Virus record (IMG/VR): IMGVR_UViG_3300030012_002976
Coordinates: 1 to 46,362 of that record
Length of the DNA stretch: 46,362 nt
Source of the DNA: a virus
Direction: 5' to 3' (one strand)
Numbering within the stretch: the stretch's first letter is position 1; each line of letters opens with the position of its first letter. Both the position numbers and the translations under genes were made by a program. Positions 1-46,362 of this stretch are shown here, piece by piece. The notes below the pieces were generated by a model that searched no databases, had not been told where the DNA came from, and saw only the letters and a program-made list of their open reading frames with translations.

Positions 1-447
1 TGCAGGTGATTCTAGTCCATCAAGAAAATATGCACTTGAAGATCCTTGACCTGAATACGGATGAGCAGATGTTTTAGTTCCAACTTTAACTGTGATTATT
101 TTTGGCGATGATGAAGAACCATATTCTTCTGGTTTAGGTAAACTAATCTTTGCACCAGGTACTGTACAAAATACTTCTGTTGCACCTGCAAAATTTTCAA
201 GAGCATCACTATTAGAACTGGAGATAACATTAGTTCTAGCAAGTGTAGTTGCTCCTGCATTTAAAGTTCCAAAACCAACTTCAAATTTATTTGTTCCATT
301 TTCAAAGATACAGTAATAAGTAGTATTATTTCCACCGATACCAGCAGCAAAAGTTTCAAAACCTGAAACTGCTCCACCAAGTGTAAACGTACCTGTTCCA
401 GTAGTTGCACTGGATTCTTTTACCCTATCATTTAATTTAAACGCCAT
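1..447 (-). CDS. Fibre-like virion protein, 3' end outside the window
   Basis: Opens with ATG at 445-447 (MAFKLNDRVKE) and stays open through all 149 codons to the window edge, so the C-terminus is missing. The visible part is Gly/Ser/Thr-rich with short beta-strand-like stretches and no catalytic motif, as in phage fibre or appendage proteins. Similar MAFKLNDRVKE openings are familiar from uncultured marine phages. It is the last visible gene of the leftward structural operon, just downstream of another Ser/Thr-rich protein. Function as a virion appendage is inferred from composition and position only. Confidence 0.75.
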   Translation of the reverse strand, partial: MAFKLNDRVKESSATTGTGTFTLGGAVSGFETFAAGIGGNNTTYYCIFENGTNKFEVGFGTLNAGATTLARTNVISSSNSDALENFAGATEVFCTVPGAKISLPKPEEYGSSSSPKIITVKVGTKTSAHPYSGQGSSSAYFLDGLESPA

Positions 448-455
448 TTAAAACC

Positions 456-893
456 TTACGATGTTAAACTAATAATTGCATTCGATGGTGTACTTGGATC
501 AGGAAACGAAATAGTGAAGTCACCATTCGTTGCTGTCTTCGTTCCGCCAAAATCTAACACTACAACTAAAGCATCATTACTTGACGTATCGTTATAGATA
601 GCTGCGTAAGTTGCACTAAAAGTTGCATTACTCCAAGTTACGTCTGCAAAATCTACAGACGAAGTAGCAGTTGTTGCTACAACAGCTTGGCTACCTAAAA
701 CTTTTCTAGAGTAGTTTGAACTACCTCCAGAAGAAACTTCATTGTTAGTAGAAACTGCTGTGCTAGATGTTGTATACGTAGACGCAATTGATCCTGTGTA
801 CAATGCTATTTTAAAAGAGTTTCCACCGTTTGCAAAATTATGCACACCTGAAAGAAGTTCTCCTTTAAAAGAAAAAGGTACTACGTTTGCCAT
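456..893 (-). CDS. Ser/Thr-rich virion protein, function unknown
   Basis: 145 residues, starting MANVVPFSFKGELL behind a clear AGGAG site. The body alternates Ser/Thr/Ala-rich beta segments with short hydrophobic strands and has no enzyme motif or membrane segment. It sits between an adaptor-like protein and the fibre-like gene, only a few bases from each neighbour, which suggests a small tail or head-surface component. I do not recognise a named family. The role is inferred from position. Confidence 0.75.
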   Translation of the reverse strand: MANVVPFSFKGELLSGVHNFANGGNSFKIALYTGSIASTYTTSSTAVSTNNEVSSGGSSNYSRKVLGSQAVVATTATSSVDFADVTWSNATFSATYAAIYNDTSSNDALVVVLDFGGTKTATNGDFTISFPDPSTPSNAIISLTS

Positions 894-904
894 ATATTAT
901 CTCC

Positions 905-1603
905 TTAATATTTTGATGGTGATTCAGATTTAAGAGGTGTTCTAATAGCTCCATCTTGCCATTCATCTCTGCGTCTTCGACCTTGTTGTTCAATCGAATA
1001 CGTTTGTAAAGCTCTTCTAAAAGATCCTTCATAGTATTGTAACATATCTGCAGGACCTTTCAAGTATCCATATGCTTCTACCAGACATCCGTACAAAAGT
1101 AAATCCTGATATTTATTAGATACAAAAGTTCCATTTGTAGCTGCTGGAGCAGCAGAAGGATTAGCTGTATCTGTTAAACTAATTGGTTGTTTTGTATAAG
1201 CCAATGTAATTTCATAAGTTGAATCTGGTGTTGGTGCTACTACCCAAAATTCTGCATCCCAATTTCCATAATATTTAGGAAACCCAGATTGGGTAGATGG
1301 AGTATCGTAGTATTCAGCCATAAAAGACGTATCTCTTTTTTCTAAAAACACTTGATCTCCAGATGAATTTTTTAATTGAACATATCTTATAAATCTTAAA
1401 TCTGATGGAATAGTTACATATCTATTACCTGTAACTAAAGAAGAAGTAGCGTAAAATCTATTATCATCAGAGTCAGCCTCTCTGTAAATTCTATTTTCTG
1501 CATTTTTAATTATAGTATCTAAAATAGTATTAGATAAAACTCCGCTATCTACTTCTGTATAGTTTCTTATATCATCTTGTAAATTTGCTAGTGTGTATGC
1601 CAT
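905..1603 (-). CDS. Adaptor/head-completion-like protein
   Basis: 232 residues. The N-terminal 60 residues are helical (DDIRNYTEVDSGVL, then a run ending NAENRIYREADSDDNRF), followed by a beta-rich middle with Pro-Ser-Asp-Leu-Arg and a helical C-terminus (NKYQDLLLYGCLVEAYGYLK) ending in an Arg-rich tail. This helix-beta-helix plan is typical of phage adaptor (head-tail connector) proteins that ring the portal. It is one of two such proteins here; the other is at 2102-2830. Assignment is by pattern and position next to capsid genes, so family-level confidence is moderate. Confidence 0.7.
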   Translation of the reverse strand: MAYTLANLQDDIRNYTEVDSGVLSNTILDTIIKNAENRIYREADSDDNRFYATSSLVTGNRYVTIPSDLRFIRYVQLKNSSGDQVFLEKRDTSFMAEYYDTPSTQSGFPKYYGNWDAEFWVVAPTPDSTYEITLAYTKQPISLTDTANPSAAPAATNGTFVSNKYQDLLLYGCLVEAYGYLKGPADMLQYYEGSFRRALQTYSIEQQGRRRRDEWQDGAIRTPLKSESPSKY

Positions 1604-1604
1604 A

Positions 1605-2102
1605 TTATGCTGACAAAGTTACAGGTCCTGCTGTAACAAAGTCTCCTCCTGATTTTTCTGTTACTGTAGCACTAGAGCCACAGCTAAATACATAAGTATT
1701 AGTTGTTACACTACTTATACTAAATCCTGAACTATTTTCAAACACTGTAAATGCTAGTCCTCCAGGGCTACCTTCTACATTTCTAAATCTAACAGTATCA
1801 CTATTTGATCGACCATGATTTGGTTCAGTAACCGTAACACTTGCAGATCCGCTTGTTAAACTAAAAGGATTACTGGGTAATAAATTTTGTGTAGCTGGTT
1901 CTGTTCTAGCTGGTCTTGCTTGTGGTAAACCTTGTGCATCTCCACCATGATTTTTAGGTTCTAATTGTGGATGTTTTGCTTCGAATTCTGATATGTGAAC
2001 AAATGATCCATTCCATTCTGTAACCATTTCCTTATATGGAAATTCCATACCTGATCTATCTGATATTGCTTTAGCGTATTTACCTTTACTTAAATTTGAC
2101 AC
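1605..2102 (-). CDS. Small structural protein with GTG start
   Basis: 165 residues, read from a GTG at 2100-2102 that overlaps the preceding gene's TAG by one base, so translation is probably coupled. Residues 1-70 are polar and Pro-rich (SDRSGMEFPYKEM, HPQLEPK, QARPART) and the rest is Ser/Thr-rich and beta-like. It lies between the two adaptor-like proteins, an arrangement that suggests a connector-region component. No domain is recognised. The GTG start is preferred because no upstream start exists before the neighbour's stop. Confidence 0.75.
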   Translation of the reverse strand: MSNLSKGKYAKAISDRSGMEFPYKEMVTEWNGSFVHISEFEAKHPQLEPKNHGGDAQGLPQARPARTEPATQNLLPSNPFSLTSGSASVTVTEPNHGRSNSDTVRFRNVEGSPGGLAFTVFENSSGFSISSVTTNTYVFSCGSSATVTEKSGGDFVTAGPVTLSA

Positions 2103-2830
2103 TATGTTCCTGGGTAATAAGTTTTTGGTGTTATATAAGAACTAGAAGAAGATCCATCTTCTTGTAAAGCTCTGTTTAATTCATCTTCATATAATAATTT
2201 TAACATCTGCATTCTATCTGGTGAAAATTTAACTGATAAATAATATGCAAGACCTGCAATCATACAAGGAACAAATCTATAAGGCACATCTGCATCGTTA
2301 GTATAGGATCCTGCATCTTGAATTCTTTTTACATAATAGTAATTTAAAAATTTACCTGCCTCTGAACTTCCAGGAGTTAGATACAAAGTAACTGTAATTT
2401 TATCTATAAATCTTTGAACAAAATATTGTGTTGGTTGACCTGTTGAAGTTTTATTTGATAATGCTTGATATGTTGATCTATTTATTTTTGTAAGAGGTGT
2501 GTCAACATTAGATGAATTTCTAAAAGACGCTTCTAATATATCATCTACACCATAAACAGCAGTTGCATCAGAAGTACCATCGGCTGTTGATCTAAACATA
2601 GTGTAGGTAGCTTTATCTGCAACCAAAGTAATACTATTGTTTGCAACTTCCCAATAATGCAAACCTCTGTTTGCCCATTCTTGAAATAAAATATTTAATG
2701 ATCTTCTTGCAGATTTTAATTGATAACCAGAAACACCTTGTATTCCTATTCTTTCATAGGCTTCTTCAACAATATCAGAAATAGAAAAACCTTTTTCAAA
2801 GGTAGCTGTACCTGAAGTAGTGTTAGCCAT
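2102..2830 (-). CDS. Head-tail connector (adaptor-like) protein
   Basis: 242 residues. It opens MANTTSGTATFEKGFSISDI, followed by a helical section (IVEEAYERIGI, SARRSLNILFQEWANRGLHYWEV), a beta-rich middle and a C-terminal helical bundle containing FVPCMIAGLAYYLSVKF and DELNRALQED. This plan matches podovirus adaptor or tail-accessory proteins of the P22 gp4-like kind that sit under the portal. The presence of a P22-type portal in the same operon supports this. No catalytic residues are seen. The Ser-rich tail ends near TYYPGT. Confidence 0.72.
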   Translation of the reverse strand: MANTTSGTATFEKGFSISDIVEEAYERIGIQGVSGYQLKSARRSLNILFQEWANRGLHYWEVANNSITLVADKATYTMFRSTADGTSDATAVYGVDDILEASFRNSSNVDTPLTKINRSTYQALSNKTSTGQPTQYFVQRFIDKITVTLYLTPGSSEAGKFLNYYYVKRIQDAGSYTNDADVPYRFVPCMIAGLAYYLSVKFSPDRMQMLKLLYEDELNRALQEDGSSSSSYITPKTYYPGT

Positions 2831-2838
2831 TTACTCTC

Positions 2839-3108
2839 CTATTTATCTATAATAACAGTTACAGTTGCATCTGAGATAGCAGAAACTGTCATTCCGCCTT
2901 CAAATACAATTCCGTCTTCTGCAAGATTATAAGCAAATACATCTCCTGCTGGTACGTCTACTTGAAACTGTGTTACTGAGTTTCCATCTTGTAAAGTAAC
3001 CGAACCTGCAGAACCAGATGAAGCTAAAATAATTCCTCTTAATCTTGTTCTTCCTGCAAACACAGAACCTGTTCCTGTTTTTCTAACTGCTCTTACGTCT
3101 GATTTCAT
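2839..3108 (-). CDS. Small beta-rich virion protein
   Basis: 89 residues with a Gly/Ser/Val-rich, all-beta look (GTGSVFAGRTRLRGIILASS, later VTLQDGN and ATVTVIIDK). Its ATG overlaps the stop of the 104-residue gene before it (TAATG at 3106-3110), so the pair is probably co-translated. The two proteins look alike in composition and could be related decoration or connector-ring subunits, but sequence identity is too low to call duplication by eye. Function unknown. Confidence 0.72.
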   Translation of the reverse strand: MKSDVRAVRKTGTGSVFAGRTRLRGIILASSGSAGSVTLQDGNSVTQFQVDVPAGDVFAYNLAEDGIVFEGGMTVSAISDATVTVIIDK

Positions 3109-3422
3109 TATCCTGTATATCCTATTGTTACGGAGTCTGTTGTAGTTAAATCTAAATAGACTCCTGTTTTAAATCTTATGCCAGAACCAGGGACCATTAA
3201 ATCAAGTCCTTCAGAACTAAATTTAGCTTGAAATTCTAAAGATCCACCTGTGCTAGTTCCATCATATAATTTTACTAAACAGTTAGTACCGCCATGAGCT
3301 TGTATGTAAGTTACTCTACATGGTCCTAAATCTGTACTTCCACCAGTGATAGTTTTAAAATTACCATCTGCTGTTAGTGTTGTAAACTTTTGATCACTTA
3401 AAAACGATCCACCGCCTGCCAT
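3108..3422 (-). CDS. Small beta-rich virion protein
   Basis: 104 residues, opening MAGGGSFLSDQKFTTLTADG, with alternating hydrophobic residues and Gly turns typical of a small beta sandwich. It is separated from the preceding gene by 52 bases that hold a strong hairpin, and it overlaps the next gene by one base. A decoration or head-completion role is plausible from its place between the capsid and adaptor genes. No family recognised. Confidence 0.72.
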   Translation of the reverse strand: MAGGGSFLSDQKFTTLTADGNFKTITGGSTDLGPCRVTYIQAHGGTNCLVKLYDGTSTGGSLEFQAKFSSEGLDLMVPGSGIRFKTGVYLDLTTTDSVTIGYTG

Positions 3423-3443
3423 AATATTCTCCGTTAAAATTTA

Positions 3444-3463
3444 TGTGGGGCCGAAGCCCCACA
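3444..3463 (-). terminator. UUCG-capped hairpin between structural genes
   Basis: On the minus strand the arms TGTGGGGC and GCCCCACA form an 8-bp perfect stem capped by TTCG, the classic extra-stable cUUCGg tetraloop. It lies after the stop of the 143-residue gene and before the Shine-Dalgarno site of the next. The following T-tract is poor (ATAAATTTTAAC), so it may set 3' ends or stabilise capsid mRNA rather than fully stop transcription. Confidence 0.7.
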
Positions 3464-3474
3464 CTAATTATTTA

Positions 3475-3906
3475 TTAACTTAAGTTATTATTTTGTATGT
3501 ACAAAACAGTAACAGTAGCTGCACCTGTAGTACCATCACCGTTAGCTGCTGTAAATGTAGCAGTTACAGTTTGGTCTGATGTACCAATATCTGTACCATC
3601 AGTTTGTATAGTGCCTCTAGTTGTAGCTAAAGCTTTTACGTTAGTAGCTGGTAAATACTCATCAGTATCACCTGCATGTCCAACTTGAACTGTTGCAGTT
3701 CCACCATCGTTAGAAACAGTTGTAACGTTTAATAATACATCTACAATTTGTGAATTTGCAGGAATAATTCCTACGTTTGTTGTAGCTGTTGCACCAATGA
3801 TATCTATCACTGCTGATTGAGCCATTAATACAAAACCTGCGTTTGCACTAGCTCCTTCTCTTATCGTTCCCGCTTTTACTGGTCCCGAAAATGTAGTTGT
3901 TGCCAT
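3475..3906 (-). CDS. Ala/Thr/Val-rich structural protein
   Basis: 143 residues beginning MATTTFSGPVKAGTIREGAS, followed by a hydrophobic segment (NAGFVLMAQSAVIDIIGATA) and a beta-rich Thr/Val body (VLLNVTTVSND, TVTVLYIQNNN). It has its own upstream promoter and leader (3907-4020) and a hairpin after it, which suggests a highly made virion protein expressed partly on its own. A decoration or tail-surface role fits the composition; no family is recognised. Confidence 0.75.
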   Translation of the reverse strand: MATTTFSGPVKAGTIREGASANAGFVLMAQSAVIDIIGATATTNVGIIPANSQIVDVLLNVTTVSNDGGTATVQVGHAGDTDEYLPATNVKALATTRGTIQTDGTDIGTSDQTVTATFTAANGDGTTGAATVTVLYIQNNNLS

Positions 3907-3928
3907 AATTATATCCTCCTAGTTTTCC

Positions 3929-3969
3929 GATCATAGTCTCTAGGCCGTCGACTATACTCGTCTATGATC
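3929..3969 (-). promoter_or_regulatory. Inverted repeat in the leader of the 143-residue gene
   Basis: GATCATAG (3929-3936) and CTATGATC (3962-3969) are perfect inverted arms separated by 25 bases. They lie in the untranslated leader, downstream of the predicted promoter and upstream of the AGGAGG ribosome site. The arms could form an mRNA hairpin or an operator. Nothing else is seen in this 160-base gap. Confidence 0.5.
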
Positions 3970-3991
3970 TAATTAATTGTATAGTGATTAT

Positions 3992-4020
3992 TTTATATAC
4001 TAGATTTAAATAGAGTGCAA
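3992..4020 (-). promoter_or_regulatory. Sigma70-like promoter for the 143-residue gene
   Basis: Reading the minus strand, TTGCAC (4015-4020) is followed by exactly 17 bases and TATAAA (3992-3997). Both hexamers are close to consensus with ideal spacing, and the promoter points at the structural gene starting at 3906 through a leader of about 80 bases. Internal promoters inside capsid operons are a common way of boosting selected virion proteins. Confidence 0.6.
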
Positions 4021-4066
4021 GAGATCCCGTAGTGTGAATTGATTTATTCAACGATGTAGCTTTTTA

Positions 4067-4294
4067 TTAAGTAGCTACAGAAACTTGGGGTGCAGCGTCT
4101 TCAATCTTATTTTGCATATGCTCTTTTTTAGCTTCTGCAAGTTTTATATGGCTAATTACTTCCCTGACTTTTCTGTCAATTTTAACCATATTGAGAGTAT
4201 ATCTACCCTCTTTAAGATGCTCCTGCTCCCATTCGAGATCCAGACCCTTTTTCTTCGTGTAAAGGTCCTGTAGATGTTGCATCATGTTCTCCAT
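4067..4294 (-). CDS. Small helical protein, function unknown
   Basis: 75 residues from the ATG at 4294 (MENMMQHLQDLYTKKK). That start is chosen because AGGAGG sits six bases upstream; a longer frame would start five codons earlier inside the ribosome site. The protein is charged and helical (DLEWEQEHLKEGRY, HIKLAEAKKEHMQNK), probably a coiled coil. Its first 83 bases overlap the end of the upstream gene in another frame. Position after the capsid gene suggests an assembly or morphogenesis role, but this is not shown. Confidence 0.7.
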   Translation of the reverse strand: MENMMQHLQDLYTKKKGLDLEWEQEHLKEGRYTLNMVKIDRKVREVISHIKLAEAKKEHMQNKIEDAAPQVSVAT

Positions 4295-4484
4295 TAATAA
4301 CCTCCTCATAGGTTATTCTGTTTACCTTGGGATCATTCATCTCTCCAAGATATTCCCAAGTTATATCATTTTCTCCTAACTTGTCAAGGATAGCATTTTC
4401 TAGACTTTTTGGATCATCTTTGGATAAAACTTGAAATTTTGCGTGATGTTTGTAGGCGTATATATTTACTAAAAATTTTTTCAT
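4212..4484 (-). CDS. Small hypothetical protein after the capsid gene
   Basis: 90 residues if it starts at ATG 4484 (MKKFLVNIYAYKHHAKF); a frame opening at 4532 exists, but its first codons form the arm of the hairpin at 4509-4534, so the shorter start is preferred. A TGCTATAAT extended -10 just upstream could give it its own transcript. The middle (NAILDKLGENDITWEYLGEMNDPKVNRI) looks like a small alpha/beta domain; the tail is Gly/Ser-rich where it overlaps the next gene. No family recognised. Confidence 0.65.
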   Translation of the reverse strand: MKKFLVNIYAYKHHAKFQVLSKDDPKSLENAILDKLGENDITWEYLGEMNDPKVNRITYEEVINGEHDATSTGPLHEEKGSGSRMGAGAS

Positions 4485-4494
4485 AAGTCTTTCT

Positions 4495-4503
4495 ATTATA
4501 GCA
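4495..4503 (-). promoter_or_regulatory. Extended -10 promoter after the capsid terminator
   Basis: TGCTATAAT on the minus strand is a perfect extended -10 (TG, one base, TATAAT) placed 5-6 bases after the capsid-gene hairpin and about 10 bases before ATG 4484, so any leader would be very short. No good -35 is seen. The same TGCTATAATAG string occurs in the accessory-gene cassettes at 16.1-17.0 kb. Confidence 0.45.
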
Positions 4504-4508
4504 GTTAA

Positions 4509-4534
4509 TTGTGGCGGAACTATGTCCGCCACAA
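4509..4534 (-). terminator. Hairpin downstream of the major capsid gene
   Basis: Arms TTGTGGCGGA (4509-4518) and TCCGCCACAA (4525-4534) pair perfectly over 10 bp around a 6-base loop, 10 bases after the capsid stop codon. There is only a weak T-tract afterwards, so it may be a leaky terminator or an mRNA 3' stabiliser for the most abundant virion transcript. Confidence 0.7.
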
Positions 4535-4544
4535 AATTTATTGA

Positions 4545-5447
4545 TTACGCACCTGGTGATGCAAAAATACCTCTAAAGTCAGAAACTCCGAAAGAGTATC
4601 TTTCTCTAGCTTTGTATCTTACGTTACCAGTATCGAAGTCACCTTCCATAGCAGTTTTAATAGCTGCTCTTTGGAAATACTTCATTCCATTAGGCACGTC
4701 AGTGATAATGTAGAACGCATCTGGGTCAGTTAAGAAGTTGTTAACTCTATAACCTTGAGGTAACATTCCCATAGACGCAATTGCATTGATGTCATTATCT
4801 GCTGTTCCCACTCTACCTTGAGATTTCATTAATCTCTCAGCTGTAAACTGAAGAGCAGAAGGAATAATCATTTTCACGCCTCTTGATGCAATTTTCAGAC
4901 CTCTTTCGTCTGTCATTGCAGCAATGTCGATCATTGACTGTTCCAACGATGTTTCGTTTAAGTCAGCTGCAGTAGTTAAAGTATTAGAAGTAGTACCTGC
5001 AATTGTAGTGTGGTTTGTTGCAAATAATGCAGAACCATCACCTGATGTGAAAGTACCAAATCCGTTAATCAGTGGATTAACAGCTTTAACTTGTTTTGTG
5101 TTTGCCATTGATCTAGCTAACGCTTTTGTATATCTAGATGCTAATCTGTCATACAGATTATCTTCAATAGCTTCTTCAGTAATTGAGAATGCTAAAGCCA
5201 CAGTTTCGTGAGTGTATCTAGCTGTGTAAGTCTCTTGAGCATTGTCAAAAGTTACACCAGAACCCTCAGGTTTAACTTGTGCTTGAGCAAATCCAGATAA
5301 CATTACTTCTTCTTCAAACGCTCTGTCTGATGATTCAGTAGTGTAAATCTCTGCATGTTGATTCTCGTACTGTTTGTATTCCAGGCCAAATAGGGCATTC
5401 AAACCTGGTTCTAGTTCTTTGACTAGTTGTCCTCTTGATATCGCCAT
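4545..5447 (-). CDS. Major capsid protein (HK97 fold)
   Basis: 300 residues, the usual size for a phage capsid subunit without a protease domain. The opening MAISRGQLVKELEPGLNALF, the long helix-rich middle (THETVALAFSITEEAIEDNLYDRLASRYTKALARSM), the E-loop-like DGSALFATNHT and the C-terminal RYKARERYSFGVSDFRGIFA match Mu gpT-like and other HK97-fold capsid proteins as I know them. It follows decoration and scaffold genes and is closed by a strong hairpin. It should polymerise into the icosahedral shell on the scaffold. Confidence in capsid identity is high, in the gpT subfamily moderate. Confidence 0.88.
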   Translation of the reverse strand: MAISRGQLVKELEPGLNALFGLEYKQYENQHAEIYTTESSDRAFEEEVMLSGFAQAQVKPEGSGVTFDNAQETYTARYTHETVALAFSITEEAIEDNLYDRLASRYTKALARSMANTKQVKAVNPLINGFGTFTSGDGSALFATNHTTIAGTTSNTLTTAADLNETSLEQSMIDIAAMTDERGLKIASRGVKMIIPSALQFTAERLMKSQGRVGTADNDINAIASMGMLPQGYRVNNFLTDPDAFYIITDVPNGMKYFQRAAIKTAMEGDFDTGNVRYKARERYSFGVSDFRGIFASPGA

Positions 5448-5451
5448 ATTA

Positions 5452-6015
5452 TTATACTCCTGTTGTACCTTTTAATTGATGTTCGTTAATGATCGTAACA
5501 AGATTAACATTAGCAGAACCTGCTTCGTTATTCTCTGGATCTTTAGAAATACCAATTATTCTTAGTTGAGCAGTACCAGTTTTAAGGTCACCATGATTTA
5601 ACTCTACTTTTGAAACAAAGTTTGGTGAACTACCTGCACTGTAACTAATGTCAGCATTTAATCCGACGTCTGCTGCTGCAGTTGCGCCAGATGATTGAAC
5701 TTCGAACCTTTCATAAGGATCGTCTGATACAAAACCGACAATGTCGGATGCTGTATTAGATGCCTTTAAATGGTTCGCAAATGTTGGTTTGCTTGATGAA
5801 GCATCAGTAAAGAAAACACCATTAAGTGGTCCCAATAAAGCATCACCTGCCGCTGCAACACCAATTGTACCAGCAGCTAAAATTTCTACTGGATCTCCTT
5901 GGTATATAGCTGTTGCACTAGCACTAATACTATATTCGGATAAACCTTGGTTGTCTTTATTCTGACCAACTTTTCCGATCGGTCTTAGACCGAACGCGCT
6001 ATCTTTATTAGCCAT
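5452..6015 (-). CDS. Head decoration-like protein
   Basis: 187 residues beginning MANKDSAFGLRPIGKVGQNK, with an early Ile-Tyr-Gln-Gly-Asp-Pro-Val segment and a beta-rich Ala/Gly/Ser body. Proteins of this look lie immediately upstream of the capsid gene in many phages and bind the outside of the shell. Only four bases separate it from the capsid gene. A leader of about 60 bases with a good AGGAGG site precedes it. Decoration role is inferred from position and composition. Confidence 0.7.
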   Translation of the reverse strand: MANKDSAFGLRPIGKVGQNKDNQGLSEYSISASATAIYQGDPVEILAAGTIGVAAAGDALLGPLNGVFFTDASSSKPTFANHLKASNTASDIVGFVSDDPYERFEVQSSGATAAADVGLNADISYSAGSSPNFVSKVELNHGDLKTGTAQLRIIGISKDPENNEAGSANVNLVTIINEHQLKGTTGV

Positions 6016-6076
6016 AGTTGTTGTCCTCCTTAGACATTATTGATTTATCCTTGGATGGTTAGGAATTGTTAAAAAA

Positions 6077-6541
6077 TTAACTTTTCTTTGAGCCACCGAA
6101 GGTTACACGAGACTGCCTATCGATATCGATTGGCATACTCTGATGCTGTTCCTTCATGAGATCGTTGTCTACTGCTTCGACTTTATCACCATGTTGTTTA
6201 ACATAATAATCTTGTCTTTGCTGTGCAATCTCTTCAGGCACCCTAGTCAGCACTAGGCCCCCAACTCCGATGACACCTGCGTATTTCCCATCTTCTACAA
6301 CGGGGTAATCCGACTCAGGATATTCGTCTGCTCGTACTAACTCGTATCCTGATCTTATTCTTCCAGAGACATTCTTAGTGTCTTGAAAGCCTAAGCTCTC
6401 GGCCCTTACCCATCTATGTTTAAATCCTGTAGGCGCAGGCGGTGCATCTAAAGATGACGGTGGAGACCAAACTTTTTTTTGAGCTGTTTTTTCTCTAGTT
6501 TGACTCGCACGAGAGGTTCTTTTATCATTATTATTTTCCAT
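6077..6541 (-). CDS. Capsid-region hypothetical protein
   Basis: 154 residues: a basic, disordered N-terminus (NNNDKRTSRASQTREKTAQK), then a folded part around HRWVRAESLGFQDTKNVSGR and GKYAGVIGVGGLVLTRVPEE, and a polar tail ending GGSKKS. It lies between the scaffold-like and decoration-like genes with a 4-base gap to the former. A head-assembly role is likely but no domain is recognised. Confidence 0.7.
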   Translation of the reverse strand: MENNNDKRTSRASQTREKTAQKKVWSPPSSLDAPPAPTGFKHRWVRAESLGFQDTKNVSGRIRSGYELVRADEYPESDYPVVEDGKYAGVIGVGGLVLTRVPEEIAQQRQDYYVKQHGDKVEAVDNDLMKEQHQSMPIDIDRQSRVTFGGSKKS

Positions 6542-6545
6542 ATGC

Positions 6546-7520
6546 TTATACCTCCTTCGTGATATTTAATTGTTTTGCATATTCTTCAAGTGGCACACCT
6601 AATTTTTTAGCAATTGCTACCTGTGAAGGCGTGAGACGTACAGTTTTGCGACCAGTTTTCGTACTTCTTTTTGCAGATGCAACTGTCTGTACAGGCTTGG
6701 CCGTTTCCGTAGATTCTTTTCTATCAAACTTATGCGGAAATTCAAGTCTTATTCTCTTATCTATTTCCGAATAATATTCGTCACTTGCGGGATCAAAACC
6801 TTCTTCTTCTGTCAACTTTTTATGAAGATCAAAGGCAGTATATGTCATGGCTGTATCTTGACCAAACCATGCATTTTTAGACGCCCAATCCTCTGCTTTT
6901 GGATCAGGTGTTCCTTTAGCTGCTTGCTGTCTTCTGTCTAGGTTGATTTCAGGTCTTGATTCCTTTTTCTTATTATACTCTTCTTGAGCAAGTTTAGCTT
7001 GTTCAAATTGAGCTTTTTTATAACCTAACTCAGATATTGCAGTTAATGCTTCTGACTCAGCTTTTAAATCATTTGCTTCTCTAGCTGCTGCAAGTTTTGC
7101 TTGAGCTGCTTCTACCCCTGATTTAATAGATGATTCAGTAGATTCCAAATATCCTGGTTCAAGCTTTGAGAGTTTTTCTTCAGCTTTTGATTTAGCTAAA
7201 ATCATTTTTTCTGCATACGACAAAGCCTCTTCTCTTTGTCTTTCTGCTTCTCTCCACTTGTGAGTTAGTTTCGATATTCTTTTTTGAACAGAGTCAGAAT
7301 ATTTTTCTAACTCGTCTTCTTTCTTTTCTTCTTTTTCGGAAGCTTCTTTCTTTTCTTCTTCCACACTTGTAGATGTGTCAGTAGATTCACTAGCTGTGTC
7401 GATAACGTCAGTAGTGTCATTATCAGTTTGAACATTTTTATTCTCCTTATCTTCTGGCAGTTCTATATCTACCGCTGGACCAGAGGTATCAATGTCTACT
7501 GTTTTATTTTCTTCGGGCAT
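6546..7520 (-). CDS. Scaffolding-like protein
   Basis: 324 residues. Residues 1-80 are very acidic and disordered (EDKENKN, SVEEEKKEASEKEEKKEDEL), residues 80-200 form a long Glu/Lys/Ala coiled coil (RISKLTHKWREAERQREEAL), and the C-terminus is basic (KRSTKTGRKTVRLTPSQVAI) before a short helix. Acidic start, coiled coil and basic capsid-binding tail immediately before the capsid genes is the standard scaffold layout. It would guide shell assembly and then leave. No cleavage motif is visible. Confidence 0.78.
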   Translation of the reverse strand: MPEENKTVDIDTSGPAVDIELPEDKENKNVQTDNDTTDVIDTASESTDTSTSVEEEKKEASEKEEKKEDELEKYSDSVQKRISKLTHKWREAERQREEALSYAEKMILAKSKAEEKLSKLEPGYLESTESSIKSGVEAAQAKLAAAREANDLKAESEALTAISELGYKKAQFEQAKLAQEEYNKKKESRPEINLDRRQQAAKGTPDPKAEDWASKNAWFGQDTAMTYTAFDLHKKLTEEEGFDPASDEYYSEIDKRIRLEFPHKFDRKESTETAKPVQTVASAKRSTKTGRKTVRLTPSQVAIAKKLGVPLEEYAKQLNITKEV

Positions 7521-7538
7521 AGTTTTACTCCTCTATGA

Positions 7539-7997
7539 TTAATATTGATGAAATATATCTTCTGGGTTTGCGATTGTAGCGAGTACTTCATCATCGTTGA
7601 GTATTCTCACCTCACCACCATCGATTTGTATCCTGGATCCTGCATAACGTGCAAAGACTACCCAGTCTCCAGTCTTGCACCATGGACCTTCAGGAAATTT
7701 TTCTTTATCATAACAATGTGGACCTTGTGCTAACACAAGACCGCAAGTAGATCCTACTTGTTGTCGTTCTAAAGTTTCTTGTCCTAAATATAAACCACCC
7801 TTGGTTTTTTCTTTCATTTTGAAAGGAAGAATTAACATTCTCCATCCAGTTGGTTGTGGTAATTTAGAAGATTCTTTTGTTTTTAAACGTTCGTATCCTT
7901 CAACTTCTTTCTGATCTTCTTTTTCGTACTTATCTAAAAGTGCTGATTTAATCTTCGGTGTTTCCGAATTGGATGACGTTGTCGTCTCTTTGCTCAT
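7539..7997 (-). CDS. groES: GroES-like co-chaperonin (Cpn10)
   Basis: 152 residues. An extended polar N-terminus of about 48 residues precedes a Cpn10 domain (49-145): GWRMLILPF as the first strand, KGGLYLGQETLERQQVGS as the mobile loop that docks on GroEL, GLVLAQGPHC, GDWVVFARYAG and GGEVRILNDDEVLATI. The glycine pair and hydrophobic Leu-Tyr-Leu of the loop match the GroEL-binding tripeptide region. There is no GroEL gene here, so it would cap the host chaperonin, as T4 gp31 does for its capsid. It sits beside the scaffold and capsid genes, which fits a role in capsid folding. Confidence 0.85.
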   Translation of the reverse strand: MSKETTTSSNSETPKIKSALLDKYEKEDQKEVEGYERLKTKESSKLPQPTGWRMLILPFKMKEKTKGGLYLGQETLERQQVGSTCGLVLAQGPHCYDKEKFPEGPWCKTGDWVVFARYAGSRIQIDGGEVRILNDDEVLATIANPEDIFHQY

Positions 7998-8196
7998 TTT
8001 TATCCTCCTTTTTTGGATTTAGCAGGTTTGAGATTTCCTGTAATATATTTACGTAGGCATGTGCCTGTCCCAACATATACTTATATTTTTCCATATTGTC
8101 AACAGCTCCTGCCATCATGTTTTCACCTATCGCATGATAGTTATCTTTTAAATGTTTTTGTATTTTATTTACGATTGTTAGTTCGTCTAATAGCAT
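7948..8196 (-). CDS. Small helical protein upstream of the co-chaperonin
   Basis: 82 residues from ATG 8196 (MLLDELTIVNKIQKHLKDN). This start is chosen because AGGAAAAG lies directly upstream; an in-frame ATG 22 codons earlier lies deep in the preceding gene. The protein is almost wholly helical, with a Met-rich middle (GENMMAGAVDNMEKYKYMLG) and a charged tail. It overlaps both neighbours in other frames (32 bases before, 50 after). No family recognised. Confidence 0.7.
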   Translation of the reverse strand: MLLDELTIVNKIQKHLKDNYHAIGENMMAGAVDNMEKYKYMLGQAHAYVNILQEISNLLNPKKEDKNEQRDDNVIQFGNTED

Positions 8197-8446
8197 CTTT
8201 TCCTTTCTTAAAAATTGCAGCGACTTTTGATTTACCCATAACTTTGGCTCGCTGTTCTCCAACAGTTAGGATTTGAATTTTTCTAGCGAATGGTTTGTTA
8301 ACTTTTTTAACTTTTGCTACAGTTTTTCTAGCATCCGTAGGAGTTGCAAACTTTATACCTACTGTGTCTTTAGGATTTTCGTCTGTATATAATCTTCTAC
8401 CAGACCCTTTAGGTTTTTTACCCGTTCCTTTTTTTGGATCCGCCAC
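8165..8446 (-). CDS. Basic protein, function unknown
   Basis: 93 residues, very Lys/Arg-rich (MADPKKGTGKKPKGSGRRLY; ARKTVAKVKKVNKPFARK). The part around GIKFATPTDARKTVAKVKKV looks like a small folded nucleic-acid-binding domain; the ends are disordered. It is the first of nine consecutive small basic genes when counted toward the portal. DNA binding in the head is plausible but unproven. Confidence 0.72.
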   Translation of the reverse strand: MADPKKGTGKKPKGSGRRLYTDENPKDTVGIKFATPTDARKTVAKVKKVNKPFARKIQILTVGEQRAKVMGKSKVAAIFKKGKDAIRRTNNRK

Positions 8447-8546
8447 GTATTGCTCCTTCTAACATTTTCTTTTGTTTAGTATGAGCTTTTACTGCTTTGC
8501 CTAAACCTTTTATAACTTTTTTAATTGCTCTTTTTTTCTTTAGCAT
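8418..8546 (-). CDS. 42-residue very basic protein
   Basis: A short gene that exactly fills the gap between its neighbours: ATG 8546 follows a GGAGATG ribosome site, and the TAA at 8418 lies 29 bases inside the next gene. The product starts MLKKKRAIKKVIKGLGKAVK and is an amphipathic Lys-rich helix followed by GGSKKRNG. Overlaps on both sides, a ribosome site and codon use like its neighbours support it. Function unknown; composition suggests nucleic-acid or membrane contact. Confidence 0.65.
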   Translation of the reverse strand: MLKKKRAIKKVIKGLGKAVKAHTKQKKMLEGAIRGGSKKRNG

Positions 8547-8968
8547 TTCCATCTCCTTCTAGCTTGACGGATTCGTGAGTTAGGATCATTACGTGTTTTG
8601 GCTGAAGCTCTTTTGAGCTGACCTAGTGAACGTGCGCAGTACGATTTTCTACGTTTTGCAGCTTTTGATCCTGGCTTCACTTTACCAGTCACGGCTGTTT
8701 TTAGTTTAGAACCAGGGTTAAGTCTTCTGTAAGCCTTAACTCCAGCTTTTGTCATTCCAGCGCCACTCTTTGTGGGTCTAAAATTCTTTTTGTTTCTTGC
8801 AGGCATAGTGCCTTTTGAATATTCTACTCTACCACCTTTAGCCATTTTTTTAATATTAGCTCCTTCACCTGTAGTAGTATCTATTTGTAAACCTCTAGGT
8901 AATTCTTTCTTTTTCTTTTCCATAACAAAAGATTTTACGTCTTCTTTTTTGTTATACAACTTACTCAT
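8540..8968 (-). CDS. Basic DUF6321-like protein
   Basis: 142 residues. The C-terminal half carries TKAGVKAYRRLNPGSKLKTA, GSKAAKRRKSYCARS and a closing NDPNSRIRQARRRWKC, a pattern I know from small basic phage proteins annotated DUF6321. The middle holds the GGRVEYSKG motif seen in several other proteins here. The conserved Cys pair (one in SYCARS, one at the very end) could bind metal or form a disulphide. Its start overlaps the upstream stop (TAATG). Function unknown. Confidence 0.75.
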   Translation of the reverse strand: MSKLYNKKEDVKSFVMEKKKKELPRGLQIDTTTGEGANIKKMAKGGRVEYSKGTMPARNKKNFRPTKSGAGMTKAGVKAYRRLNPGSKLKTAVTGKVKPGSKAAKRRKSYCARSLGQLKRASAKTRNDPNSRIRQARRRWKC

Positions 8969-9123
8969 TATATTCTTTGCATCTCTGGGTTTTTATTTAA
9001 TATGTTTTTTTCTGCTCTTGGTCTGGCTAAAGAGTCTCTACTTCTTTTTCTAAGTTGTGCGATAGCAGATTCTTTTAATGCTTTTTCTTTTTTTAATTTT
9101 TCTAAATCTCTAGTTAAATTCAT
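8968..9123 (-). CDS. 51-residue helical protein
   Basis: Reads MNLTRDLEKLKKEKALKESA and continues as a charged helix to a TAA at 8968-8970. TAATG overlaps occur at both ends (9121-9125 and 8966-8970), so it is an unbroken link in the coupled chain and very likely translated. Probably a short coiled coil. No family recognised. Confidence 0.7.
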   Translation of the reverse strand: MNLTRDLEKLKKEKALKESAIAQLRKRSRDSLARPRAEKNILNKNPEMQRI

Positions 9124-9395
9124 TATGCTGTTTTCTTTTTCTTTGCAAATGTTGCAACATTGGTTGGTTTACCGCCTGGATTACCTGCAGCTCTCTTTCG
9201 TTTGACAGCACTCGCCTTTTGCGACTTTGTCATCCGTGTGGCTTTTGCAAGTGGGACGCATTTTGGATATTTTCTTTTGCTGCCCTTCTTCCTTCCGCAA
9301 GGTTGATATTTTCCGTCCTTCTTCGGTGCTCCTATATCCACCCATTTCTGTGCTACCCATTCTCGTAGTCCTCCTTTAGAATAGTAGGCTCTCAT
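9123..9395 (-). CDS. DUF5872-like basic protein
   Basis: 90 residues: MRAYYSKGGLREWVAQKWVD, then PCGRKKGSKRKYPKCVPLAK and ATRMTKSQKASAVKRKRAAG followed by NPGGKPTNV. This Trp-Val-Asp-Ile-Gly, Cys-Gly-Arg, Lys-Cys-Val-Pro pattern is the DUF5872 family, seen in phages and some large viruses. Two Cys separated by 12 residues may bind metal. Function is unknown; the strong positive charge suggests DNA contact. Coupled to both neighbours by TAATG overlaps. Confidence 0.75.
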   Translation of the reverse strand: MRAYYSKGGLREWVAQKWVDIGAPKKDGKYQPCGRKKGSKRKYPKCVPLAKATRMTKSQKASAVKRKRAAGNPGGKPTNVATFAKKKKTA

Positions 9396-9691
9396 TATCT
9401 TTTATTTGGTCTTCTAGCCTTACCAAAACCTTTTATCTGTGCACAGGCTTTTCCACCTGATCCATAATTTACTCTGCCACCTGATTTAAGTTTTGCAGGC
9501 TCCATTTTTTTTGCATTTACTTTTTTTTCAATATTTTTACCATATCTATTTTGAAATTCTTTTCTTACACTTTCACCATCTGCATTTAACATTTCGCCTT
9601 TTGGCAATTTAGTTTTTTTAGTTATAAGAGGTTTATCTTTTAATGAATCTTTTATTTCTTTTCTAAATAGATCACCTTTAGTTTCAGACAT
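9395..9691 (-). CDS. Basic hypothetical protein with GGR motif
   Basis: 98 residues. A charged helical first half (GDLFRKEIKDSLKDK, ADGESVRKEFQNRYGKN) leads to a basic tail with LKSGGRVNYGSGGKACAQIK and FGKARRPNKR. The GGRVNYGSG segment resembles a short motif in at least six other proteins of this window. Linked to the next gene by a TAATG overlap. Function unknown. Confidence 0.72.
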   Translation of the reverse strand: MSETKGDLFRKEIKDSLKDKPLITKKTKLPKGEMLNADGESVRKEFQNRYGKNIEKKVNAKKMEPAKLKSGGRVNYGSGGKACAQIKGFGKARRPNKR

Positions 9692-9885
9692 TATACTACT
9701 CCTTTATAATAATTATCCATTGTCATCAATCCACCCGTAGCAGCTTTTTTTCTATTTTTCTTTTTGCCACCTGGTGTAACTTTGCCTGAACATACAGCTG
9801 AAGCGTACATGTTAGCATATGCTGACGGATACACTTTAAATTTTCTTTTAGCTGCCGCTTTACCTCTTGGACATAGTTTTGCCAT
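9691..9885 (-). CDS. Small basic protein
   Basis: 64 residues, starting MAKLCPRGKAAAKRKFKVYP followed by SAYANMYASAVCSGK, a Cys-bearing pattern familiar from small marine phage proteins, and ending MDNYYKGVV. Two Cys and a KRKFKVYPSAYAN core could form a compact fold. TAATG overlaps on both sides. Function unknown; probably virion or DNA associated given its place in the basic cluster. Confidence 0.72.
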   Translation of the reverse strand: MAKLCPRGKAAAKRKFKVYPSAYANMYASAVCSGKVTPGGKKKNRKKAATGGLMTMDNYYKGVV

Positions 9886-10052
9886 TATGATTTCCTTACC
9901 ATTTTTTCTATAGGTGATTTAGCCATTTTAGTTTTTTTCTTTTTCTTTTTCTTTTTTCCAATGACTCCTCTACCCATTAAAACATCTGCTTTGGTTATTT
10001 TACCATCTTTGTTTAAATCAGGGAAAGAACCTTTTTTATAATATTGTCTCAT
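9885..10052 (-). CDS. 55-residue protein with EF-hand-like loop
   Basis: Begins MRQYYKKGSFPDLNKDGKIT. Residues 12-23 (DLNKDGKITKAD) fit the 12-residue calcium loop pattern with Asp at 1, Asn at 3, Asp at 5, Gly at 6, Ile at 8 and Asp at 12. Only one loop is present, as in dockerin-type half motifs. After GRGVIG comes a run of eight lysines and a basic tail. TAATG overlaps at both ends support translation. Calcium binding is predicted from the motif only. Confidence 0.68.
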   Translation of the reverse strand: MRQYYKKGSFPDLNKDGKITKADVLMGRGVIGKKKKKKKKTKMAKSPIEKMVRKS

Positions 10053-10231
10053 TATTTTTTACCCTTTTTCATTTTCTTTTTTTTAGCAAGATATGCTTTT
10101 AAACCTGCATTCATCTTGCCACCTTTTCTAGCTTCTACTCTGTTGTTATCTCCAAGTCCTGGACGTAACATTTTTTTAAATTGTCCAGTTTTTCTCTCAT
10201 CTCTTAACTTTGCTTTTGTTTTATTGTCCAT
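10052..10231 (-). CDS. 59-residue very basic protein
   Basis: Begins MDNKTKAKLRDERKTGQFKK, has MLRPGLGDNNRVEARKGGKM in the middle and ends in KKKKMKKGKK. TAATG overlaps connect it to the membrane protein before and the EF-hand-like protein after. Composition is protamine-like. It closes the basic small-gene cluster on the portal side. No family recognised. Confidence 0.68.
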   Translation of the reverse strand: MDNKTKAKLRDERKTGQFKKMLRPGLGDNNRVEARKGGKMNAGLKAYLAKKKKMKKGKK

Positions 10232-10617
10232 TATTTTTTTCCTCCGTTTTTAAATATTTGCGTTCCCTTTATACCATAAATAGACGCCACGACAAGGATC
10301 CAAAGATTTGTGAACCATGACGGGAGCTGCTGGAACTGTTCAAAGAACATTTTTATCTTTTCTGCCGCTCCAGGATCGTCCGAGAAGACCCCCCAGGCGA
10401 TCACCAAAATTGGCGCCGTTAATACGAGCAAAACGAACTCGTCTTTCCAGTCCGATTGTCTTGCTTCTAACAATTTTCCTTGATATTCGCTCTCACCTTT
10501 TGCCATTTTAGAGGCATGCATGTGTTGAGCGTCGGCCATAGCCATTTTTGTCTCTTGTTTTTTCTTATAAATGTGCGTTGCCGCGTTTAATCCAAGTTTT
10601 AGTGCTGAAAACCACAT
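10231..10617 (-). CDS. Holin-like membrane protein (GTA_holin_3TM/DUF3154-like)
   Basis: 128 residues. The first 60 residues are cytoplasmic and helical (KKKQETKMAMADAQHMHASK, EARQSDWKDEF). Two membrane segments follow: FVLLVLTAPILVIAWGVF and WFTNLWILVVASIYGIKG, separated by a short loop with LPSWF. Tryptophans at the membrane borders and the LPSW motif resemble the GTA_holin_3TM/DUF3154 group as I recall it. It could be a holin or a virion membrane protein; its position between portal and basic proteins rather than by the endolysin leaves this open. Confidence 0.65.
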   Translation of the reverse strand: MWFSALKLGLNAATHIYKKKQETKMAMADAQHMHASKMAKGESEYQGKLLEARQSDWKDEFVLLVLTAPILVIAWGVFSDDPGAAEKIKMFFEQFQQLPSWFTNLWILVVASIYGIKGTQIFKNGGKK

Positions 10618-10620
10618 AAA

Positions 10621-13116
10621 TTAATTTCCTTTTCTAATAATACTAATGTCTGGCATCATTTGATCTGCATTTGGCATTGTTTTTGACAAAATTGTCTTCT
10701 CAATTGATGTATCAGCTCTTAGTTTAGCTAATTCTTCGTTTTGTTCAAGTTTTTCTTCTTGATTTTGTTGATTCATCATGGCTCTCATCTTGTCGAGATC
10801 CATTCTTTGCTTGCCTTCCTTCTCTTTTCTTTGATTTTCCATTGCTCTAAGGTCTAATTCTCTTGATCTTAACTTAGCAATCGGGTCATTATCGAATTGT
10901 GAAGTAATTTTCTTCTCTTCTTCCATAAATTCTTCCATCATTTCTGCAATTAACACTGCTTTTCTACCTTCAATCTTCTGTTGCAGCTGTTGTACCTGCA
11001 TTTGAAGTTGTGGATTCTGTTGTGCCATCTGCATCATCTGTTGTAATTGCGGTAATTCATCTCTGAATTCTAATTCTATTTGTTCTTGAGCCATTAAACT
11101 AATGTGTTCAAAAATATTTTTCTCTAAACTTGCCATTACCATTGGATTATTTCTTGCTATATTAGTTGCCATAAAATTTAAATGCGCTGTCATATGCGCT
11201 CTATGGTCTTGACCAGGAAAAGCTTGAAATTGTTTACCACTTAAAGCTTGTATGTGTTCTAATGCAGGATCCATTGGTGCAGGTTGTTGTGGTTTTACCA
11301 GAACTTGATCAATATTTTTTACACCTAACGCCTCATACATATTTCTATACGCTGCATACATGTTGTGCATCTGTGGATTAGAAGTTGCCAGTTGCAGTTC
11401 TGTTTGAGCGAGTGAAATACGCTGTGTTTGTGAGAAAATGTTGGGATCGGCAACTGGCAATATATCTACCCTATCATCAAAGTCTGTTTGCTTAATCATT
11501 CTTTGACCCCCAACTACATCATACGGATATTCTTGTGGTAGATATAACTTGAATACTCTAGCTAATAATCTGAATTCATTTTTAAGAGCTGAGTAAATTC
11601 TTTTGTGTATAGCTGACATAGTTCTTGAACCTCTTTCAAGAAGAGCAACAGTTGTACCAACAGCTGCTTGTTGGTTTCCATCTCCAACTTGCATATCAGC
11701 AATTGATGCGAATCTTTGACCTGCACCAACAACGACACCCATTAATTGTAATAATGTTTGTGATGGTTCTTTGAAAGGTAACATCATAAACGAATCTCTT
11801 AAATTACCACCTGGTGCATCTACATCTCTAAACTCACCTGGTTGAATTGATTGAGCATCGTCTCTGATTCTAATGCCACGCATCTTGAAACCTGCTGGCA
11901 GATTAGATAACGTTCCCGCATCTAAGAGCTGTCTTAAAGCAGCGGTCGCTGTTCTAGACAGTCCACCTATCATGTGGATTAGACCGAACCCATAGAAACC
12001 TAAACCTGGAAGAAATTTAAAATGTACAAAGTATTGTATTTTATTTTTCTTCGGATCACCTACTTCATAGTTTCTTCTTATAGATAATATTTCTCTAGAT
12101 CCTTCTTCTAAGGTTACAATGTATGGAAGTTTAATTCCTGATGGTTCATTAGTTTGTGGATTAACATCTTCAAAACCTTCTATGTCTAAATTTACGTGAC
12201 ACTCTAGTAAAGTATATAAATCATCATTTTTAGTTTTACTTACACCTTCTAATTCTCTTTCTTTTTTCTCTACATCAGATTCTTTGTCTGATGGTTTTCC
12301 AATATCTACATCTCTGTAAAAACCTGCAACTTGTTGTTTAATTAAATCGTTTTCAGAAATTTTTACACGATGAATAATCGCTTCCGCATCATCTAATGAG
12401 GTAGCTGTATACGGAACGATTAAATCATCTGCTGGAACGAACTTAGATACAGCTCGTCCTTCCACTTCATCATAATAAACTTTTTTAAAAGTTGATCCTG
12501 ATAAAGGTAAATGGAATAACATAGAATCAAATTCTGGTTCATACTCTTTCATCTGATCCATGATTTGATAATTCATAAAATCTTTTACACGGCCTGCTTG
12601 TTGAACTTTGTCTGGACTTTGCATTCCTAAAATTTGTGTACTTACTGGTCCTTCTGCAGGTAATAATTCTTTATAAGCTAACGCTTGAAACTGTGTAACT
12701 GCTTCAGCTAACACTGGGTGAGTTGCACCTGATGCACCTTGAAATGGTTCTGTTCTTTGATCGTATTTAAAACCTAATAAATCTAAACCTTGTGTGTAAG
12801 TTTTTTCCCAATCTTTTCTGGACATAGAATAGTCCATATATTTTTGATTTAAATCAGAGCTTAATGAATCTAAAATATCATCAGGTAAAAATTCTGCTAA
12901 GTTTGCATAGTGGTCTTCTCCACCTTCTTGTGATCCAGCTTTAGGATCAAAGTTTATATCAACTGATCCATCTTCATTTTCAACAGTTTCAATATCTTCT
13001 GGTTTTTGTAATTCAGATTCTACTTCTTCAATAATAGTTTCTTCAATCTGTTCTTGTCCAGGAAGAGTAATCTCTTTTCTAGGCTCGTTTGGTAGAGCCT
13101 TGTCTATTTCTGCCAT
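10621..13116 (-). CDS. Portal protein (P22-like)
   Basis: 831 residues, long as in P22-type portals. An acidic N-terminus of about 90 residues leads to the core: YSMSRKDWEKTYTQGLDLLG, EPFQGASGATHPVLAEAVTQ, PADDLIVPY, and GFGLIHMIGGLSRTATAALR. The C-terminus is Gln-rich and coiled (from about 680: QLQQMMQMAQQNPQLQMQVQ), like a portal barrel. It would form the dodecameric vertex through which DNA enters, and interacts with the terminase encoded upstream. The start at 13116 has a CGGAG site. Strong assignment from size, order and motifs. Confidence 0.9.
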   Translation of the reverse strand: MAEIDKALPNEPRKEITLPGQEQIEETIIEEVESELQKPEDIETVENEDGSVDINFDPKAGSQEGGEDHYANLAEFLPDDILDSLSSDLNQKYMDYSMSRKDWEKTYTQGLDLLGFKYDQRTEPFQGASGATHPVLAEAVTQFQALAYKELLPAEGPVSTQILGMQSPDKVQQAGRVKDFMNYQIMDQMKEYEPEFDSMLFHLPLSGSTFKKVYYDEVEGRAVSKFVPADDLIVPYTATSLDDAEAIIHRVKISENDLIKQQVAGFYRDVDIGKPSDKESDVEKKERELEGVSKTKNDDLYTLLECHVNLDIEGFEDVNPQTNEPSGIKLPYIVTLEEGSREILSIRRNYEVGDPKKNKIQYFVHFKFLPGLGFYGFGLIHMIGGLSRTATAALRQLLDAGTLSNLPAGFKMRGIRIRDDAQSIQPGEFRDVDAPGGNLRDSFMMLPFKEPSQTLLQLMGVVVGAGQRFASIADMQVGDGNQQAAVGTTVALLERGSRTMSAIHKRIYSALKNEFRLLARVFKLYLPQEYPYDVVGGQRMIKQTDFDDRVDILPVADPNIFSQTQRISLAQTELQLATSNPQMHNMYAAYRNMYEALGVKNIDQVLVKPQQPAPMDPALEHIQALSGKQFQAFPGQDHRAHMTAHLNFMATNIARNNPMVMASLEKNIFEHISLMAQEQIELEFRDELPQLQQMMQMAQQNPQLQMQVQQLQQKIEGRKAVLIAEMMEEFMEEEKKITSQFDNDPIAKLRSRELDLRAMENQRKEKEGKQRMDLDKMRAMMNQQNQEEKLEQNEELAKLRADTSIEKTILSKTMPNADQMMPDISIIRKGN

Positions 13117-13228
13117 TAATTTTCTCCGTTAATTTTACTGTTTTAACACTGTTATATTTTAAATTCAACCCTTGTGACTGAGGCCCTTTTTCTGGCGGTG
13201 GTCCACTCTTTTTACCTTTAGTCGTCAT
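13079..13228 (-). CDS. 49-residue protein before the portal
   Basis: Starts MTTKGKKSGPPPEKGPQSQG from ATG 13228, with GAAGGAG eight bases upstream. The start lies inside the last codons of the 137-residue gene and the end lies 38 bases inside the portal gene, in a different frame. The Pro-rich GPPPEKGPQSQGLN opening recurs in small proteins of marine phages. It may serve mainly to couple translation of the portal. Function unknown. Confidence 0.6.
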   Translation of the reverse strand: MTTKGKKSGPPPEKGPQSQGLNLKYNSVKTVKLTEKINGRNRQGSTKRA

Positions 13229-13631
13229 TTAAGTAGTCTCCTTCAAACAAAACATCAGCCATAAACTCTTCAAAGCTTTTGCCAACTCCTTCTTCACCAC
13301 CTGCTAAATCAAAAAGTTTTCTAACCATTTGTACTTTTTTAGTACCACCATATTGAAGCTCTACTCTTTCTTCAAAACCTGGTAGAGGTGGTAATGTTTC
13401 TCCTGGATTTTCTTTCATAAATTCTTTTAATTCTTTTGTTCGCTCTTTGATAAAACTAATTGCATCATCGTATTCCATGACTCCTGATTCCTGAATCTTT
13501 TTTAAATTTTTTTGAATCAAGTCAACCATTTCACCAGTATCAAAACCACCTAACGCACCTTTAATGTGTAGGTCCGTTTTCAATTTAAATTGATCTGCTG
13601 TGAAAGGTTTTTTTGGTGGAACGAGGTCCAT
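13218..13631 (-). CDS. Hypothetical protein between terminase and portal
   Basis: 137 residues, charged and helical, with FTADQFKLKTDLHIKGALGG, a Pro/Gly-rich hinge (ENPGETLPPLPGFEER) and a C-terminal helix EGVGKSFEEFMADVLFEGDY. It lies in the packaging operon, seven bases after a 158-residue gene. No enzyme or membrane signature is present. Function unknown; packaging or portal assembly is possible from position. Confidence 0.7.
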   Translation of the reverse strand: MDLVPPKKPFTADQFKLKTDLHIKGALGGFDTGEMVDLIQKNLKKIQESGVMEYDDAISFIKERTKELKEFMKENPGETLPPLPGFEERVELQYGGTKKVQMVRKLFDLAGGEEGVGKSFEEFMADVLFEGDYLNDD

Positions 13632-13638
13632 GGTACCT

Positions 13639-14115
13639 CTATATTATTGATGTAAGTCCGCCTGCTTTAACATTCATTCTTGCTTCGGCAATAATCATTC
13701 TAATAAATTCTGAAAGACTCATTGGATCTTTACCCATTTCTTTCATTTCAAAAACATACTGTTCATATTCTCTCATTAGGAGAGGATCAGCATCTGCCAT
13801 TTTTATTGATGGAGCTCCTTTGTCAAGACTCTTAATGCCTCTTGATTCCTGTCCACTTCCAGGTTCTGGTGCACCTAATTGTTTTAATAAATCTAAATAT
13901 TCATCACTAGGCATTTCTTCCAATTCTGGAATATCATCTGGATCCATAGTGCCTGCTCTATAATTTTCTCTTAACATAATTCCTCCACCCGCTTGTTGTT
14001 TTCTTGGGTCTTTAATTTTTATATTATTTGTTTTTATGTAATCCGTCAAGGACATACCTCGTTTTTTCTCAGAACTTAGGTTATATGCGTCAATGACTTC
14101 TTCGTAGGTTTCCAT
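13639..14115 (-). CDS. Virion-associated hypothetical protein sharing a block with the 45-kb protein
   Basis: 158 residues. The N-terminus has YDUF-free helical sequence (TYEEVIDAYNLSSEKKRGMS), then a GGGIMLRENYRAGTMD motif and an acidic helix DDIPELEEMPSDEYLDLLKQ followed by RGIKSL. The block from GGGIM to GIKSL closely matches residues about 190-240 of the protein at 44258-45922, in the same order. It is four bases downstream of the terminase gene. Shared modules suggest both bind the same partner. No catalytic site is seen. Confidence 0.7.
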   Translation of the reverse strand: METYEEVIDAYNLSSEKKRGMSLTDYIKTNNIKIKDPRKQQAGGGIMLRENYRAGTMDPDDIPELEEMPSDEYLDLLKQLGAPEPGSGQESRGIKSLDKGAPSIKMADADPLLMREYEQYVFEMKEMGKDPMSLSEFIRMIIAEARMNVKAGGLTSII

Positions 14116-14118
14116 ATA

Positions 14119-15600
14119 CTAATAATATACCTTTTGCTTTTGTTGTAAAGGTTCTTCCTCATAGTCCTCAGGATGGTTAATTAATCCACCCTGTCTAAAT
14201 CTCATAACAGCCTGGGTCATGGAATCTACTAAATCGTCATGATCTCCATAAGGAAATGCTGCACATTCCTCAATTACGTCTTGTGCAAATTCCATTTCAG
14301 TGGGCGCCCATATTCTCCCTGATTCAAACAGCGGAGAAACACTGTTAACTCTTGTATGTTTATCATTTCCTTTACTCGGTGTAAAGTTAATTACAGGTAT
14401 ACCCATCTTTCTTAATTCATAAGTCAAAGGTAACCCTGATGCCTTACTCTCGACTATAACTGTTTCTGGTTTCCAATATCCGTATTGTTCAAGAGCAATA
14501 CGTCTTAACTCTGGAAACTCATATCGACCTTTTAATGAATCTATAAGCATGAGACAGGGACCACTATCTTCGTTTGGTGTAAACACTCCCCAAGTTGTAA
14601 TAGCAGAATAGTCAGCAGTTTCTTTTTTCATGAAAGCAGTATCATAAGATTGTATTACATGTTCCAATGCAGGTAATTCTTCTGACTCCCACTTTTGCCA
14701 CCACTCACGTTTAATTAGTGCACCTTCTTCTGAAGTAGGATTCTGCATATATTGTGCATTCCACTTTGAACCAGGAATCGAGGCTTTAACTGCTTGCAAG
14801 TCTTTCAAGTTCCAGTATTCAGGCCACAGGGGTTTACCACTTGGTAAGATCGCAGGAAACTCAATTACCTCCCATTGATCTGCCTTTGGTTCTTTTTGTG
14901 CATTAATTAATCTTCCTGTTAAATCTTTTTCATTCCAACGAGTCATTACAATTACAATAGTTCCACCAGGTTGAAGACGTTGTCTAGGACCCGATGTATA
15001 CCACTCGTAAGTTCTTTCAAGAGCTGCAGCATTCATTGCATCTTGTTCAGTATGTGGATCATCAATAATTAATAGATCAGCACCACGACCTGTAATTGCA
15101 GAGCCAACACCCGCAGCATAATATTCTCCACCATCAGAAGTTTCCCATTTACCTGCAGCTTGAGAATCTTCTTTTAATCTTGTTTTAAATACTTGTTGAT
15201 ACTCTGGTGAATCAATTAATTGTTTTGCCTTACGACCAAACCTTACAGATAATTCAGTTGTATTAGTTGATTGAATAATTTTTAATTTTGGATTTCTACC
15301 TACCATCCACGCAGGAAGTAGATAAGATGCAAACTCAGACTTAGTATGTCTAGGCGCCATATTAATTATTACACGCTTTATCTTTCCATCTGCAATATCA
15401 TTAAATTTTTTTGCTACACGTTTATGATGGGACCCTTCTACAAAATCAGGCCAAACGTGTTTTACAAAAGCCATAAAATCGTTTTGGATTCGAGACTCCT
15501 TTTTCTTCTCTTGCCATTGATTCATTAGCAAAGAGAATTGTCGTCTTACATCTGCAGGAAGTTTTTCAAAATTTTTTAATTTTTCTTTATCAATATTCAT
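14119..15600 (-). CDS. terL: Terminase large subunit
   Basis: 493 residues from ATG 15600, chosen because GGAA lies just upstream; a TTG four codons earlier is less likely. The ATPase half has an adenine-side QNDFMAFVKHVWP, a variant Walker A APRHTKSE (about 82-89), Walker B LLIIDD (about 176-181) and coupling motif MTRWNEKD. The RNase-H-like nuclease half has SYDTAFMKKETADYSA, VIVESKASGLPL and a final GDHDDLVDSM, giving the Asp/Glu/Asp metal site. It cuts concatemers and pumps DNA through the portal. Unusually, the small subunit lies on the opposite strand 6.4 kb away. Confidence 0.93.
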   Translation of the reverse strand: MNIDKEKLKNFEKLPADVRRQFSLLMNQWQEKKKESRIQNDFMAFVKHVWPDFVEGSHHKRVAKKFNDIADGKIKRVIINMAPRHTKSEFASYLLPAWMVGRNPKLKIIQSTNTTELSVRFGRKAKQLIDSPEYQQVFKTRLKEDSQAAGKWETSDGGEYYAAGVGSAITGRGADLLIIDDPHTEQDAMNAAALERTYEWYTSGPRQRLQPGGTIVIVMTRWNEKDLTGRLINAQKEPKADQWEVIEFPAILPSGKPLWPEYWNLKDLQAVKASIPGSKWNAQYMQNPTSEEGALIKREWWQKWESEELPALEHVIQSYDTAFMKKETADYSAITTWGVFTPNEDSGPCLMLIDSLKGRYEFPELRRIALEQYGYWKPETVIVESKASGLPLTYELRKMGIPVINFTPSKGNDKHTRVNSVSPLFESGRIWAPTEMEFAQDVIEECAAFPYGDHDDLVDSMTQAVMRFRQGGLINHPEDYEEEPLQQKQKVYY

Positions 15601-15611
15601 AATGCATTCCA

Positions 15612-15635
15612 AAAAAAATTTTGCAAAATTTTTTT
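15612..15635. repeat. 24-base A/T palindrome before terL
   Basis: Seven A, four T, then GC, then four A and seven T make a perfect palindrome just 11 bases before the terminase start codon. It could be a bent protein-binding site or a weak mRNA hairpin masking the poor ribosome site. Nothing else explains it. Confidence 0.5.
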
Positions 15636-15674
15636 AGTTATGTTTTTGAAACCTCAAAGTATTTTACGGCTACG

Positions 15675-15727
15675 ATTATCTAAATCTTTGTATAAATCCG
15701 CATATGTCAAGATTCCTTTTTGTCGCA
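15675..15727 (-). promoter_or_regulatory. Candidate terL promoter of the repeated type
   Basis: Minus strand: TGCGACA (15721-15727), 10 bases, TTGACA (15705-15710), exactly 24 bases, GATAAT (15675-15680). This matches the 24-base spacing of the accessory cassettes, but the half-site is 7 bases further away. It would give a leader of about 70 bases before terL. The 24-base gap is not standard for sigma70, so activity is uncertain. Confidence 0.4.
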
Positions 15728-15789
15728 GTATAATTTAAAAATAAAAAAAACGCAAATTTCCAAATGTTGTTGGTACCTCTATTGTTGCC

Positions 15790-15854
15790 TGCGACATTTT
15801 GTCGCACCCCTGCGACATTTTGTCGCATGCGAGGAGGTGCGACATTTTGTCGCA
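15790..15854. repeat. Three tandem copies of the TGCGACATTTTGTCGCA palindrome
   Basis: Copies lie at 15790-15806, 15811-15827 and 15838-15854. Each has 7-base arms around TTT; the third extends to 9-base arms (GGTGCGACA). They sit between the small gene ending at 15868 and the terminase promoter, so they could act as a terminator array, an operator cluster or both. Related copies occur at 19715, 19771 and 21081. Confidence 0.8.
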
Positions 15855-15867
15855 CCCCTTAATGGTG

Positions 15868-16098
15868 TTAGTCTAATAACACCATGTAAGCTTCTGCATT
15901 ATGCTTTCTAAAATAGTCAAGATCTTTACGCACCTTGTCCCATAGTTTACTTGCACCGTAGCCTAGTTCCTTGTCCTCTAACGTTGCACCTAATTCATTG
16001 ATAAATATTCTGTCATGAATTATTGCTTCTTCTTTTGTTAACATAACAGACTCGCCGTTGAATCTGTTCTTTCTTTCTTCTGTTCTTTCTTTTGTCAT
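15868..16098 (-). CDS. Small hypothetical protein in cassette A
   Basis: 76 residues from ATG 16098 (MTKERTEERKNRFNGESVML), preceded by GCGAGGAAAT. A longer frame exists, but its first 12 codons would be promoter and leader sequence. The product has LTKEEAIIHDRIFINELGAT and a C-terminal DLDYFRKHNAEAYMVLLD, a pattern I have seen in short marine phage proteins of unknown function. Headed by the regulatory cassette at 16099-16168. Function unknown; position among other single-gene cassettes suggests early expression. Confidence 0.72.
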   Translation of the reverse strand: MTKERTEERKNRFNGESVMLTKEEAIIHDRIFINELGATLEDKELGYGASKLWDKVRKDLDYFRKHNAEAYMVLLD

Positions 16099-16168
16099 AT
16101 TTCCTCGCTTTGTTATGGACCTATTATAGCACAATCACGATGCAATTGCCATTGTCAACATTGTCGCA
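16099..16168 (-). promoter_or_regulatory. Regulatory cassette A
   Basis: Minus strand order: half-site TGCGACA (16162-16168), three bases, TTGACA (16153-16158), 24 bases, TATAAT (16123-16128) within TGCTATAATAGG, then a 24-base leader with GCGAGGAAAT directly before ATG. The same 71-base layout occurs three more times. TGCTATAAT is a perfect extended -10. The upstream half of the cassette overlaps the last codons of the next gene (16135-16542). Confidence 0.75.
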
Positions 16169-16542
16169 CCATGTTTAATATAACCTTTTAAATATTTCAT
16201 ACATTCTGTTTTATTTAATAAATATCCATCCAATGTTGGTTTCATTAATGGGCATTTATCATCATGTCCAAAACCTGTAACCGCATGAACTATTTCATGA
16301 AATACAATATTTCTTAATGCGTCCTGGCTCATGTCAACTGCTCTTTTTGTAATCCAAATTTGTTTCTTACTTAATTTGGCTACACCTAAAACATTGTGAT
16401 TTCTAGCCTCACCAATTCTAACTTCTATTCTAGGTAAATCTTTAATTTCTTTTTTTGCTTCGTAGATTAATTCAATAACTTGTCTTCTTAGTTTGTATAC
16501 TGCGTCGTTCATCTTGAAGTTTTTTATTTGTTTTGTTTTCAT
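16135..16542 (-). CDS. Putative zinc metallopeptidase (HEXXH)
   Basis: 135 residues from ATG 16542 (MKTKQIKNFKMNDAVYKLRR); codons upstream are promoter sequence. A zinc-protease motif HEIVHAVTGFGH lies at 82-93 (HExxH with Glu as base and a possible third His at 93) followed by DDKCPLM. The preceding strand QIWITKRAVD and helix LRNIVFHEIVH fit SprT/WLM-like minimal metallopeptidases. Such proteins in phages are of unknown target. The last residues (ATMLTMAIAS) are encoded by the next cassette's promoter, so coding and control overlap. Confidence 0.7.
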   Translation of the reverse strand: MKTKQIKNFKMNDAVYKLRRQVIELIYEAKKEIKDLPRIEVRIGEARNHNVLGVAKLSKKQIWITKRAVDMSQDALRNIVFHEIVHAVTGFGHDDKCPLMKPTLDGYLLNKTECMKYLKGYIKHGATMLTMAIAS

Positions 16543-16612
16543 CTTTCCTCGCTTTGTTATGGACCTATTATAGCACAATGGCGCCGTAGGCGCCATTGTC
16601 AATATTGTCGCA
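16543..16612 (-). promoter_or_regulatory. Regulatory cassette B with 10-bp palindrome
   Basis: TGCGACA (16606-16612), three bases, TTGACA (16597-16602), 24 bases, TATAAT (16567-16572), leader and GCGAGGAAAG before ATG. Arms CAATGGCGCC (16576-16585) and GGCGCCATTG (16589-16598) around a 3-base loop fill the spacer. The palindrome could end transcription of the upstream gene or bind a dimeric regulator over the promoter. Confidence 0.75.
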
Positions 16613-16614
16613 GG

Positions 16615-16743
16615 TTAGTCCTCATAAAACTCTGGGTCATCTGGCATAATATCTATATCTTCCATATATGCCTCCACAGACTCTTCCCACATTATCTGCT
16701 CATGTACATCCTGCATTAAATCGTAGTCATTTTCGTAATCCAT
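16615..16743 (-). CDS. 42-residue acidic protein in cassette C
   Basis: From ATG 16743, MDYENDYDLMQDVHEQIMWE then a stretch of Asp, Glu and Met ending DDPEFYED. Strongly acidic and probably helical. It has the full 71-base cassette and the shared GCGAGGAAAT ribosome site. Small acidic early phage proteins are often inhibitors or DNA mimics; that is only a guess here. Confidence 0.65.
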   Translation of the reverse strand: MDYENDYDLMQDVHEQIMWEESVEAYMEDIDIMPDDPEFYED

Positions 16744-16813
16744 ATTTCCTCGCTTTGTTATGGTCCTATTATAGCACAATGGCGCCTTAAGCGCCATTGT
16801 CAATATTGTCGCA
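16744..16813 (-). promoter_or_regulatory. Regulatory cassette C with 10-bp palindrome
   Basis: TGCGACA (16807-16813), three bases, TTGACA (16798-16803), 24 bases, TATAAT (16768-16773), same leader and ribosome site. Palindrome arms ACAATGGCGC (16776-16785) and GCGCCATTGT (16791-16800). Compared with cassette B the loop changes while the arms stay paired, which supports selection for the inverted repeat. Confidence 0.75.
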
Positions 16814-16814
16814 G

Positions 16815-16961
16815 TTAAACTTTTGTTCTTTCTTCTTCTAAGTCTTTTAATCTACTTAATTCTTCTTTTAATTTTAATTCTTCTTTTAAAAGAAAAATTT
16901 GCATATCTTTTATTTGAGTTATTCTTGCTAGTATTATTACTTGTTCTTGTTTGTTATCCAT
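16815..16961 (-). CDS. 48-residue coiled-coil protein in cassette D
   Basis: From ATG 16961 with GCGAGGAAAT upstream: MDNKQEQVIILARITQIKDM then LLKEELKLKEELSRLKDLEE. Leucines at 7-residue spacing suggest a short parallel coiled coil. It is too short for most gene callers but has a full cassette and a stop just before the next cassette. Possibly a dimeric regulator or inhibitor; no DNA-binding motif is visible. Confidence 0.65.
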   Translation of the reverse strand: MDNKQEQVIILARITQIKDMQIFLLKEELKLKEELSRLKDLEEERTKV

Positions 16962-17031
16962 ATTTCCTCGCTTTGTTATGTGCCCATTATAGCATTAATG
17001 GGCACATAAGTACATTATCAACTTTGTCGCA
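16962..17031 (-). promoter_or_regulatory. Regulatory cassette D with 13-bp palindrome
   Basis: TGCGACA (17025-17031), three bases, TTGATA (17016-17021), 24 bases, TATAAT (16986-16991), same distance to ATG as A-C. Here the palindrome arms TATGTGCCCATTA (16977-16989) and TAATGGGCACATA (16996-17008) straddle the -10 itself. The arm sequence differs completely from cassettes B and C, so the pairing rather than the sequence is kept. Confidence 0.75.
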
Positions 17032-17326
17032 CCTCAATATTCCAATGACTCCAACCATATTGGCTTGTTTCTTTTTTTGGGTCCTCGATTTCTGTTTCGA
17101 GAGGCTCGGTCCTTGGGTACATATTAATAAACTGTTCCCAATGTTCATACATGAAATCATTCCAACAACCTTGACCACAAAAATGCGACCACATATTATT
17201 GGCATTCCATTGCGTTTCTTTTATTTTTCGAGTCCTTAAAACTTTATGCCCCTTGACACCTCGGACTCGGTCTGTCGTTGTTTTCTCATGGCATTTTGGT
17301 CCATGACACCAATTATAATCACTCAT
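17018..17326 (-). CDS. Zinc-finger-like small protein
   Basis: 102 residues from ATG 17326, with GGAG upstream and a 4-base ATGA overlap with the previous stop. MSDYNWCHGPKCHEKTTTDR gives Cys at 7 and 12; WSHFCGQGCWNDFMYEHW gives Cys at 50 and 54. Two Cys pairs suggest a treble-clef or zinc-ribbon fold. The remainder is polar (PRTEPLETEIEDPKKE). The last codons run into cassette D. Function unknown; it is co-transcribed with the 62-residue gene before it. Confidence 0.7.
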   Translation of the reverse strand: MSDYNWCHGPKCHEKTTTDRVRGVKGHKVLRTRKIKETQWNANNMWSHFCGQGCWNDFMYEHWEQFINMYPRTEPLETEIEDPKKETSQYGWSHWNIEVRQS

Positions 17327-17511
17327 TTAATACTCCATGTGTCGGTTGCATTTCTGTACTCATTCTTATCCACATCAAAATAAGTCATGATTAAACGACC
17401 TGCTTTTGAAGTCCAATATCTGCATTGGTCTGTCCATAACGCATTTCTAGTAATTGTCTTTTTATCTTTTGCTGAGTAGTAAGTCACAGTAAAAGGTTTA
17501 TTCTTTAACAT
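17323..17511 (-). CDS. Small hypothetical protein in cassette F
   Basis: 62 residues from ATG 17511 (MLKNKPFTVTYYSAKDKKTI), with GCGAGGAAAT upstream; earlier in-frame codons are promoter. The product is beta-rich with many aromatic residues (LWTDQCRYWTSKAGRLIMTYF) like a small one-domain fold. Overlaps the following zinc-finger-like gene by four bases. No family recognised. Confidence 0.7.
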   Translation of the reverse strand: MLKNKPFTVTYYSAKDKKTITRNALWTDQCRYWTSKAGRLIMTYFDVDKNEYRNATDTWSIK

Positions 17512-17586
17512 ATTTCCTCGCTTTCTTTTGTTATGAGGGCAGTATAGCACAACTGCCCTCATAAGTACATTTACATTATTGTCGCA
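17512..17586 (-). promoter_or_regulatory. Regulatory cassette F with palindrome over the -10
   Basis: TGCGACA (17580-17586), three bases, poor hexamer ATGTAA (17571-17576), 24 bases, TATACT (17541-17546) in TGTGCTATACT, then a leader five bases longer than in A-D. The palindrome TATGAGGGCAGT / ACTGCCCTCATA flanks the -10. The half-site overlaps the last codons (SATIM) of the gene ending at 17571. Confidence 0.65.
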
Positions 17587-18518
17587 CTTTGTTGTTGCTT
17601 ATAAAATGCGATTTTTTCTTCTCTAGTCATCTCAACCTTATCTTCCAAAAGACTTGCCAAATTCTCAGGACTATAAACTGATAATGCTAAACTGCTACTC
17701 TCATTCAAGATACTTTCATTAAGAGCAACCCCTAACTTATCAGCAAGAGATTTGGCTTGGTCAAAGTATCGGTAAGATTTTAAACCCAACCTCAACTTCT
17801 TCATCTTCTCATTGACATAACTAAATATACTTTCATGCGCCTCAACCAATTTCTCTTGCGCTATTTTAAATTGATTTAAAACATTGAAAGTAGTTTCATC
17901 AACTGCAAAATTACGAGTATGACAATAACTTGAGCCGACAACCCAAAGTTTAAAATCATTTTCCCATTCTGCATTTGGTTTTATGAATGACTTATCCTCG
18001 TTAGATGAATTACGATAACCGAGCCATTTATCACAAGCGTTTTCTTCCTCGTAATATCTAGGGTTTCGTCTTTCATCTTTCCATTCATACAAGAAGTCAG
18101 GGTTATGCCCTTTCTCTTTTAACTCGTTCCGATAATAGGCATAGCCGAAACTTCTTGTTGGCTCTAAACCAAAATCAACATTGACACTATCATAGTCATC
18201 AACTTTATTTCCCTCATCATCAACTTTTGTAAATGAGTATCTAAAGTTAAAGCAGTTATCATGGTATAACTCCCCACCACTACTGCCATACTTATTTGAC
18301 ATTCTACGAATTGTATCAACATCTTCTTGTGGTTGATGTGTTCTTACAATCTTTTCAACCAACTCTTTCATGGTTGATCTTAAAGAATTGTAATTCTCTT
18401 TAGCAAGATTATAATTTTGAATAACCTTACTATCTTCTCTTTCCCAATGCGATTGAAATACATTTGCTATTGAATTTCTTTTTTCTGCATTGAGTGTCAA
18501 TCGTTTTTCTTTTGACAT
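17571..18518 (-). CDS. 315-residue hypothetical protein
   Basis: From ATG 18518 (MSKEKRLTLNAEKRNSIANV) with GAAAGCGAGG upstream; the in-frame codons before it are leader. The N-terminal half is helical (FQSHWEREDSKVIQNYNLAK) and the middle is rich in Tyr, Asp and Glu (DNCFNFRYSFTKVDDEGNKV, RRNPRYYEEENACDKWLGYR). A C-terminal helical region ends EKIAFYKQQQSATIM. No catalytic motif or membrane segment is recognised. It is the largest gene of the accessory cluster and is led by an extended -10 promoter with a stem-loop. Confidence 0.7.
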   Translation of the reverse strand: MSKEKRLTLNAEKRNSIANVFQSHWEREDSKVIQNYNLAKENYNSLRSTMKELVEKIVRTHQPQEDVDTIRRMSNKYGSSGGELYHDNCFNFRYSFTKVDDEGNKVDDYDSVNVDFGLEPTRSFGYAYYRNELKEKGHNPDFLYEWKDERRNPRYYEEENACDKWLGYRNSSNEDKSFIKPNAEWENDFKLWVVGSSYCHTRNFAVDETTFNVLNQFKIAQEKLVEAHESIFSYVNEKMKKLRLGLKSYRYFDQAKSLADKLGVALNESILNESSSLALSVYSPENLASLLEDKVEMTREEKIAFYKQQQSATIM

Positions 18519-18543
18519 ATATTTTACCTCGCTTTCTATATTT

Positions 18544-18584
18544 ATTATAACAAATGATTGTGGCGAAATTAAGTCGCCACAATC
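18544..18584 (-). promoter_or_regulatory. Hairpin plus extended -10 before the 315-residue gene
   Basis: Arms GATTGTGGCGA (18556-18566) and TCGCCACAATC (18574-18584) form an 11-bp stem; six bases later comes TGTTATAAT, a perfect extended -10 (18544-18549 for TATAAT). The pair looks like a terminator for the gene ending at 18600 fused to a promoter for the next gene. A similar GTGGCG stem and extended -10 follows the capsid gene. Confidence 0.65.
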
Positions 18585-18599
18585 TTTTTTGAAAAACAA

Positions 18600-18806
18600 T
18601 TAACCAAATAAGGTTTTTTGTTTTTCTTCTTTTTCCTCAACAACTACCTCAGGAAATGGTACAATTTTTAAAGTTTCATGTCCCTTTTTCAAGACCTCTA
18701 ATGCGTTCTTTTTTTCCATTGCGTCTTGATAGTCTGTTGTTGAGTATGACACAGTAAAAGAGGGCTCTAATGTTTCATAAGAGTATTTCTTAATTACTAA
18801 GTACAT
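18600..18806 (-). CDS. Small hypothetical protein
   Basis: 68 residues from ATG 18806 (MYLVIKKYSYETLEPSFTVS), whose ATG overlaps the TAA of the upstream gene. Beta-rich start, a helical middle (DYQDAMEKKNALEVLKKG) and an acidic Lys-rich end (VVVEEKEEKQKTLFG). It follows the 61-residue gene as the second cistron of a short operon ended by the hairpin at 18556. Function unknown. Confidence 0.7.
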   Translation of the reverse strand: MYLVIKKYSYETLEPSFTVSYSTTDYQDAMEKKNALEVLKKGHETLKIVPFPEVVVEEKEEKQKTLFG

Positions 18807-18991
18807 TACTTTCTTCTCTTTCTGTACCTGAAAGGTTTCCAAATATAAATGCCAACTTCTTCAGGTACATAGAAATCAACATCATCTATTATACTTTCAC
18901 TTTCCCAAATATCTTTGTGAAAATTGAAAGTAATTGAGGGTACATTACATACCTCACAATTTATTTTTATATGATCGTTTTTAACTTTCAT
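18806..18991 (-). CDS. Small protein, possibly from a leaderless mRNA
   Basis: 61 residues, MKVKNDHIKINCEVCNVPSI, with one CxxC pair at 12-15, an acidic middle and a basic end (FRYRKRRK). A TATAAT lies only six bases before the ATG, so the transcript would begin at or near the start codon; no ribosome site is present. First gene leftward from the divergent control region. Function unknown. Confidence 0.68.
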   Translation of the reverse strand: MKVKNDHIKINCEVCNVPSITFNFHKDIWESESIIDDVDFYVPEEVGIYIWKPFRYRKRRK

Positions 18992-18997
18992 GAGATA

Positions 18998-19062
18998 ATT
19001 ATACTAAAACAATGTGGCAAGAATGTGTCCAAACAAAAAATATTTTTGGACAGATTGTCGCA
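18998..19062 (-). promoter_or_regulatory. Leftward promoter region with half-site and hairpin
   Basis: TATAAT at 18998-19003 (minus). Upstream lie inverted arms TGTCCAAA (19026-19033) and TTTGGACA (19045-19052) and then a TGCGACA half-site (19056-19062). The order half-site, palindrome, -10 is the same as in the cassettes, with a different -35 region (TTGGAC, 23 bases before TATAAT). Confidence 0.5.
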
Positions 19063-19142
19063 CCTAAATATACATGGGTATATTATTCCCGACCAGCCCA
19101 CCCCTATTATATCACAAAAAAAGAGAAACGTATATTCACCAA

Positions 19143-19219
19143 ATTGTCGCACCTGCGACAATCTTGACCAATTCTTTTTTCTTCTTTGACACATTGTTGC
19201 CACAATCTTTTGTTATAAT
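19143..19219 (+). promoter_or_regulatory. Rightward promoter region with paired half-sites
   Basis: ATTGTCGCA (19143-19151), two bases, TGCGACAAT (19154-19162) is a perfect inverted pair of half-sites; TTGACC follows three bases after the second, then TTGACA (19186-19191) and, 22 bases on, TGTTATAAT (TATAAT 19214-19219), an extended -10. A small leader hairpin GTATTC/GAATAC (19226-19242) and AAAGCGAG precede the gene at 19258. It is the plus-strand mirror of the leftward cassettes. Confidence 0.6.
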
Positions 19220-19257
19220 AGTTTCGTATTCAAAAAGAATACAGAAAGCGAGAAAGT

Positions 19258-19443
19258 ATGCCGAGATATAAAGTTCATTATACTGCCGATGTTTGGGAGT
19301 ATGTAATAGTAGAGGCGGACTCAAAAGAGAAAGCTCAAGAACTTTTTGAAAAACATGATGATGAATACTTTGAGGCTAGAGAAGATGAACCCGAGCCTCA
19401 AGGTATGGAAAATGTCAAAGTCGATATGGTTGAAGAGATTTAA
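19258..19443 (+). CDS. Small acidic hypothetical protein
   Basis: 61 residues, MPRYKVHYTADVWEYVIVEA, then DSKEKAQELFEKHDDEYFEA and an acidic tail. The beta-alpha pattern with Tyr-x-Val-x-Tyr start resembles tiny one-domain phage proteins; no name can be given. It has its own strong promoter and uses the same GAAAGCGAG leader as the opposite-strand cassettes. It is followed by the folded non-coding segment. Confidence 0.7.
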   Translation: MPRYKVHYTADVWEYVIVEADSKEKAQELFEKHDDEYFEAREDEPEPQGMENVKVDMVEEI

Positions 19444-19448
19444 AAATT

Positions 19449-19669
19449 GGTTCAGGTTACTTTAGAATTAAAGCTATAGACCTGAACCACGGGACAGATC
19501 CAGTGTCACACCGCTCGCCTCCATGAGCCGTCTTCACTGGATGCTGATCCCTGGTCCCTTGGGAGAGTATTCGCGATGCTCCATAATGCGCAGATTGCTC
19601 AAGGGACCTGGGATCAGTTGGCAATACCGCCACCAGGCTAATGGTCCAGGCCAGGACCTGCAACCTGAA
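19449..19669 (+). ncRNA. Candidate structured RNA, unknown class
   Basis: This GC-richer segment has no convincing gene but a dense set of complementary arms: GGTTCAGGT 19449-19457 with 19480-19488 (nested CTTTA/TAAAG); ATCCAGTG 19498-19505 with 19535-19542 (nested GCTC/GAGC); an 18-bp arm 19544-19561 with 19600-19617 (one mismatch), capped by GAGTAT/ATGCTC; and GGTCC/GGACC 19643-19658. TTCAGGTT (19451-19458) can instead pair with AACCTGAA (19662-19669), closing the whole element. It follows a plus-strand gene and precedes a terminator-like hairpin at 19711. I recognise no known RNA class. Confidence 0.55.
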
Positions 19670-19710
19670 GTAAGGGACGCCTACTGGTCACCTTTCTTGG
19701 TTATGTTAAT

Positions 19711-19735
19711 GTCCTGCGACATTTTGTCGCAGGAC
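19711..19735 (+). terminator. 25-base palindrome, terminator-like
   Basis: GTCCTGCGACA and TGTCGCAGGAC pair over 11 bp around TTT, followed by ATTTTGTCTT. It contains the 17-base palindrome seen at 15790 and is the longest-armed copy. It would end a plus-strand transcript carrying the 19258 gene and the structured segment, but could equally be an operator. Confidence 0.6.
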
Positions 19736-19756
19736 ATTTTGTCTTCTTGACCGAGT

Positions 19757-19847
19757 GTCAAGCAACAAGCTGCGACATTTTGTCGCGCGACAATTTAGGG
19801 AGTAGACAGAGTTTCAAGCAACAAGCGTCAAGCAACAAGCTGCGACA
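19757..19847. repeat. CAAGC repeats joined to TGCGACA palindromes
   Basis: GTCAAGCAACAAGC occurs at 19757-19770 and 19827-19840, with TCAAGCAACAAGC at 19814-19826. Two copies run straight into TGCGACA (19771 and 19841); the first continues as the near-complete palindrome 19771-19787. The 19690-19916 gap holds these repeats, the palindromes and the promoter of the next gene, and no good coding frame. Confidence 0.75.
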
Positions 19848-19886
19848 ATGTTGCAAGTATAAAAATTAAAAAATTTTTGTTAAAAT
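19841..19886 (+). promoter_or_regulatory. Plus-strand copy of the regulatory cassette
   Basis: TGCGACA (19841-19847), three bases, TTGCAA (19851-19856), exactly 24 bases, TAAAAT (19881-19886) in TGTTAAAAT, an extended -10. The spacing is identical to the leftward cassettes although the spacer sequence is unrelated. It drives the gene at 19917 through a 30-base leader ending AAAGGAAAAC. Confidence 0.65.
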
Positions 19887-19916
19887 ATTGTTTTTAATTT
19901 TTACAGAAAGGAAAAC

Positions 19917-20126
19917 ATGAACGACAATATGAAGTACACAAAAATGTTGATTGACCAACAGCACTCTGTTTTGGTTGATGTTATTAATTATCTGGACCAG
20001 ATAAGTCATAGCGACACGCACATCAGGCACAAGGTTGATGTAGTGTTAAATCATTTTACGCACGTTAATAAAAAATCAACAGAAGAAATTGAAGAAGTTG
20101 AAGGAGGAAAAGATGAAGACAGATGA
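19917..20126 (+). CDS. Small helical hypothetical protein
   Basis: 69 residues, MNDNMKYTKMLIDQQHSVLV followed by DVINYLDQISHSDTHIRHKV and an acidic tail EEIEEVEGGKDEDR. Clear AAGGA ribosome site. Almost all helix, with His-rich middle. Ends 14 bases inside the GP88-like gene, whose ribosome site (GAAGGAGG) is embedded in its last codons. Function unknown. Confidence 0.72.
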   Translation: MNDNMKYTKMLIDQQHSVLVDVINYLDQISHSDTHIRHKVDVVLNHFTHVNKKSTEEIEEVEGGKDEDR

Positions 20127-20715
20127 AGCATTGAAAATTGTTGGAGGGCTGTCAAAGCCCTCTAAGATGCCTGGATGGGCCTACGGGTTACCAGCTAAGG
20201 AGTGCAAAACAGGTAAGAAGCTTAGATACATTGAAGGCAGCACTTGCTACGGCTGTTATGCATTGAAGGGCTGCTACGTCTTTGAAGTAGTTCAGGCTGC
20301 ACAATACAGGAGACTGGAAGCAACGAAGAGCGCGAGCTGGGTTGATGCAATGGCACAATTGATCAATTCAAAAAAATCAAAATATTTTAGATGGCACGAC
20401 AGCGGCGACGTTCAGGATCTGGACCATTTGATGAAGATCTTTGAAGTGTGTGAGCTGTCCCCTGGCGTTAAACACTGGATGCCTACACGGGAGGCCTGGG
20501 TCAAAAAATATTTAAAAGATAAACCTGCAAATTTGGTGATCAGGTTTTCTATGCCAATGGTAGACCAGGCTGCAGCTAACAGCTGGCCAAACACGTCAAC
20601 GGTTGTGTCTGGTGCTGGTAGAACGTGTCCAGCCCCTGATCAAAATAATGAGTGTAAAGACTGTAGAGCGTGCTGGGACAGTGATGTCCATAACATCGCA
20701 TATGGTAAACACTAA
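20113..20715 (+). CDS. Cys-rich GP88-like phage protein
   Basis: 200 residues from ATG 20113, six bases after GGAGG. Motifs: STCYGCYALKGCY (Cys 45, 48, 54), FRWHDSGDVQD (His 95, Asp 99), HWMPTREAW, and a C-terminal CPAPDQNNECKDCRACW (Cys 172, 181, 184, 187). This layout matches a phage family I know as GP88/DUF7227-like. The two Cys clusters may bind an iron-sulphur centre or zinc; a radical-SAM-like origin has been suggested by the CxxCY pattern in related families but is inference here. Codon use is GC-richer than in the replication genes. Confidence 0.7.
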   Translation: MKTDEALKIVGGLSKPSKMPGWAYGLPAKECKTGKKLRYIEGSTCYGCYALKGCYVFEVVQAAQYRRLEATKSASWVDAMAQLINSKKSKYFRWHDSGDVQDLDHLMKIFEVCELSPGVKHWMPTREAWVKKYLKDKPANLVIRFSMPMVDQAAANSWPNTSTVVSGAGRTCPAPDQNNECKDCRACWDSDVHNIAYGKH

Positions 20716-20903
20716 TGAAAAAAACAAAATATACTTTTATGTATCGATCCAGCTGCGGGCATCTTATGCGGCCTGAATCATTTTTAAATATTAACAAAGG
20801 GCGCACGCTGTCAAGCAGCCAGCTGCGGGCCCTGGGTATAACAAAGGTAAAAACTAATGGTCTGGTATCACCCGAAGCACTACAAAGAACTGGAAAAGAT
20901 TAG
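20715..20903 (+). CDS. Small hypothetical protein coupled to the GP88-like gene
   Basis: 62 residues, MKKTKYTFMYRSSCGHLMRP, starting in a TAATG overlap with the preceding stop. The middle is encoded by sequence resembling the CAAGC repeats (TLSSSQLRALGI). Its end overlaps the next frame by 47 bases. Coupling supports translation; composition gives no function. Confidence 0.5.
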   Translation: MKKTKYTFMYRSSCGHLMRPESFLNINKGRTLSSSQLRALGITKVKTNGLVSPEALQRTGKD

Positions 20904-21030
20904 AAAAGAACTTGAAGCAAAGCTGAAGCGTCAAGCAGCAAGCGACAAGCAGGAAGGAGGAAGCAATGAAGAAGAAAAGCAACAAGCGCTGGGACCAGCG
21001 TCAAGCAGCACTGGCAATGAAGATTCATGA
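20857..21030 (+). CDS. 57-residue helical protein partly made from repeats
   Basis: From ATG 20857 after AAAGG: MVWYHPKHYKELEKIRKELE is a convincing amphipathic helix, then the frame passes through CAAGC repeats as KRQAASDKQEGGSNEEEKQQ and ends NEDS. It overlaps both neighbouring frames. The first half looks selected as protein, the second half looks like repeat-derived extension. Confidence 0.5.
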   Translation: MVWYHPKHYKELEKIRKELEAKLKRQAASDKQEGGSNEEEKQQALGPASSSTGNEDS

Positions 21031-21209
21031 AGCCTGGGCATATGACAATGGATACAGGGCTCAAGCTCCGAGGCACAAGCTGCGACAAAATGTCGCGCGG
21101 TATAATGCCTCAGACTATAAAGCCTCAAGCAACAAGCAACAAGCGTCGTAACCCACGGCGCATGTAGCTGGTCCCCATGGTGCAGGCGTCAAGCCACAAG
21201 CATCAAGCT
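20931..21209. repeat. CAAGC repeat cluster with one palindrome
   Basis: Variants of TCAAGCAACAAGC occur near 20931, 20977, 21001, 21125 (three units) and 21188-21209, and the palindrome TGCGACAAAATGTCGCG lies at 21081-21097. They run through the ends of two plus-strand frames and the end of the convergent minus gene, altering their C-termini. The same family is found at 19757-19847. Confidence 0.7.
20966..21151 (+). CDS. Small basic protein ending in repeat sequence
   Basis: 61 residues from ATG 20966 with an excellent AAGGAGGAAGC site. MKKKSNKRWDQRQAALAMKI and HEAWAYDNGYRAQAPRHKLR look like a real helical protein; the tail (NVARYNASDYKASSNKQQAS) is read through the palindrome at 21081 and CAAGC repeats. 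It overlaps the convergent nuclease gene by 37 bases. Function unknown. Confidence 0.52.
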   Translation: MKKKSNKRWDQRQAALAMKIHEAWAYDNGYRAQAPRHKLRQNVARYNASDYKASSNKQQAS

Positions 21210-21492
21210 CCCTTATATTTTTTCCCTCATAAAGTTTTGGAACCTTGCAAGAGGCATCATAAACCATGATAAAAGTATTCTTAGGATGCTTCACATGGAA
21301 GGCTATTTGATGTGGAGAAAAGGATACTATGTTAGTCTTTGTATACTTGAGTTCTACAGTGAAAAAGTGACCAGAATTATTATAGCCCAATAGATCGGGA
21401 GTGCCAGGAACGCTAAGGTTTTCAATTCTAATCCAAGATATTTTATTAATTTTTCTTTTAACTTCATGATAAAATTTTGTTTCAGATTTCAC
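21115..21492 (-). CDS. PD-(D/E)XK nuclease (VRR-NUC/resolvase-like)
   Basis: 125 residues from a GTG at 21490-21492; no ATG is available after the upstream stop. Early Glu (MKSETKFYHE), then VPGTPDLLGY (Asp 33), FFTVELKYTK (Glu 47, Lys 49) and SPHQIAFHVKH give the PD-(D/E)XK metal site and the Gln-helix typical of VRR-NUC-like phage nucleases. The last 25 residues (from about LTPAPWGPAT) are encoded by CAAGC repeats and are probably an added tail. It likely acts on branched or damaged DNA. Confidence 0.75.
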   Translation of the reverse strand: MKSETKFYHEVKRKINKISWIRIENLSVPGTPDLLGYNNSGHFFTVELKYTKTNIVSFSPHQIAFHVKHPKNTFIMVYDASCKVPKLYEGKNIRELDACGLTPAPWGPATCAVGYDACCLLLEAL

Positions 21493-21501
21493 TATGACAG
21501 G

Positions 21502-21726
21502 CTAGTCAATCTTCTTCAAAACTTTACCCATATTCCAAGTTTCTGTTTTAACTGTAAAGACGAGTCGGTGTGATTCTCTCGCACCTATTAATTGATTTTG
21601 TAATAGTTGTAAAGACTCAATGTCATAATATTTACCATCAGGTAAGGCAACCTGAACACGTGCATTTTTAGTTGCTTCACCCTTCAACATTTTATCCAAC
21701 ACTTGTCTTAATAATATTCCATTCAT
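21502..21726 (-). CDS. Small conserved-looking hypothetical protein
   Basis: 74 residues, MNGILLRQVLDKMLKGEATK, then NARVQVALPDGKYYDIESLQ and ARESHRLVFTVKTETW. A helix followed by a small beta domain with a hairpin DGKYYDI. It lies just upstream of the nuclease gene, nine bases away, so both are likely one transcript. I do not recognise a named family. Confidence 0.72.
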   Translation of the reverse strand: MNGILLRQVLDKMLKGEATKNARVQVALPDGKYYDIESLQLLQNQLIGARESHRLVFTVKTETWNMGKVLKKID

Positions 21727-21888
21727 AACTTTTTAACCTGGCGCTCAGTATCCTGCGGTACAATGAGATAAAGACCGTGTCGTAAGCCAACGCCAGGCAA
21801 CAAACAAAAAAGATGATTACCGTGCAACAAATACCAAAACACGACAATCATTGATTAATATATCAAGTTATGTTAAAAAATCAATACT
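21727..21888. other. Gap between divergent genes
   Basis: 162 bases without a gene. CCTGGCG (21737-21743) and CGCCAGG (21791-21797) are distant inverted arms. On the plus strand TTGATT, 17 bases and TAAAAA (with TG two bases before) form a plausible promoter for the gene at 21889. Nothing else is seen. Confidence 0.45.
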
Positions 21889-22065
21889 ATGTCAAAAGAA
21901 AAAGGAAGACAATGGGACGGTAAATCAAGGATTTCTAATGCGATATATCGTCAACGTTGGAATGAGATATTTAATAAAGAAAAATCTGTATCAGAATTAT
22001 TACAGGAAGGATTTGAGGAAGAGCAAAATGGGACTACCAAAGAAGCTGACGGAACAACAGATTAA
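21889..22065 (+). CDS. 58-residue protein before terminase small subunit
   Basis: From ATG 21889: MSKEKGRQWDGKSRISNAIY, then RQRWNEIFNKEKSVSELLQE and an acidic polar end. The Lys-Gly-Arg-x-Trp-Asp-Gly-x-Ser-Arg start is one I have met in marine phage genomes directly before terS. It overlaps the terS start by 38 bases in another frame, and its GAGGAAGAGC codons supply the terS ribosome site. Possibly a packaging partner; function unknown. Confidence 0.65.
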   Translation: MSKEKGRQWDGKSRISNAIYRQRWNEIFNKEKSVSELLQEGFEEEQNGTTKEADGTTD

Positions 22066-22606
22066 ATTTGCAAATTTATTAGTTAGTGAAGAAGGAAGAA
22101 AGACTGCAACACAGTGTGCTATCGATGCGGGTTATTCAAAAGACTCTGCACGTCAGCACGCAAGTATATTACAGAATCCAAAAAAATATCCACTTGTAGT
22201 TAAATACATAGGTGAACTCAGAGAAGAATTACAGAAAAAATATGATGTAACTTTTGGTAGTCACATATCAGAGTTAGCTAAATTAAGGGATGAGGCAAGA
22301 GTAAAGAAAGCTTGGTCAGCTGCAGTGAATGCTGAGGTTGCACGAGGAAAAGCTGCGGGTCTGTATATTGAGCAGAAGATAATACGAACTGGTAAATTAG
22401 AAGACTTAACAACAGAAGAATTAGAATCAAGAATGAAACAAATAATGGAGGACTATTCCCCAATCTTAGAAGGTGTTGAAGTAGAAGAGCTGAAGAGTAA
22501 AGTAAAAGAAAAGCACCGAGGATCTGTAAGAAAAGAAATTGATCCATCAGATCAAAACTCTCTCCATCTTAAGAATGCAACCGATGGGGAAGACATTCCT
22601 GTCTGA
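22028..22606 (+). CDS. terS: Terminase small subunit
   Basis: 192 residues from ATG 22028 (MGLPKKLTEQQIKFANLLVS); upstream in-frame codons belong to the overlapping small gene. LTEQQIKFANLLVSEEGRKT, AIDAGYSKDSARQHASILQN is the helix-turn-helix DNA-binding opening of Terminase_2-type small subunits, followed by a helical oligomerisation region (RDEARVKKAWSAAVNAEVAR, GLYIEQKI) and acidic tail. It recognises phage DNA and loads the large subunit. It lies on the plus strand, 6.4 kb from terL on the minus strand. Its last 60 bases overlap a convergent gene. Confidence 0.82.
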   Translation: MGLPKKLTEQQIKFANLLVSEEGRKTATQCAIDAGYSKDSARQHASILQNPKKYPLVVKYIGELREELQKKYDVTFGSHISELAKLRDEARVKKAWSAAVNAEVARGKAAGLYIEQKIIRTGKLEDLTTEELESRMKQIMEDYSPILEGVEVEELKSKVKEKHRGSVRKEIDPSDQNSLHLKNATDGEDIPV

Positions 22607-22834
22607 AAATAATTCATCGTTTATTTCATAACTTGCAAAAGTTCTAACATTTTTATTATCTTTATTTAGAACATATGCGTGAGTAACCATTATAGATGGC
22701 ATAAATCCTTCAGCTGTGTGTAGATCCGCATGACCTGCATCTCCTGTGATATCGGCCCAGGTTATTTTATAAAAATAATATCTTTTATTTTTTATAACAA
22801 CGTTTTTATATTTACTTTTCTTTGGTTTTCTCAT
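22547..22834 (-). CDS. Hypothetical protein convergent with terS
   Basis: 95 residues: MRKPKKSKYKNVVIKNKRYY, FYKITWADITGDAGHADLHT, then FMPSIMVTHAYVLNKDNKN and FSDRNVFPIGCILKMERV. The Tyr-Phe-Tyr-Lys-Ile-x-Trp-x-Asp-Ile-x-Gly-Asp core and FSDRNVFP motif recur in marine phage proteins of unknown role, resembling small beta-rich host-takeover proteins. Overlaps terS tail-to-tail by 60 bases. The start has no obvious ribosome site and a TATTAT six bases upstream. Confidence 0.7.
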   Translation of the reverse strand: MRKPKKSKYKNVVIKNKRYYFYKITWADITGDAGHADLHTAEGFMPSIMVTHAYVLNKDNKNVRTFASYEINDELFSDRNVFPIGCILKMERVLI

Positions 22835-22847
22835 GGTTCTATAATAG

Positions 22848-22887
22848 TTTTTTACAGGATTTTTATTAAAATAAAATCTGTAAAAAA
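22848..22887. terminator. A/T-rich bidirectional hairpin
   Basis: TTTTTTACAG (22848-22857) pairs perfectly with CTGTAAAAAA (22878-22887), and ATTTT/AAAAT extend the stem inward past one bulged G. T-runs flank both sides, the form of a two-way intrinsic terminator. It lies between two leftward genes, so it probably insulates the gene at 22834 from upstream transcription. Confidence 0.55.
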
Positions 22888-22907
22888 GTCTCTCTCGCGC
22901 AGGGAAT

Positions 22908-23009
22908 TGTAACCTTATGTAACCTCAATGTAACCCAATTGTAACCTTAATAAAGTCAATGAAATCAACACTAATAGTCAATTGTAACCTTGTAACCCCT
23001 TTCTGTAAC
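22908..23009. repeat. Phased TGTAACC repeats
   Basis: TGTAAC begins at 22908, 22918, 22929, 22940, 22983, 22991 and 23004; six copies carry a further C. The first four are 10-11 bases apart, one helical turn, and the fifth lies 43 bases (about four turns) later. The 216-base gap 22835-23050 holds only these repeats and the A/T hairpins. Iterated, phased sites are typical of regulator or replication-initiator binding. Confidence 0.75.
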
Positions 23010-23050
23010 AAATTTTAAAATTAATTTTTAAAAAATCCTGTAAAAAAGTA

Positions 23051-23725
23051 TTATACATTTTTAAATAGGTCAACTCTTCTTAACCATTCCCATGAAAACT
23101 GTTGAAATTCCTTATCTTTTACTTCAAATTTTTGAAAGTAATTATCTTTAGTGCACATTAGAATCACTCCAGACTGTATATTTGTGCCATAAACATAATT
23201 ATGAGCCATGGCGTATGCTGCCAGTTGCAAGAAGTAATCTGTGATCCACTCTCTTCTTTTAGGCTTATTACTTTGTTTGAAGTCTATTATACTCTCACGC
23301 CCATCATAAATACCCGCTAGATCAGTGGCACCTGCATATAATCTTGGATAATATACAGTGATTTCAGACCCCCATATCTCATCTAGATGACCCTTGATGC
23401 CTGAATCTATAACCGTTTGGGCCATGATGCCTGCCTCCTGACCCAAATCGCTAAAATCAGCATGGTTTTGGCCCAGCAAATAGCCTTCTAGAATCCTATG
23501 CATGATTGTACCACGATTAGCTGCCTCATTCATAATGGACTCTGCCTTATTTTCGCCAACATTCTGCCTCCATTTAGACAAACTTGCCTTTTTTTCGTCA
23601 GATTGTGTAGCAGATAAAATAGTCGTGACACTAGGTAATTTCTCCTCACCCACATCATAATGTCTTTGATCATTGACTAAGGACCTGATTGACTCAGGAT
23701 AATCAAATCGTTTATTCCATTTCAT
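23051..23725 (-). CDS. RecB/Cas4-like exonuclease (PD-(D/E)XK)
   Basis: 224 residues. RGTIMHRILEGYLLG (His 76, Glu 80), GATDLAGIYDGRESIIDFKQ (Asp 135, Asp 148, Lys 150) and DYFLQLAAYA (Gln 167) are the ordered motifs of the RecB/MGME1-type exonuclease fold, with Asp in place of the more usual Glu before Lys. No Cys cluster is present, so an iron-sulphur cluster is unlikely. Such enzymes degrade 5' ends for recombination or host DNA. It starts a run of coupled genes: its ATG overlaps the upstream stop. Confidence 0.82.
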   Translation of the reverse strand: MKWNKRFDYPESIRSLVNDQRHYDVGEEKLPSVTTILSATQSDEKKASLSKWRQNVGENKAESIMNEAANRGTIMHRILEGYLLGQNHADFSDLGQEAGIMAQTVIDSGIKGHLDEIWGSEITVYYPRLYAGATDLAGIYDGRESIIDFKQSNKPKRREWITDYFLQLAAYAMAHNYVYGTNIQSGVILMCTKDNYFQKFEVKDKEFQQFSWEWLRRVDLFKNV

Positions 23726-23940
23726 TACAGAGCCTGTCTCTCAGGTTCAAAAGATTTCAACACCTCTATTTTTTCCTGAGCATCAGCTATCCGTTGTACC
23801 TGTTTATCTAACTCATCGATAAACTGAGGATGCTCCCCAATTCCTACTGAATTGCTCAGGTATATATTTATAGTGGCATCTGCCTCAGCTATCACTGCCT
23901 CGTATCTAGCTTGCAATGCATCTAGTAAAGCTCTTTTCAT
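23725..23940 (-). CDS. Small helical hypothetical protein
   Basis: 71 residues, MKRALLDALQARYEAVIAEA, DATINIYLSNSVGIGEHPQF, then a coiled-coil QVQRIADAQEKIEVLKSF. TAATG overlaps join it to both neighbours. Probably a small accessory factor for the exonuclease or replication genes; no family recognised. Confidence 0.72.
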   Translation of the reverse strand: MKRALLDALQARYEAVIAEADATINIYLSNSVGIGEHPQFIDELDKQVQRIADAQEKIEVLKSFEPERQAL

Positions 23941-24125
23941 TACTCAAGTCCCTTCTTATCTCTCTCATTTACAATATTCTGTAGATTAGTTACTAATAAT
24001 CTAAGATTTAGTGTATTAAGCAATTTTGAATGCTTGAATGCAGCATTAAAATGTTTTGCCTGATACCTCATTTCATGATTCTTTGTGATCACGGAATCGA
24101 TATCGTGTCTAGTTTGGTCTGTCAT
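23940..24125 (-). CDS. Small helical hypothetical protein
   Basis: 61 residues, MTDQTRHDIDSVITKNHEMR, YQAKHFNAAFKHSKLLNTLN. All-helical and His/Lys-rich. Its start lies 17 bases inside the preceding zinc-finger gene, with AAAGGAGGA as ribosome site, and it is TAATG-coupled to the next. Function unknown. Confidence 0.7.
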   Translation of the reverse strand: MTDQTRHDIDSVITKNHEMRYQAKHFNAAFKHSKLLNTLNLRLLVTNLQNIVNERDKKGLE

Positions 24126-24270
24126 TTTCCTCCTTTATAATTATCTCACCCTCAGAATTACAGGTGTCACATTGCTTTATTAATTGTTCTGACGAGTTTG
24201 AGTGATCTCTGGCTTCTATTACCTTGAGATACCCATTCCCTTTGCAGTTCTGACATATCTTTTTTTGCAT
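24109..24270 (-). CDS. DnaJ-type zinc-finger mini-protein
   Basis: 53 residues from ATG 24270 (GAGGAT upstream): MQKKICQNCKGNGYLKVIEA ... QCDTCNSEGEIIIKEENDRP. Two CxxCxxxG repeats are the zinc-binding halves of a single DnaJ-type finger. The frame overlaps the end of the 130-residue gene by 104 bases in another frame, and both appear to code. It may bind unfolded protein or nucleic acid. Short length kept it from being obvious, but the motif is diagnostic. Confidence 0.75.
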   Translation of the reverse strand: MQKKICQNCKGNGYLKVIEARDHSNSSEQLIKQCDTCNSEGEIIIKEENDRPN

Positions 24271-24559
24271 AATTATCCTCTATTTTGTTTAATGTTTTTC
24301 TTACTTTTGATCTTACCAAAGTATGATCAAGATCAGCATAATGACAAACTGTGGCAAAATCTTGATTTGGCTCTGTGACATATTCTATCTCTAGATTACG
24401 TTTGTTTTCATAGAACTCTTTGAATTTGCATTTTCTTTCTGTCGCCTTTATCGCATCTTCTATCGCTACAATCAAAACGTTTCTCCATAGACTTTTGTTT
24501 GGATCTTTTCGTTTGGACTCGATAACATCAATCGTTTTTAATCCTAGAAACCCTACCAT
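24167..24559 (-). CDS. Hypothetical helical protein overlapping the zinc finger gene
   Basis: 130 residues from ATG 24559 after GGAAG: LWRNVLIVAIEDAIKATERK, CKFKEFYENKRNLEIEYVTE, PNQDFATVCHYADLDHTLVR. The PNQDF and CHYADLDH motifs are familiar from marine phage proteins of unknown role. Residues past about 95 are read through the zinc-finger gene in another frame. Starts inside the preceding ribbon-helix-helix gene by 32 bases. Confidence 0.72.
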   Translation of the reverse strand: MVGFLGLKTIDVIESKRKDPNKSLWRNVLIVAIEDAIKATERKCKFKEFYENKRNLEIEYVTEPNQDFATVCHYADLDHTLVRSKVRKTLNKIEDNYAKKDMSELQREWVSQGNRSQRSLKLVRTINKAM

Positions 24560-24710
24560 TTAACTTCCTTACTTTTTCATTTATTATTATATCCAAAGCT
24601 TTGGCTCTAGAAACTTGTGTTAGCGGCACAATTACCTTGCGAATCTTGTCTAGTTTCTCACAAGAATCATGTGATAGTGCGACTGATTTGTATTTACTTA
24701 TATCTGTCAT
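24528..24710 (-). CDS. Ribbon-helix-helix-like regulator
   Basis: 60 residues: MTDISKYKSVALSHDSCEKL, DKIRKVIVPLTQVSRAKALD, IIINEKVRKLNGR. The short strand KSVALS followed by two helices (HDSCEKLDKIRKVI and SRAKALDIIINEKV) is the MetJ/CopG ribbon-helix-helix plan. It would dimerise and bind operator DNA. AAGGAG lies nine bases before ATG. It is a good candidate to bind one of the palindromes in this genome, but that is inference. Confidence 0.65.
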   Translation of the reverse strand: MTDISKYKSVALSHDSCEKLDKIRKVIVPLTQVSRAKALDIIINEKVRKLNGRVSRIKND

Positions 24711-24781
24711 TACTATAAACTCCTTTAGTTACTTTAATATTAATAATATAGGATTTTTATATTTTTTTTCAACCTGTGTCA

Positions 24782-25000
24782 ATGAAATTTTTACTTAGTA
24801 TGATAATATGTTCCCAAGTCGCAGGTACGTGCCTGGATCCATACCCATGGCCAGATAAATTCAATACACAGTACGATTGTCTGATGTTTGGATATAAACA
24901 GTCTATTGTTAAAATGGAAGAGATTGGACCAGATGATATCAATAAATACAATATGTTTATAAAGTTTTATTGTAGTCCTGTAGAATCAACCGAGACCTAA
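24782..25000 (+). CDS. Small secreted or lipid-associated protein
   Basis: 72 residues on the plus strand amid leftward genes. MKFLLSMIICSQVAGTCLDP looks like a signal peptide (hydrophobic core, Ala-Gly-Thr then Cys), followed by FNTQYDCLMFGYKQSIVKME and IKFYCSPVES with three further Cys that could form disulphides outside the membrane. Start ATG 24782 is preferred over a GTG two codons earlier. Similar tiny signal-peptide proteins occur in pelagiphage-like genomes; superinfection exclusion or envelope action is possible but unproven. Confidence 0.65.
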   Translation: MKFLLSMIICSQVAGTCLDPYPWPDKFNTQYDCLMFGYKQSIVKMEEIGPDDINKYNMFIKFYCSPVESTET

Positions 25001-25004
25001 TTCT

Positions 25005-25142
25005 CTAGCTAGCTCGTCTGCCTTGACGGTTATATTTCTTAAAATCGCGTTTCTCATCTTTATTCTTTCTTTTTTTATGCACACCTGGACGTTTCTTAGG
25101 CTTTGGCCTAGGTACAAAACTTGTAAACTTTCTTTTAGCCAT
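25005..25142 (-). CDS. 45-residue basic protein
   Basis: From ATG 25142: MAKRKFTSFVPRPKPKKRPG, VHKKRKNKDEKRDFKKYNRQ, GRRAS. The PRPKPKKRPGVHKKRKNKDEK core is a recurring small protein of marine phages. Overlaps the preceding gene by eight bases and ends tail-to-tail five bases from the plus-strand gene. RNA or ribosome binding is suggested only by its charge. Confidence 0.7.
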   Translation of the reverse strand: MAKRKFTSFVPRPKPKKRPGVHKKRKNKDEKRDFKKYNRQGRRAS

Positions 25143-25365
25143 TCTTATTATGATTTTTTATAAAATTTCTATCTGTTTGAGATAATTTCATATATCTAAT
25201 TCTACCATTTATATGTTGTTTAGTATCATGACCACAGTTTGTACATCTATAAAATTCAGAAACGATAGCAACTAATATCGCTTCTTCTTCACATTCTTCA
25301 CAATGACCATGAACTGTATCTATCTTGTTAAACAGCTCCATAGCTTTCTTATCTATTATACTCAT
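25135..25365 (-). CDS. Zinc-ribbon protein
   Basis: 76 residues. HCEECEEEAILVAI and YRCTNCGHDTKQH form a two-knuckle CxxC/CxxC zinc ribbon, flanked by a helical start (IIDKKAMELFNKID) and a basic end. Four-base overlap with the endolysin gene start region. Probably a DNA- or RNA-binding regulator; late-gene regulators of this form are known in other phages, but no direct match is claimed. Confidence 0.72.
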   Translation of the reverse strand: MSIIDKKAMELFNKIDTVHGHCEECEEEAILVAIVSEFYRCTNCGHDTKQHINGRIRYMKLSQTDRNFIKNHNKNG

Positions 25366-25838
25366 ACTAAATCTTTTGCCTTTCCAATCACAGGTTTATA
25401 TTTTGTTTTACCTTCTGATTTATATGCATGTAAAAATTGTTTTCTTGGTTGGTCAGTAGTATAGCTGCAATGTATCCAGCCACTGTTTGGTTCACCTGGT
25501 GTATAAAATTCTAAAATTAATTGATCAAACTCTAGGTTTGCATAAATCCAATCAGCCAACTCAGCGTTGTCTGTGCCCATTACTTCGAAGTCTGCGGCCT
25601 CAGCCTTAGCATGCTGTGAATTTACAGAGCTGCCTATCTTTAGACACAGCTGTTCGCTACGAAATCCTGACGTTACTTTTACTCTACCAAAGTGATCACG
25701 TACTGGCTGCAAAATATTTTCACAAAGTGCTTTTAATTTTTCTATCTGACCTGAGTTTGGATTGTTGTTAATATCTAATCTGACAGCAGTGTCTGATTTA
25801 ATTAATTCTTGAAGTGTAAAATTACGACTCAGATTCAT
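25362..25838 (-). CDS. Peptidase M15-type endolysin
   Basis: 158 residues. FTLQELIKSDTAVRLDINNN and ILQPVRDHFGRVKVTSGFRS lead to SSVNSQHAKAEAADFEVMGT (zinc ligands His 76 and Asp 83) and QLILEFY ... WIHCSY (catalytic Glu 110, third ligand His 123). This is the Peptidase_M15_3 (D-Ala-D-Ala carboxypeptidase/endopeptidase) pattern used by phage endolysins to cut peptidoglycan cross-links. No signal peptide, so a holin or spanin from nearby membrane genes would release it. Confidence 0.85.
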   Translation of the reverse strand: MNLSRNFTLQELIKSDTAVRLDINNNPNSGQIEKLKALCENILQPVRDHFGRVKVTSGFRSEQLCLKIGSSVNSQHAKAEAADFEVMGTDNAELADWIYANLEFDQLILEFYTPGEPNSGWIHCSYTTDQPRKQFLHAYKSEGKTKYKPVIGKAKDLV

Positions 25839-25920
25839 TTTTATATCCTTTTCTGTTATATCGTTTTTTGTTTTTAATTACAAGTTGCCTGAAGCGTGGT
25901 GTACGGAGCATTTTTGCCAT
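25822..25920 (-). CDS. 32-residue basic peptide before the endolysin
   Basis: MAKMLRTPRFRQLVIKNKKR, then YNRKGYKNESES, ending 17 bases inside the endolysin gene. The MLRTPRFR start recurs in tiny marine phage proteins. The ribosome site is weak (AATAAG). It may be translated mainly to couple the endolysin start. Confidence 0.55.
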   Translation of the reverse strand: MAKMLRTPRFRQLVIKNKKRYNRKGYKNESES

Positions 25921-25933
25921 CTTATTTTTTTTC

Positions 25934-26143
25934 TTATTCAAGGATCAAAGCTTTGATATATTTTCTTCCTTGGTACAATTCTATTTCTGCTTTACCCTTA
26001 TAGCATTTGTAAGACACAGATTCAGAATACTCCCTCTCCGCGTGGCGCTTGCCACGAAGACAATGAGCCATATTTTTTTGCACTAAGTGCTCCTTAATTT
26101 CTCCGTTTACAAACATTAATAGTGCTACTACAGTTTCAATCAT
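25934..26143 (-). CDS. Small hypothetical protein in the lysis region
   Basis: 69 residues: MIETVVALLMFVNGEIKEHL with a hydrophobic, perhaps membrane-inserting or signal-like start, then MAHCLRGKRHAEREYSESVS and YKCYKGKAEIELYQGRKYIK with two Cys. The look is of an exported beta-hairpin protein. It overlaps the 26-residue membrane peptide gene by eight bases. Function unknown; lysis or envelope role inferred. Confidence 0.68.
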   Translation of the reverse strand: MIETVVALLMFVNGEIKEHLVQKNMAHCLRGKRHAEREYSESVSYKCYKGKAEIELYQGRKYIKALILE

Positions 26144-26216
26144 ATTTTCTCACATGTATTAATATTGATAAAACAATAATTGAGACTACTGTACCTATAA
26201 AAAATAAACCTATCAT
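26136..26216 (-). CDS. 26-residue membrane peptide
   Basis: MIGLFFIGTVVSIIVLSILI, then HVRKYD: one membrane helix with a short charged tail. ATGA overlap with the preceding stop (26213-26216) and an eight-base overlap with the next gene make it part of the chain. Its location next to the endolysin makes a holin-like or spanin-partner role possible. Confidence 0.55.
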   Translation of the reverse strand: MIGLFFIGTVVSIIVLSILIHVRKYD

Positions 26217-26638
26217 TGTGAGTAACTTCCATTCTTATAACCAATCTCACGATTAGCATCTTTTAATTTTTCAATATCTTCCAGAACCTTGTCCATTTGT
26301 TTTCTTAAAAACTCGATGTTTACCTTGTTTAAAGCCATTGACTCGATATGTGCATTTAACTTGTCCGTGGTCTTGTATAAATCCTCGATCATCATAAACT
26401 GCTCAGAATCTGCGGGCAGTGAACCTAGTTGTCCACGTGGCCATTTGATTCTAAACTCTGTGTTCTCTGTTAGATCTTTGGACATCAACTCTACTTGCGT
26501 ACTAAGTTTGTTTTGTGTTTCAATGATACCGAAATAAGCCCAGGTCCCTATTGCAACCATCGTGATCAAAGACACTACGGTCTTCATCGGCATTTGCACC
26601 TTTGCCTCGTCTGATATGTTTAATGGTTTATTGGACAT
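26213..26638 (-). CDS. Membrane-anchored coiled-coil protein, spanin- or holin-like
   Basis: 141 residues. After a short cytoplasmic start, TVVSLITMVAIGTWAYFGII (about 20-39) is a membrane segment, followed by helical coils (QVELMSKDLTENTEFRIKWP; LEDIEKLKDANREI). The FRIKWPRGQLGSLPADSEQF block recurs in marine phage proteins. N-in membrane anchor plus periplasmic coil next to an endolysin fits an inner-membrane spanin, but a virion role is not excluded. Confidence 0.68.
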   Translation of the reverse strand: MSNKPLNISDEAKVQMPMKTVVSLITMVAIGTWAYFGIIETQNKLSTQVELMSKDLTENTEFRIKWPRGQLGSLPADSEQFMMIEDLYKTTDKLNAHIESMALNKVNIEFLRKQMDKVLEDIEKLKDANREIGYKNGSYSQ

Positions 26639-26720
26639 ATGGACCTCCGCAGAAAGCCAGGAGAGTTAACATTACAATTAATAAACCCGTTGCGTAGTAA
26701 TTCATCCTGGCTATCTCCAT
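26628..26720 (-). CDS. Short hydrophobic peptide
   Basis: Frame from ATG 26720, MEIARMNYYATGLLIVMLTL then LAFCGGPYVQ. A start at Met 6 (26705) is equally good because GGAG lies eight bases before it. One membrane helix ending Phe-Cys-Gly-Gly-Pro. Overlaps the coiled-coil gene start by 11 bases. Probably part of the lysis set. Confidence 0.5.
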   Translation of the reverse strand: MEIARMNYYATGLLIVMLTLLAFCGGPYVQ

Positions 26721-26726
26721 AATTGA

Positions 26727-26897
26727 TTATTCCCAAATCCATTGTTTGACTTTTTTAAATGGCCAACAGACTACTGTCCATACCCATTTAATTATTTTTT
26801 TAGCCATAGTTTCCTCCGTTAGTAATAAAGGTTCAACGATTATACACTGACATCTTTTTTTTTCAAACCCACAATCAATACATATATTTAGACTCAT
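26727..26897 (-). CDS. Cys-knuckle and Trp-rich small protein, two possible starts
   Basis: A 56-residue frame from ATG 26897 (MSLNICIDCGFEKKRCQCII), with GAGGAG upstream and an ATGA overlap with the previous stop. An internal ATG at 26807 has its own GGAGG and would give MAKKIIKWVWTVVCWPFKKV then KQWIWE, an amphipathic Trp/Lys peptide. CxxC ... CxC may bind zinc. Both products may be made. Amphipathic Trp-rich peptides can disturb membranes, which fits the lysis region. Confidence 0.58.
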   Translation of the reverse strand: MSLNICIDCGFEKKRCQCIIVEPLLLTEETMAKKIIKWVWTVVCWPFKKVKQWIWE

Positions 26898-27535
26898 TTT
26901 TTCTCCTCTATATCATAGAACATTTTATCTGAATCTTCCGTTACCCAATCGTCTCCCTCTACATCCCAGTAAGTATTTTGAACCTTATAGTCAGGCCAGT
27001 TATTTTCTGTTGTGTAGCTGTTAACATGCCAAATTATTCTATTGTTTGGCTGCGCTGCATAATTGCCATTCTTCAAAGCAAGTATGTGAGCACACTTATG
27101 CTCTTGCGGTATCTCAGAATGTTCCGTGTTTAGTATATTAGTCTCTGGATGCGCCCAGTCAATAGTAAAAAGATATTCACCTTTATGAAATTTTTTATCT
27201 TTTCCCATAAATTTACCATTTATGCCAGCCAACCAATCAAAACAATGCACGCTAGGATAATAGCTAAAACAATTCCACAATTGTAACTCATCCACTCGCA
27301 TATCTGGCACTTGATGTCGTTCGAATTCTTTTTGAAAAAACGCACTAATTGGTAATCTATAAAAGACCGCACCGTTCGGTAACATACAGTGAAACAATAT
27401 TGCACGCCCTGAAATAGAACTAATACCAAAGACAACACAGTCAACAGACTCTCCTTTATGTTTTTTAAGATCATAGAGATACTCCCTTCTTATCTTGCAA
27501 TAGATAGGTGGTACGTTTGCATTTAAATAAGCCAT
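26894..27535 (-). CDS. 213-residue hypothetical protein
   Basis: Begins MAYLNANVPPIYCKIRREYL, includes VFGISSISGRAILFHCMLPN, DELQLWNCFSYYPSVHCFDW, and EHKCAHILALKNGNYAAQPN followed by NRIIWHVNSYT. The regular aromatic and Cys/His content suggests a compact beta-rich enzyme-like fold, but no known catalytic motif is evident. It lies directly after the DNA polymerase (10-base gap), so replication or nucleotide roles are possible. Similar proteins are common beside polA in uncultured marine phages. Confidence 0.75.
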   Translation of the reverse strand: MAYLNANVPPIYCKIRREYLYDLKKHKGESVDCVVFGISSISGRAILFHCMLPNGAVFYRLPISAFFQKEFERHQVPDMRVDELQLWNCFSYYPSVHCFDWLAGINGKFMGKDKKFHKGEYLFTIDWAHPETNILNTEHSEIPQEHKCAHILALKNGNYAAQPNNRIIWHVNSYTTENNWPDYKVQNTYWDVEGDDWVTEDSDKMFYDIEEKK

Positions 27536-27544
27536 AAATAATCC

Positions 27545-29464
27545 TCATTTTATTTCACCCCAACTAGGTCCTGATTCATAATCTACTTTGTTTGGAACTT
27601 CAAGATCTACTGCATGTTCCATAATGTCTTTTATTTTATCAGCATGAGAATCGGATTCAACTGAAAAATCTAATTCATCATGTACCTGTATGTGGGATAG
27701 TATTCCTTCTTTGTATAATTCAACCATTGCTTTTTTAGTCATGTCAGCAGCTGAACCTTGTATTAATTTATTCAAAGCTTTGTATGTAAAAGCTCTTCTT
27801 GTTGAATTTTCATGCCAATAGTTTTTCTTACCTGTATCATTGCCATCTTCATCTAATAATGTTGGACCCATTTTTTGTAGTTCCAACATTCTTTCATGAT
27901 CTTCTGCAGGTACAAAAGTACCCCAATCACTGCCTTTTAAAATAGGTTCGTATTTTGGAAACCTACAACGTCTATCTAGTAAAGTTTTTACTTCGCCTTT
28001 GTTCTCTGCAGCTTTCATAGCTTTATTCATAAGTTGTTTTACAAAAGGAACTTTGTTGTGATACTTGGTAAATAATTCTTCTGCTTTTTCTTTGGATACA
28101 CCTAACTCTGCCTGAAGTTTAGCTTTACCCATACCGTAGAATAATCCTAGGTTAATAACTTTAGCTTGTGATCTTGGTATTTCTGCCATGTCTGCAACTA
28201 TTTTGTGAAAGTCTGTTGATGGATCATTATCATAAGAATCTGCAATTGTATTTACAGAAGGTAATTCTAATTTTAAAGCATAGTGTGCAACTAACCTTGG
28301 TTCCTGTTGCGAGTAATCAAAACAACCCCACTTGCACTTATCATCTGGAATAAATAATGATCTTATCATTGGTCCTGTTACTGGATCTCTTGCAGGAATT
28401 TGTTGTAAGTTTGGATTTGAATAACTAAACCTACCTGTAACCGTACCACCATCATCAGATCTAATTTGATTTATATCTGCATGTATTCTACCACAATGTT
28501 CATGTTCAATAATGGTATCAATAAATGTAGTTCTAACCTTGTTTATTTTTCTAGCTTCTGCTATTAATTGCACTACAGGATGAGAATGATTAGTAATAAA
28601 ATTTTTTGTAAAGGATGGTGCTTTTGTTTTTGAAGTTAATTCATAAGATAAATTTAAGCTGTCAAAAACTTTGGCAATACTTGCTGCTGCCCATATTTGA
28701 ATATCTATGTTACTTTCTTTTTTTATGTTGTGCAGTAGTATTTCTTCTTGTAATGCTAATTGCTGTTTCAATTCATGAGCTTTGTCAACGTCCACTCTCA
28801 CACCAAGAAATCGCATGTCGACCAGGCAGGGAAAAAGATTAGTTTCTAAATCAAATATATTTTTTAAATTTTGTTCTTGAATAATTTTTTTAAACAACTG
28901 CCAAAGTTCTAAAGTTAATTCAGCATCTTTTTCTGCATACTCACCAACTTCCATAGGTGGTAGTCTCCACATATCTGCTTTTGGATCTAATCCTCTTGAC
29001 TTAGCAGCTTCAACTAACTTCGCTTCATTCTTTCCTTTTTTTAAATATGCCCAAGACAAAGTATTCAAAGTGTATGAGTATCTATTCTCGTCAATCAAAG
29101 ATGCAGCAATCATCGTATCTAACACTAAACCATTGATTTTTATACCTAATTTACGTATCCAACATACGTCATACATGGCATTGTGAAATATTTTTGTAGC
29201 AGGTAAAGCACAAACATCTGTAAACCATTTGATAACTTTATCTCTATTCATGTTTGGACCTGTCTCATGTGCGATTGGATAATAACCTTTCCAACCTTCT
29301 ACAGCTACAGCAAACCCTACGATCTCACCTAAACCTACAACAGAGCCTGAACCTTTTTTCTTTAATTCAGGATCTCTTGTTTCTAAGTCGATTGCTATCT
29401 CATTGTATTTACTTAAGTCTGGAAATTCTTTTGGTTGTAACCATTCGGTTTGTGGTAATATCAT
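27545..29464 (-). CDS. polA: Family A DNA polymerase with 3'-5' exonuclease
   Basis: 639 residues, phage-short. Proofreading domain: IAIDLET (Asp 26, Glu 28), FHNAMYD (about 93-99) and EYAEKD (Asp 180). Polymerase domain: motif A DYSQQEPR (Asp 383), O-helix RSQAKVINLGLFYG (Arg 431, Lys 435, Tyr 443) and motif C VHDE (595-597). The residue matching E. coli Phe 762 is Leu 439. There is no 5'-3' exonuclease domain. It replicates the phage genome; separate exonuclease and nuclease genes lie nearby. GAAAGGA precedes the ATG. Confidence 0.95.
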   Translation of the reverse strand: MILPQTEWLQPKEFPDLSKYNEIAIDLETRDPELKKKGSGSVVGLGEIVGFAVAVEGWKGYYPIAHETGPNMNRDKVIKWFTDVCALPATKIFHNAMYDVCWIRKLGIKINGLVLDTMIAASLIDENRYSYTLNTLSWAYLKKGKNEAKLVEAAKSRGLDPKADMWRLPPMEVGEYAEKDAELTLELWQLFKKIIQEQNLKNIFDLETNLFPCLVDMRFLGVRVDVDKAHELKQQLALQEEILLHNIKKESNIDIQIWAAASIAKVFDSLNLSYELTSKTKAPSFTKNFITNHSHPVVQLIAEARKINKVRTTFIDTIIEHEHCGRIHADINQIRSDDGGTVTGRFSYSNPNLQQIPARDPVTGPMIRSLFIPDDKCKWGCFDYSQQEPRLVAHYALKLELPSVNTIADSYDNDPSTDFHKIVADMAEIPRSQAKVINLGLFYGMGKAKLQAELGVSKEKAEELFTKYHNKVPFVKQLMNKAMKAAENKGEVKTLLDRRCRFPKYEPILKGSDWGTFVPAEDHERMLELQKMGPTLLDEDGNDTGKKNYWHENSTRRAFTYKALNKLIQGSAADMTKKAMVELYKEGILSHIQVHDELDFSVESDSHADKIKDIMEHAVDLEVPNKVDYESGPSWGEIK

Positions 29465-29781
29465 TTTAATCCTTTCGGTGGGTGATAGTGTCCTTCGTTA
29501 GTGTCATCAATGTAAAACAATTTTACATTTAATTTTTTTTGTAGTTCAGATAAAGAACGATGTATAGGTAAGTTATCTCTTTTTCTTAATGAACGTTTCT
29601 TAACATCTAATAATTCAATATCTCCATTTGGATGTATTACAATAATATCTATTGGTCCATGTTGACAAACATTTTTAAATACAAAACATTTCTTTTTTAA
29701 GAATTCATTAACAGCTAGATTCTCATGTATTGTGCCAATCTTAGAAGAATCTTTAGAACTATCTAATTTATCACTCATCAT
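29461..29781 (-). CDS. PD-(D/E)XK nuclease-like protein
   Basis: 106 residues. KIGTIHENLAVNEFLKKKCF (Glu 20), QHGPIDIIVIHPNG (Asp 45) and IELLDVKKRS (Asp 59, Lys 61) give the E, D, D-x-K pattern of the restriction-endonuclease fold as in Holliday junction resolvase or YraN-like proteins. It overlaps the endonuclease VII-like gene by four bases and polA by four. Likely a recombination or repair nuclease; substrate cannot be told from the sequence. Confidence 0.72.
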   Translation of the reverse strand: MMSDKLDSSKDSSKIGTIHENLAVNEFLKKKCFVFKNVCQHGPIDIIVIHPNGDIELLDVKKRSLRKRDNLPIHRSLSELQKKLNVKLFYIDDTNEGHYHPPKGLK

Positions 29782-30188
29782 AAATCTCTTTTAATTAAAT
29801 ATTGAATTGCTTTTTCTAAAGATTCCCTTGTATCACCAAGTTGACCTATAGCTGTATTGCATCCTCTACATAGCCAACCTCTATGTTTATTAGTCTTGTG
29901 ACTATGATCTGGAAATAATTCTTTTATCTTCTCGCATATATCACAAACTTCAGGCTTTTCATAAAGTAGATCCATTTTTCTTCTTAGATTTCTATCTTGA
30001 TTATAACACTCTGCACATGTAGTTCTAATTCTATAGTTATTAAAATTATCTTTCATACATAGATGAAAAAATTTTTGATTTTTAACTACATTACACACTA
30101 AACAACATAATGTATCTGTTTCTCTACCCAATACATCCACGTATTTATCTAAAACTTTACTCCATCTTTTAAAAGTTATTTTTTTCAT
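29778..30188 (-). CDS. Endonuclease VII-like resolvase
   Basis: 136 residues from ATG 30188; an upstream TTG is less likely. CDICEKIKELFPDHSHKTNK followed by RGWLCRGCNTAIGQLGDTRE is the recombination endonuclease VII signature (CxxC, DHxH, RGxLCxxCN). An extra N-terminal Cys set (CCLVCNVVKNQKFFHLC, TTCAECYNQ) adds a second zinc finger. The enzyme cuts branched DNA before packaging. ATGA overlap with the membrane peptide gene upstream. Confidence 0.88.
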   Translation of the reverse strand: MKKITFKRWSKVLDKYVDVLGRETDTLCCLVCNVVKNQKFFHLCMKDNFNNYRIRTTCAECYNQDRNLRRKMDLLYEKPEVCDICEKIKELFPDHSHKTNKHRGWLCRGCNTAIGQLGDTRESLEKAIQYLIKRDL

Positions 30189-30277
30189 ATAGATAATTTT
30201 TGTATAAATATCATCCAACTGTAAAAATAAATTACTGACATTATTGTTAGGAATAATAAAATTGAAACTGCTTTCAT
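30185..30277 (-). CDS. 30-residue membrane peptide
   Basis: MKAVSILLFLTIMSVIYFYS, then WMIFIQKLSI, a single membrane helix. ATGA overlaps at both ends (30274-30277 with the DUF3310 gene, 30185-30188 with the nuclease gene) place it firmly in the coupled chain. Function unknown. Confidence 0.58.
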   Translation of the reverse strand: MKAVSILLFLTIMSVIYFYSWMIFIQKLSI

Positions 30278-30513
30278 TTTGTGTCTTTCATTTTTTTTAA
30301 CTCTAATTGGCAATAGTGTATTATTTTTTTAATATCTTCTGCACCGCCTTTTCTCTTATATCTGCAAACATACTTTACAACATTCCCTTGAAAAAACGAA
30401 AGATTATTTTTTGAAATAAACTCATAGGGTTGTATGGGAAACTTTGTATAGTGATTCCCTCCCACCTGAGTGTATTGTGGAAATGCTTCATCTAATATAT
30501 TTTTATCTGTCAT
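30274..30513 (-). CDS. DUF3310 (SaV-like) protein
   Basis: 79 residues. GGNHYTKFPIQPYEFISKNN, SFFQGNVVKYVCRYKRKGGA and DIKKIIHYCQLELKK are the full DUF3310 pattern (Gly-Gly-x-His-Tyr, Gln-Pro, Lys-Tyr-x-x-Arg-Tyr-Lys-x-Lys-Gly-Gly). The family is widespread in phages and is often linked to nucleotide metabolism, with no proven reaction. AAAGGAGG lies before the ATG. Confidence 0.88.
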   Translation of the reverse strand: MTDKNILDEAFPQYTQVGGNHYTKFPIQPYEFISKNNLSFFQGNVVKYVCRYKRKGGAEDIKKIIHYCQLELKKMKDTK

Positions 30514-30527
30514 ATATTTACCTCCTT

Positions 30528-30677
30528 TTAATATGTGGTAGGTGTTAATACGGCGTGATTGATGATTAGATGTGGGATTCGAGACACCGTATTAACTTGG
30601 TGACCAACCACGGCACTACCACTTGCCGCTGAACTTATCTCTATCCCGATCGGTTTATACTCATGGTATAAATTCAT
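30528..30677 (-). CDS. 49-residue protein overlying nested inverted repeats
   Basis: ATG 30677 overlaps the helicase stop (TAATG) and the frame runs without a stop to TAA 30528: MNLYHEYKPIGIEISSAASG, SAVVGHQVNTVSRIPHLIIN, HAVLTPTTY. The fit to the gap and coupling argue for translation. The same DNA has arms GTTAATACGG/CCGTATTAAC (30544-30553, 30587-30596) inside GTGGTAG/CTACCAC (30535-30541, 30616-30622), so the mRNA can also fold just ahead of the DUF3310 ribosome site. Function unknown. Confidence 0.55.
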   Translation of the reverse strand: MNLYHEYKPIGIEISSAASGSAVVGHQVNTVSRIPHLIINHAVLTPTTY

Positions 30678-32101
30678 TATAATTTGTATCCTTTTCTTTG
30701 AATTCTTGCTTTTAATTTGTATAGATTATTCTTTGCACGAGTTACTCCAACGTACCAAACTCTATGCTCTTCGTCCTCCTTGTCTTGACTCTTCTTTATC
30801 GCTTTCAATATTTTATCTCCTAGATCTAAACACAGTATTACATTATCTTCTTCTCCACCCTTTATAGCGTGTATAGTAGATATCCAGATCCTTGGAGCCT
30901 GATCCAGATCTTCATTAGCCTCTAATAAACTAAGCAAGTAATCTTTATCTTCTTGTTCAGTATTTTTAAAAGCTTCATACCAATCTTTTTTATAATCTGT
31001 TTCTTCTCCCATAAATTCTTTTAGTTCTTTTAAATCTTTCTCTTCTAATTTATTTCCTTGTTGTGCAAACATATAGTTTTTTACAGCTTTGTACAGCCTT
31101 ACTTTTATACTCTTACCTCTGTTACTTTCAAAATAAATATTCTTTTTTCTTAGTTCATCTTCTATTTTCAACAATCTGGATACAGTTCTTGTAAGTATTA
31201 ACCACTTACCTTTTGATAAATCAACTTGATCCAAGTTTGCTATTTCTTCACACAAACCCTGAAAATTTCTTGGGTAATAATTTTTTATTTTTCTATCACC
31301 TAAAATATTTTCTACACACATTTGTGATTGTTCTTGAACTGATTTAGATATTCTTTTTGAATACTTTAGTATTTTTTCTTTCGCTGGCTCACTTATAAAT
31401 CTATTCACGTCAGCTCCTGCCCAGGCGAATATCGCTTGGTCATCATCGCCTGCAAGATATATGTCTTTGCTTTTTTGTTTTAATATATCATATAGTTTCC
31501 ATTGCAACGGTGATAAGTCTTGTGCCTCGTCAATGAAAACAACATCAAACTCAGGTATCTTGTTTTGTTTTTCTAACAACATTTTTATCATGTCATTAAA
31601 ATCTATTAGTTTCTTTTTATTTTTATACTCAAAATAATTTTGATCTATGTGTTCTAACATAGACCAATCAACTTCTTTTGAGTTATGTTCACCTCGATCA
31701 AATTCATCTCTCACATCGACACATCTATTTATTGATCTATGTATCAATTGAAAGTATGGGTTATCACAAGTTAAGAAATGTGACTCTTCTTTGTTATATC
31801 TGTCATAATATTTTACTCTTACATTTAATTTCTTTCCAAAGTTTTCGTAATGATATGGCTGCATAACGTCTTCTTCTTTTAGATTTAATATATTAAAAGC
31901 AAAAGAATGAAGTGTTTGAAAATATACAAGTTTTTTATCTGAGGCAGGCATCCTCTTCTTGGCTTCATTAGCGGCTTTTTTAGTAAATGCAAAGTATCCA
32001 ATTTTATGTAGAGGCGTGCCTATTCTTACATAAGCTTTTGCTCTACTAATTAATTTATGAGTCTTTCCAGTTCCTGGAGGACCAAAATATTTATAAATCA
32101 T
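30677..32101 (-). CDS. UvrD/Rep-like superfamily 1 helicase
   Basis: 474 residues. Walker A GPPGTGKT (7-14), TLHSFAF as motif Ic region, DEAQD (191-195), GDDDQAIFAWAGA (motif III, 218-230), STIHAIKGGEEDNVIL (motif V) and YVGVTRAKNNLY (motif VI) are all intact and in order. Shorter than cellular UvrD, as in phage helicases such as Dda. It likely unwinds DNA for the polymerase or supports recombination. It overlaps the glycosylase-like gene by 11 bases. Confidence 0.92.
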   Translation of the reverse strand: MIYKYFGPPGTGKTHKLISRAKAYVRIGTPLHKIGYFAFTKKAANEAKKRMPASDKKLVYFQTLHSFAFNILNLKEEDVMQPYHYENFGKKLNVRVKYYDRYNKEESHFLTCDNPYFQLIHRSINRCVDVRDEFDRGEHNSKEVDWSMLEHIDQNYFEYKNKKKLIDFNDMIKMLLEKQNKIPEFDVVFIDEAQDLSPLQWKLYDILKQKSKDIYLAGDDDQAIFAWAGADVNRFISEPAKEKILKYSKRISKSVQEQSQMCVENILGDRKIKNYYPRNFQGLCEEIANLDQVDLSKGKWLILTRTVSRLLKIEDELRKKNIYFESNRGKSIKVRLYKAVKNYMFAQQGNKLEEKDLKELKEFMGEETDYKKDWYEAFKNTEQEDKDYLLSLLEANEDLDQAPRIWISTIHAIKGGEEDNVILCLDLGDKILKAIKKSQDKEDEEHRVWYVGVTRAKNNLYKLKARIQRKGYKL

Positions 32102-32474
32102 TTATATATCTTTTAAGTTCTTTGTCTTGCACATTGTCTGGTATTTCATTTTTATAAAATATTCTGTAGCTATCACTACCATACTTACCTATACCAAATA
32201 ATTCTGTTGCGTCCTCACCATCCCAGTTCATATATTCCTCAGTCATTCTCCATATCCTATGTGCCCTAACGTTCTTCATGCCAAGTTCTTTTAACATCTC
32301 TGCTATTGTATCTCTGTCAGATTCGAATATTTGCTCTGGTGTTGGAAATCTTTTAAAAAATCCTGGTAATAATTTTTTTACTTTTTTACGTCCTGTTTGA
32401 TTAAGACATATTACTGCTACCATATGTTGCCAAACATTCTTTACCTGTTGTTGTACCATCAAATCATCTCTCAT
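32091..32474 (-). CDS. HhH-GPD DNA glycosylase-like protein (MBD4-like)
   Basis: 127 residues, MVAVICLNQTGRKKVKKLLP, RFPTPEQIFESDRDTIAEML, LGMKNVRAHRIWRMTEEYMN, LFGIGKYGSDSYRIFYKNEI and VQDKELKRYI. The Leu-Asn-Gln-Thr opening, helix-hairpin-helix LFGIGKYGSDS and late Asp match MBD4-type mismatch glycosylases, trimmed at both ends. The Asp in VQDKEL is the likely catalytic residue. It would remove mispaired or damaged bases. Sits between primase and helicase genes. Confidence 0.72.
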   Translation of the reverse strand: MRDDLMVQQQVKNVWQHMVAVICLNQTGRKKVKKLLPGFFKRFPTPEQIFESDRDTIAEMLKELGMKNVRAHRIWRMTEEYMNWDGEDATELFGIGKYGSDSYRIFYKNEIPDNVQDKELKRYINDL

Positions 32475-34090
32475 TATAAAATATCCTCCTCGTCTTCAAA
32501 TTCTACAATTTCTTTTATGTTTTCTTTTTCCTCAAATAAATACAAAGGTATCCTTAATGCTTTTATTGGTGGGAAATAATCTCCATTAGAATTTTTACCT
32601 GGAAATCTTTTCGGCTTATTAAACATTGCTTTCTTATCTTTGTTCTCACTTCTAAATATTTCTTTTATCATGTAAGAAGTTCTTTGTGGATCTATTTTCC
32701 ATTCCCTTGTTTTTAGATCTGCATAAAATTCATCATAAACAAACCATGCATATTTAGTATCAATTAAAGGTTTACCACTTTCAAAAGATTTATATGTAGT
32801 TGCCTTTGGTCCATAAATATATTTTTCCAAATGTTTTTGTAATACATCTGTAGGACTTGTGCCTTCTGCAGGTTCTATTATTTCTACTTTCTCTTTGTCA
32901 AACAACGCTCTCATTATCTCTATGAATTCATTTCCTTTTACATTTGGTGACACCACAAAAGCCTGTTCCATTAATAATGCTCTTAATGCTTTTTGACTCT
33001 CTAGTTTATAGATATCTTTTGCATGTATTTGAACTGTTTCTCCATCATCTCTTTCAACAGTAAACTTCCATTCAGGTGTAGGCTTGTAATTTATTTTTTG
33101 CAGTGCATACATTCTAGGCCATGTTTCTTTGTTATCTGATAACACACCATATTTTCTTTTTACGCACACACCTTTAACACAAACAGGAGATAATAATTCT
33201 CCATTGCATTGATAACCTTTTGTTTCTTTGTCCCAACTTTTTATTTTTGATTTAACATGATCGTCTGTCCATTTGGAATCAAACTTAAAATAATTCCTAG
33301 CTGCTTCTACTATTTTATCTTTCCAATTGTCCTTATATTTTTTCTTTGCAAAGACCATGTAGTTATACAAAAATCTATCTCTATCATCTTCCATTATTTC
33401 TTTTGTCAGTATACCCAGACATGGTGGACCATCGTCAAACTCTTGACCACTACCTTTTAGTTCATCTGATATTATTTTTTCTTGTATATCTTTTAATTGT
33501 TTTTTATTTACTGCATTTAATTCAACACATTTTATAAATAAATCTAAAGACATCTCTGTACCATCAGGTGATAATGCTCTTCTGTCCTCACCATTGTATG
33601 GAAGATTTATGAAATTGCCATTTGTCTTATTATCTTCATCCGATTTTAAATTAGTTTGTTTTGGAAATATTTCTGTTTTGATAGATAGTTTAAATACATA
33701 AAGCATTTGCTCTAAAAACTGTCTTATCTCAATTGCTTTTACATATTCTGTTGTGAATACATATAAGTGAAGACCACCACTTTTTGATAGTATAGGTATT
33801 ATTGGTAAATTTTTTTCTTGAATTGTTTTTAAATAAAATTCTCTATCTATTGGATACTTATCTACATCAATAGCACCAAATCTTGCTGTACCCTCATCAG
33901 TACATGGTTGTATACCTATTGATTTAATTCCTTTTAAATGATCCTCGTAATCTTTGTCTGTTACTTTTTCTTGAGACCATTCATGTTTATATTTTTTCTT
34001 ACCTGTCTCTGGATCTATATAACCTTGATTTGTTTTGCAAACACCATAGTTTCTAGTCAATCCACTAAAGTGCTTTATAAAGTCTTTCAT
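32474..34090 (-). CDS. Archaeo-eukaryotic-type primase (AEP-like)
   Basis: 538 residues from ATG 34090 (AAGGA upstream). The catalytic triad looks present: GAIDVDKYP (Asp 75, Asp 77), SKSGGLHLYVFT (His 108) and KTEIFPKQ (Glu 140 region), the order of AEP primases. The middle holds Cys residues (GYQCNGELLSPVCVKGVCVK) as a possible zinc site, and the C-terminal half is helical and of the PriCT-like kind found after AEP domains. It would lay primers for the polymerase. No TOPRIM DnaG or T7 gp4 is present in the window. Confidence 0.78.
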   Translation of the reverse strand: MKDFIKHFSGLTRNYGVCKTNQGYIDPETGKKKYKHEWSQEKVTDKDYEDHLKGIKSIGIQPCTDEGTARFGAIDVDKYPIDREFYLKTIQEKNLPIIPILSKSGGLHLYVFTTEYVKAIEIRQFLEQMLYVFKLSIKTEIFPKQTNLKSDEDNKTNGNFINLPYNGEDRRALSPDGTEMSLDLFIKCVELNAVNKKQLKDIQEKIISDELKGSGQEFDDGPPCLGILTKEIMEDDRDRFLYNYMVFAKKKYKDNWKDKIVEAARNYFKFDSKWTDDHVKSKIKSWDKETKGYQCNGELLSPVCVKGVCVKRKYGVLSDNKETWPRMYALQKINYKPTPEWKFTVERDDGETVQIHAKDIYKLESQKALRALLMEQAFVVSPNVKGNEFIEIMRALFDKEKVEIIEPAEGTSPTDVLQKHLEKYIYGPKATTYKSFESGKPLIDTKYAWFVYDEFYADLKTREWKIDPQRTSYMIKEIFRSENKDKKAMFNKPKRFPGKNSNGDYFPPIKALRIPLYLFEEKENIKEIVEFEDEEDIL

Positions 34091-34108
34091 CACATCCTTT
34101 TGTTCTGA

Positions 34109-34134
34109 GGCGCCTCCAGTCTCCCTTCAGCGCC
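34109..34134 (-). promoter_or_regulatory. Small hairpin before the primase gene
   Basis: GGCGC (34109-34113) and GCGCC (34130-34134) pair around a 16-base loop in the 71-base gap between the 260-residue gene and the primase. The gap also holds the palindrome TTGTACAA. Either a weak terminator or a leader structure. Confidence 0.35.
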
Positions 34135-34161
34135 CCGTTTGTACAAACTATTCTTAAGATA

Positions 34162-34944
34162 TTAGATAATATCTTGAGACTTTGTAGAGTCAACCTTCTC
34201 GTATTTAGGTTGAGTCGAACCACCAAAAGCTTCTTCTTGAAGCTTCTTAGCAGTCTCATAGATACCTAAGTCGTCCTTGTCAGATAAATCTAACATTCTA
34301 ACTTTATTAGGTTTGTATACGTGCCAACTTTTATCTCCCCAGTTTTTACCAACTGTTTTAAGATTAAAGATTGCAGAATACGCAGCAGGTCTGAAGCTAC
34401 CTTTATCGTCTGTTGCTCTTAAGTTTTGAATTAAGTTATTTAATTCTCTACCTGGAGTCAGATTAGATGACCTCATAGTAATAACTGCTTTTCTAGTTTC
34501 ATCTCCTATTAATGCAAGCACATAGAAGTACATGGTTTTCTCACAGTAATTACCATTTGATAATCTGTACTTACCATTTCTTTCCTCTATTGCATCTTTA
34601 GGTGGCTCCATGTGAGTTCCGACTGGAGCTGCAGCGCTATCGCCTCTCTCCTGCCACTCTGGAAACCTTGTTTGTGAATGACATATGACTACGTTAAGTC
34701 CTACGTCCCCATCAATTAAAGATCCGAAACTACTAGAATATATCATGCCAGGTTTTGCACCTTCAACATGTTTAGCATTTCTAGTATTACATTCAGGTGA
34801 TAACTGATGAAGAATCTTTAGAATTGGAGTGGATGTATCACTCGCTTTGATTTCTTCAGTGCCTTTACCTGAATCAGCTCTTAAGTTAATTGGTGATAGT
34901 GCGCCTGCACTATTCTTTTTTACCATTTCCGTATTATTGGACAT
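34162..34944 (-). CDS. Hypothetical protein, possibly ssDNA-binding
   Basis: 260 residues. After a polar start, PILKILHQLSPECNTRNAKH, GMIYSSSFGSLIDGDVGLNV and VICHSQTRFPEWQERGD, then YFYVLALIGDETRKAVITMR, SSNLTPGRELNNLIQNL and AAYSAIFNLKTVGKNWGDKS. The beta-rich core with an acidic C-terminus next to primase and polymerase genes resembles phage proteins often suggested to bind single-stranded DNA. No OB-fold can be proved by eye. Confidence 0.65.
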   Translation of the reverse strand: MSNNTEMVKKNSAGALSPINLRADSGKGTEEIKASDTSTPILKILHQLSPECNTRNAKHVEGAKPGMIYSSSFGSLIDGDVGLNVVICHSQTRFPEWQERGDSAAAPVGTHMEPPKDAIEERNGKYRLSNGNYCEKTMYFYVLALIGDETRKAVITMRSSNLTPGRELNNLIQNLRATDDKGSFRPAAYSAIFNLKTVGKNWGDKSWHVYKPNKVRMLDLSDKDDLGIYETAKKLQEEAFGGSTQPKYEKVDSTKSQDII

Positions 34945-34965
34945 ATGTATTTACTCCTATATTAT

Positions 34966-35514
34966 TTATTTTTTATTTTTAATTTTCGTTTGATTTCCAT
35001 CAAACGTCCAAAAAAGATCTTCAGGAACTTCGTTTCCTTTGTTCTTCCAATCTTCCATGGTTACTTTTAGAGTCATGGCATGAACCGCCTCTTTCTGAGC
35101 AGGTTCATAACCTTGACCCCGTGCAAGGTTAGCATAAGCCATTGCCTTGTTTTCTTCGCCTTGACCAAAGTTAACTGTGATTTCGTTTTTCACAATATCA
35201 CCTAAGCCATTGTCTCGAAGCCATTGTATTGCTTGAGGCTTTTTATCAGCCTTCATTGTAGCACTATATACTTTTTTTACAGATAGTTCAGAACCATCTT
35301 TTAACTTAACTGTACTAAGATTCATCTTATTCATAATCTCAGGAATACTAAAATTACTAATATACTTTTCTTGTTCTTTTAGTTCCTTAAGTTTACCTTC
35401 TACAGCTAATATCTGTGCTCCCACAGATTTATATTGTTCGATAACCTCAGATAATTTAGTTGGATCTATAACATCAACTTGATCTGGTGCATCGTCACGT
35501 AGACTAACAGTCAT
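34966..35514 (-). CDS. Conserved phage hypothetical protein (replication region)
   Basis: 182 residues. Residues 15-60 form a coiled coil (EQYKSVGAQILAVEGKLKEL), followed by a beta part (STVKLKDGSELSVKKVYSAT) and a helical end with GQGEENKAMAYANLARGQGY, EPAQKEAVHAMTLKVTMEDW and EVPEDLFWTFDG. This order is common in phage replication regions without assigned role. It has its own canonical promoter and AAAGAGG site. Confidence 0.7.
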   Translation of the reverse strand: MTVSLRDDAPDQVDVIDPTKLSEVIEQYKSVGAQILAVEGKLKELKEQEKYISNFSIPEIMNKMNLSTVKLKDGSELSVKKVYSATMKADKKPQAIQWLRDNGLGDIVKNEITVNFGQGEENKAMAYANLARGQGYEPAQKEAVHAMTLKVTMEDWKNKGNEVPEDLFWTFDGNQTKIKNKK

Positions 35515-35549
35515 ATTTTACCTCTTTATTATTTACTTTCATAAACGAC

Positions 35550-35577
35550 AATATAGAAACTAATTTCTTATTGTCAA
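35550..35577 (-). promoter_or_regulatory. Sigma70-like promoter for the replication genes
   Basis: TTGACA (35572-35577), 16 bases, TATATT (35550-35555) on the minus strand, immediately after the stop codon of the upstream gene and 35 bases before ATG 35514. Both hexamers and spacing are good. It would drive the leftward replication operon. Confidence 0.65.
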
Positions 35578-35916
35578 CTACTTTTGAAAAAGATTTATTT
35601 CTATGGGAAAATAACCTGACGCTATTCTGTCCCATTTCAATAATTTATATTTTCCATTTGTAATATCACTTGCGACAGAACATACCACCCCAATAAGAGC
35701 AGGATCACCATATAATAATAAATAATCTTCTGACGTAAAATCTTTTAAACTATTTTTTATTTCTAAGATCAAAGGACCTGGTGAAAACTGCATTTGTTTC
35801 AACCTAGGAAACATTGTCTTAATTTCGCCATATTTAATTGCAGGCGTCATATCAAATTTTGGTTTTCCTGTTTCCTTATCGACAGGAATATCTTGCACTA
35901 AATAAACTTTTGCCAT
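35578..35916 (-). CDS. Hypothetical protein of the replication region
   Basis: 112 residues: MAKVYLVQDIPVDKETGKPK, FDMTPAIKYGEIKTMFPRLK, QMQFSPGPLILEIKNSLKDF, LLLYGDPALIGVVCSVASDI then NGKYKLLKWDRIASGYF. A compact alpha/beta fold is likely; DYLLLYGDPALIG and LLKWDR are recurrent in marine phage relatives. AAAGGAAAAA precedes ATG. Divergent from the SNF2 helicase. Function unknown. Confidence 0.72.
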   Translation of the reverse strand: MAKVYLVQDIPVDKETGKPKFDMTPAIKYGEIKTMFPRLKQMQFSPGPLILEIKNSLKDFTSEDYLLLYGDPALIGVVCSVASDITNGKYKLLKWDRIASGYFPIEINLFQK

Positions 35917-35944
35917 TGACTTTTTTCCTTTCTATTCATATATA
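35916..35944 (+). promoter_or_regulatory. Promoter for the SNF2-like helicase gene
   Basis: TTGACT (35916-35921), 17 bases, TATATA (35939-35944) on the plus strand, 32 bases before ATG 35977, with AAAGG as ribosome site. Spacing is ideal. The -35 overlaps the start codon of the divergent gene, so the two genes may interfere with each other's expression. Confidence 0.6.
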
Positions 35945-35976
35945 TCTCTTCAGAAAGCAAAGTAAAGGTATATATT

Positions 35977-37413
35977 ATGATAAATTATAAGTTTAAGACA
36001 ACACCATATAAGCATCAATTAGATGCATTACAAGATTCTTGGGATAAAGAAAATTTTGCCTACTTCATGGAAATGGGTACAGGTAAATCAAAAGTTCTTT
36101 TGGATAACGCAGCTATGCTTTATGACAAAGGAAAAATAAACGGATTATTAATTATTGCACCTAAAGGTGTGTATAAAAACTGGTATGATTCTGAAATACC
36201 TACACACTTACCAGACCATATATTTAAAAAAATGGTTCTATGGAAAACATCTGATAAGTCAGCCAAACAAAAAAATTTATTAAATACATTATTTAAAACA
36301 GGAACTGAGTTTCATATTCTTATAATGAATGTAGAAGCTTTTTCTTCTAATGATGGACCAGCCTTTGCTTATAAGTTTTTATCTGCACACAATGCTATGA
36401 TTGCAATAGATGAATCTACTACTATAAAAACACCTACTACAAAAAGAACTAAAAATATTATTGCATTAAGAGAACTCGCTAAATATAGGAGAATCCTTAC
36501 AGGTTCTCCTGTAACAAAATCACCACTAGATTTATTTAGTCAATGTGAATTCCTTGATCCCTGGCTCCTGGGCCATTCTTCTTATTGGACGTTCAAGGCT
36601 CGTTATGCAGTAACTAGAAAGATACAGGTATCTGGTAGACAAGTTGAAATAGTTGTAGGTTATAGAAATCTAGGAGAGTTATCAGATAAAATAAAACCAT
36701 TTTCAAAAAGAGTTTTGAAAGATGATTGCCTAGACTTACCTAAAAAAACATGGATGAAACATGTAGTAGAACTAACTAAAGAACAAAAGAAAGTATATGC
36801 TCAAATGAAACAAGAAGCCATAGCTTTTCTTGATGGTAAAATGCAATCTTCAGCTACAGTCATGACTCAATTGATGAGACTTCACCAAATAACTTGTGGT
36901 CATTTTACAGCTGACGATGGTGTTATAAAAAATTTACCATGTAATAGAGTCACTGAACTTATGGATATATTAGAGAACGTTCATAACAAAGCAGTTATAT
37001 GGTCACACTATACTCACGATGTAAAAAGAATTATTGAAGAGATAAAAAATAAATATGGTGAGGATTCTGTTGTAGATTATTTTGGTGAAACTAGCCAAGA
37101 TCAAAGGTCAATTAATATAAAGAAGTTTCAGAATGATGACAAGTGTAGATTTTTTGTAGGAACTACACATACGGGCGGCTATGGTATCACACTGACTGCT
37201 GCTAGTACAATGATTTATTTTTCAAATGGTTATGATTTAGAAAAGAGACAACAATCAGAAGCACGTATTGATCGTATCGGACAAACAAAACCTATGACAT
37301 ACATTGATATCATTGCTGAAAATACTATTGATGATAGGATTGTAAAAGCTTTACGTAATAAAATAAATATTGCTAATGAGATTCTAGGTGAGGATTTAAA
37401 AGAATGGATTTAA
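35977..37413 (+). CDS. SNF2-like DNA helicase/translocase
   Basis: 478 residues, minimal for the family. TPYKHQLDAL (Q-like motif), MGTGKSK (33-39, Walker A), APKGVYKNW (Ia), AIDESTTIK (Walker B, Asp 145-Glu 146-Ser-Thr), LTGSPVTKSP (III), AVIWSHYT (IV), FVGTTHTGGYGITLTAAS (V) and QSEARIDRIGQ (VI) are intact. DEST replaces the usual DEAH. Such phage enzymes remodel protein-DNA complexes or branched DNA. Alone on the plus strand with a 69-residue partner inside a leftward genome region. Confidence 0.92.
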   Translation: MINYKFKTTPYKHQLDALQDSWDKENFAYFMEMGTGKSKVLLDNAAMLYDKGKINGLLIIAPKGVYKNWYDSEIPTHLPDHIFKKMVLWKTSDKSAKQKNLLNTLFKTGTEFHILIMNVEAFSSNDGPAFAYKFLSAHNAMIAIDESTTIKTPTTKRTKNIIALRELAKYRRILTGSPVTKSPLDLFSQCEFLDPWLLGHSSYWTFKARYAVTRKIQVSGRQVEIVVGYRNLGELSDKIKPFSKRVLKDDCLDLPKKTWMKHVVELTKEQKKVYAQMKQEAIAFLDGKMQSSATVMTQLMRLHQITCGHFTADDGVIKNLPCNRVTELMDILENVHNKAVIWSHYTHDVKRIIEEIKNKYGEDSVVDYFGETSQDQRSINIKKFQNDDKCRFFVGTTHTGGYGITLTAASTMIYFSNGYDLEKRQQSEARIDRIGQTKPMTYIDIIAENTIDDRIVKALRNKINIANEILGEDLKEWI

Positions 37414-37613
37414 TATTATTAACAGACGAACTTTATCATTTAGTAAAGGTGACAAAAGAAATGACAGAGGGGATAGAGTTGTTAAGTGAAATGGATTGTT
37501 TTGATCTTTGTGACATACTTAGATTACATCTAACAACATATTACGATTACCCCATTAATGCTCATGTTATGAAAGACGGCAGCGGTGATCTATATGGCTG
37601 TATTTGTAATTAA
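37404..37613 (+). CDS. Small partner of the SNF2-like helicase
   Basis: 69 residues, MDLILLTDELYHLVKVTKEM, TEGIELLSEMDCFDLCDILR, LHLTTYYDYPINAHVMKDGS. Starts 10 bases inside the helicase gene with GAGGAT upstream, so it is coupled. Helical with a small Cys content. Ends tail-to-tail against the leftward holin-like gene. Function unknown. Confidence 0.7.
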   Translation: MDLILLTDELYHLVKVTKEMTEGIELLSEMDCFDLCDILRLHLTTYYDYPINAHVMKDGSGDLYGCICN

Positions 37614-37810
37614 AGTTTTTGTAAAAGAACTACAATCACACCGCCCATACCTGACATAACTGCACCCATAGATACAAGTAGTATTCTTTCAATTCTAGTT
37701 ATCTGACCTTGCATTTGTTGCATTCTTTCATAGGTCTGTTTCTGCATAATACGACAAAGTTTTTCATGCGACTCTATTCTTTGCATTGCGTCTTGTGATT
37801 TGCTAGCCAT
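37610..37810 (-). CDS. XhlA-like coiled-coil membrane protein
   Basis: 66 residues. A helical, coiled N-terminus (MQRIESHEKLCRIMQKQTYE; MQGQITRIERILL) is followed by one C-terminal membrane helix VSMGAVMSGMGGVIVVLLQ and LysLeu. This is the layout of XhlA/haemolysin-type holin partners. It follows the giant virion gene rather than the endolysin, which lies 12 kb away. TAATG-coupled to the 21-residue peptide before it. Confidence 0.65.
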   Translation of the reverse strand: MASKSQDAMQRIESHEKLCRIMQKQTYERMQQMQGQITRIERILLVSMGAVMSGMGGVIVVLLQKL

Positions 37811-37875
37811 TATTTTATAGCCCCCGCTATAATATCCCGATAGATCACGTCTATCATTCCACCCAAACTGTACAT
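37810..37875 (-). CDS. 21-residue peptide gene
   Basis: MYSLGGMIDVIYRDIIAGAI then Lys. TAATG overlaps at both ends (37873-37877 with the 1406-residue gene, 37808-37812 with the holin-like gene) suggest it is translated or at least keeps ribosomes moving between the two. Amphipathic. Function unknown. Confidence 0.5.
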   Translation of the reverse strand: MYSLGGMIDVIYRDIIAGAIK

Positions 37876-40800
37876 TACGCTAATCCTCTCTGTCTTAATC
37901 GTATCATTTTCTCTTCTTCTGATAATAAAGCATTCTCTACTGGTGTCAATCCTGACGCCATAACGTTTTGAGAAGTTTGATTTTGTTGAACAACTTGAGG
38001 GTTAGGCATTGGTTGTTGTGGTAATGGTGCAACGTTCACTGTTGCAGCAGGTTGGATATAATCACTTAATTCAATATCAAATTCTCCATCTAAATCTAAA
38101 GAATCTAAATCTTTTGCTATATCGTCTATAACAGAGAGAACATCATATTGTTTATTTAATGTATCTTGTACATGTCCTCCAACTGCTCTTTCTGTTCTAA
38201 ATCTAGTTTCTAATCCTAAGTTTCTAAAATCTCTTCTTATACTATTTAAATCTGTTCTTGCTTCTACAAAAGGATCTGACTCTCCTAAGGCTCTAGAAAT
38301 ATTTCTAAACTTAGCTATAATATCTTCTGATGGATAATAAGGATCAAAAGATCCTCTAAGTAATTTATTAAAGTTTTTGTTACTAATTTGTCTTTCTTTA
38401 AATAATTTTCTTAAATCATTAGAAGTAGTGTCTAGTATTTGAGCTGCTTCTATATCTCTGTACATATTTTTTTGAACATTAAATCTTGCTTTATTTGATG
38501 TAATATATCTTTCAATAATTTCTTCAGAAGAAACTGGTCCACCTTTTAGTACACCAAAAGCACCTCCAGTAAATTCTCTTCTGGCTTCTCTAATACCTCT
38601 TTGATATTCATTTACTTTAAAATTCATTGTTCTTAAAGGATCTATTTTTATAGGTCTTAGTCCCATAAATCCTGCAAGTTCTGGTCCAATACTTAATTCT
38701 TCACCACGTTCAGTAACTGTGCCCATAGCAGCTGATACTATTCTTTCATAAGGCATTTTATTAGGTAGTATTGCTTTTGATAAATGTGCAAATTGAATTG
38801 CTAATTTATCTCCTGCAGATGTTTGATCAGTGTAAAGAAGTCTACCATCATCTGTTCTTCCATTTCTCTGAATTATATCAAACATGGCTTCAGTAAATAT
38901 AGATTCAGATATAAATGGATCCATTATTTCTCCACTAGCTTCCACTACACCATCACTAAAACTTTTTAATATTGTTTCATCATTCATATTTCCTTCAATT
39001 AAATTATTTACTATGGTTCTAAATGGTCTAGCAATTACATCATAAGCATTACTTTTACTAAAATCTATATATCTTAATTCTCCATCATCTAATCTTAATG
39101 GCACTAATGTAGAATTCTTAGACCACTCAGGTACAAATCTTCTCATCGCATCTATTTCTTCTGACGTAACATCATATAAAGCTTTAGCTCCTTCTGTTAC
39201 AACTATTGGAACAGCTGTTAAAGTAGTTGCCATACCCATTAATCTAGTAAGACCTGTTGCAAAACTACCATCAATATGTGAACTGTTTCTAACAACTCTT
39301 TCAGTTCCATCTTCTAATATTTCTGTAACTGTGGGTGTTAGATTAGAACCTTTAACTCTTACTGCTCCTTTTCCTAACGTATGTCTCATTTCTTTCACAC
39401 CTTGTTCCGCAATGTTAGCAGTAGTTCTAATTATTTCTGAAGGGAAAGACATAAAATTACCTATTGGAAGTAATCTAGCTGTCTTTACCATATCACCAAC
39501 GTAGGCATAATTTGGTACAGTATTTTTTACAATTTGTGCAGCTTCTTTTTGAAGATTCCATAATTCAGAATTCCTATTAATAACACCATTCTTTCCTTTA
39601 GCTGCATCTAATTGTTTTTTATAGTCATCTAAAGAAAGAGCAGGTTCTTTTCTAGCTAGTCTTGCATTATTTATTCTTTTTAAATTTCTAGCTTTTAAAC
39701 GTTCTAATTCGACAACAAAGTTTGTAATCTTAAATGTATCATCTTCTGCTGTATATTTATCTTGAAAAACTTTTCCTACTTTTTTTAACGTTTTAAACAT
39801 TTTGCCTAAAGGTCCATCTATACCCATTAAAGTTGCACCAGCATTTGTGTCTTTTAAAAGAGATATTAAATCTCCCATTTGAACCTGAGAGTTTACAACA
39901 CCTAATTCTAATAAGTCTTGATATTGAGCTTGAGCTCTTGCAGAACCTGGCCCAAGTTTAAGTAAAGCAGATATATCTATCCCATCTTTAAAAGCTTTTC
40001 CTAATAATTTAGGGTTAGCTATGCCTGAAAACAAAACTCCATTTGCTGCAGTAAATGCTCCTGCACTCATAAAATTACGTACATGAGTTGGTATTGAAAA
40101 AATAGTTTTTGACATTTGTGAAATTCCTTTTGGAAATAAAAGTAAGTTTCGCCAAAACCAACTTACAACTTTTTCCGAACTAGTCATCCCTTCTTTTGTT
40201 CCTTTAACAAAACCTTGAAGTCCCATTACAACATCGTTAGATTTTTGTATTGCCTCGGCTATTTCTCTAGTAGTATATAAATTTGAAATTGGATTTGTTA
40301 CTCCATCTAATGCTTTAATGTCACCTAAATACTTATCCATCTTTACTATTTCGACTCCTGTTTTTCTTTTATTAACAGCTGCCTCTGCTAATTTTTCATC
40401 AGCCCAAAAAAATCCTCTTCCTCCTGCTTTTTGCACAGCTTGGTTTTTTAACAACATTTGATTAAATGCTTCTGAAGTTCTAGCCAAAAAAGATAAACTA
40501 GTGATAGAATTAAATAATGTAAATCTTGGATCTTTTATTTCACCAAATAATTCTCTTAATGCTTTCTTTTGTGCAAAAGTTCCTGCTTGATCTCTACCCA
40601 AACCAACACCTCTTTCTAAAAATTTAGGCGTTCCTTTTTCCATTGTTTTTAAAGTATACTTAAACTCTGGAAGTTCTTTCGGTGTTTTTACTTTACTAGC
40701 TTGCTCTAATATATCATCTATTATTTGTCTTGATTGATTTTCTGTTGTTTTTAAAGAATCTTTAAAAACTTTTATTGCAGCAGTGTAAGCTTCATCCGTT

Positions 40801-42095
40801 GGTTGATATTTTCTAAAACCATTAAATATATTACTTTTAGTTTCAAAAATTTTAAATGTGTTGCCTGCGTATCCTTCTAATCTTTTTTTAAATAAATTTT
40901 GAAATTCAGTTGTAGCACCCTTACTATTTTTTGCTGTTCTTTTTAATATGTCTACCAGTCCATTAAATTCAGCTCTTCCTTCATCTAAATTTTTTACTAA
41001 TTCTTTTATTTTATTTTGAGGAACGTTTTTTATATTAAGTTCTTCCAATATTCCTGCTAGTTTTTTTGAGTCTACACCTTTTTCAATATCTCCTCCCACT
41101 AATAAATCATTTATTTTTGATAAAAAAATATCTCTGGTAGATTTAGTTCCTTTATCTCCTACCTCTGTAATTGTAGGTAAGATACCATCTAAAGTTTTAG
41201 TAATATTTCTTACTATCTGTTCTGCTCTTCTTGAGTCTCTTACTTTTAATCCTGATTTAAGCATTTCAGTTTCAAAAATTTCTTGAGTCATTTTACCTCT
41301 AGGTTGAAAAGGAGCTCTTATATATTTATCAATCGCTCTTTGAAATGCAGATTCGCTATATGCTAATTCTTTTCCACGTTGCGCTAATAATTTAGCTGTC
41401 TTACCTGCTCCATATACAACAGGTGTTACAAATAAAGACTCTGATCCAAATCTAATTCTATTCATTAATTTTCTAGCAGCATCATCTCTGCCATAAGATT
41501 CGCTTCTATCTAATTCTGTGGGTCCTTCGAACATATCTCCAAAAGTACCTATCTCATCATTGTCCACTACAAACATTTCACCAACTGCACCTCCCCCTAC
41601 TGCAACTGAATATCGTGGATACTTTGATTTTTTATTTAAGTCTCTTACTTTTTTTAAAGCTACTCCTAATTTATCTGGATCATATGTTTTAGCTATGTCT
41701 TTTGGATTTTTTGTTTTGTAATACTTACTTCCTCTACCAAATTGAGCATAAGCATTTTCTCTTCTAGCTTTTAAAGCTTTTTTAGTTAAACCTCTTGCAG
41801 CTTTGTTAGCTACTTTAAAACCAATACCTCCAGGCACGGCTATTTGTACAATTGATTCTGTTAATTTACCTATTAATCTTTCTTCAGCAACTTCTTCAAA
41901 AGGATTTATTTTATCAAAAAATTCTTCAACGTCTGCAGCTGTATCGGAGTCTGCTCCAAGATCTATTAATTCTGCACCAAGTGAAACAATACCCTCTGGT
42001 ACTTTTATAATACCTGATACAAGACCTGCACCAAGAGCTTTATACCAACTTACTTCACTGTATTCTTCTGCGGAGTTGAGATTATACTCAGCCAT
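37875..42095 (-). CDS. Giant internal-virion/ejection-like protein
   Basis: 1406 residues. The first 120 residues have hydrophobic helices (ALGAGLVSGIIKVPEGIVSL, ESIVQIAVPGGIGFKV) and another hydrophobic stretch lies near 660-700. Most of the rest is long, polar helices, then a disordered Pro/Gln-rich end (PLPQQPMPNPQVVQQNQ). Size, helical content, membrane-active segments and position match podovirus internal proteins that form the DNA-ejection conduit. No lytic transglycosylase motif was found. I cannot rule out a tail-tube role. Confidence 0.65.
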   Translation of the reverse strand: MAEYNLNSAEEYSEVSWYKALGAGLVSGIIKVPEGIVSLGAELIDLGADSDTAADVEEFFDKINPFEEVAEERLIGKLTESIVQIAVPGGIGFKVANKAARGLTKKALKARRENAYAQFGRGSKYYKTKNPKDIAKTYDPDKLGVALKKVRDLNKKSKYPRYSVAVGGGAVGEMFVVDNDEIGTFGDMFEGPTELDRSESYGRDDAARKLMNRIRFGSESLFVTPVVYGAGKTAKLLAQRGKELAYSESAFQRAIDKYIRAPFQPRGKMTQEIFETEMLKSGLKVRDSRRAEQIVRNITKTLDGILPTITEVGDKGTKSTRDIFLSKINDLLVGGDIEKGVDSKKLAGILEELNIKNVPQNKIKELVKNLDEGRAEFNGLVDILKRTAKNSKGATTEFQNLFKKRLEGYAGNTFKIFETKSNIFNGFRKYQPTDEAYTAAIKVFKDSLKTTENQSRQIIDDILEQASKVKTPKELPEFKYTLKTMEKGTPKFLERGVGLGRDQAGTFAQKKALRELFGEIKDPRFTLFNSITSLSFLARTSEAFNQMLLKNQAVQKAGGRGFFWADEKLAEAAVNKRKTGVEIVKMDKYLGDIKALDGVTNPISNLYTTREIAEAIQKSNDVVMGLQGFVKGTKEGMTSSEKVVSWFWRNLLLFPKGISQMSKTIFSIPTHVRNFMSAGAFTAANGVLFSGIANPKLLGKAFKDGIDISALLKLGPGSARAQAQYQDLLELGVVNSQVQMGDLISLLKDTNAGATLMGIDGPLGKMFKTLKKVGKVFQDKYTAEDDTFKITNFVVELERLKARNLKRINNARLARKEPALSLDDYKKQLDAAKGKNGVINRNSELWNLQKEAAQIVKNTVPNYAYVGDMVKTARLLPIGNFMSFPSEIIRTTANIAEQGVKEMRHTLGKGAVRVKGSNLTPTVTEILEDGTERVVRNSSHIDGSFATGLTRLMGMATTLTAVPIVVTEGAKALYDVTSEEIDAMRRFVPEWSKNSTLVPLRLDDGELRYIDFSKSNAYDVIARPFRTIVNNLIEGNMNDETILKSFSDGVVEASGEIMDPFISESIFTEAMFDIIQRNGRTDDGRLLYTDQTSAGDKLAIQFAHLSKAILPNKMPYERIVSAAMGTVTERGEELSIGPELAGFMGLRPIKIDPLRTMNFKVNEYQRGIREARREFTGGAFGVLKGGPVSSEEIIERYITSNKARFNVQKNMYRDIEAAQILDTTSNDLRKLFKERQISNKNFNKLLRGSFDPYYPSEDIIAKFRNISRALGESDPFVEARTDLNSIRRDFRNLGLETRFRTERAVGGHVQDTLNKQYDVLSVIDDIAKDLDSLDLDGEFDIELSDYIQPAATVNVAPLPQQPMPNPQVVQQNQTSQNVMASGLTPVENALLSEEEKMIRLRQRGLA

Positions 42096-42103
42096 GTAGC
42101 CTC

Positions 42104-43450
42104 CTATTGATTTCTATATTCGCTTAAATATCTTTCGTAAGCAGATATTGTTGGACCACCATCTTTTAGTTTTAAAGGATTTACATATCTATCAAAATCT
42201 TCTTCATAACGTTTTAACTCTTCTTCAGCTTTTCTTTTTTGATCTAAAGTCATTTTATTAGATTTATCACCTTTAAAAGCAGGTCCATCTAATTTAGCTA
42301 TTTTTTGTCTTATGGCTGTTTTTTGATCTCTTGCTTCTCCTCTGCCATATTCATAATTAGTAATACCATCTACTTCCTCTGTTACATTACTTCCTTTATT
42401 CCCAGAATTTTCGCTTGTTTTCTTTTTACTTTCACTTCCTGGTAAATCAAAAGGTTTAAAAACACCTTCCTCTAAAACAAAATACTGATCTCCTTTTGGA
42501 AAATAGAATATTCTACCTTCATTACCTGGTTTCTTAGATAATTTTTTAGCTTTTTGTGTAAATTTTTTAGGGTCAAGAACCATTGATTCAGTCAATAATT
42601 CATCAGATACATTGTATCCTTTTTTCATTAAATCACCGCTTGTTTTATATTGCCATGTTAACTGGTTTTCTGCTTCTGCGTAAGAACTAACTTCTCCATC
42701 CTCTACTAATTTTTGTGCTCCTTCTTCTATTCTTTTACCAATTCCAGTTGTTCCTGCTATTTCAGCTTCTAATAATCCTAATGAATTTTCATATTGTTTT
42801 TGAAGTATTTCTAATTTATTTTTTTGTTCTTGTGTTAACATATCACTTTTAAAAGCATTATCTATTTTTTGAAGATTTAATTTAAGGTCTCTTTCCTTTT
42901 CAAATATATCTCCTTCAAAGTCTTGTTTTAATCCCAATATTTTAACTTCTTGACTAAAATCATTTTCTTGTAGATTTAATAATCTATCTGTTTCTTTATC
43001 AAATAAATCTTTTTTAAATTTTCTATCTTCAAAAGCAGTTCTCATCTGATCTGCTTTTTTAATCGCAGCACCTGCTGCTTGGGTTCTTAATTCTCTTTGA
43101 TATTGATCTTCTCTTTGTCTATCTTGCAACATTGTTGCTACAGGATCTTTAGCTGCACCTAATGCAGTTGATATCAATCCACCCCTAGGACTAGCAGACG
43201 CAAGTGCTGGTCCATATTGTAGTAAAAAACTTGTTAGTGGATCATAGCCACTTCTTTCTCCACCAGCTTTTTGTAATGTTTCAATATTTCTTTCAGTTAA
43301 TTCTTCCACTGTTGGTAGATCAGCTAATGTTTGTTCAGGTTTATCTGTTCCTATACTAAAATTTTGTCTATCTTCAATACCAGACATGATGCCATTCATA
43401 TTAACACCACCACCTTTTCTAAACATTGGTCTTCTAAATACTCTACTCAT
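42104..43450 (-). CDS. Coiled-coil virion protein
   Basis: 448 residues from ATG 43450 (MSRVFRRPMFRKGGGVNMNG); earlier in-frame codons lie in the previous gene. The basic start with KGGGVNMNGIMSG matches motifs in several other proteins here. A hydrophobic part around TSFLLQYGPALASASPRGGL precedes a long coiled coil (about 120-260, e.g. KDLFDKETDRLLNLQENDFS) and a charged helical C-terminus. Likely an internal virion or tail component acting with its neighbours. Confidence 0.68.
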   Translation of the reverse strand: MSRVFRRPMFRKGGGVNMNGIMSGIEDRQNFSIGTDKPEQTLADLPTVEELTERNIETLQKAGGERSGYDPLTSFLLQYGPALASASPRGGLISTALGAAKDPVATMLQDRQREDQYQRELRTQAAGAAIKKADQMRTAFEDRKFKKDLFDKETDRLLNLQENDFSQEVKILGLKQDFEGDIFEKERDLKLNLQKIDNAFKSDMLTQEQKNKLEILQKQYENSLGLLEAEIAGTTGIGKRIEEGAQKLVEDGEVSSYAEAENQLTWQYKTSGDLMKKGYNVSDELLTESMVLDPKKFTQKAKKLSKKPGNEGRIFYFPKGDQYFVLEEGVFKPFDLPGSESKKKTSENSGNKGSNVTEEVDGITNYEYGRGEARDQKTAIRQKIAKLDGPAFKGDKSNKMTLDQKRKAEEELKRYEEDFDRYVNPLKLKDGGPTISAYERYLSEYRNQ

Positions 43451-43451
43451 A

Positions 43452-44258
43452 TTATCTAAGCGCTCTATATACTCCTGCAAGTGTTGCACCTAATCCTAAA
43501 GCTTGTTGCATTGCTGTAGGTGCTGGTTGAGTTGTTGTAGTTGTTGTTGGATATCCTGATATTAGTCCCATGATTCCTTGACCGTATTGTTGTGCAGCTA
43601 ATAACGGTTGATTTAACTGTTGTTGTGCTAACTGTTGTTGTGCACTTAATTCTGCTTGTCTTTGTGCTTGTAATCCTGAACCTAAAGTTGTTAGACCTGC
43701 AACCTGTTGACCTTGTAATGCAGGAACTTGTTGAGCTAAGTTCATCTGGTTTGCAAACTGTTGTTGAGCTGCTGTTTGTGCTTGACCAAAACCTTGTTGT
43801 AATAACTGTGCTTGTAATGCTGCTCTGTTTCTATCAGATGCTGATCTATACTCAGCTTCTGCAACACCTTGTCTAGCACCACCGAATGCTCCTGCTCTAA
43901 CCGCTGCATCAGATAATGATCCTAATCCTCTTTGTGCCTGTAAATCAAATTCTTGTAAACTTGCATCAATTACATCTCTTTGATAAGGAGACATAAATTG
44001 TTGATAAGCTTGTGGGCCTGTAGCTGCTTGTGCAGCTGTTAAAAAAGGTTTAAAAGAATCAATACCTTGTGTTCCTAACTGTACTGCTTTTTGTTGTAGT
44101 GGATCTTGACCAGCCACAAATTGTGGACCAAATACTTTTGATAAGTCAGCAGCTTTTTGTCCAGCTATCGCTGGTCGTAGTTCACCTAAATAAAGTTTAC
44201 CTTCTGCTTCTAAAAATTCAGGTAGTTCGGATCTTTGTGTTATTGTTTCTGTAGACAT
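43452..44258 (-). CDS. Gln/Ala-rich virion protein
   Basis: 268 residues. After MSTETITQRSELPEFLEAEG, the body is Gln/Ala-rich with YQQFMSPYQRDVIDASLQEF, GLGSLSDAAVRAGAFGGARQ and long runs of Gln-Ala-Gln-like helix, ending TTTTTTQPAPTAMQQALGLG and VYRALR. High Gln/Ala helical content is typical of small internal ejection proteins (T7 gp14-like) of podoviruses. One-base overlap with the 554-residue gene before it. Assignment is by composition and order. Confidence 0.68.
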   Translation of the reverse strand: MSTETITQRSELPEFLEAEGKLYLGELRPAIAGQKAADLSKVFGPQFVAGQDPLQQKAVQLGTQGIDSFKPFLTAAQAATGPQAYQQFMSPYQRDVIDASLQEFDLQAQRGLGSLSDAAVRAGAFGGARQGVAEAEYRSASDRNRAALQAQLLQQGFGQAQTAAQQQFANQMNLAQQVPALQGQQVAGLTTLGSGLQAQRQAELSAQQQLAQQQLNQPLLAAQQYGQGIMGLISGYPTTTTTTQPAPTAMQQALGLGATLAGVYRALR

Positions 44259-45922
44259 TATACTTTTCCACCTTTTTCTAAAAATTTCATTTGATCGTAA
44301 AGCCTTTGTGCACCTTTGTTAACATTACCGCCACCCATGCCTCGGACAGCGTCTGCAGTGAATACAAATTCATTGTTTGATAACATAGCAGGTATGTCAT
44401 CTGCTTTTTCTTTTACACCAACTGGAGGAATAAATCCACCTGTTTCTCTTAAATCTAGTTCTTTAACACCTGCTTTATTAGTTCTTTGAGGTAGACCCAT
44501 GATGCCTGATGCATTATCCACGATCTCGTCTGTGCCTCTAGCATAACCTATTCTACCACCATCAGCTAATAATTGCATAGTAGGTGGAAGACCCATTTCT
44601 TCAGCTTGTTTTTTTCTTATTTCATTTAATTTTTTTTGATTAATTTTATTTTCTTCAGAAACTTTAGGTAATTTTTTCATCATTGATTTTTGAATTTTTT
44701 TATATGTTTTAGCATTATTTTCATATAGCCTTTTTTCTTCTGGAGTCATTTTATCAAAATCTGGACTAACAAAAAAACCATCTTTTTTAATTGGAAATTT
44801 TCCAAGACCATCCGAAAATCCTATTCTACCGCCGCTCATAACCATAGTTCTATCACTTTTTGGCATAAGTTTTTTAGCTTCTGGTTCACCTATGAAATCT
44901 ATTGCAAAATCATATAGATTAACTCCATTTGCTTTAGCACCACTATCTTCGTATTGAATCAACATATCTTCAAAAAATGCTCTATCGAATCCAAAAGGAG
45001 TTTCAAATAATCTCATAGTATTACCCATGCCAGCCATTAAATTATTTTTCTTAGATCTTTTTTTAGACATTTCATCCATCATCTCTTCGATTTGAATAAT
45101 TTCCTCTTCATTTAACAACCTTAAAGGTTTACCAAATTCTTCCATTGCGATATTTTCCATCATGCTATTTCTCTCATCCATTGGATCTGGTTGGGATGTC
45201 ATTTTATTCTTAATACTCTTGATGCCTGATGCCTGTTCCTTGTCTGCACCAATTGATTTTAGTATATCTAAAAGTTCTTCTGATGACATTTCTTCTATTT
45301 CAGGTATGTCTTCCTCTGAACCCATTGCAAAATTTTTTCTCATCATTCCTCCTCCTGCTTTATATTCTCTAGTATTTTCTTCAACAAAAGCCTCTACTTC
45401 ATTATCATCTGCTTTAGGATTTAATTCTTTATATCCTGTTCTTAAATAACCTTTTAATGCACCTATATCTTTAGTAGCTGCTGCCATTTCACTTGGATTG
45501 TCTGTATTTAAACCTGCTGCTTCTAATACCAAACCTAATGCGGTTCCACCCGCAAATACTTTACCAGTTGTACCTAAAGTCTTTTCTCCACCTAAAAATT
45601 TTTGAAAGAAACCTTTTAGTCCTGTACCTTCAGCATATGGTGCCTGAGTCATGGCTTTTTGTCCAATGATATTTGCCAAAGAACCTTTACCTAATAGTCC
45701 ACCAAACTGTGTGCCTGGCACACCAAAAGTCAATCCACCTAATAAAGCTGCTTTACCTATAGGTGATTTAATTAAACCTTTGATACCTTTAGCTACTCCT
45801 TTTACAGCTCCTTTAAATGCATCTCCTATACCTCCAAGAAAGTATTGTTGTCTAGGTGCAACCTGCATGATTCCACCTCCCATTCTTAACTGTCTCTCCA
45901 TTTGTGATCTAGATATTGGCAT
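44258..45922 (-). CDS. Virion protein with GGR repeats and shared module
   Basis: 554 residues. Residues 28-130 are Gly-rich and hydrophobic (IGDAFKGAVKGVAKGIKGLI, AALLGGLTFGVPGTQFGGLL). GGGMMRKNFAMG with EEDIPEIEEMSSEELLDILK near 188-220 matches the protein at 13639. Then come MSGGRIGFSDG and ADGGRIGYARG, and a conserved end GGFIPPVGVKEKADDIPAML, SNNEFVFTADAVRGMGGGN. The end pattern is common in uncultured marine phages. Probably an internal or tail protein; the Gly-rich segment may insert in membranes. Confidence 0.7.
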   Translation of the reverse strand: MPISRSQMERQLRMGGGIMQVAPRQQYFLGGIGDAFKGAVKGVAKGIKGLIKSPIGKAALLGGLTFGVPGTQFGGLLGKGSLANIIGQKAMTQAPYAEGTGLKGFFQKFLGGEKTLGTTGKVFAGGTALGLVLEAAGLNTDNPSEMAAATKDIGALKGYLRTGYKELNPKADDNEVEAFVEENTREYKAGGGMMRKNFAMGSEEDIPEIEEMSSEELLDILKSIGADKEQASGIKSIKNKMTSQPDPMDERNSMMENIAMEEFGKPLRLLNEEEIIQIEEMMDEMSKKRSKKNNLMAGMGNTMRLFETPFGFDRAFFEDMLIQYEDSGAKANGVNLYDFAIDFIGEPEAKKLMPKSDRTMVMSGGRIGFSDGLGKFPIKKDGFFVSPDFDKMTPEEKRLYENNAKTYKKIQKSMMKKLPKVSEENKINQKKLNEIRKKQAEEMGLPPTMQLLADGGRIGYARGTDEIVDNASGIMGLPQRTNKAGVKELDLRETGGFIPPVGVKEKADDIPAMLSNNEFVFTADAVRGMGGGNVNKGAQRLYDQMKFLEKGGKV

Positions 45923-45954
45923 ATTTTATTTATTTTATATAAAAATCTCCTATT

Positions 45955-46200
45955 TTACAACTTAGAATCGCCACCTATTGGTAGTGCTTCTACTGTTATT
46001 TTAACATCTCTTTTAAGATCTTCGGCCACAGTATCTGTGTTTGGATCATTAACATCTGCTTCTGCCTCTGCATCAGAATTGTATTCTTTACCTGTTTTTA
46101 CATTAGTTAAAGTTACTTCACTTTGAGGTGTAATAATTTTAACTTGTTTTCCATCAATTGTCTCGTATCTATATGATGCTTCTTGTTCTATAAATGACAT
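45955..46200 (-). CDS. Small virion-region protein
   Basis: 81 residues, MSFIEQEASYRYETIDGKQV, KIITPQSEVTLTNVKTGKEY, then an acidic DAEAEADVNDPNTDTVAEDL and KRDVKITVEALPIGG. A small beta domain; the EYxSxAEAxADVNDPNTDT pattern is one I have met in marine phage structural regions. 33 bases separate it from the next gene. Function unknown. Confidence 0.7.
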   Translation of the reverse strand: MSFIEQEASYRYETIDGKQVKIITPQSEVTLTNVKTGKEYNSDAEAEADVNDPNTDTVAEDLKRDVKITVEALPIGGDSKL

Positions 46201-46201
46201 A

Positions 46202-46362
46202 TTAATCCCTATTTATCTCCAATAATGATACAACCATATGCAGCCTATCAGCTGTAGCAACTTGTGCTTTTAATATTTCACTTTCCTGCAATATGATTGG
46301 TTGAGTTATTAATTCAACAGTTGCTTTTGCAGAAATAGCTTTATCTTTAAATACACTAAACA
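46202..46362 (-). CDS. Partial gene, 5' end outside the window
   Basis: The frame is open from the window edge to TAA 46202-46204 and reads ...FKDKAISAKATVELITQPII, LQESEILKAQVATADRLHMV, VSLLEINRD. A helical C-terminal piece with no diagnostic motif. The stop is two bases before the next gene's ATG. Belongs to the virion operon; identity unknown because the start is missing. Confidence 0.6.
   Translation of the reverse strand, partial: FSVFKDKAISAKATVELITQPIILQESEILKAQVATADRLHMVVSLLEINRD

Follow-up and report, generated by a model that had tools for sequence, protein, structure and literature searches.

A TGCGACA promoter cassette with fixed spacing and covarying hairpins before small genes of a probable HTVC027P-like marine phage

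A short promoter cassette, whose constant parts are the heptamer TGCGACA and, exactly 30 bases from it, an extended -10 element (TGnTATAAT), and not TTGACA, recurs before small genes of a virus that is probably a marine pelagiphage, and in its relatives. The arrangement is real and lies far beyond chance, and judging from its sequence we regard the cassette as conserved and functionally constrained. On balance, we think it probable that an extended -10 promoter of the host sigma70 type, an operator for a dimeric protein near -44 (probably an activator) and an insulating stem-loop are combined here into a compact monocistronic cassette. The host sigma70 RNA polymerase would recognise the extended -10, while a dimeric protein would bind a 17-bp imperfect palindrome, TGCGACA-N3-TGtcgcA, with TTGACAA as its right half in the window, and would touch the polymerase from a class-II-like position, making up for the weak -35. 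Acting in read-through transcripts of the upstream gene, the hairpins would insulate the neighbours, whether as 3'-end, processing or termination elements, and the cassette units would be swapped between genes and phages.

The window, i.e. the whole stretch of DNA that was analysed, is an IMG/VR virus record of 46,362 bases and represents only part of a genome type of ~58 kb. Its TerL is 83% identical to that of HTVC027P, a pelagiphage of Candidatus Pelagibacter HTCC1062, and its DNA polymerase is 73% identical to the HTVC027P counterpart, which points to an HTVC027P-like marine phage whose host is probably a SAR11 bacterium. Few marine viruses are as abundant as pelagiphages; to our knowledge, the way in which they time transcription with nothing but the host polymerase is poorly understood. 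For HTVC027P the infection transcriptome has been sequenced, and its early genes are all of unknown function (PMC12753301). The heptamer TGCGACA is absent from HTVC027P, HTVC023P and 023Pt_psg01. In the window, the cassette region lies between terL (14119-15612, minus strand) and terS (21851-22606, plus strand), an interval of small genes and plentiful non-coding DNA.

Five tandem minus-strand genes at 15868-17586, starting at 16098, 16542, 16743, 16961 and 17511, carry the cassette in the order TGCGACA, three bases, a hexamer, 24 bases, the -10, a GCGAGGAAA leader and ATG. The hexamer reads TTGACA in cassettes 1 to 3, TTGATA in cassette 4 and ATGTAA in cassette 5; the -10 is TATAAT in cassettes 1 to 4 and TATACT in cassette 5. 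Four of these cassettes are exactly as the original prediction described them, at the same coordinates. Its fifth copy, said to keep half-site, spacing and -10 with a weak hexamer, is likewise found, and the plus-strand copy that it placed at 19841-19886 fits with one mismatch. A looser copy proposed before terL does not belong to the series, its gap between TGCGACA and TTGACA being 10 bases instead of 3, with no -10 where one would be expected (4 mismatches). The first reading had missed two features, namely the TG that stands one base before the -10 hexamer in every cassette, and long inverted repeats that overlap the promoter in cassettes 2 to 5. It had also left out a further full member on the minus strand at 19106-19151. 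Cassette 1 is without a strong hairpin, and cassettes usually start 0-2 bases past the stop codon of the preceding gene. The features are as follows.

15790-15806, 15811-15827 and 15838-15854, no strand assigned: three perfect TGCGACA-NNN-TGTCGCA palindromes between terL and the cassette genes
15868-16098, minus: 76-aa ORF behind cassette 1, of the largest cassette-driven gene family (28 sites)
16123-16168, minus: cassette 1, with TGCGACA at 16162-16168, putative right half TTGACAA at 16152-16158 and extended -10 TGCTATAAT at 16123-16131
16135-16542, minus: gene behind cassette 2, with a weak SprT-like/metallo-protease match
16567-16612, minus: cassette 2, with TGCGACA at 16606-16612, putative right half at 16596-16602 and extended -10 at 16567-16575
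16575-16599, minus: spacer hairpin of cassette 2, ACAATGGCGCC-TAC-GGCGCCATTGT
16615-16743, minus: 42-aa acidic ORF behind cassette 3
16768-16813, minus: cassette 3, with TGCGACA at 16807-16813 and extended -10 at 16768-16776
16776-16800, minus: hairpin of cassette 3, ACAATGGCGC-TTAAG-GCGCCATTGT
16815-16961, minus: 48-aa ORF behind cassette 4
16976-17031, minus: cassette 4, with TGCGACA at 17025-17031, TTGATA and extended -10 at 16986-16994
16976-17009, minus: hairpin of cassette 4, TTATGTGCCCATTA..TAATGGGCACATAA, enclosing the -10
17323-17511, minus: 62-aa ORF behind cassette 5
17531-17586, minus: cassette 5, with TGCGACA at 17580-17586, ATGTAA and extended -10 at 17541-17549
17531-17564, minus: hairpin of cassette 5, TTATGAGGGCAGT..ACTGCCCTCATAA, enclosing the -10 (TATACT)
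18544-18584, minus: related composite without TGCGACA, with hairpin GATTGTGGCGA..TCGCCACAATC at 18556-18584 directly before TGTTATAAT at 18544-18552 and a GCGAGG leader
19106-19151, minus: further full member, with TGCGACA at 19145-19151 and extended -10 TGATATAAT at 19106-19114
19708-19738, plus: TGCGACA palindrome (19715-19731) in a stem followed by a T-rich tail, scored as terminator-like
19841-19886, plus: plus-strand member, with TGCGACA at 19841-19847, TTGCAA and extended -10 TGTTAAAAT at 19878-19886, one mismatch

The gene behind cassette 2 matched phrog_6445 (3.8e-5), phrog_87 (0.004) and a SprT-like family (E=1e-4, under the curated cut-off). The plus-strand member precedes an ORF at 19917-20126 and is conserved in contig G003, and the hairpin at 18556-18584, on the plus strand, scores as an intrinsic terminator with a good T-run in the terminator scan. 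Behind the promoter at 19106-19151 lies not an ORF but a conserved non-coding leader, AGGGGTGGGCTGGTCGGGAATAATATA / AGGGGTGGGYTGGTCGGGAATAATATA (19040-19110, minus strand); this leader, present in the window and in contigs L008, L025, L044, L056 and L352, is possibly a small RNA.

Whether the spacing is special was assessed by scanning 2.9 million viral contigs (IMG/VR) with TGCGACANNNTTGAYAN{10,40}TATAAT. TGCGACA-N3-TTGAYA was followed by TATAAT after exactly 24 bases in 38 of 62 sites and after 17 bases in 6 (binomial P ~1e-40 for n=24 against equal use of 31 spacings, overstated owing to the non-independence of related contigs). The TG of the extended -10 was present in 35 of these 38 sites, though the scan did not require it. 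With the same pattern, 84,980 bacterial and archaeal genomes gave 24 bases in 2 of 111 sites, with 11 each at 16 and 17; bacterial genomes show no excess at 24. After the TTGACA requirement was dropped (TGCGACAA...TGYTATAAT), the equivalent gap of 29 accounted for 24 of 103 sites among the matches listed, as compared with ~2.6 sites per other gap (P ~2e-14, again among the matches listed). Across 80 terL-related contigs, the extended -10 stood at offset 30 in 49 of 299 TGCGACA contexts, 0.32 being expected per offset, and the neighbouring offsets held 6 sites (29) and 2 sites (31). It should be added that the sites share descent, so that the P values overstate independence; a stronger argument comes from how diverse the spacers are, for 65 nonredundant sites diverge at nearly every position from -31 to -18 and keep the distance.

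Two types of hairpin were distinguished. Type A (ACAATGGC...GCCATTGT; cassettes 2 and 3) lies between half-site and -10 and runs from inside TTGACA to the TG of the extended -10, and type B (cassettes 4 and 5) has the -10 within the stem-loop. Fold z had a median of -1.5 over the 65 nonredundant sites and was below -3 in about 27; the spacing is also retained in T-rich spacers without any hairpin. Covariation reached 0.275 for type A against 0.123 in shuffled alignments and 0.413 for type B against 0.162 (0/500 in both cases), sliding the register abolished it for both types, and double-change cells numbered 21 against 7.5 (type A) and 17 against 6.2 (type B). Since compensatory changes exceed both shuffles and shifted registers, the hairpins are shown to be under selection. 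That the cassettes are merely recent duplicates, with a distance that was inherited and has no function, is improbable in the light of these data: leader and part of the spacer are alike between copies in one genome, as duplication would have it, but the 65 sites with divergent -31 to -18 segments keep their distance, the hairpin arms carry compensatory changes, and unrelated phages have the TGCGACA palindrome at an equivalent distance.

Among tolerated non-Watson-Crick pairs, sense-strand G-U outnumbered A-C by 10 to 2 (P=0.02), a modest excess that weakly points to sense-strand RNA. As the cassette's own transcript would start past the hairpin, no RNA but that reading through from the gene upstream would include it. 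Strong hairpins were present at 21 of 30 sites with a same-strand stop codon <=40 bases upstream (usually 0-2), against 5 of 34 (Fisher P=9e-6). The terminator scan found no U-tract after the hairpins and no terminator at cassettes 1 to 5, which makes processing, 3'-end protection or unconventional termination likelier than classic intrinsic termination. Altogether, the hairpin probably insulates the gene from its upstream neighbour.

A profile of the 65 nonredundant sites, for which TGCGACA and the -10 served as selection criteria, displayed in addition A at -45 (80%), T at -44 (86%), T at -42 (82%), AA at -37/-36 and T at -35 (98%). The second hexamer could not be retained as a fixed element, TTGACA being one of about a dozen variants at constant spacing (TTGACA, TTGATA, ATGACA, ATGTAA, TGCACA, TGTACA, TGTGCA, TGTCCA, TGGTGA and others), and in other phages its place is taken by TGTCGCA, a perfect inverted half, with offset and -10 unchanged. 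Because the second hexamer varies and the exact inverted half occurs elsewhere, we favour reading TGCGACA-N3-(TGTCGCA-like) as an operator of 17 bp whose centre lies near -44 and of which the distal half is strong and the proximal half weak. TTGACAA agrees with TGTCGCA at 2 of 7 positions, and we take it for a half-site in the window copies with little confidence; a direct repeat, GCGACAAT-N-TTGACAAT, would be an alternative to the palindrome. Relatives with the palindrome have a -35 hexamer (TTTACA, TTGACT) directly next to the operator, at the normal 17-base spacing; in the window class this position is degenerate (T, then G/T, G/T, A/C).

TTGACA could instead be a true sigma70 -35, aligned with the -10 over 24 bases by a spacer hairpin (cruciform) or by a MerR-like protein. 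TTGACA is the commonest second element among the sites listed, and the extent of the type A hairpins would suit such a role; yet the second hexamer is free to vary at the same spacing (TGTCCA, TGGTGA, ATGTAA, TGCACA), hairpin-free T-rich spacers keep it, and type B hairpins include the -10. MerR-type promoters have a 19-20 base spacer and one conserved operator. The cassettes resemble them in the inverted repeat between TTGACA and TATAAT but differ in having 24 bases, in covarying arms that differ between copies and in a spacing kept without the repeat, and we therefore consider a long-spacer -35 quite unlikely.

The reading of TGCGACA as part of an operator is also consistent with its placement in diverse phages, where 12 of 53 distances between palindrome and -10 fell at n=22-24 and 25 of 53 at n=32-33. 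The two distances are one helical turn apart and both lie upstream of the -35, and such helical phasing suggests a protein that contacts the polymerase, most simply an activator; the strict spacing likewise speaks for an activator rather than a repressor. That a repressor, encoded by phage or host, binds TGCGACA-N3-half-site upstream of a constitutively strong extended -10 and silences the small genes at some stage, or in a carrier state, is in our view rather unlikely. The near-perfect TGnTATAAT may need no activator, and full palindromes are also found away from these promoters (15790-15854, 19715-19731). However, repressors tolerate many positions, and here offset 30 is near-exclusive (49 sites against 6 and 2 at its neighbours); moreover, the site lies upstream of the -35, which is degenerate, and covers neither the -10 nor +1.

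Unrelated viral contigs (G+C 31-57%) carry TGCGACA-N3-TGTCGCA before promoters at the two phased distances, with n=23 in L249, L285, L341, L354 and L359 and n=32-33 in L362, L369, L387, L401, L416 and others. Several of the n=32/33 palindromes resemble intrinsic terminators (GGTGCGACA..TGTCGCACC-TTTTT). A perfect bacterial parS-like site (TGTTTCACGTGAAACA) was seen within the cassette, mostly in the 24-base spacer, in L268, L283, L280, L215, L237, L352 and L204, which suggests a possible involvement of host ParB. We tentatively propose that TGCGACA-N3-TGTCGCA may be the operator of one regulator, of phage or host, used by several unrelated marine phage groups at -44 and about -54 to turn on early-type genes and fused with covarying RNA hairpins into one-gene cassettes in HTVC027P-like pelagiphages; this wider scheme we hold to be possible and no stronger.

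The window proteins searched, from part of the ~58-kb genome type, included no recognisable helix-turn-helix protein, sigma factor or RNA polymerase. A sigma factor sought by synteny with DSL-LC04 was discarded, the window protein between primase and helicase being HhH-GPD. A phage-modified RNA polymerase or phage sigma factor that reads a new promoter class would account for the unusual and fixed 24-base spacing; against it stand the search just described, the HhH-GPD protein and an ordinary extended sigma70 -10, so that we consider it very improbable, and a modified polymerase appears unnecessary. Hence, of the interpretations offered originally, the best fit is an extended -10 promoter whose operator includes TTGACA, and a special regulator is plausible; the modified RNA polymerase is not supported, the window proteins searched having yielded no polymerase or sigma factor and the -10 being near the sigma70 consensus.

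The pattern TGCGACA-N29-31-TGnTATAAT occurred in 0 of 147 SAR11-family genomes sampled; together with the TGCGACA-free relatives HTVC023P and HTVC027P, this suggests a regulator that is probably limited to this clade of phages or to some subgroup of hosts. Among the literature matches listed, the heptamer had only unrelated uses. Two small proteins were considered as candidates.

20966-21151, plus: 61-aa ORF, in 10 of 12 TGCGACA-rich contigs and 0 of 12 others
24528-24710, minus: ribbon-helix-helix-like protein of 60 aa, recognised by eye, with no Pfam match and two subfamilies

One ribbon-helix-helix-like subfamily tracks TGCGACA number (13 vs 12 contigs, P=1e-5), an association that amounts to a single change on the terL tree. 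Upstream of its gene, ATCCTATA was present in 65/76 and 72/76 and TGCGACA in 2/76 and 0/76; the conserved ATCCTATA suggests autoregulation. The protein is not supported as the TGCGACA binder in view of the single tree change and of its own gene carrying ATCCTATA rather than TGCGACA, from which it probably binds something else. The 61-aa ORF was set aside as well, its clade link meeting the same one-event problem and nothing tying it to the site. In most contigs a TGCGACA site lies inside its coding sequence, and AAGCAACAAGC repeats in it encode QATSNK-like stretches; dispersed AAGCAACAAGC / CAAGCGTCAAGC repeats occupy intergenic DNA and this ORF at 19500-21150. No regulator common to these phages and the unrelated TGCGACA-palindrome phages was seen in the parts of the latter contigs that were compared. 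In 46 of 398 genomes of the inferred host phylum, Pseudomonadota (L437-L456), the palindrome TGCGACANNNTGTCGCA occurred 63 times, against 9 for its reversed control, which is also an inverted repeat; this about seven-fold excess leaves room for a bacterial regulator, and no neighbour gene common to the TGCGACANNNTGTCGCA sites in these genomes was seen.

In related phages, 112 cassette-gene pairs fell into 27 families, mostly of small genes, and within one gene family the spacer could be of type A, type B or another kind, depending on the phage. Orthologues with different spacers imply that promoter units and genes recombine, i.e. that the unit is modular. Of the 'phage-encoded regulon' suggested originally, 'regulon' is a fair term, given sites before 27 gene families, and the phage-encoded part is not supported, no binding protein having been recognised.

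In sequence terms, the cassettes are like extended -10 sigma70 promoters in their TGnTATAAT and weak or absent -35, and unlike plain ones in having a further, invariant element that lies 30 bases upstream of the TG. Class II activated promoters (lambda CI at PRM, CRP) have a site centre at about -42. In T4 middle promoters the MotA box is centred at about -30 (PMC2988021). The cassettes share with both a good -10 preceded, at a fixed distance, by a putative regulator site in place of the -35, but the centre of this site near -44 differs from either, and TGCGACA-N3-TGTCGCA, unlike the CI, CRP and MotA sites, was not matched to a known regulator.

A closer parallel is offered by the promoter early stem-loop cassettes (PeSLs) of T4-type phages (Arbiol et al. 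2010, Comeau et al. 2014, cited in PMC4503421), through which gene modules are shuffled in T4 relatives (PMC4503421). As PeSLs are summarised in that source, the present cassettes are like them in packing stem-loop and host-type promoter into a single short intergenic stretch, and in their many copies per genome before different small genes, shuffled between phages. They are unlike PeSLs in that cassettes 1 to 5 have no intrinsic terminator with a U-tract, only the composite at 18556-18584 scoring as one, on the plus strand; in that the virus is an HTVC027P-like pelagiphage and not a T4-type myovirus; and in that the hairpin overlaps the promoter itself. With two defining features (U-tract terminator, T4-type virus) lacking, we do not file the cassette as a PeSL; it is best described as a PeSL-like composite with an activator-type operator, which would work like a PeSL with parts of its own. 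We know of no fixed operator like TGCGACA (about -52 to -46) in PeSLs.

A structured non-coding RNA was also noted on the plus strand at about 19444-19700, with its core at 19494-19548. The core has the form P1 - G|UCACACC - P2 - CGUCUU|C - P1', followed by a long CUGAUCCCUGGUCC...GGACCUGGGAUCAG hairpin; fold z of the region was -6.1 and covariation 0.917 against 0.301 shuffled (16 sequences). It had 16 matches in 60 sources, none in HTVC027P/023P, and in L031, L054 and L230 it lies directly behind a TGCGACA cassette promoter, from which its transcription is predicted. Rfam gave no gathering match in the window, this RNA included, and it is apparently a new structured RNA.

The cassette, repeated and alignable as it is, yields predictions for dozens of genes of where transcription starts, where a regulator binds and where insulation lies, and can be used as a scan query in metatranscriptomes. 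Its architecture suggests that T4-like promoter/stem-loop cassettes arose in an unrelated phage lineage.
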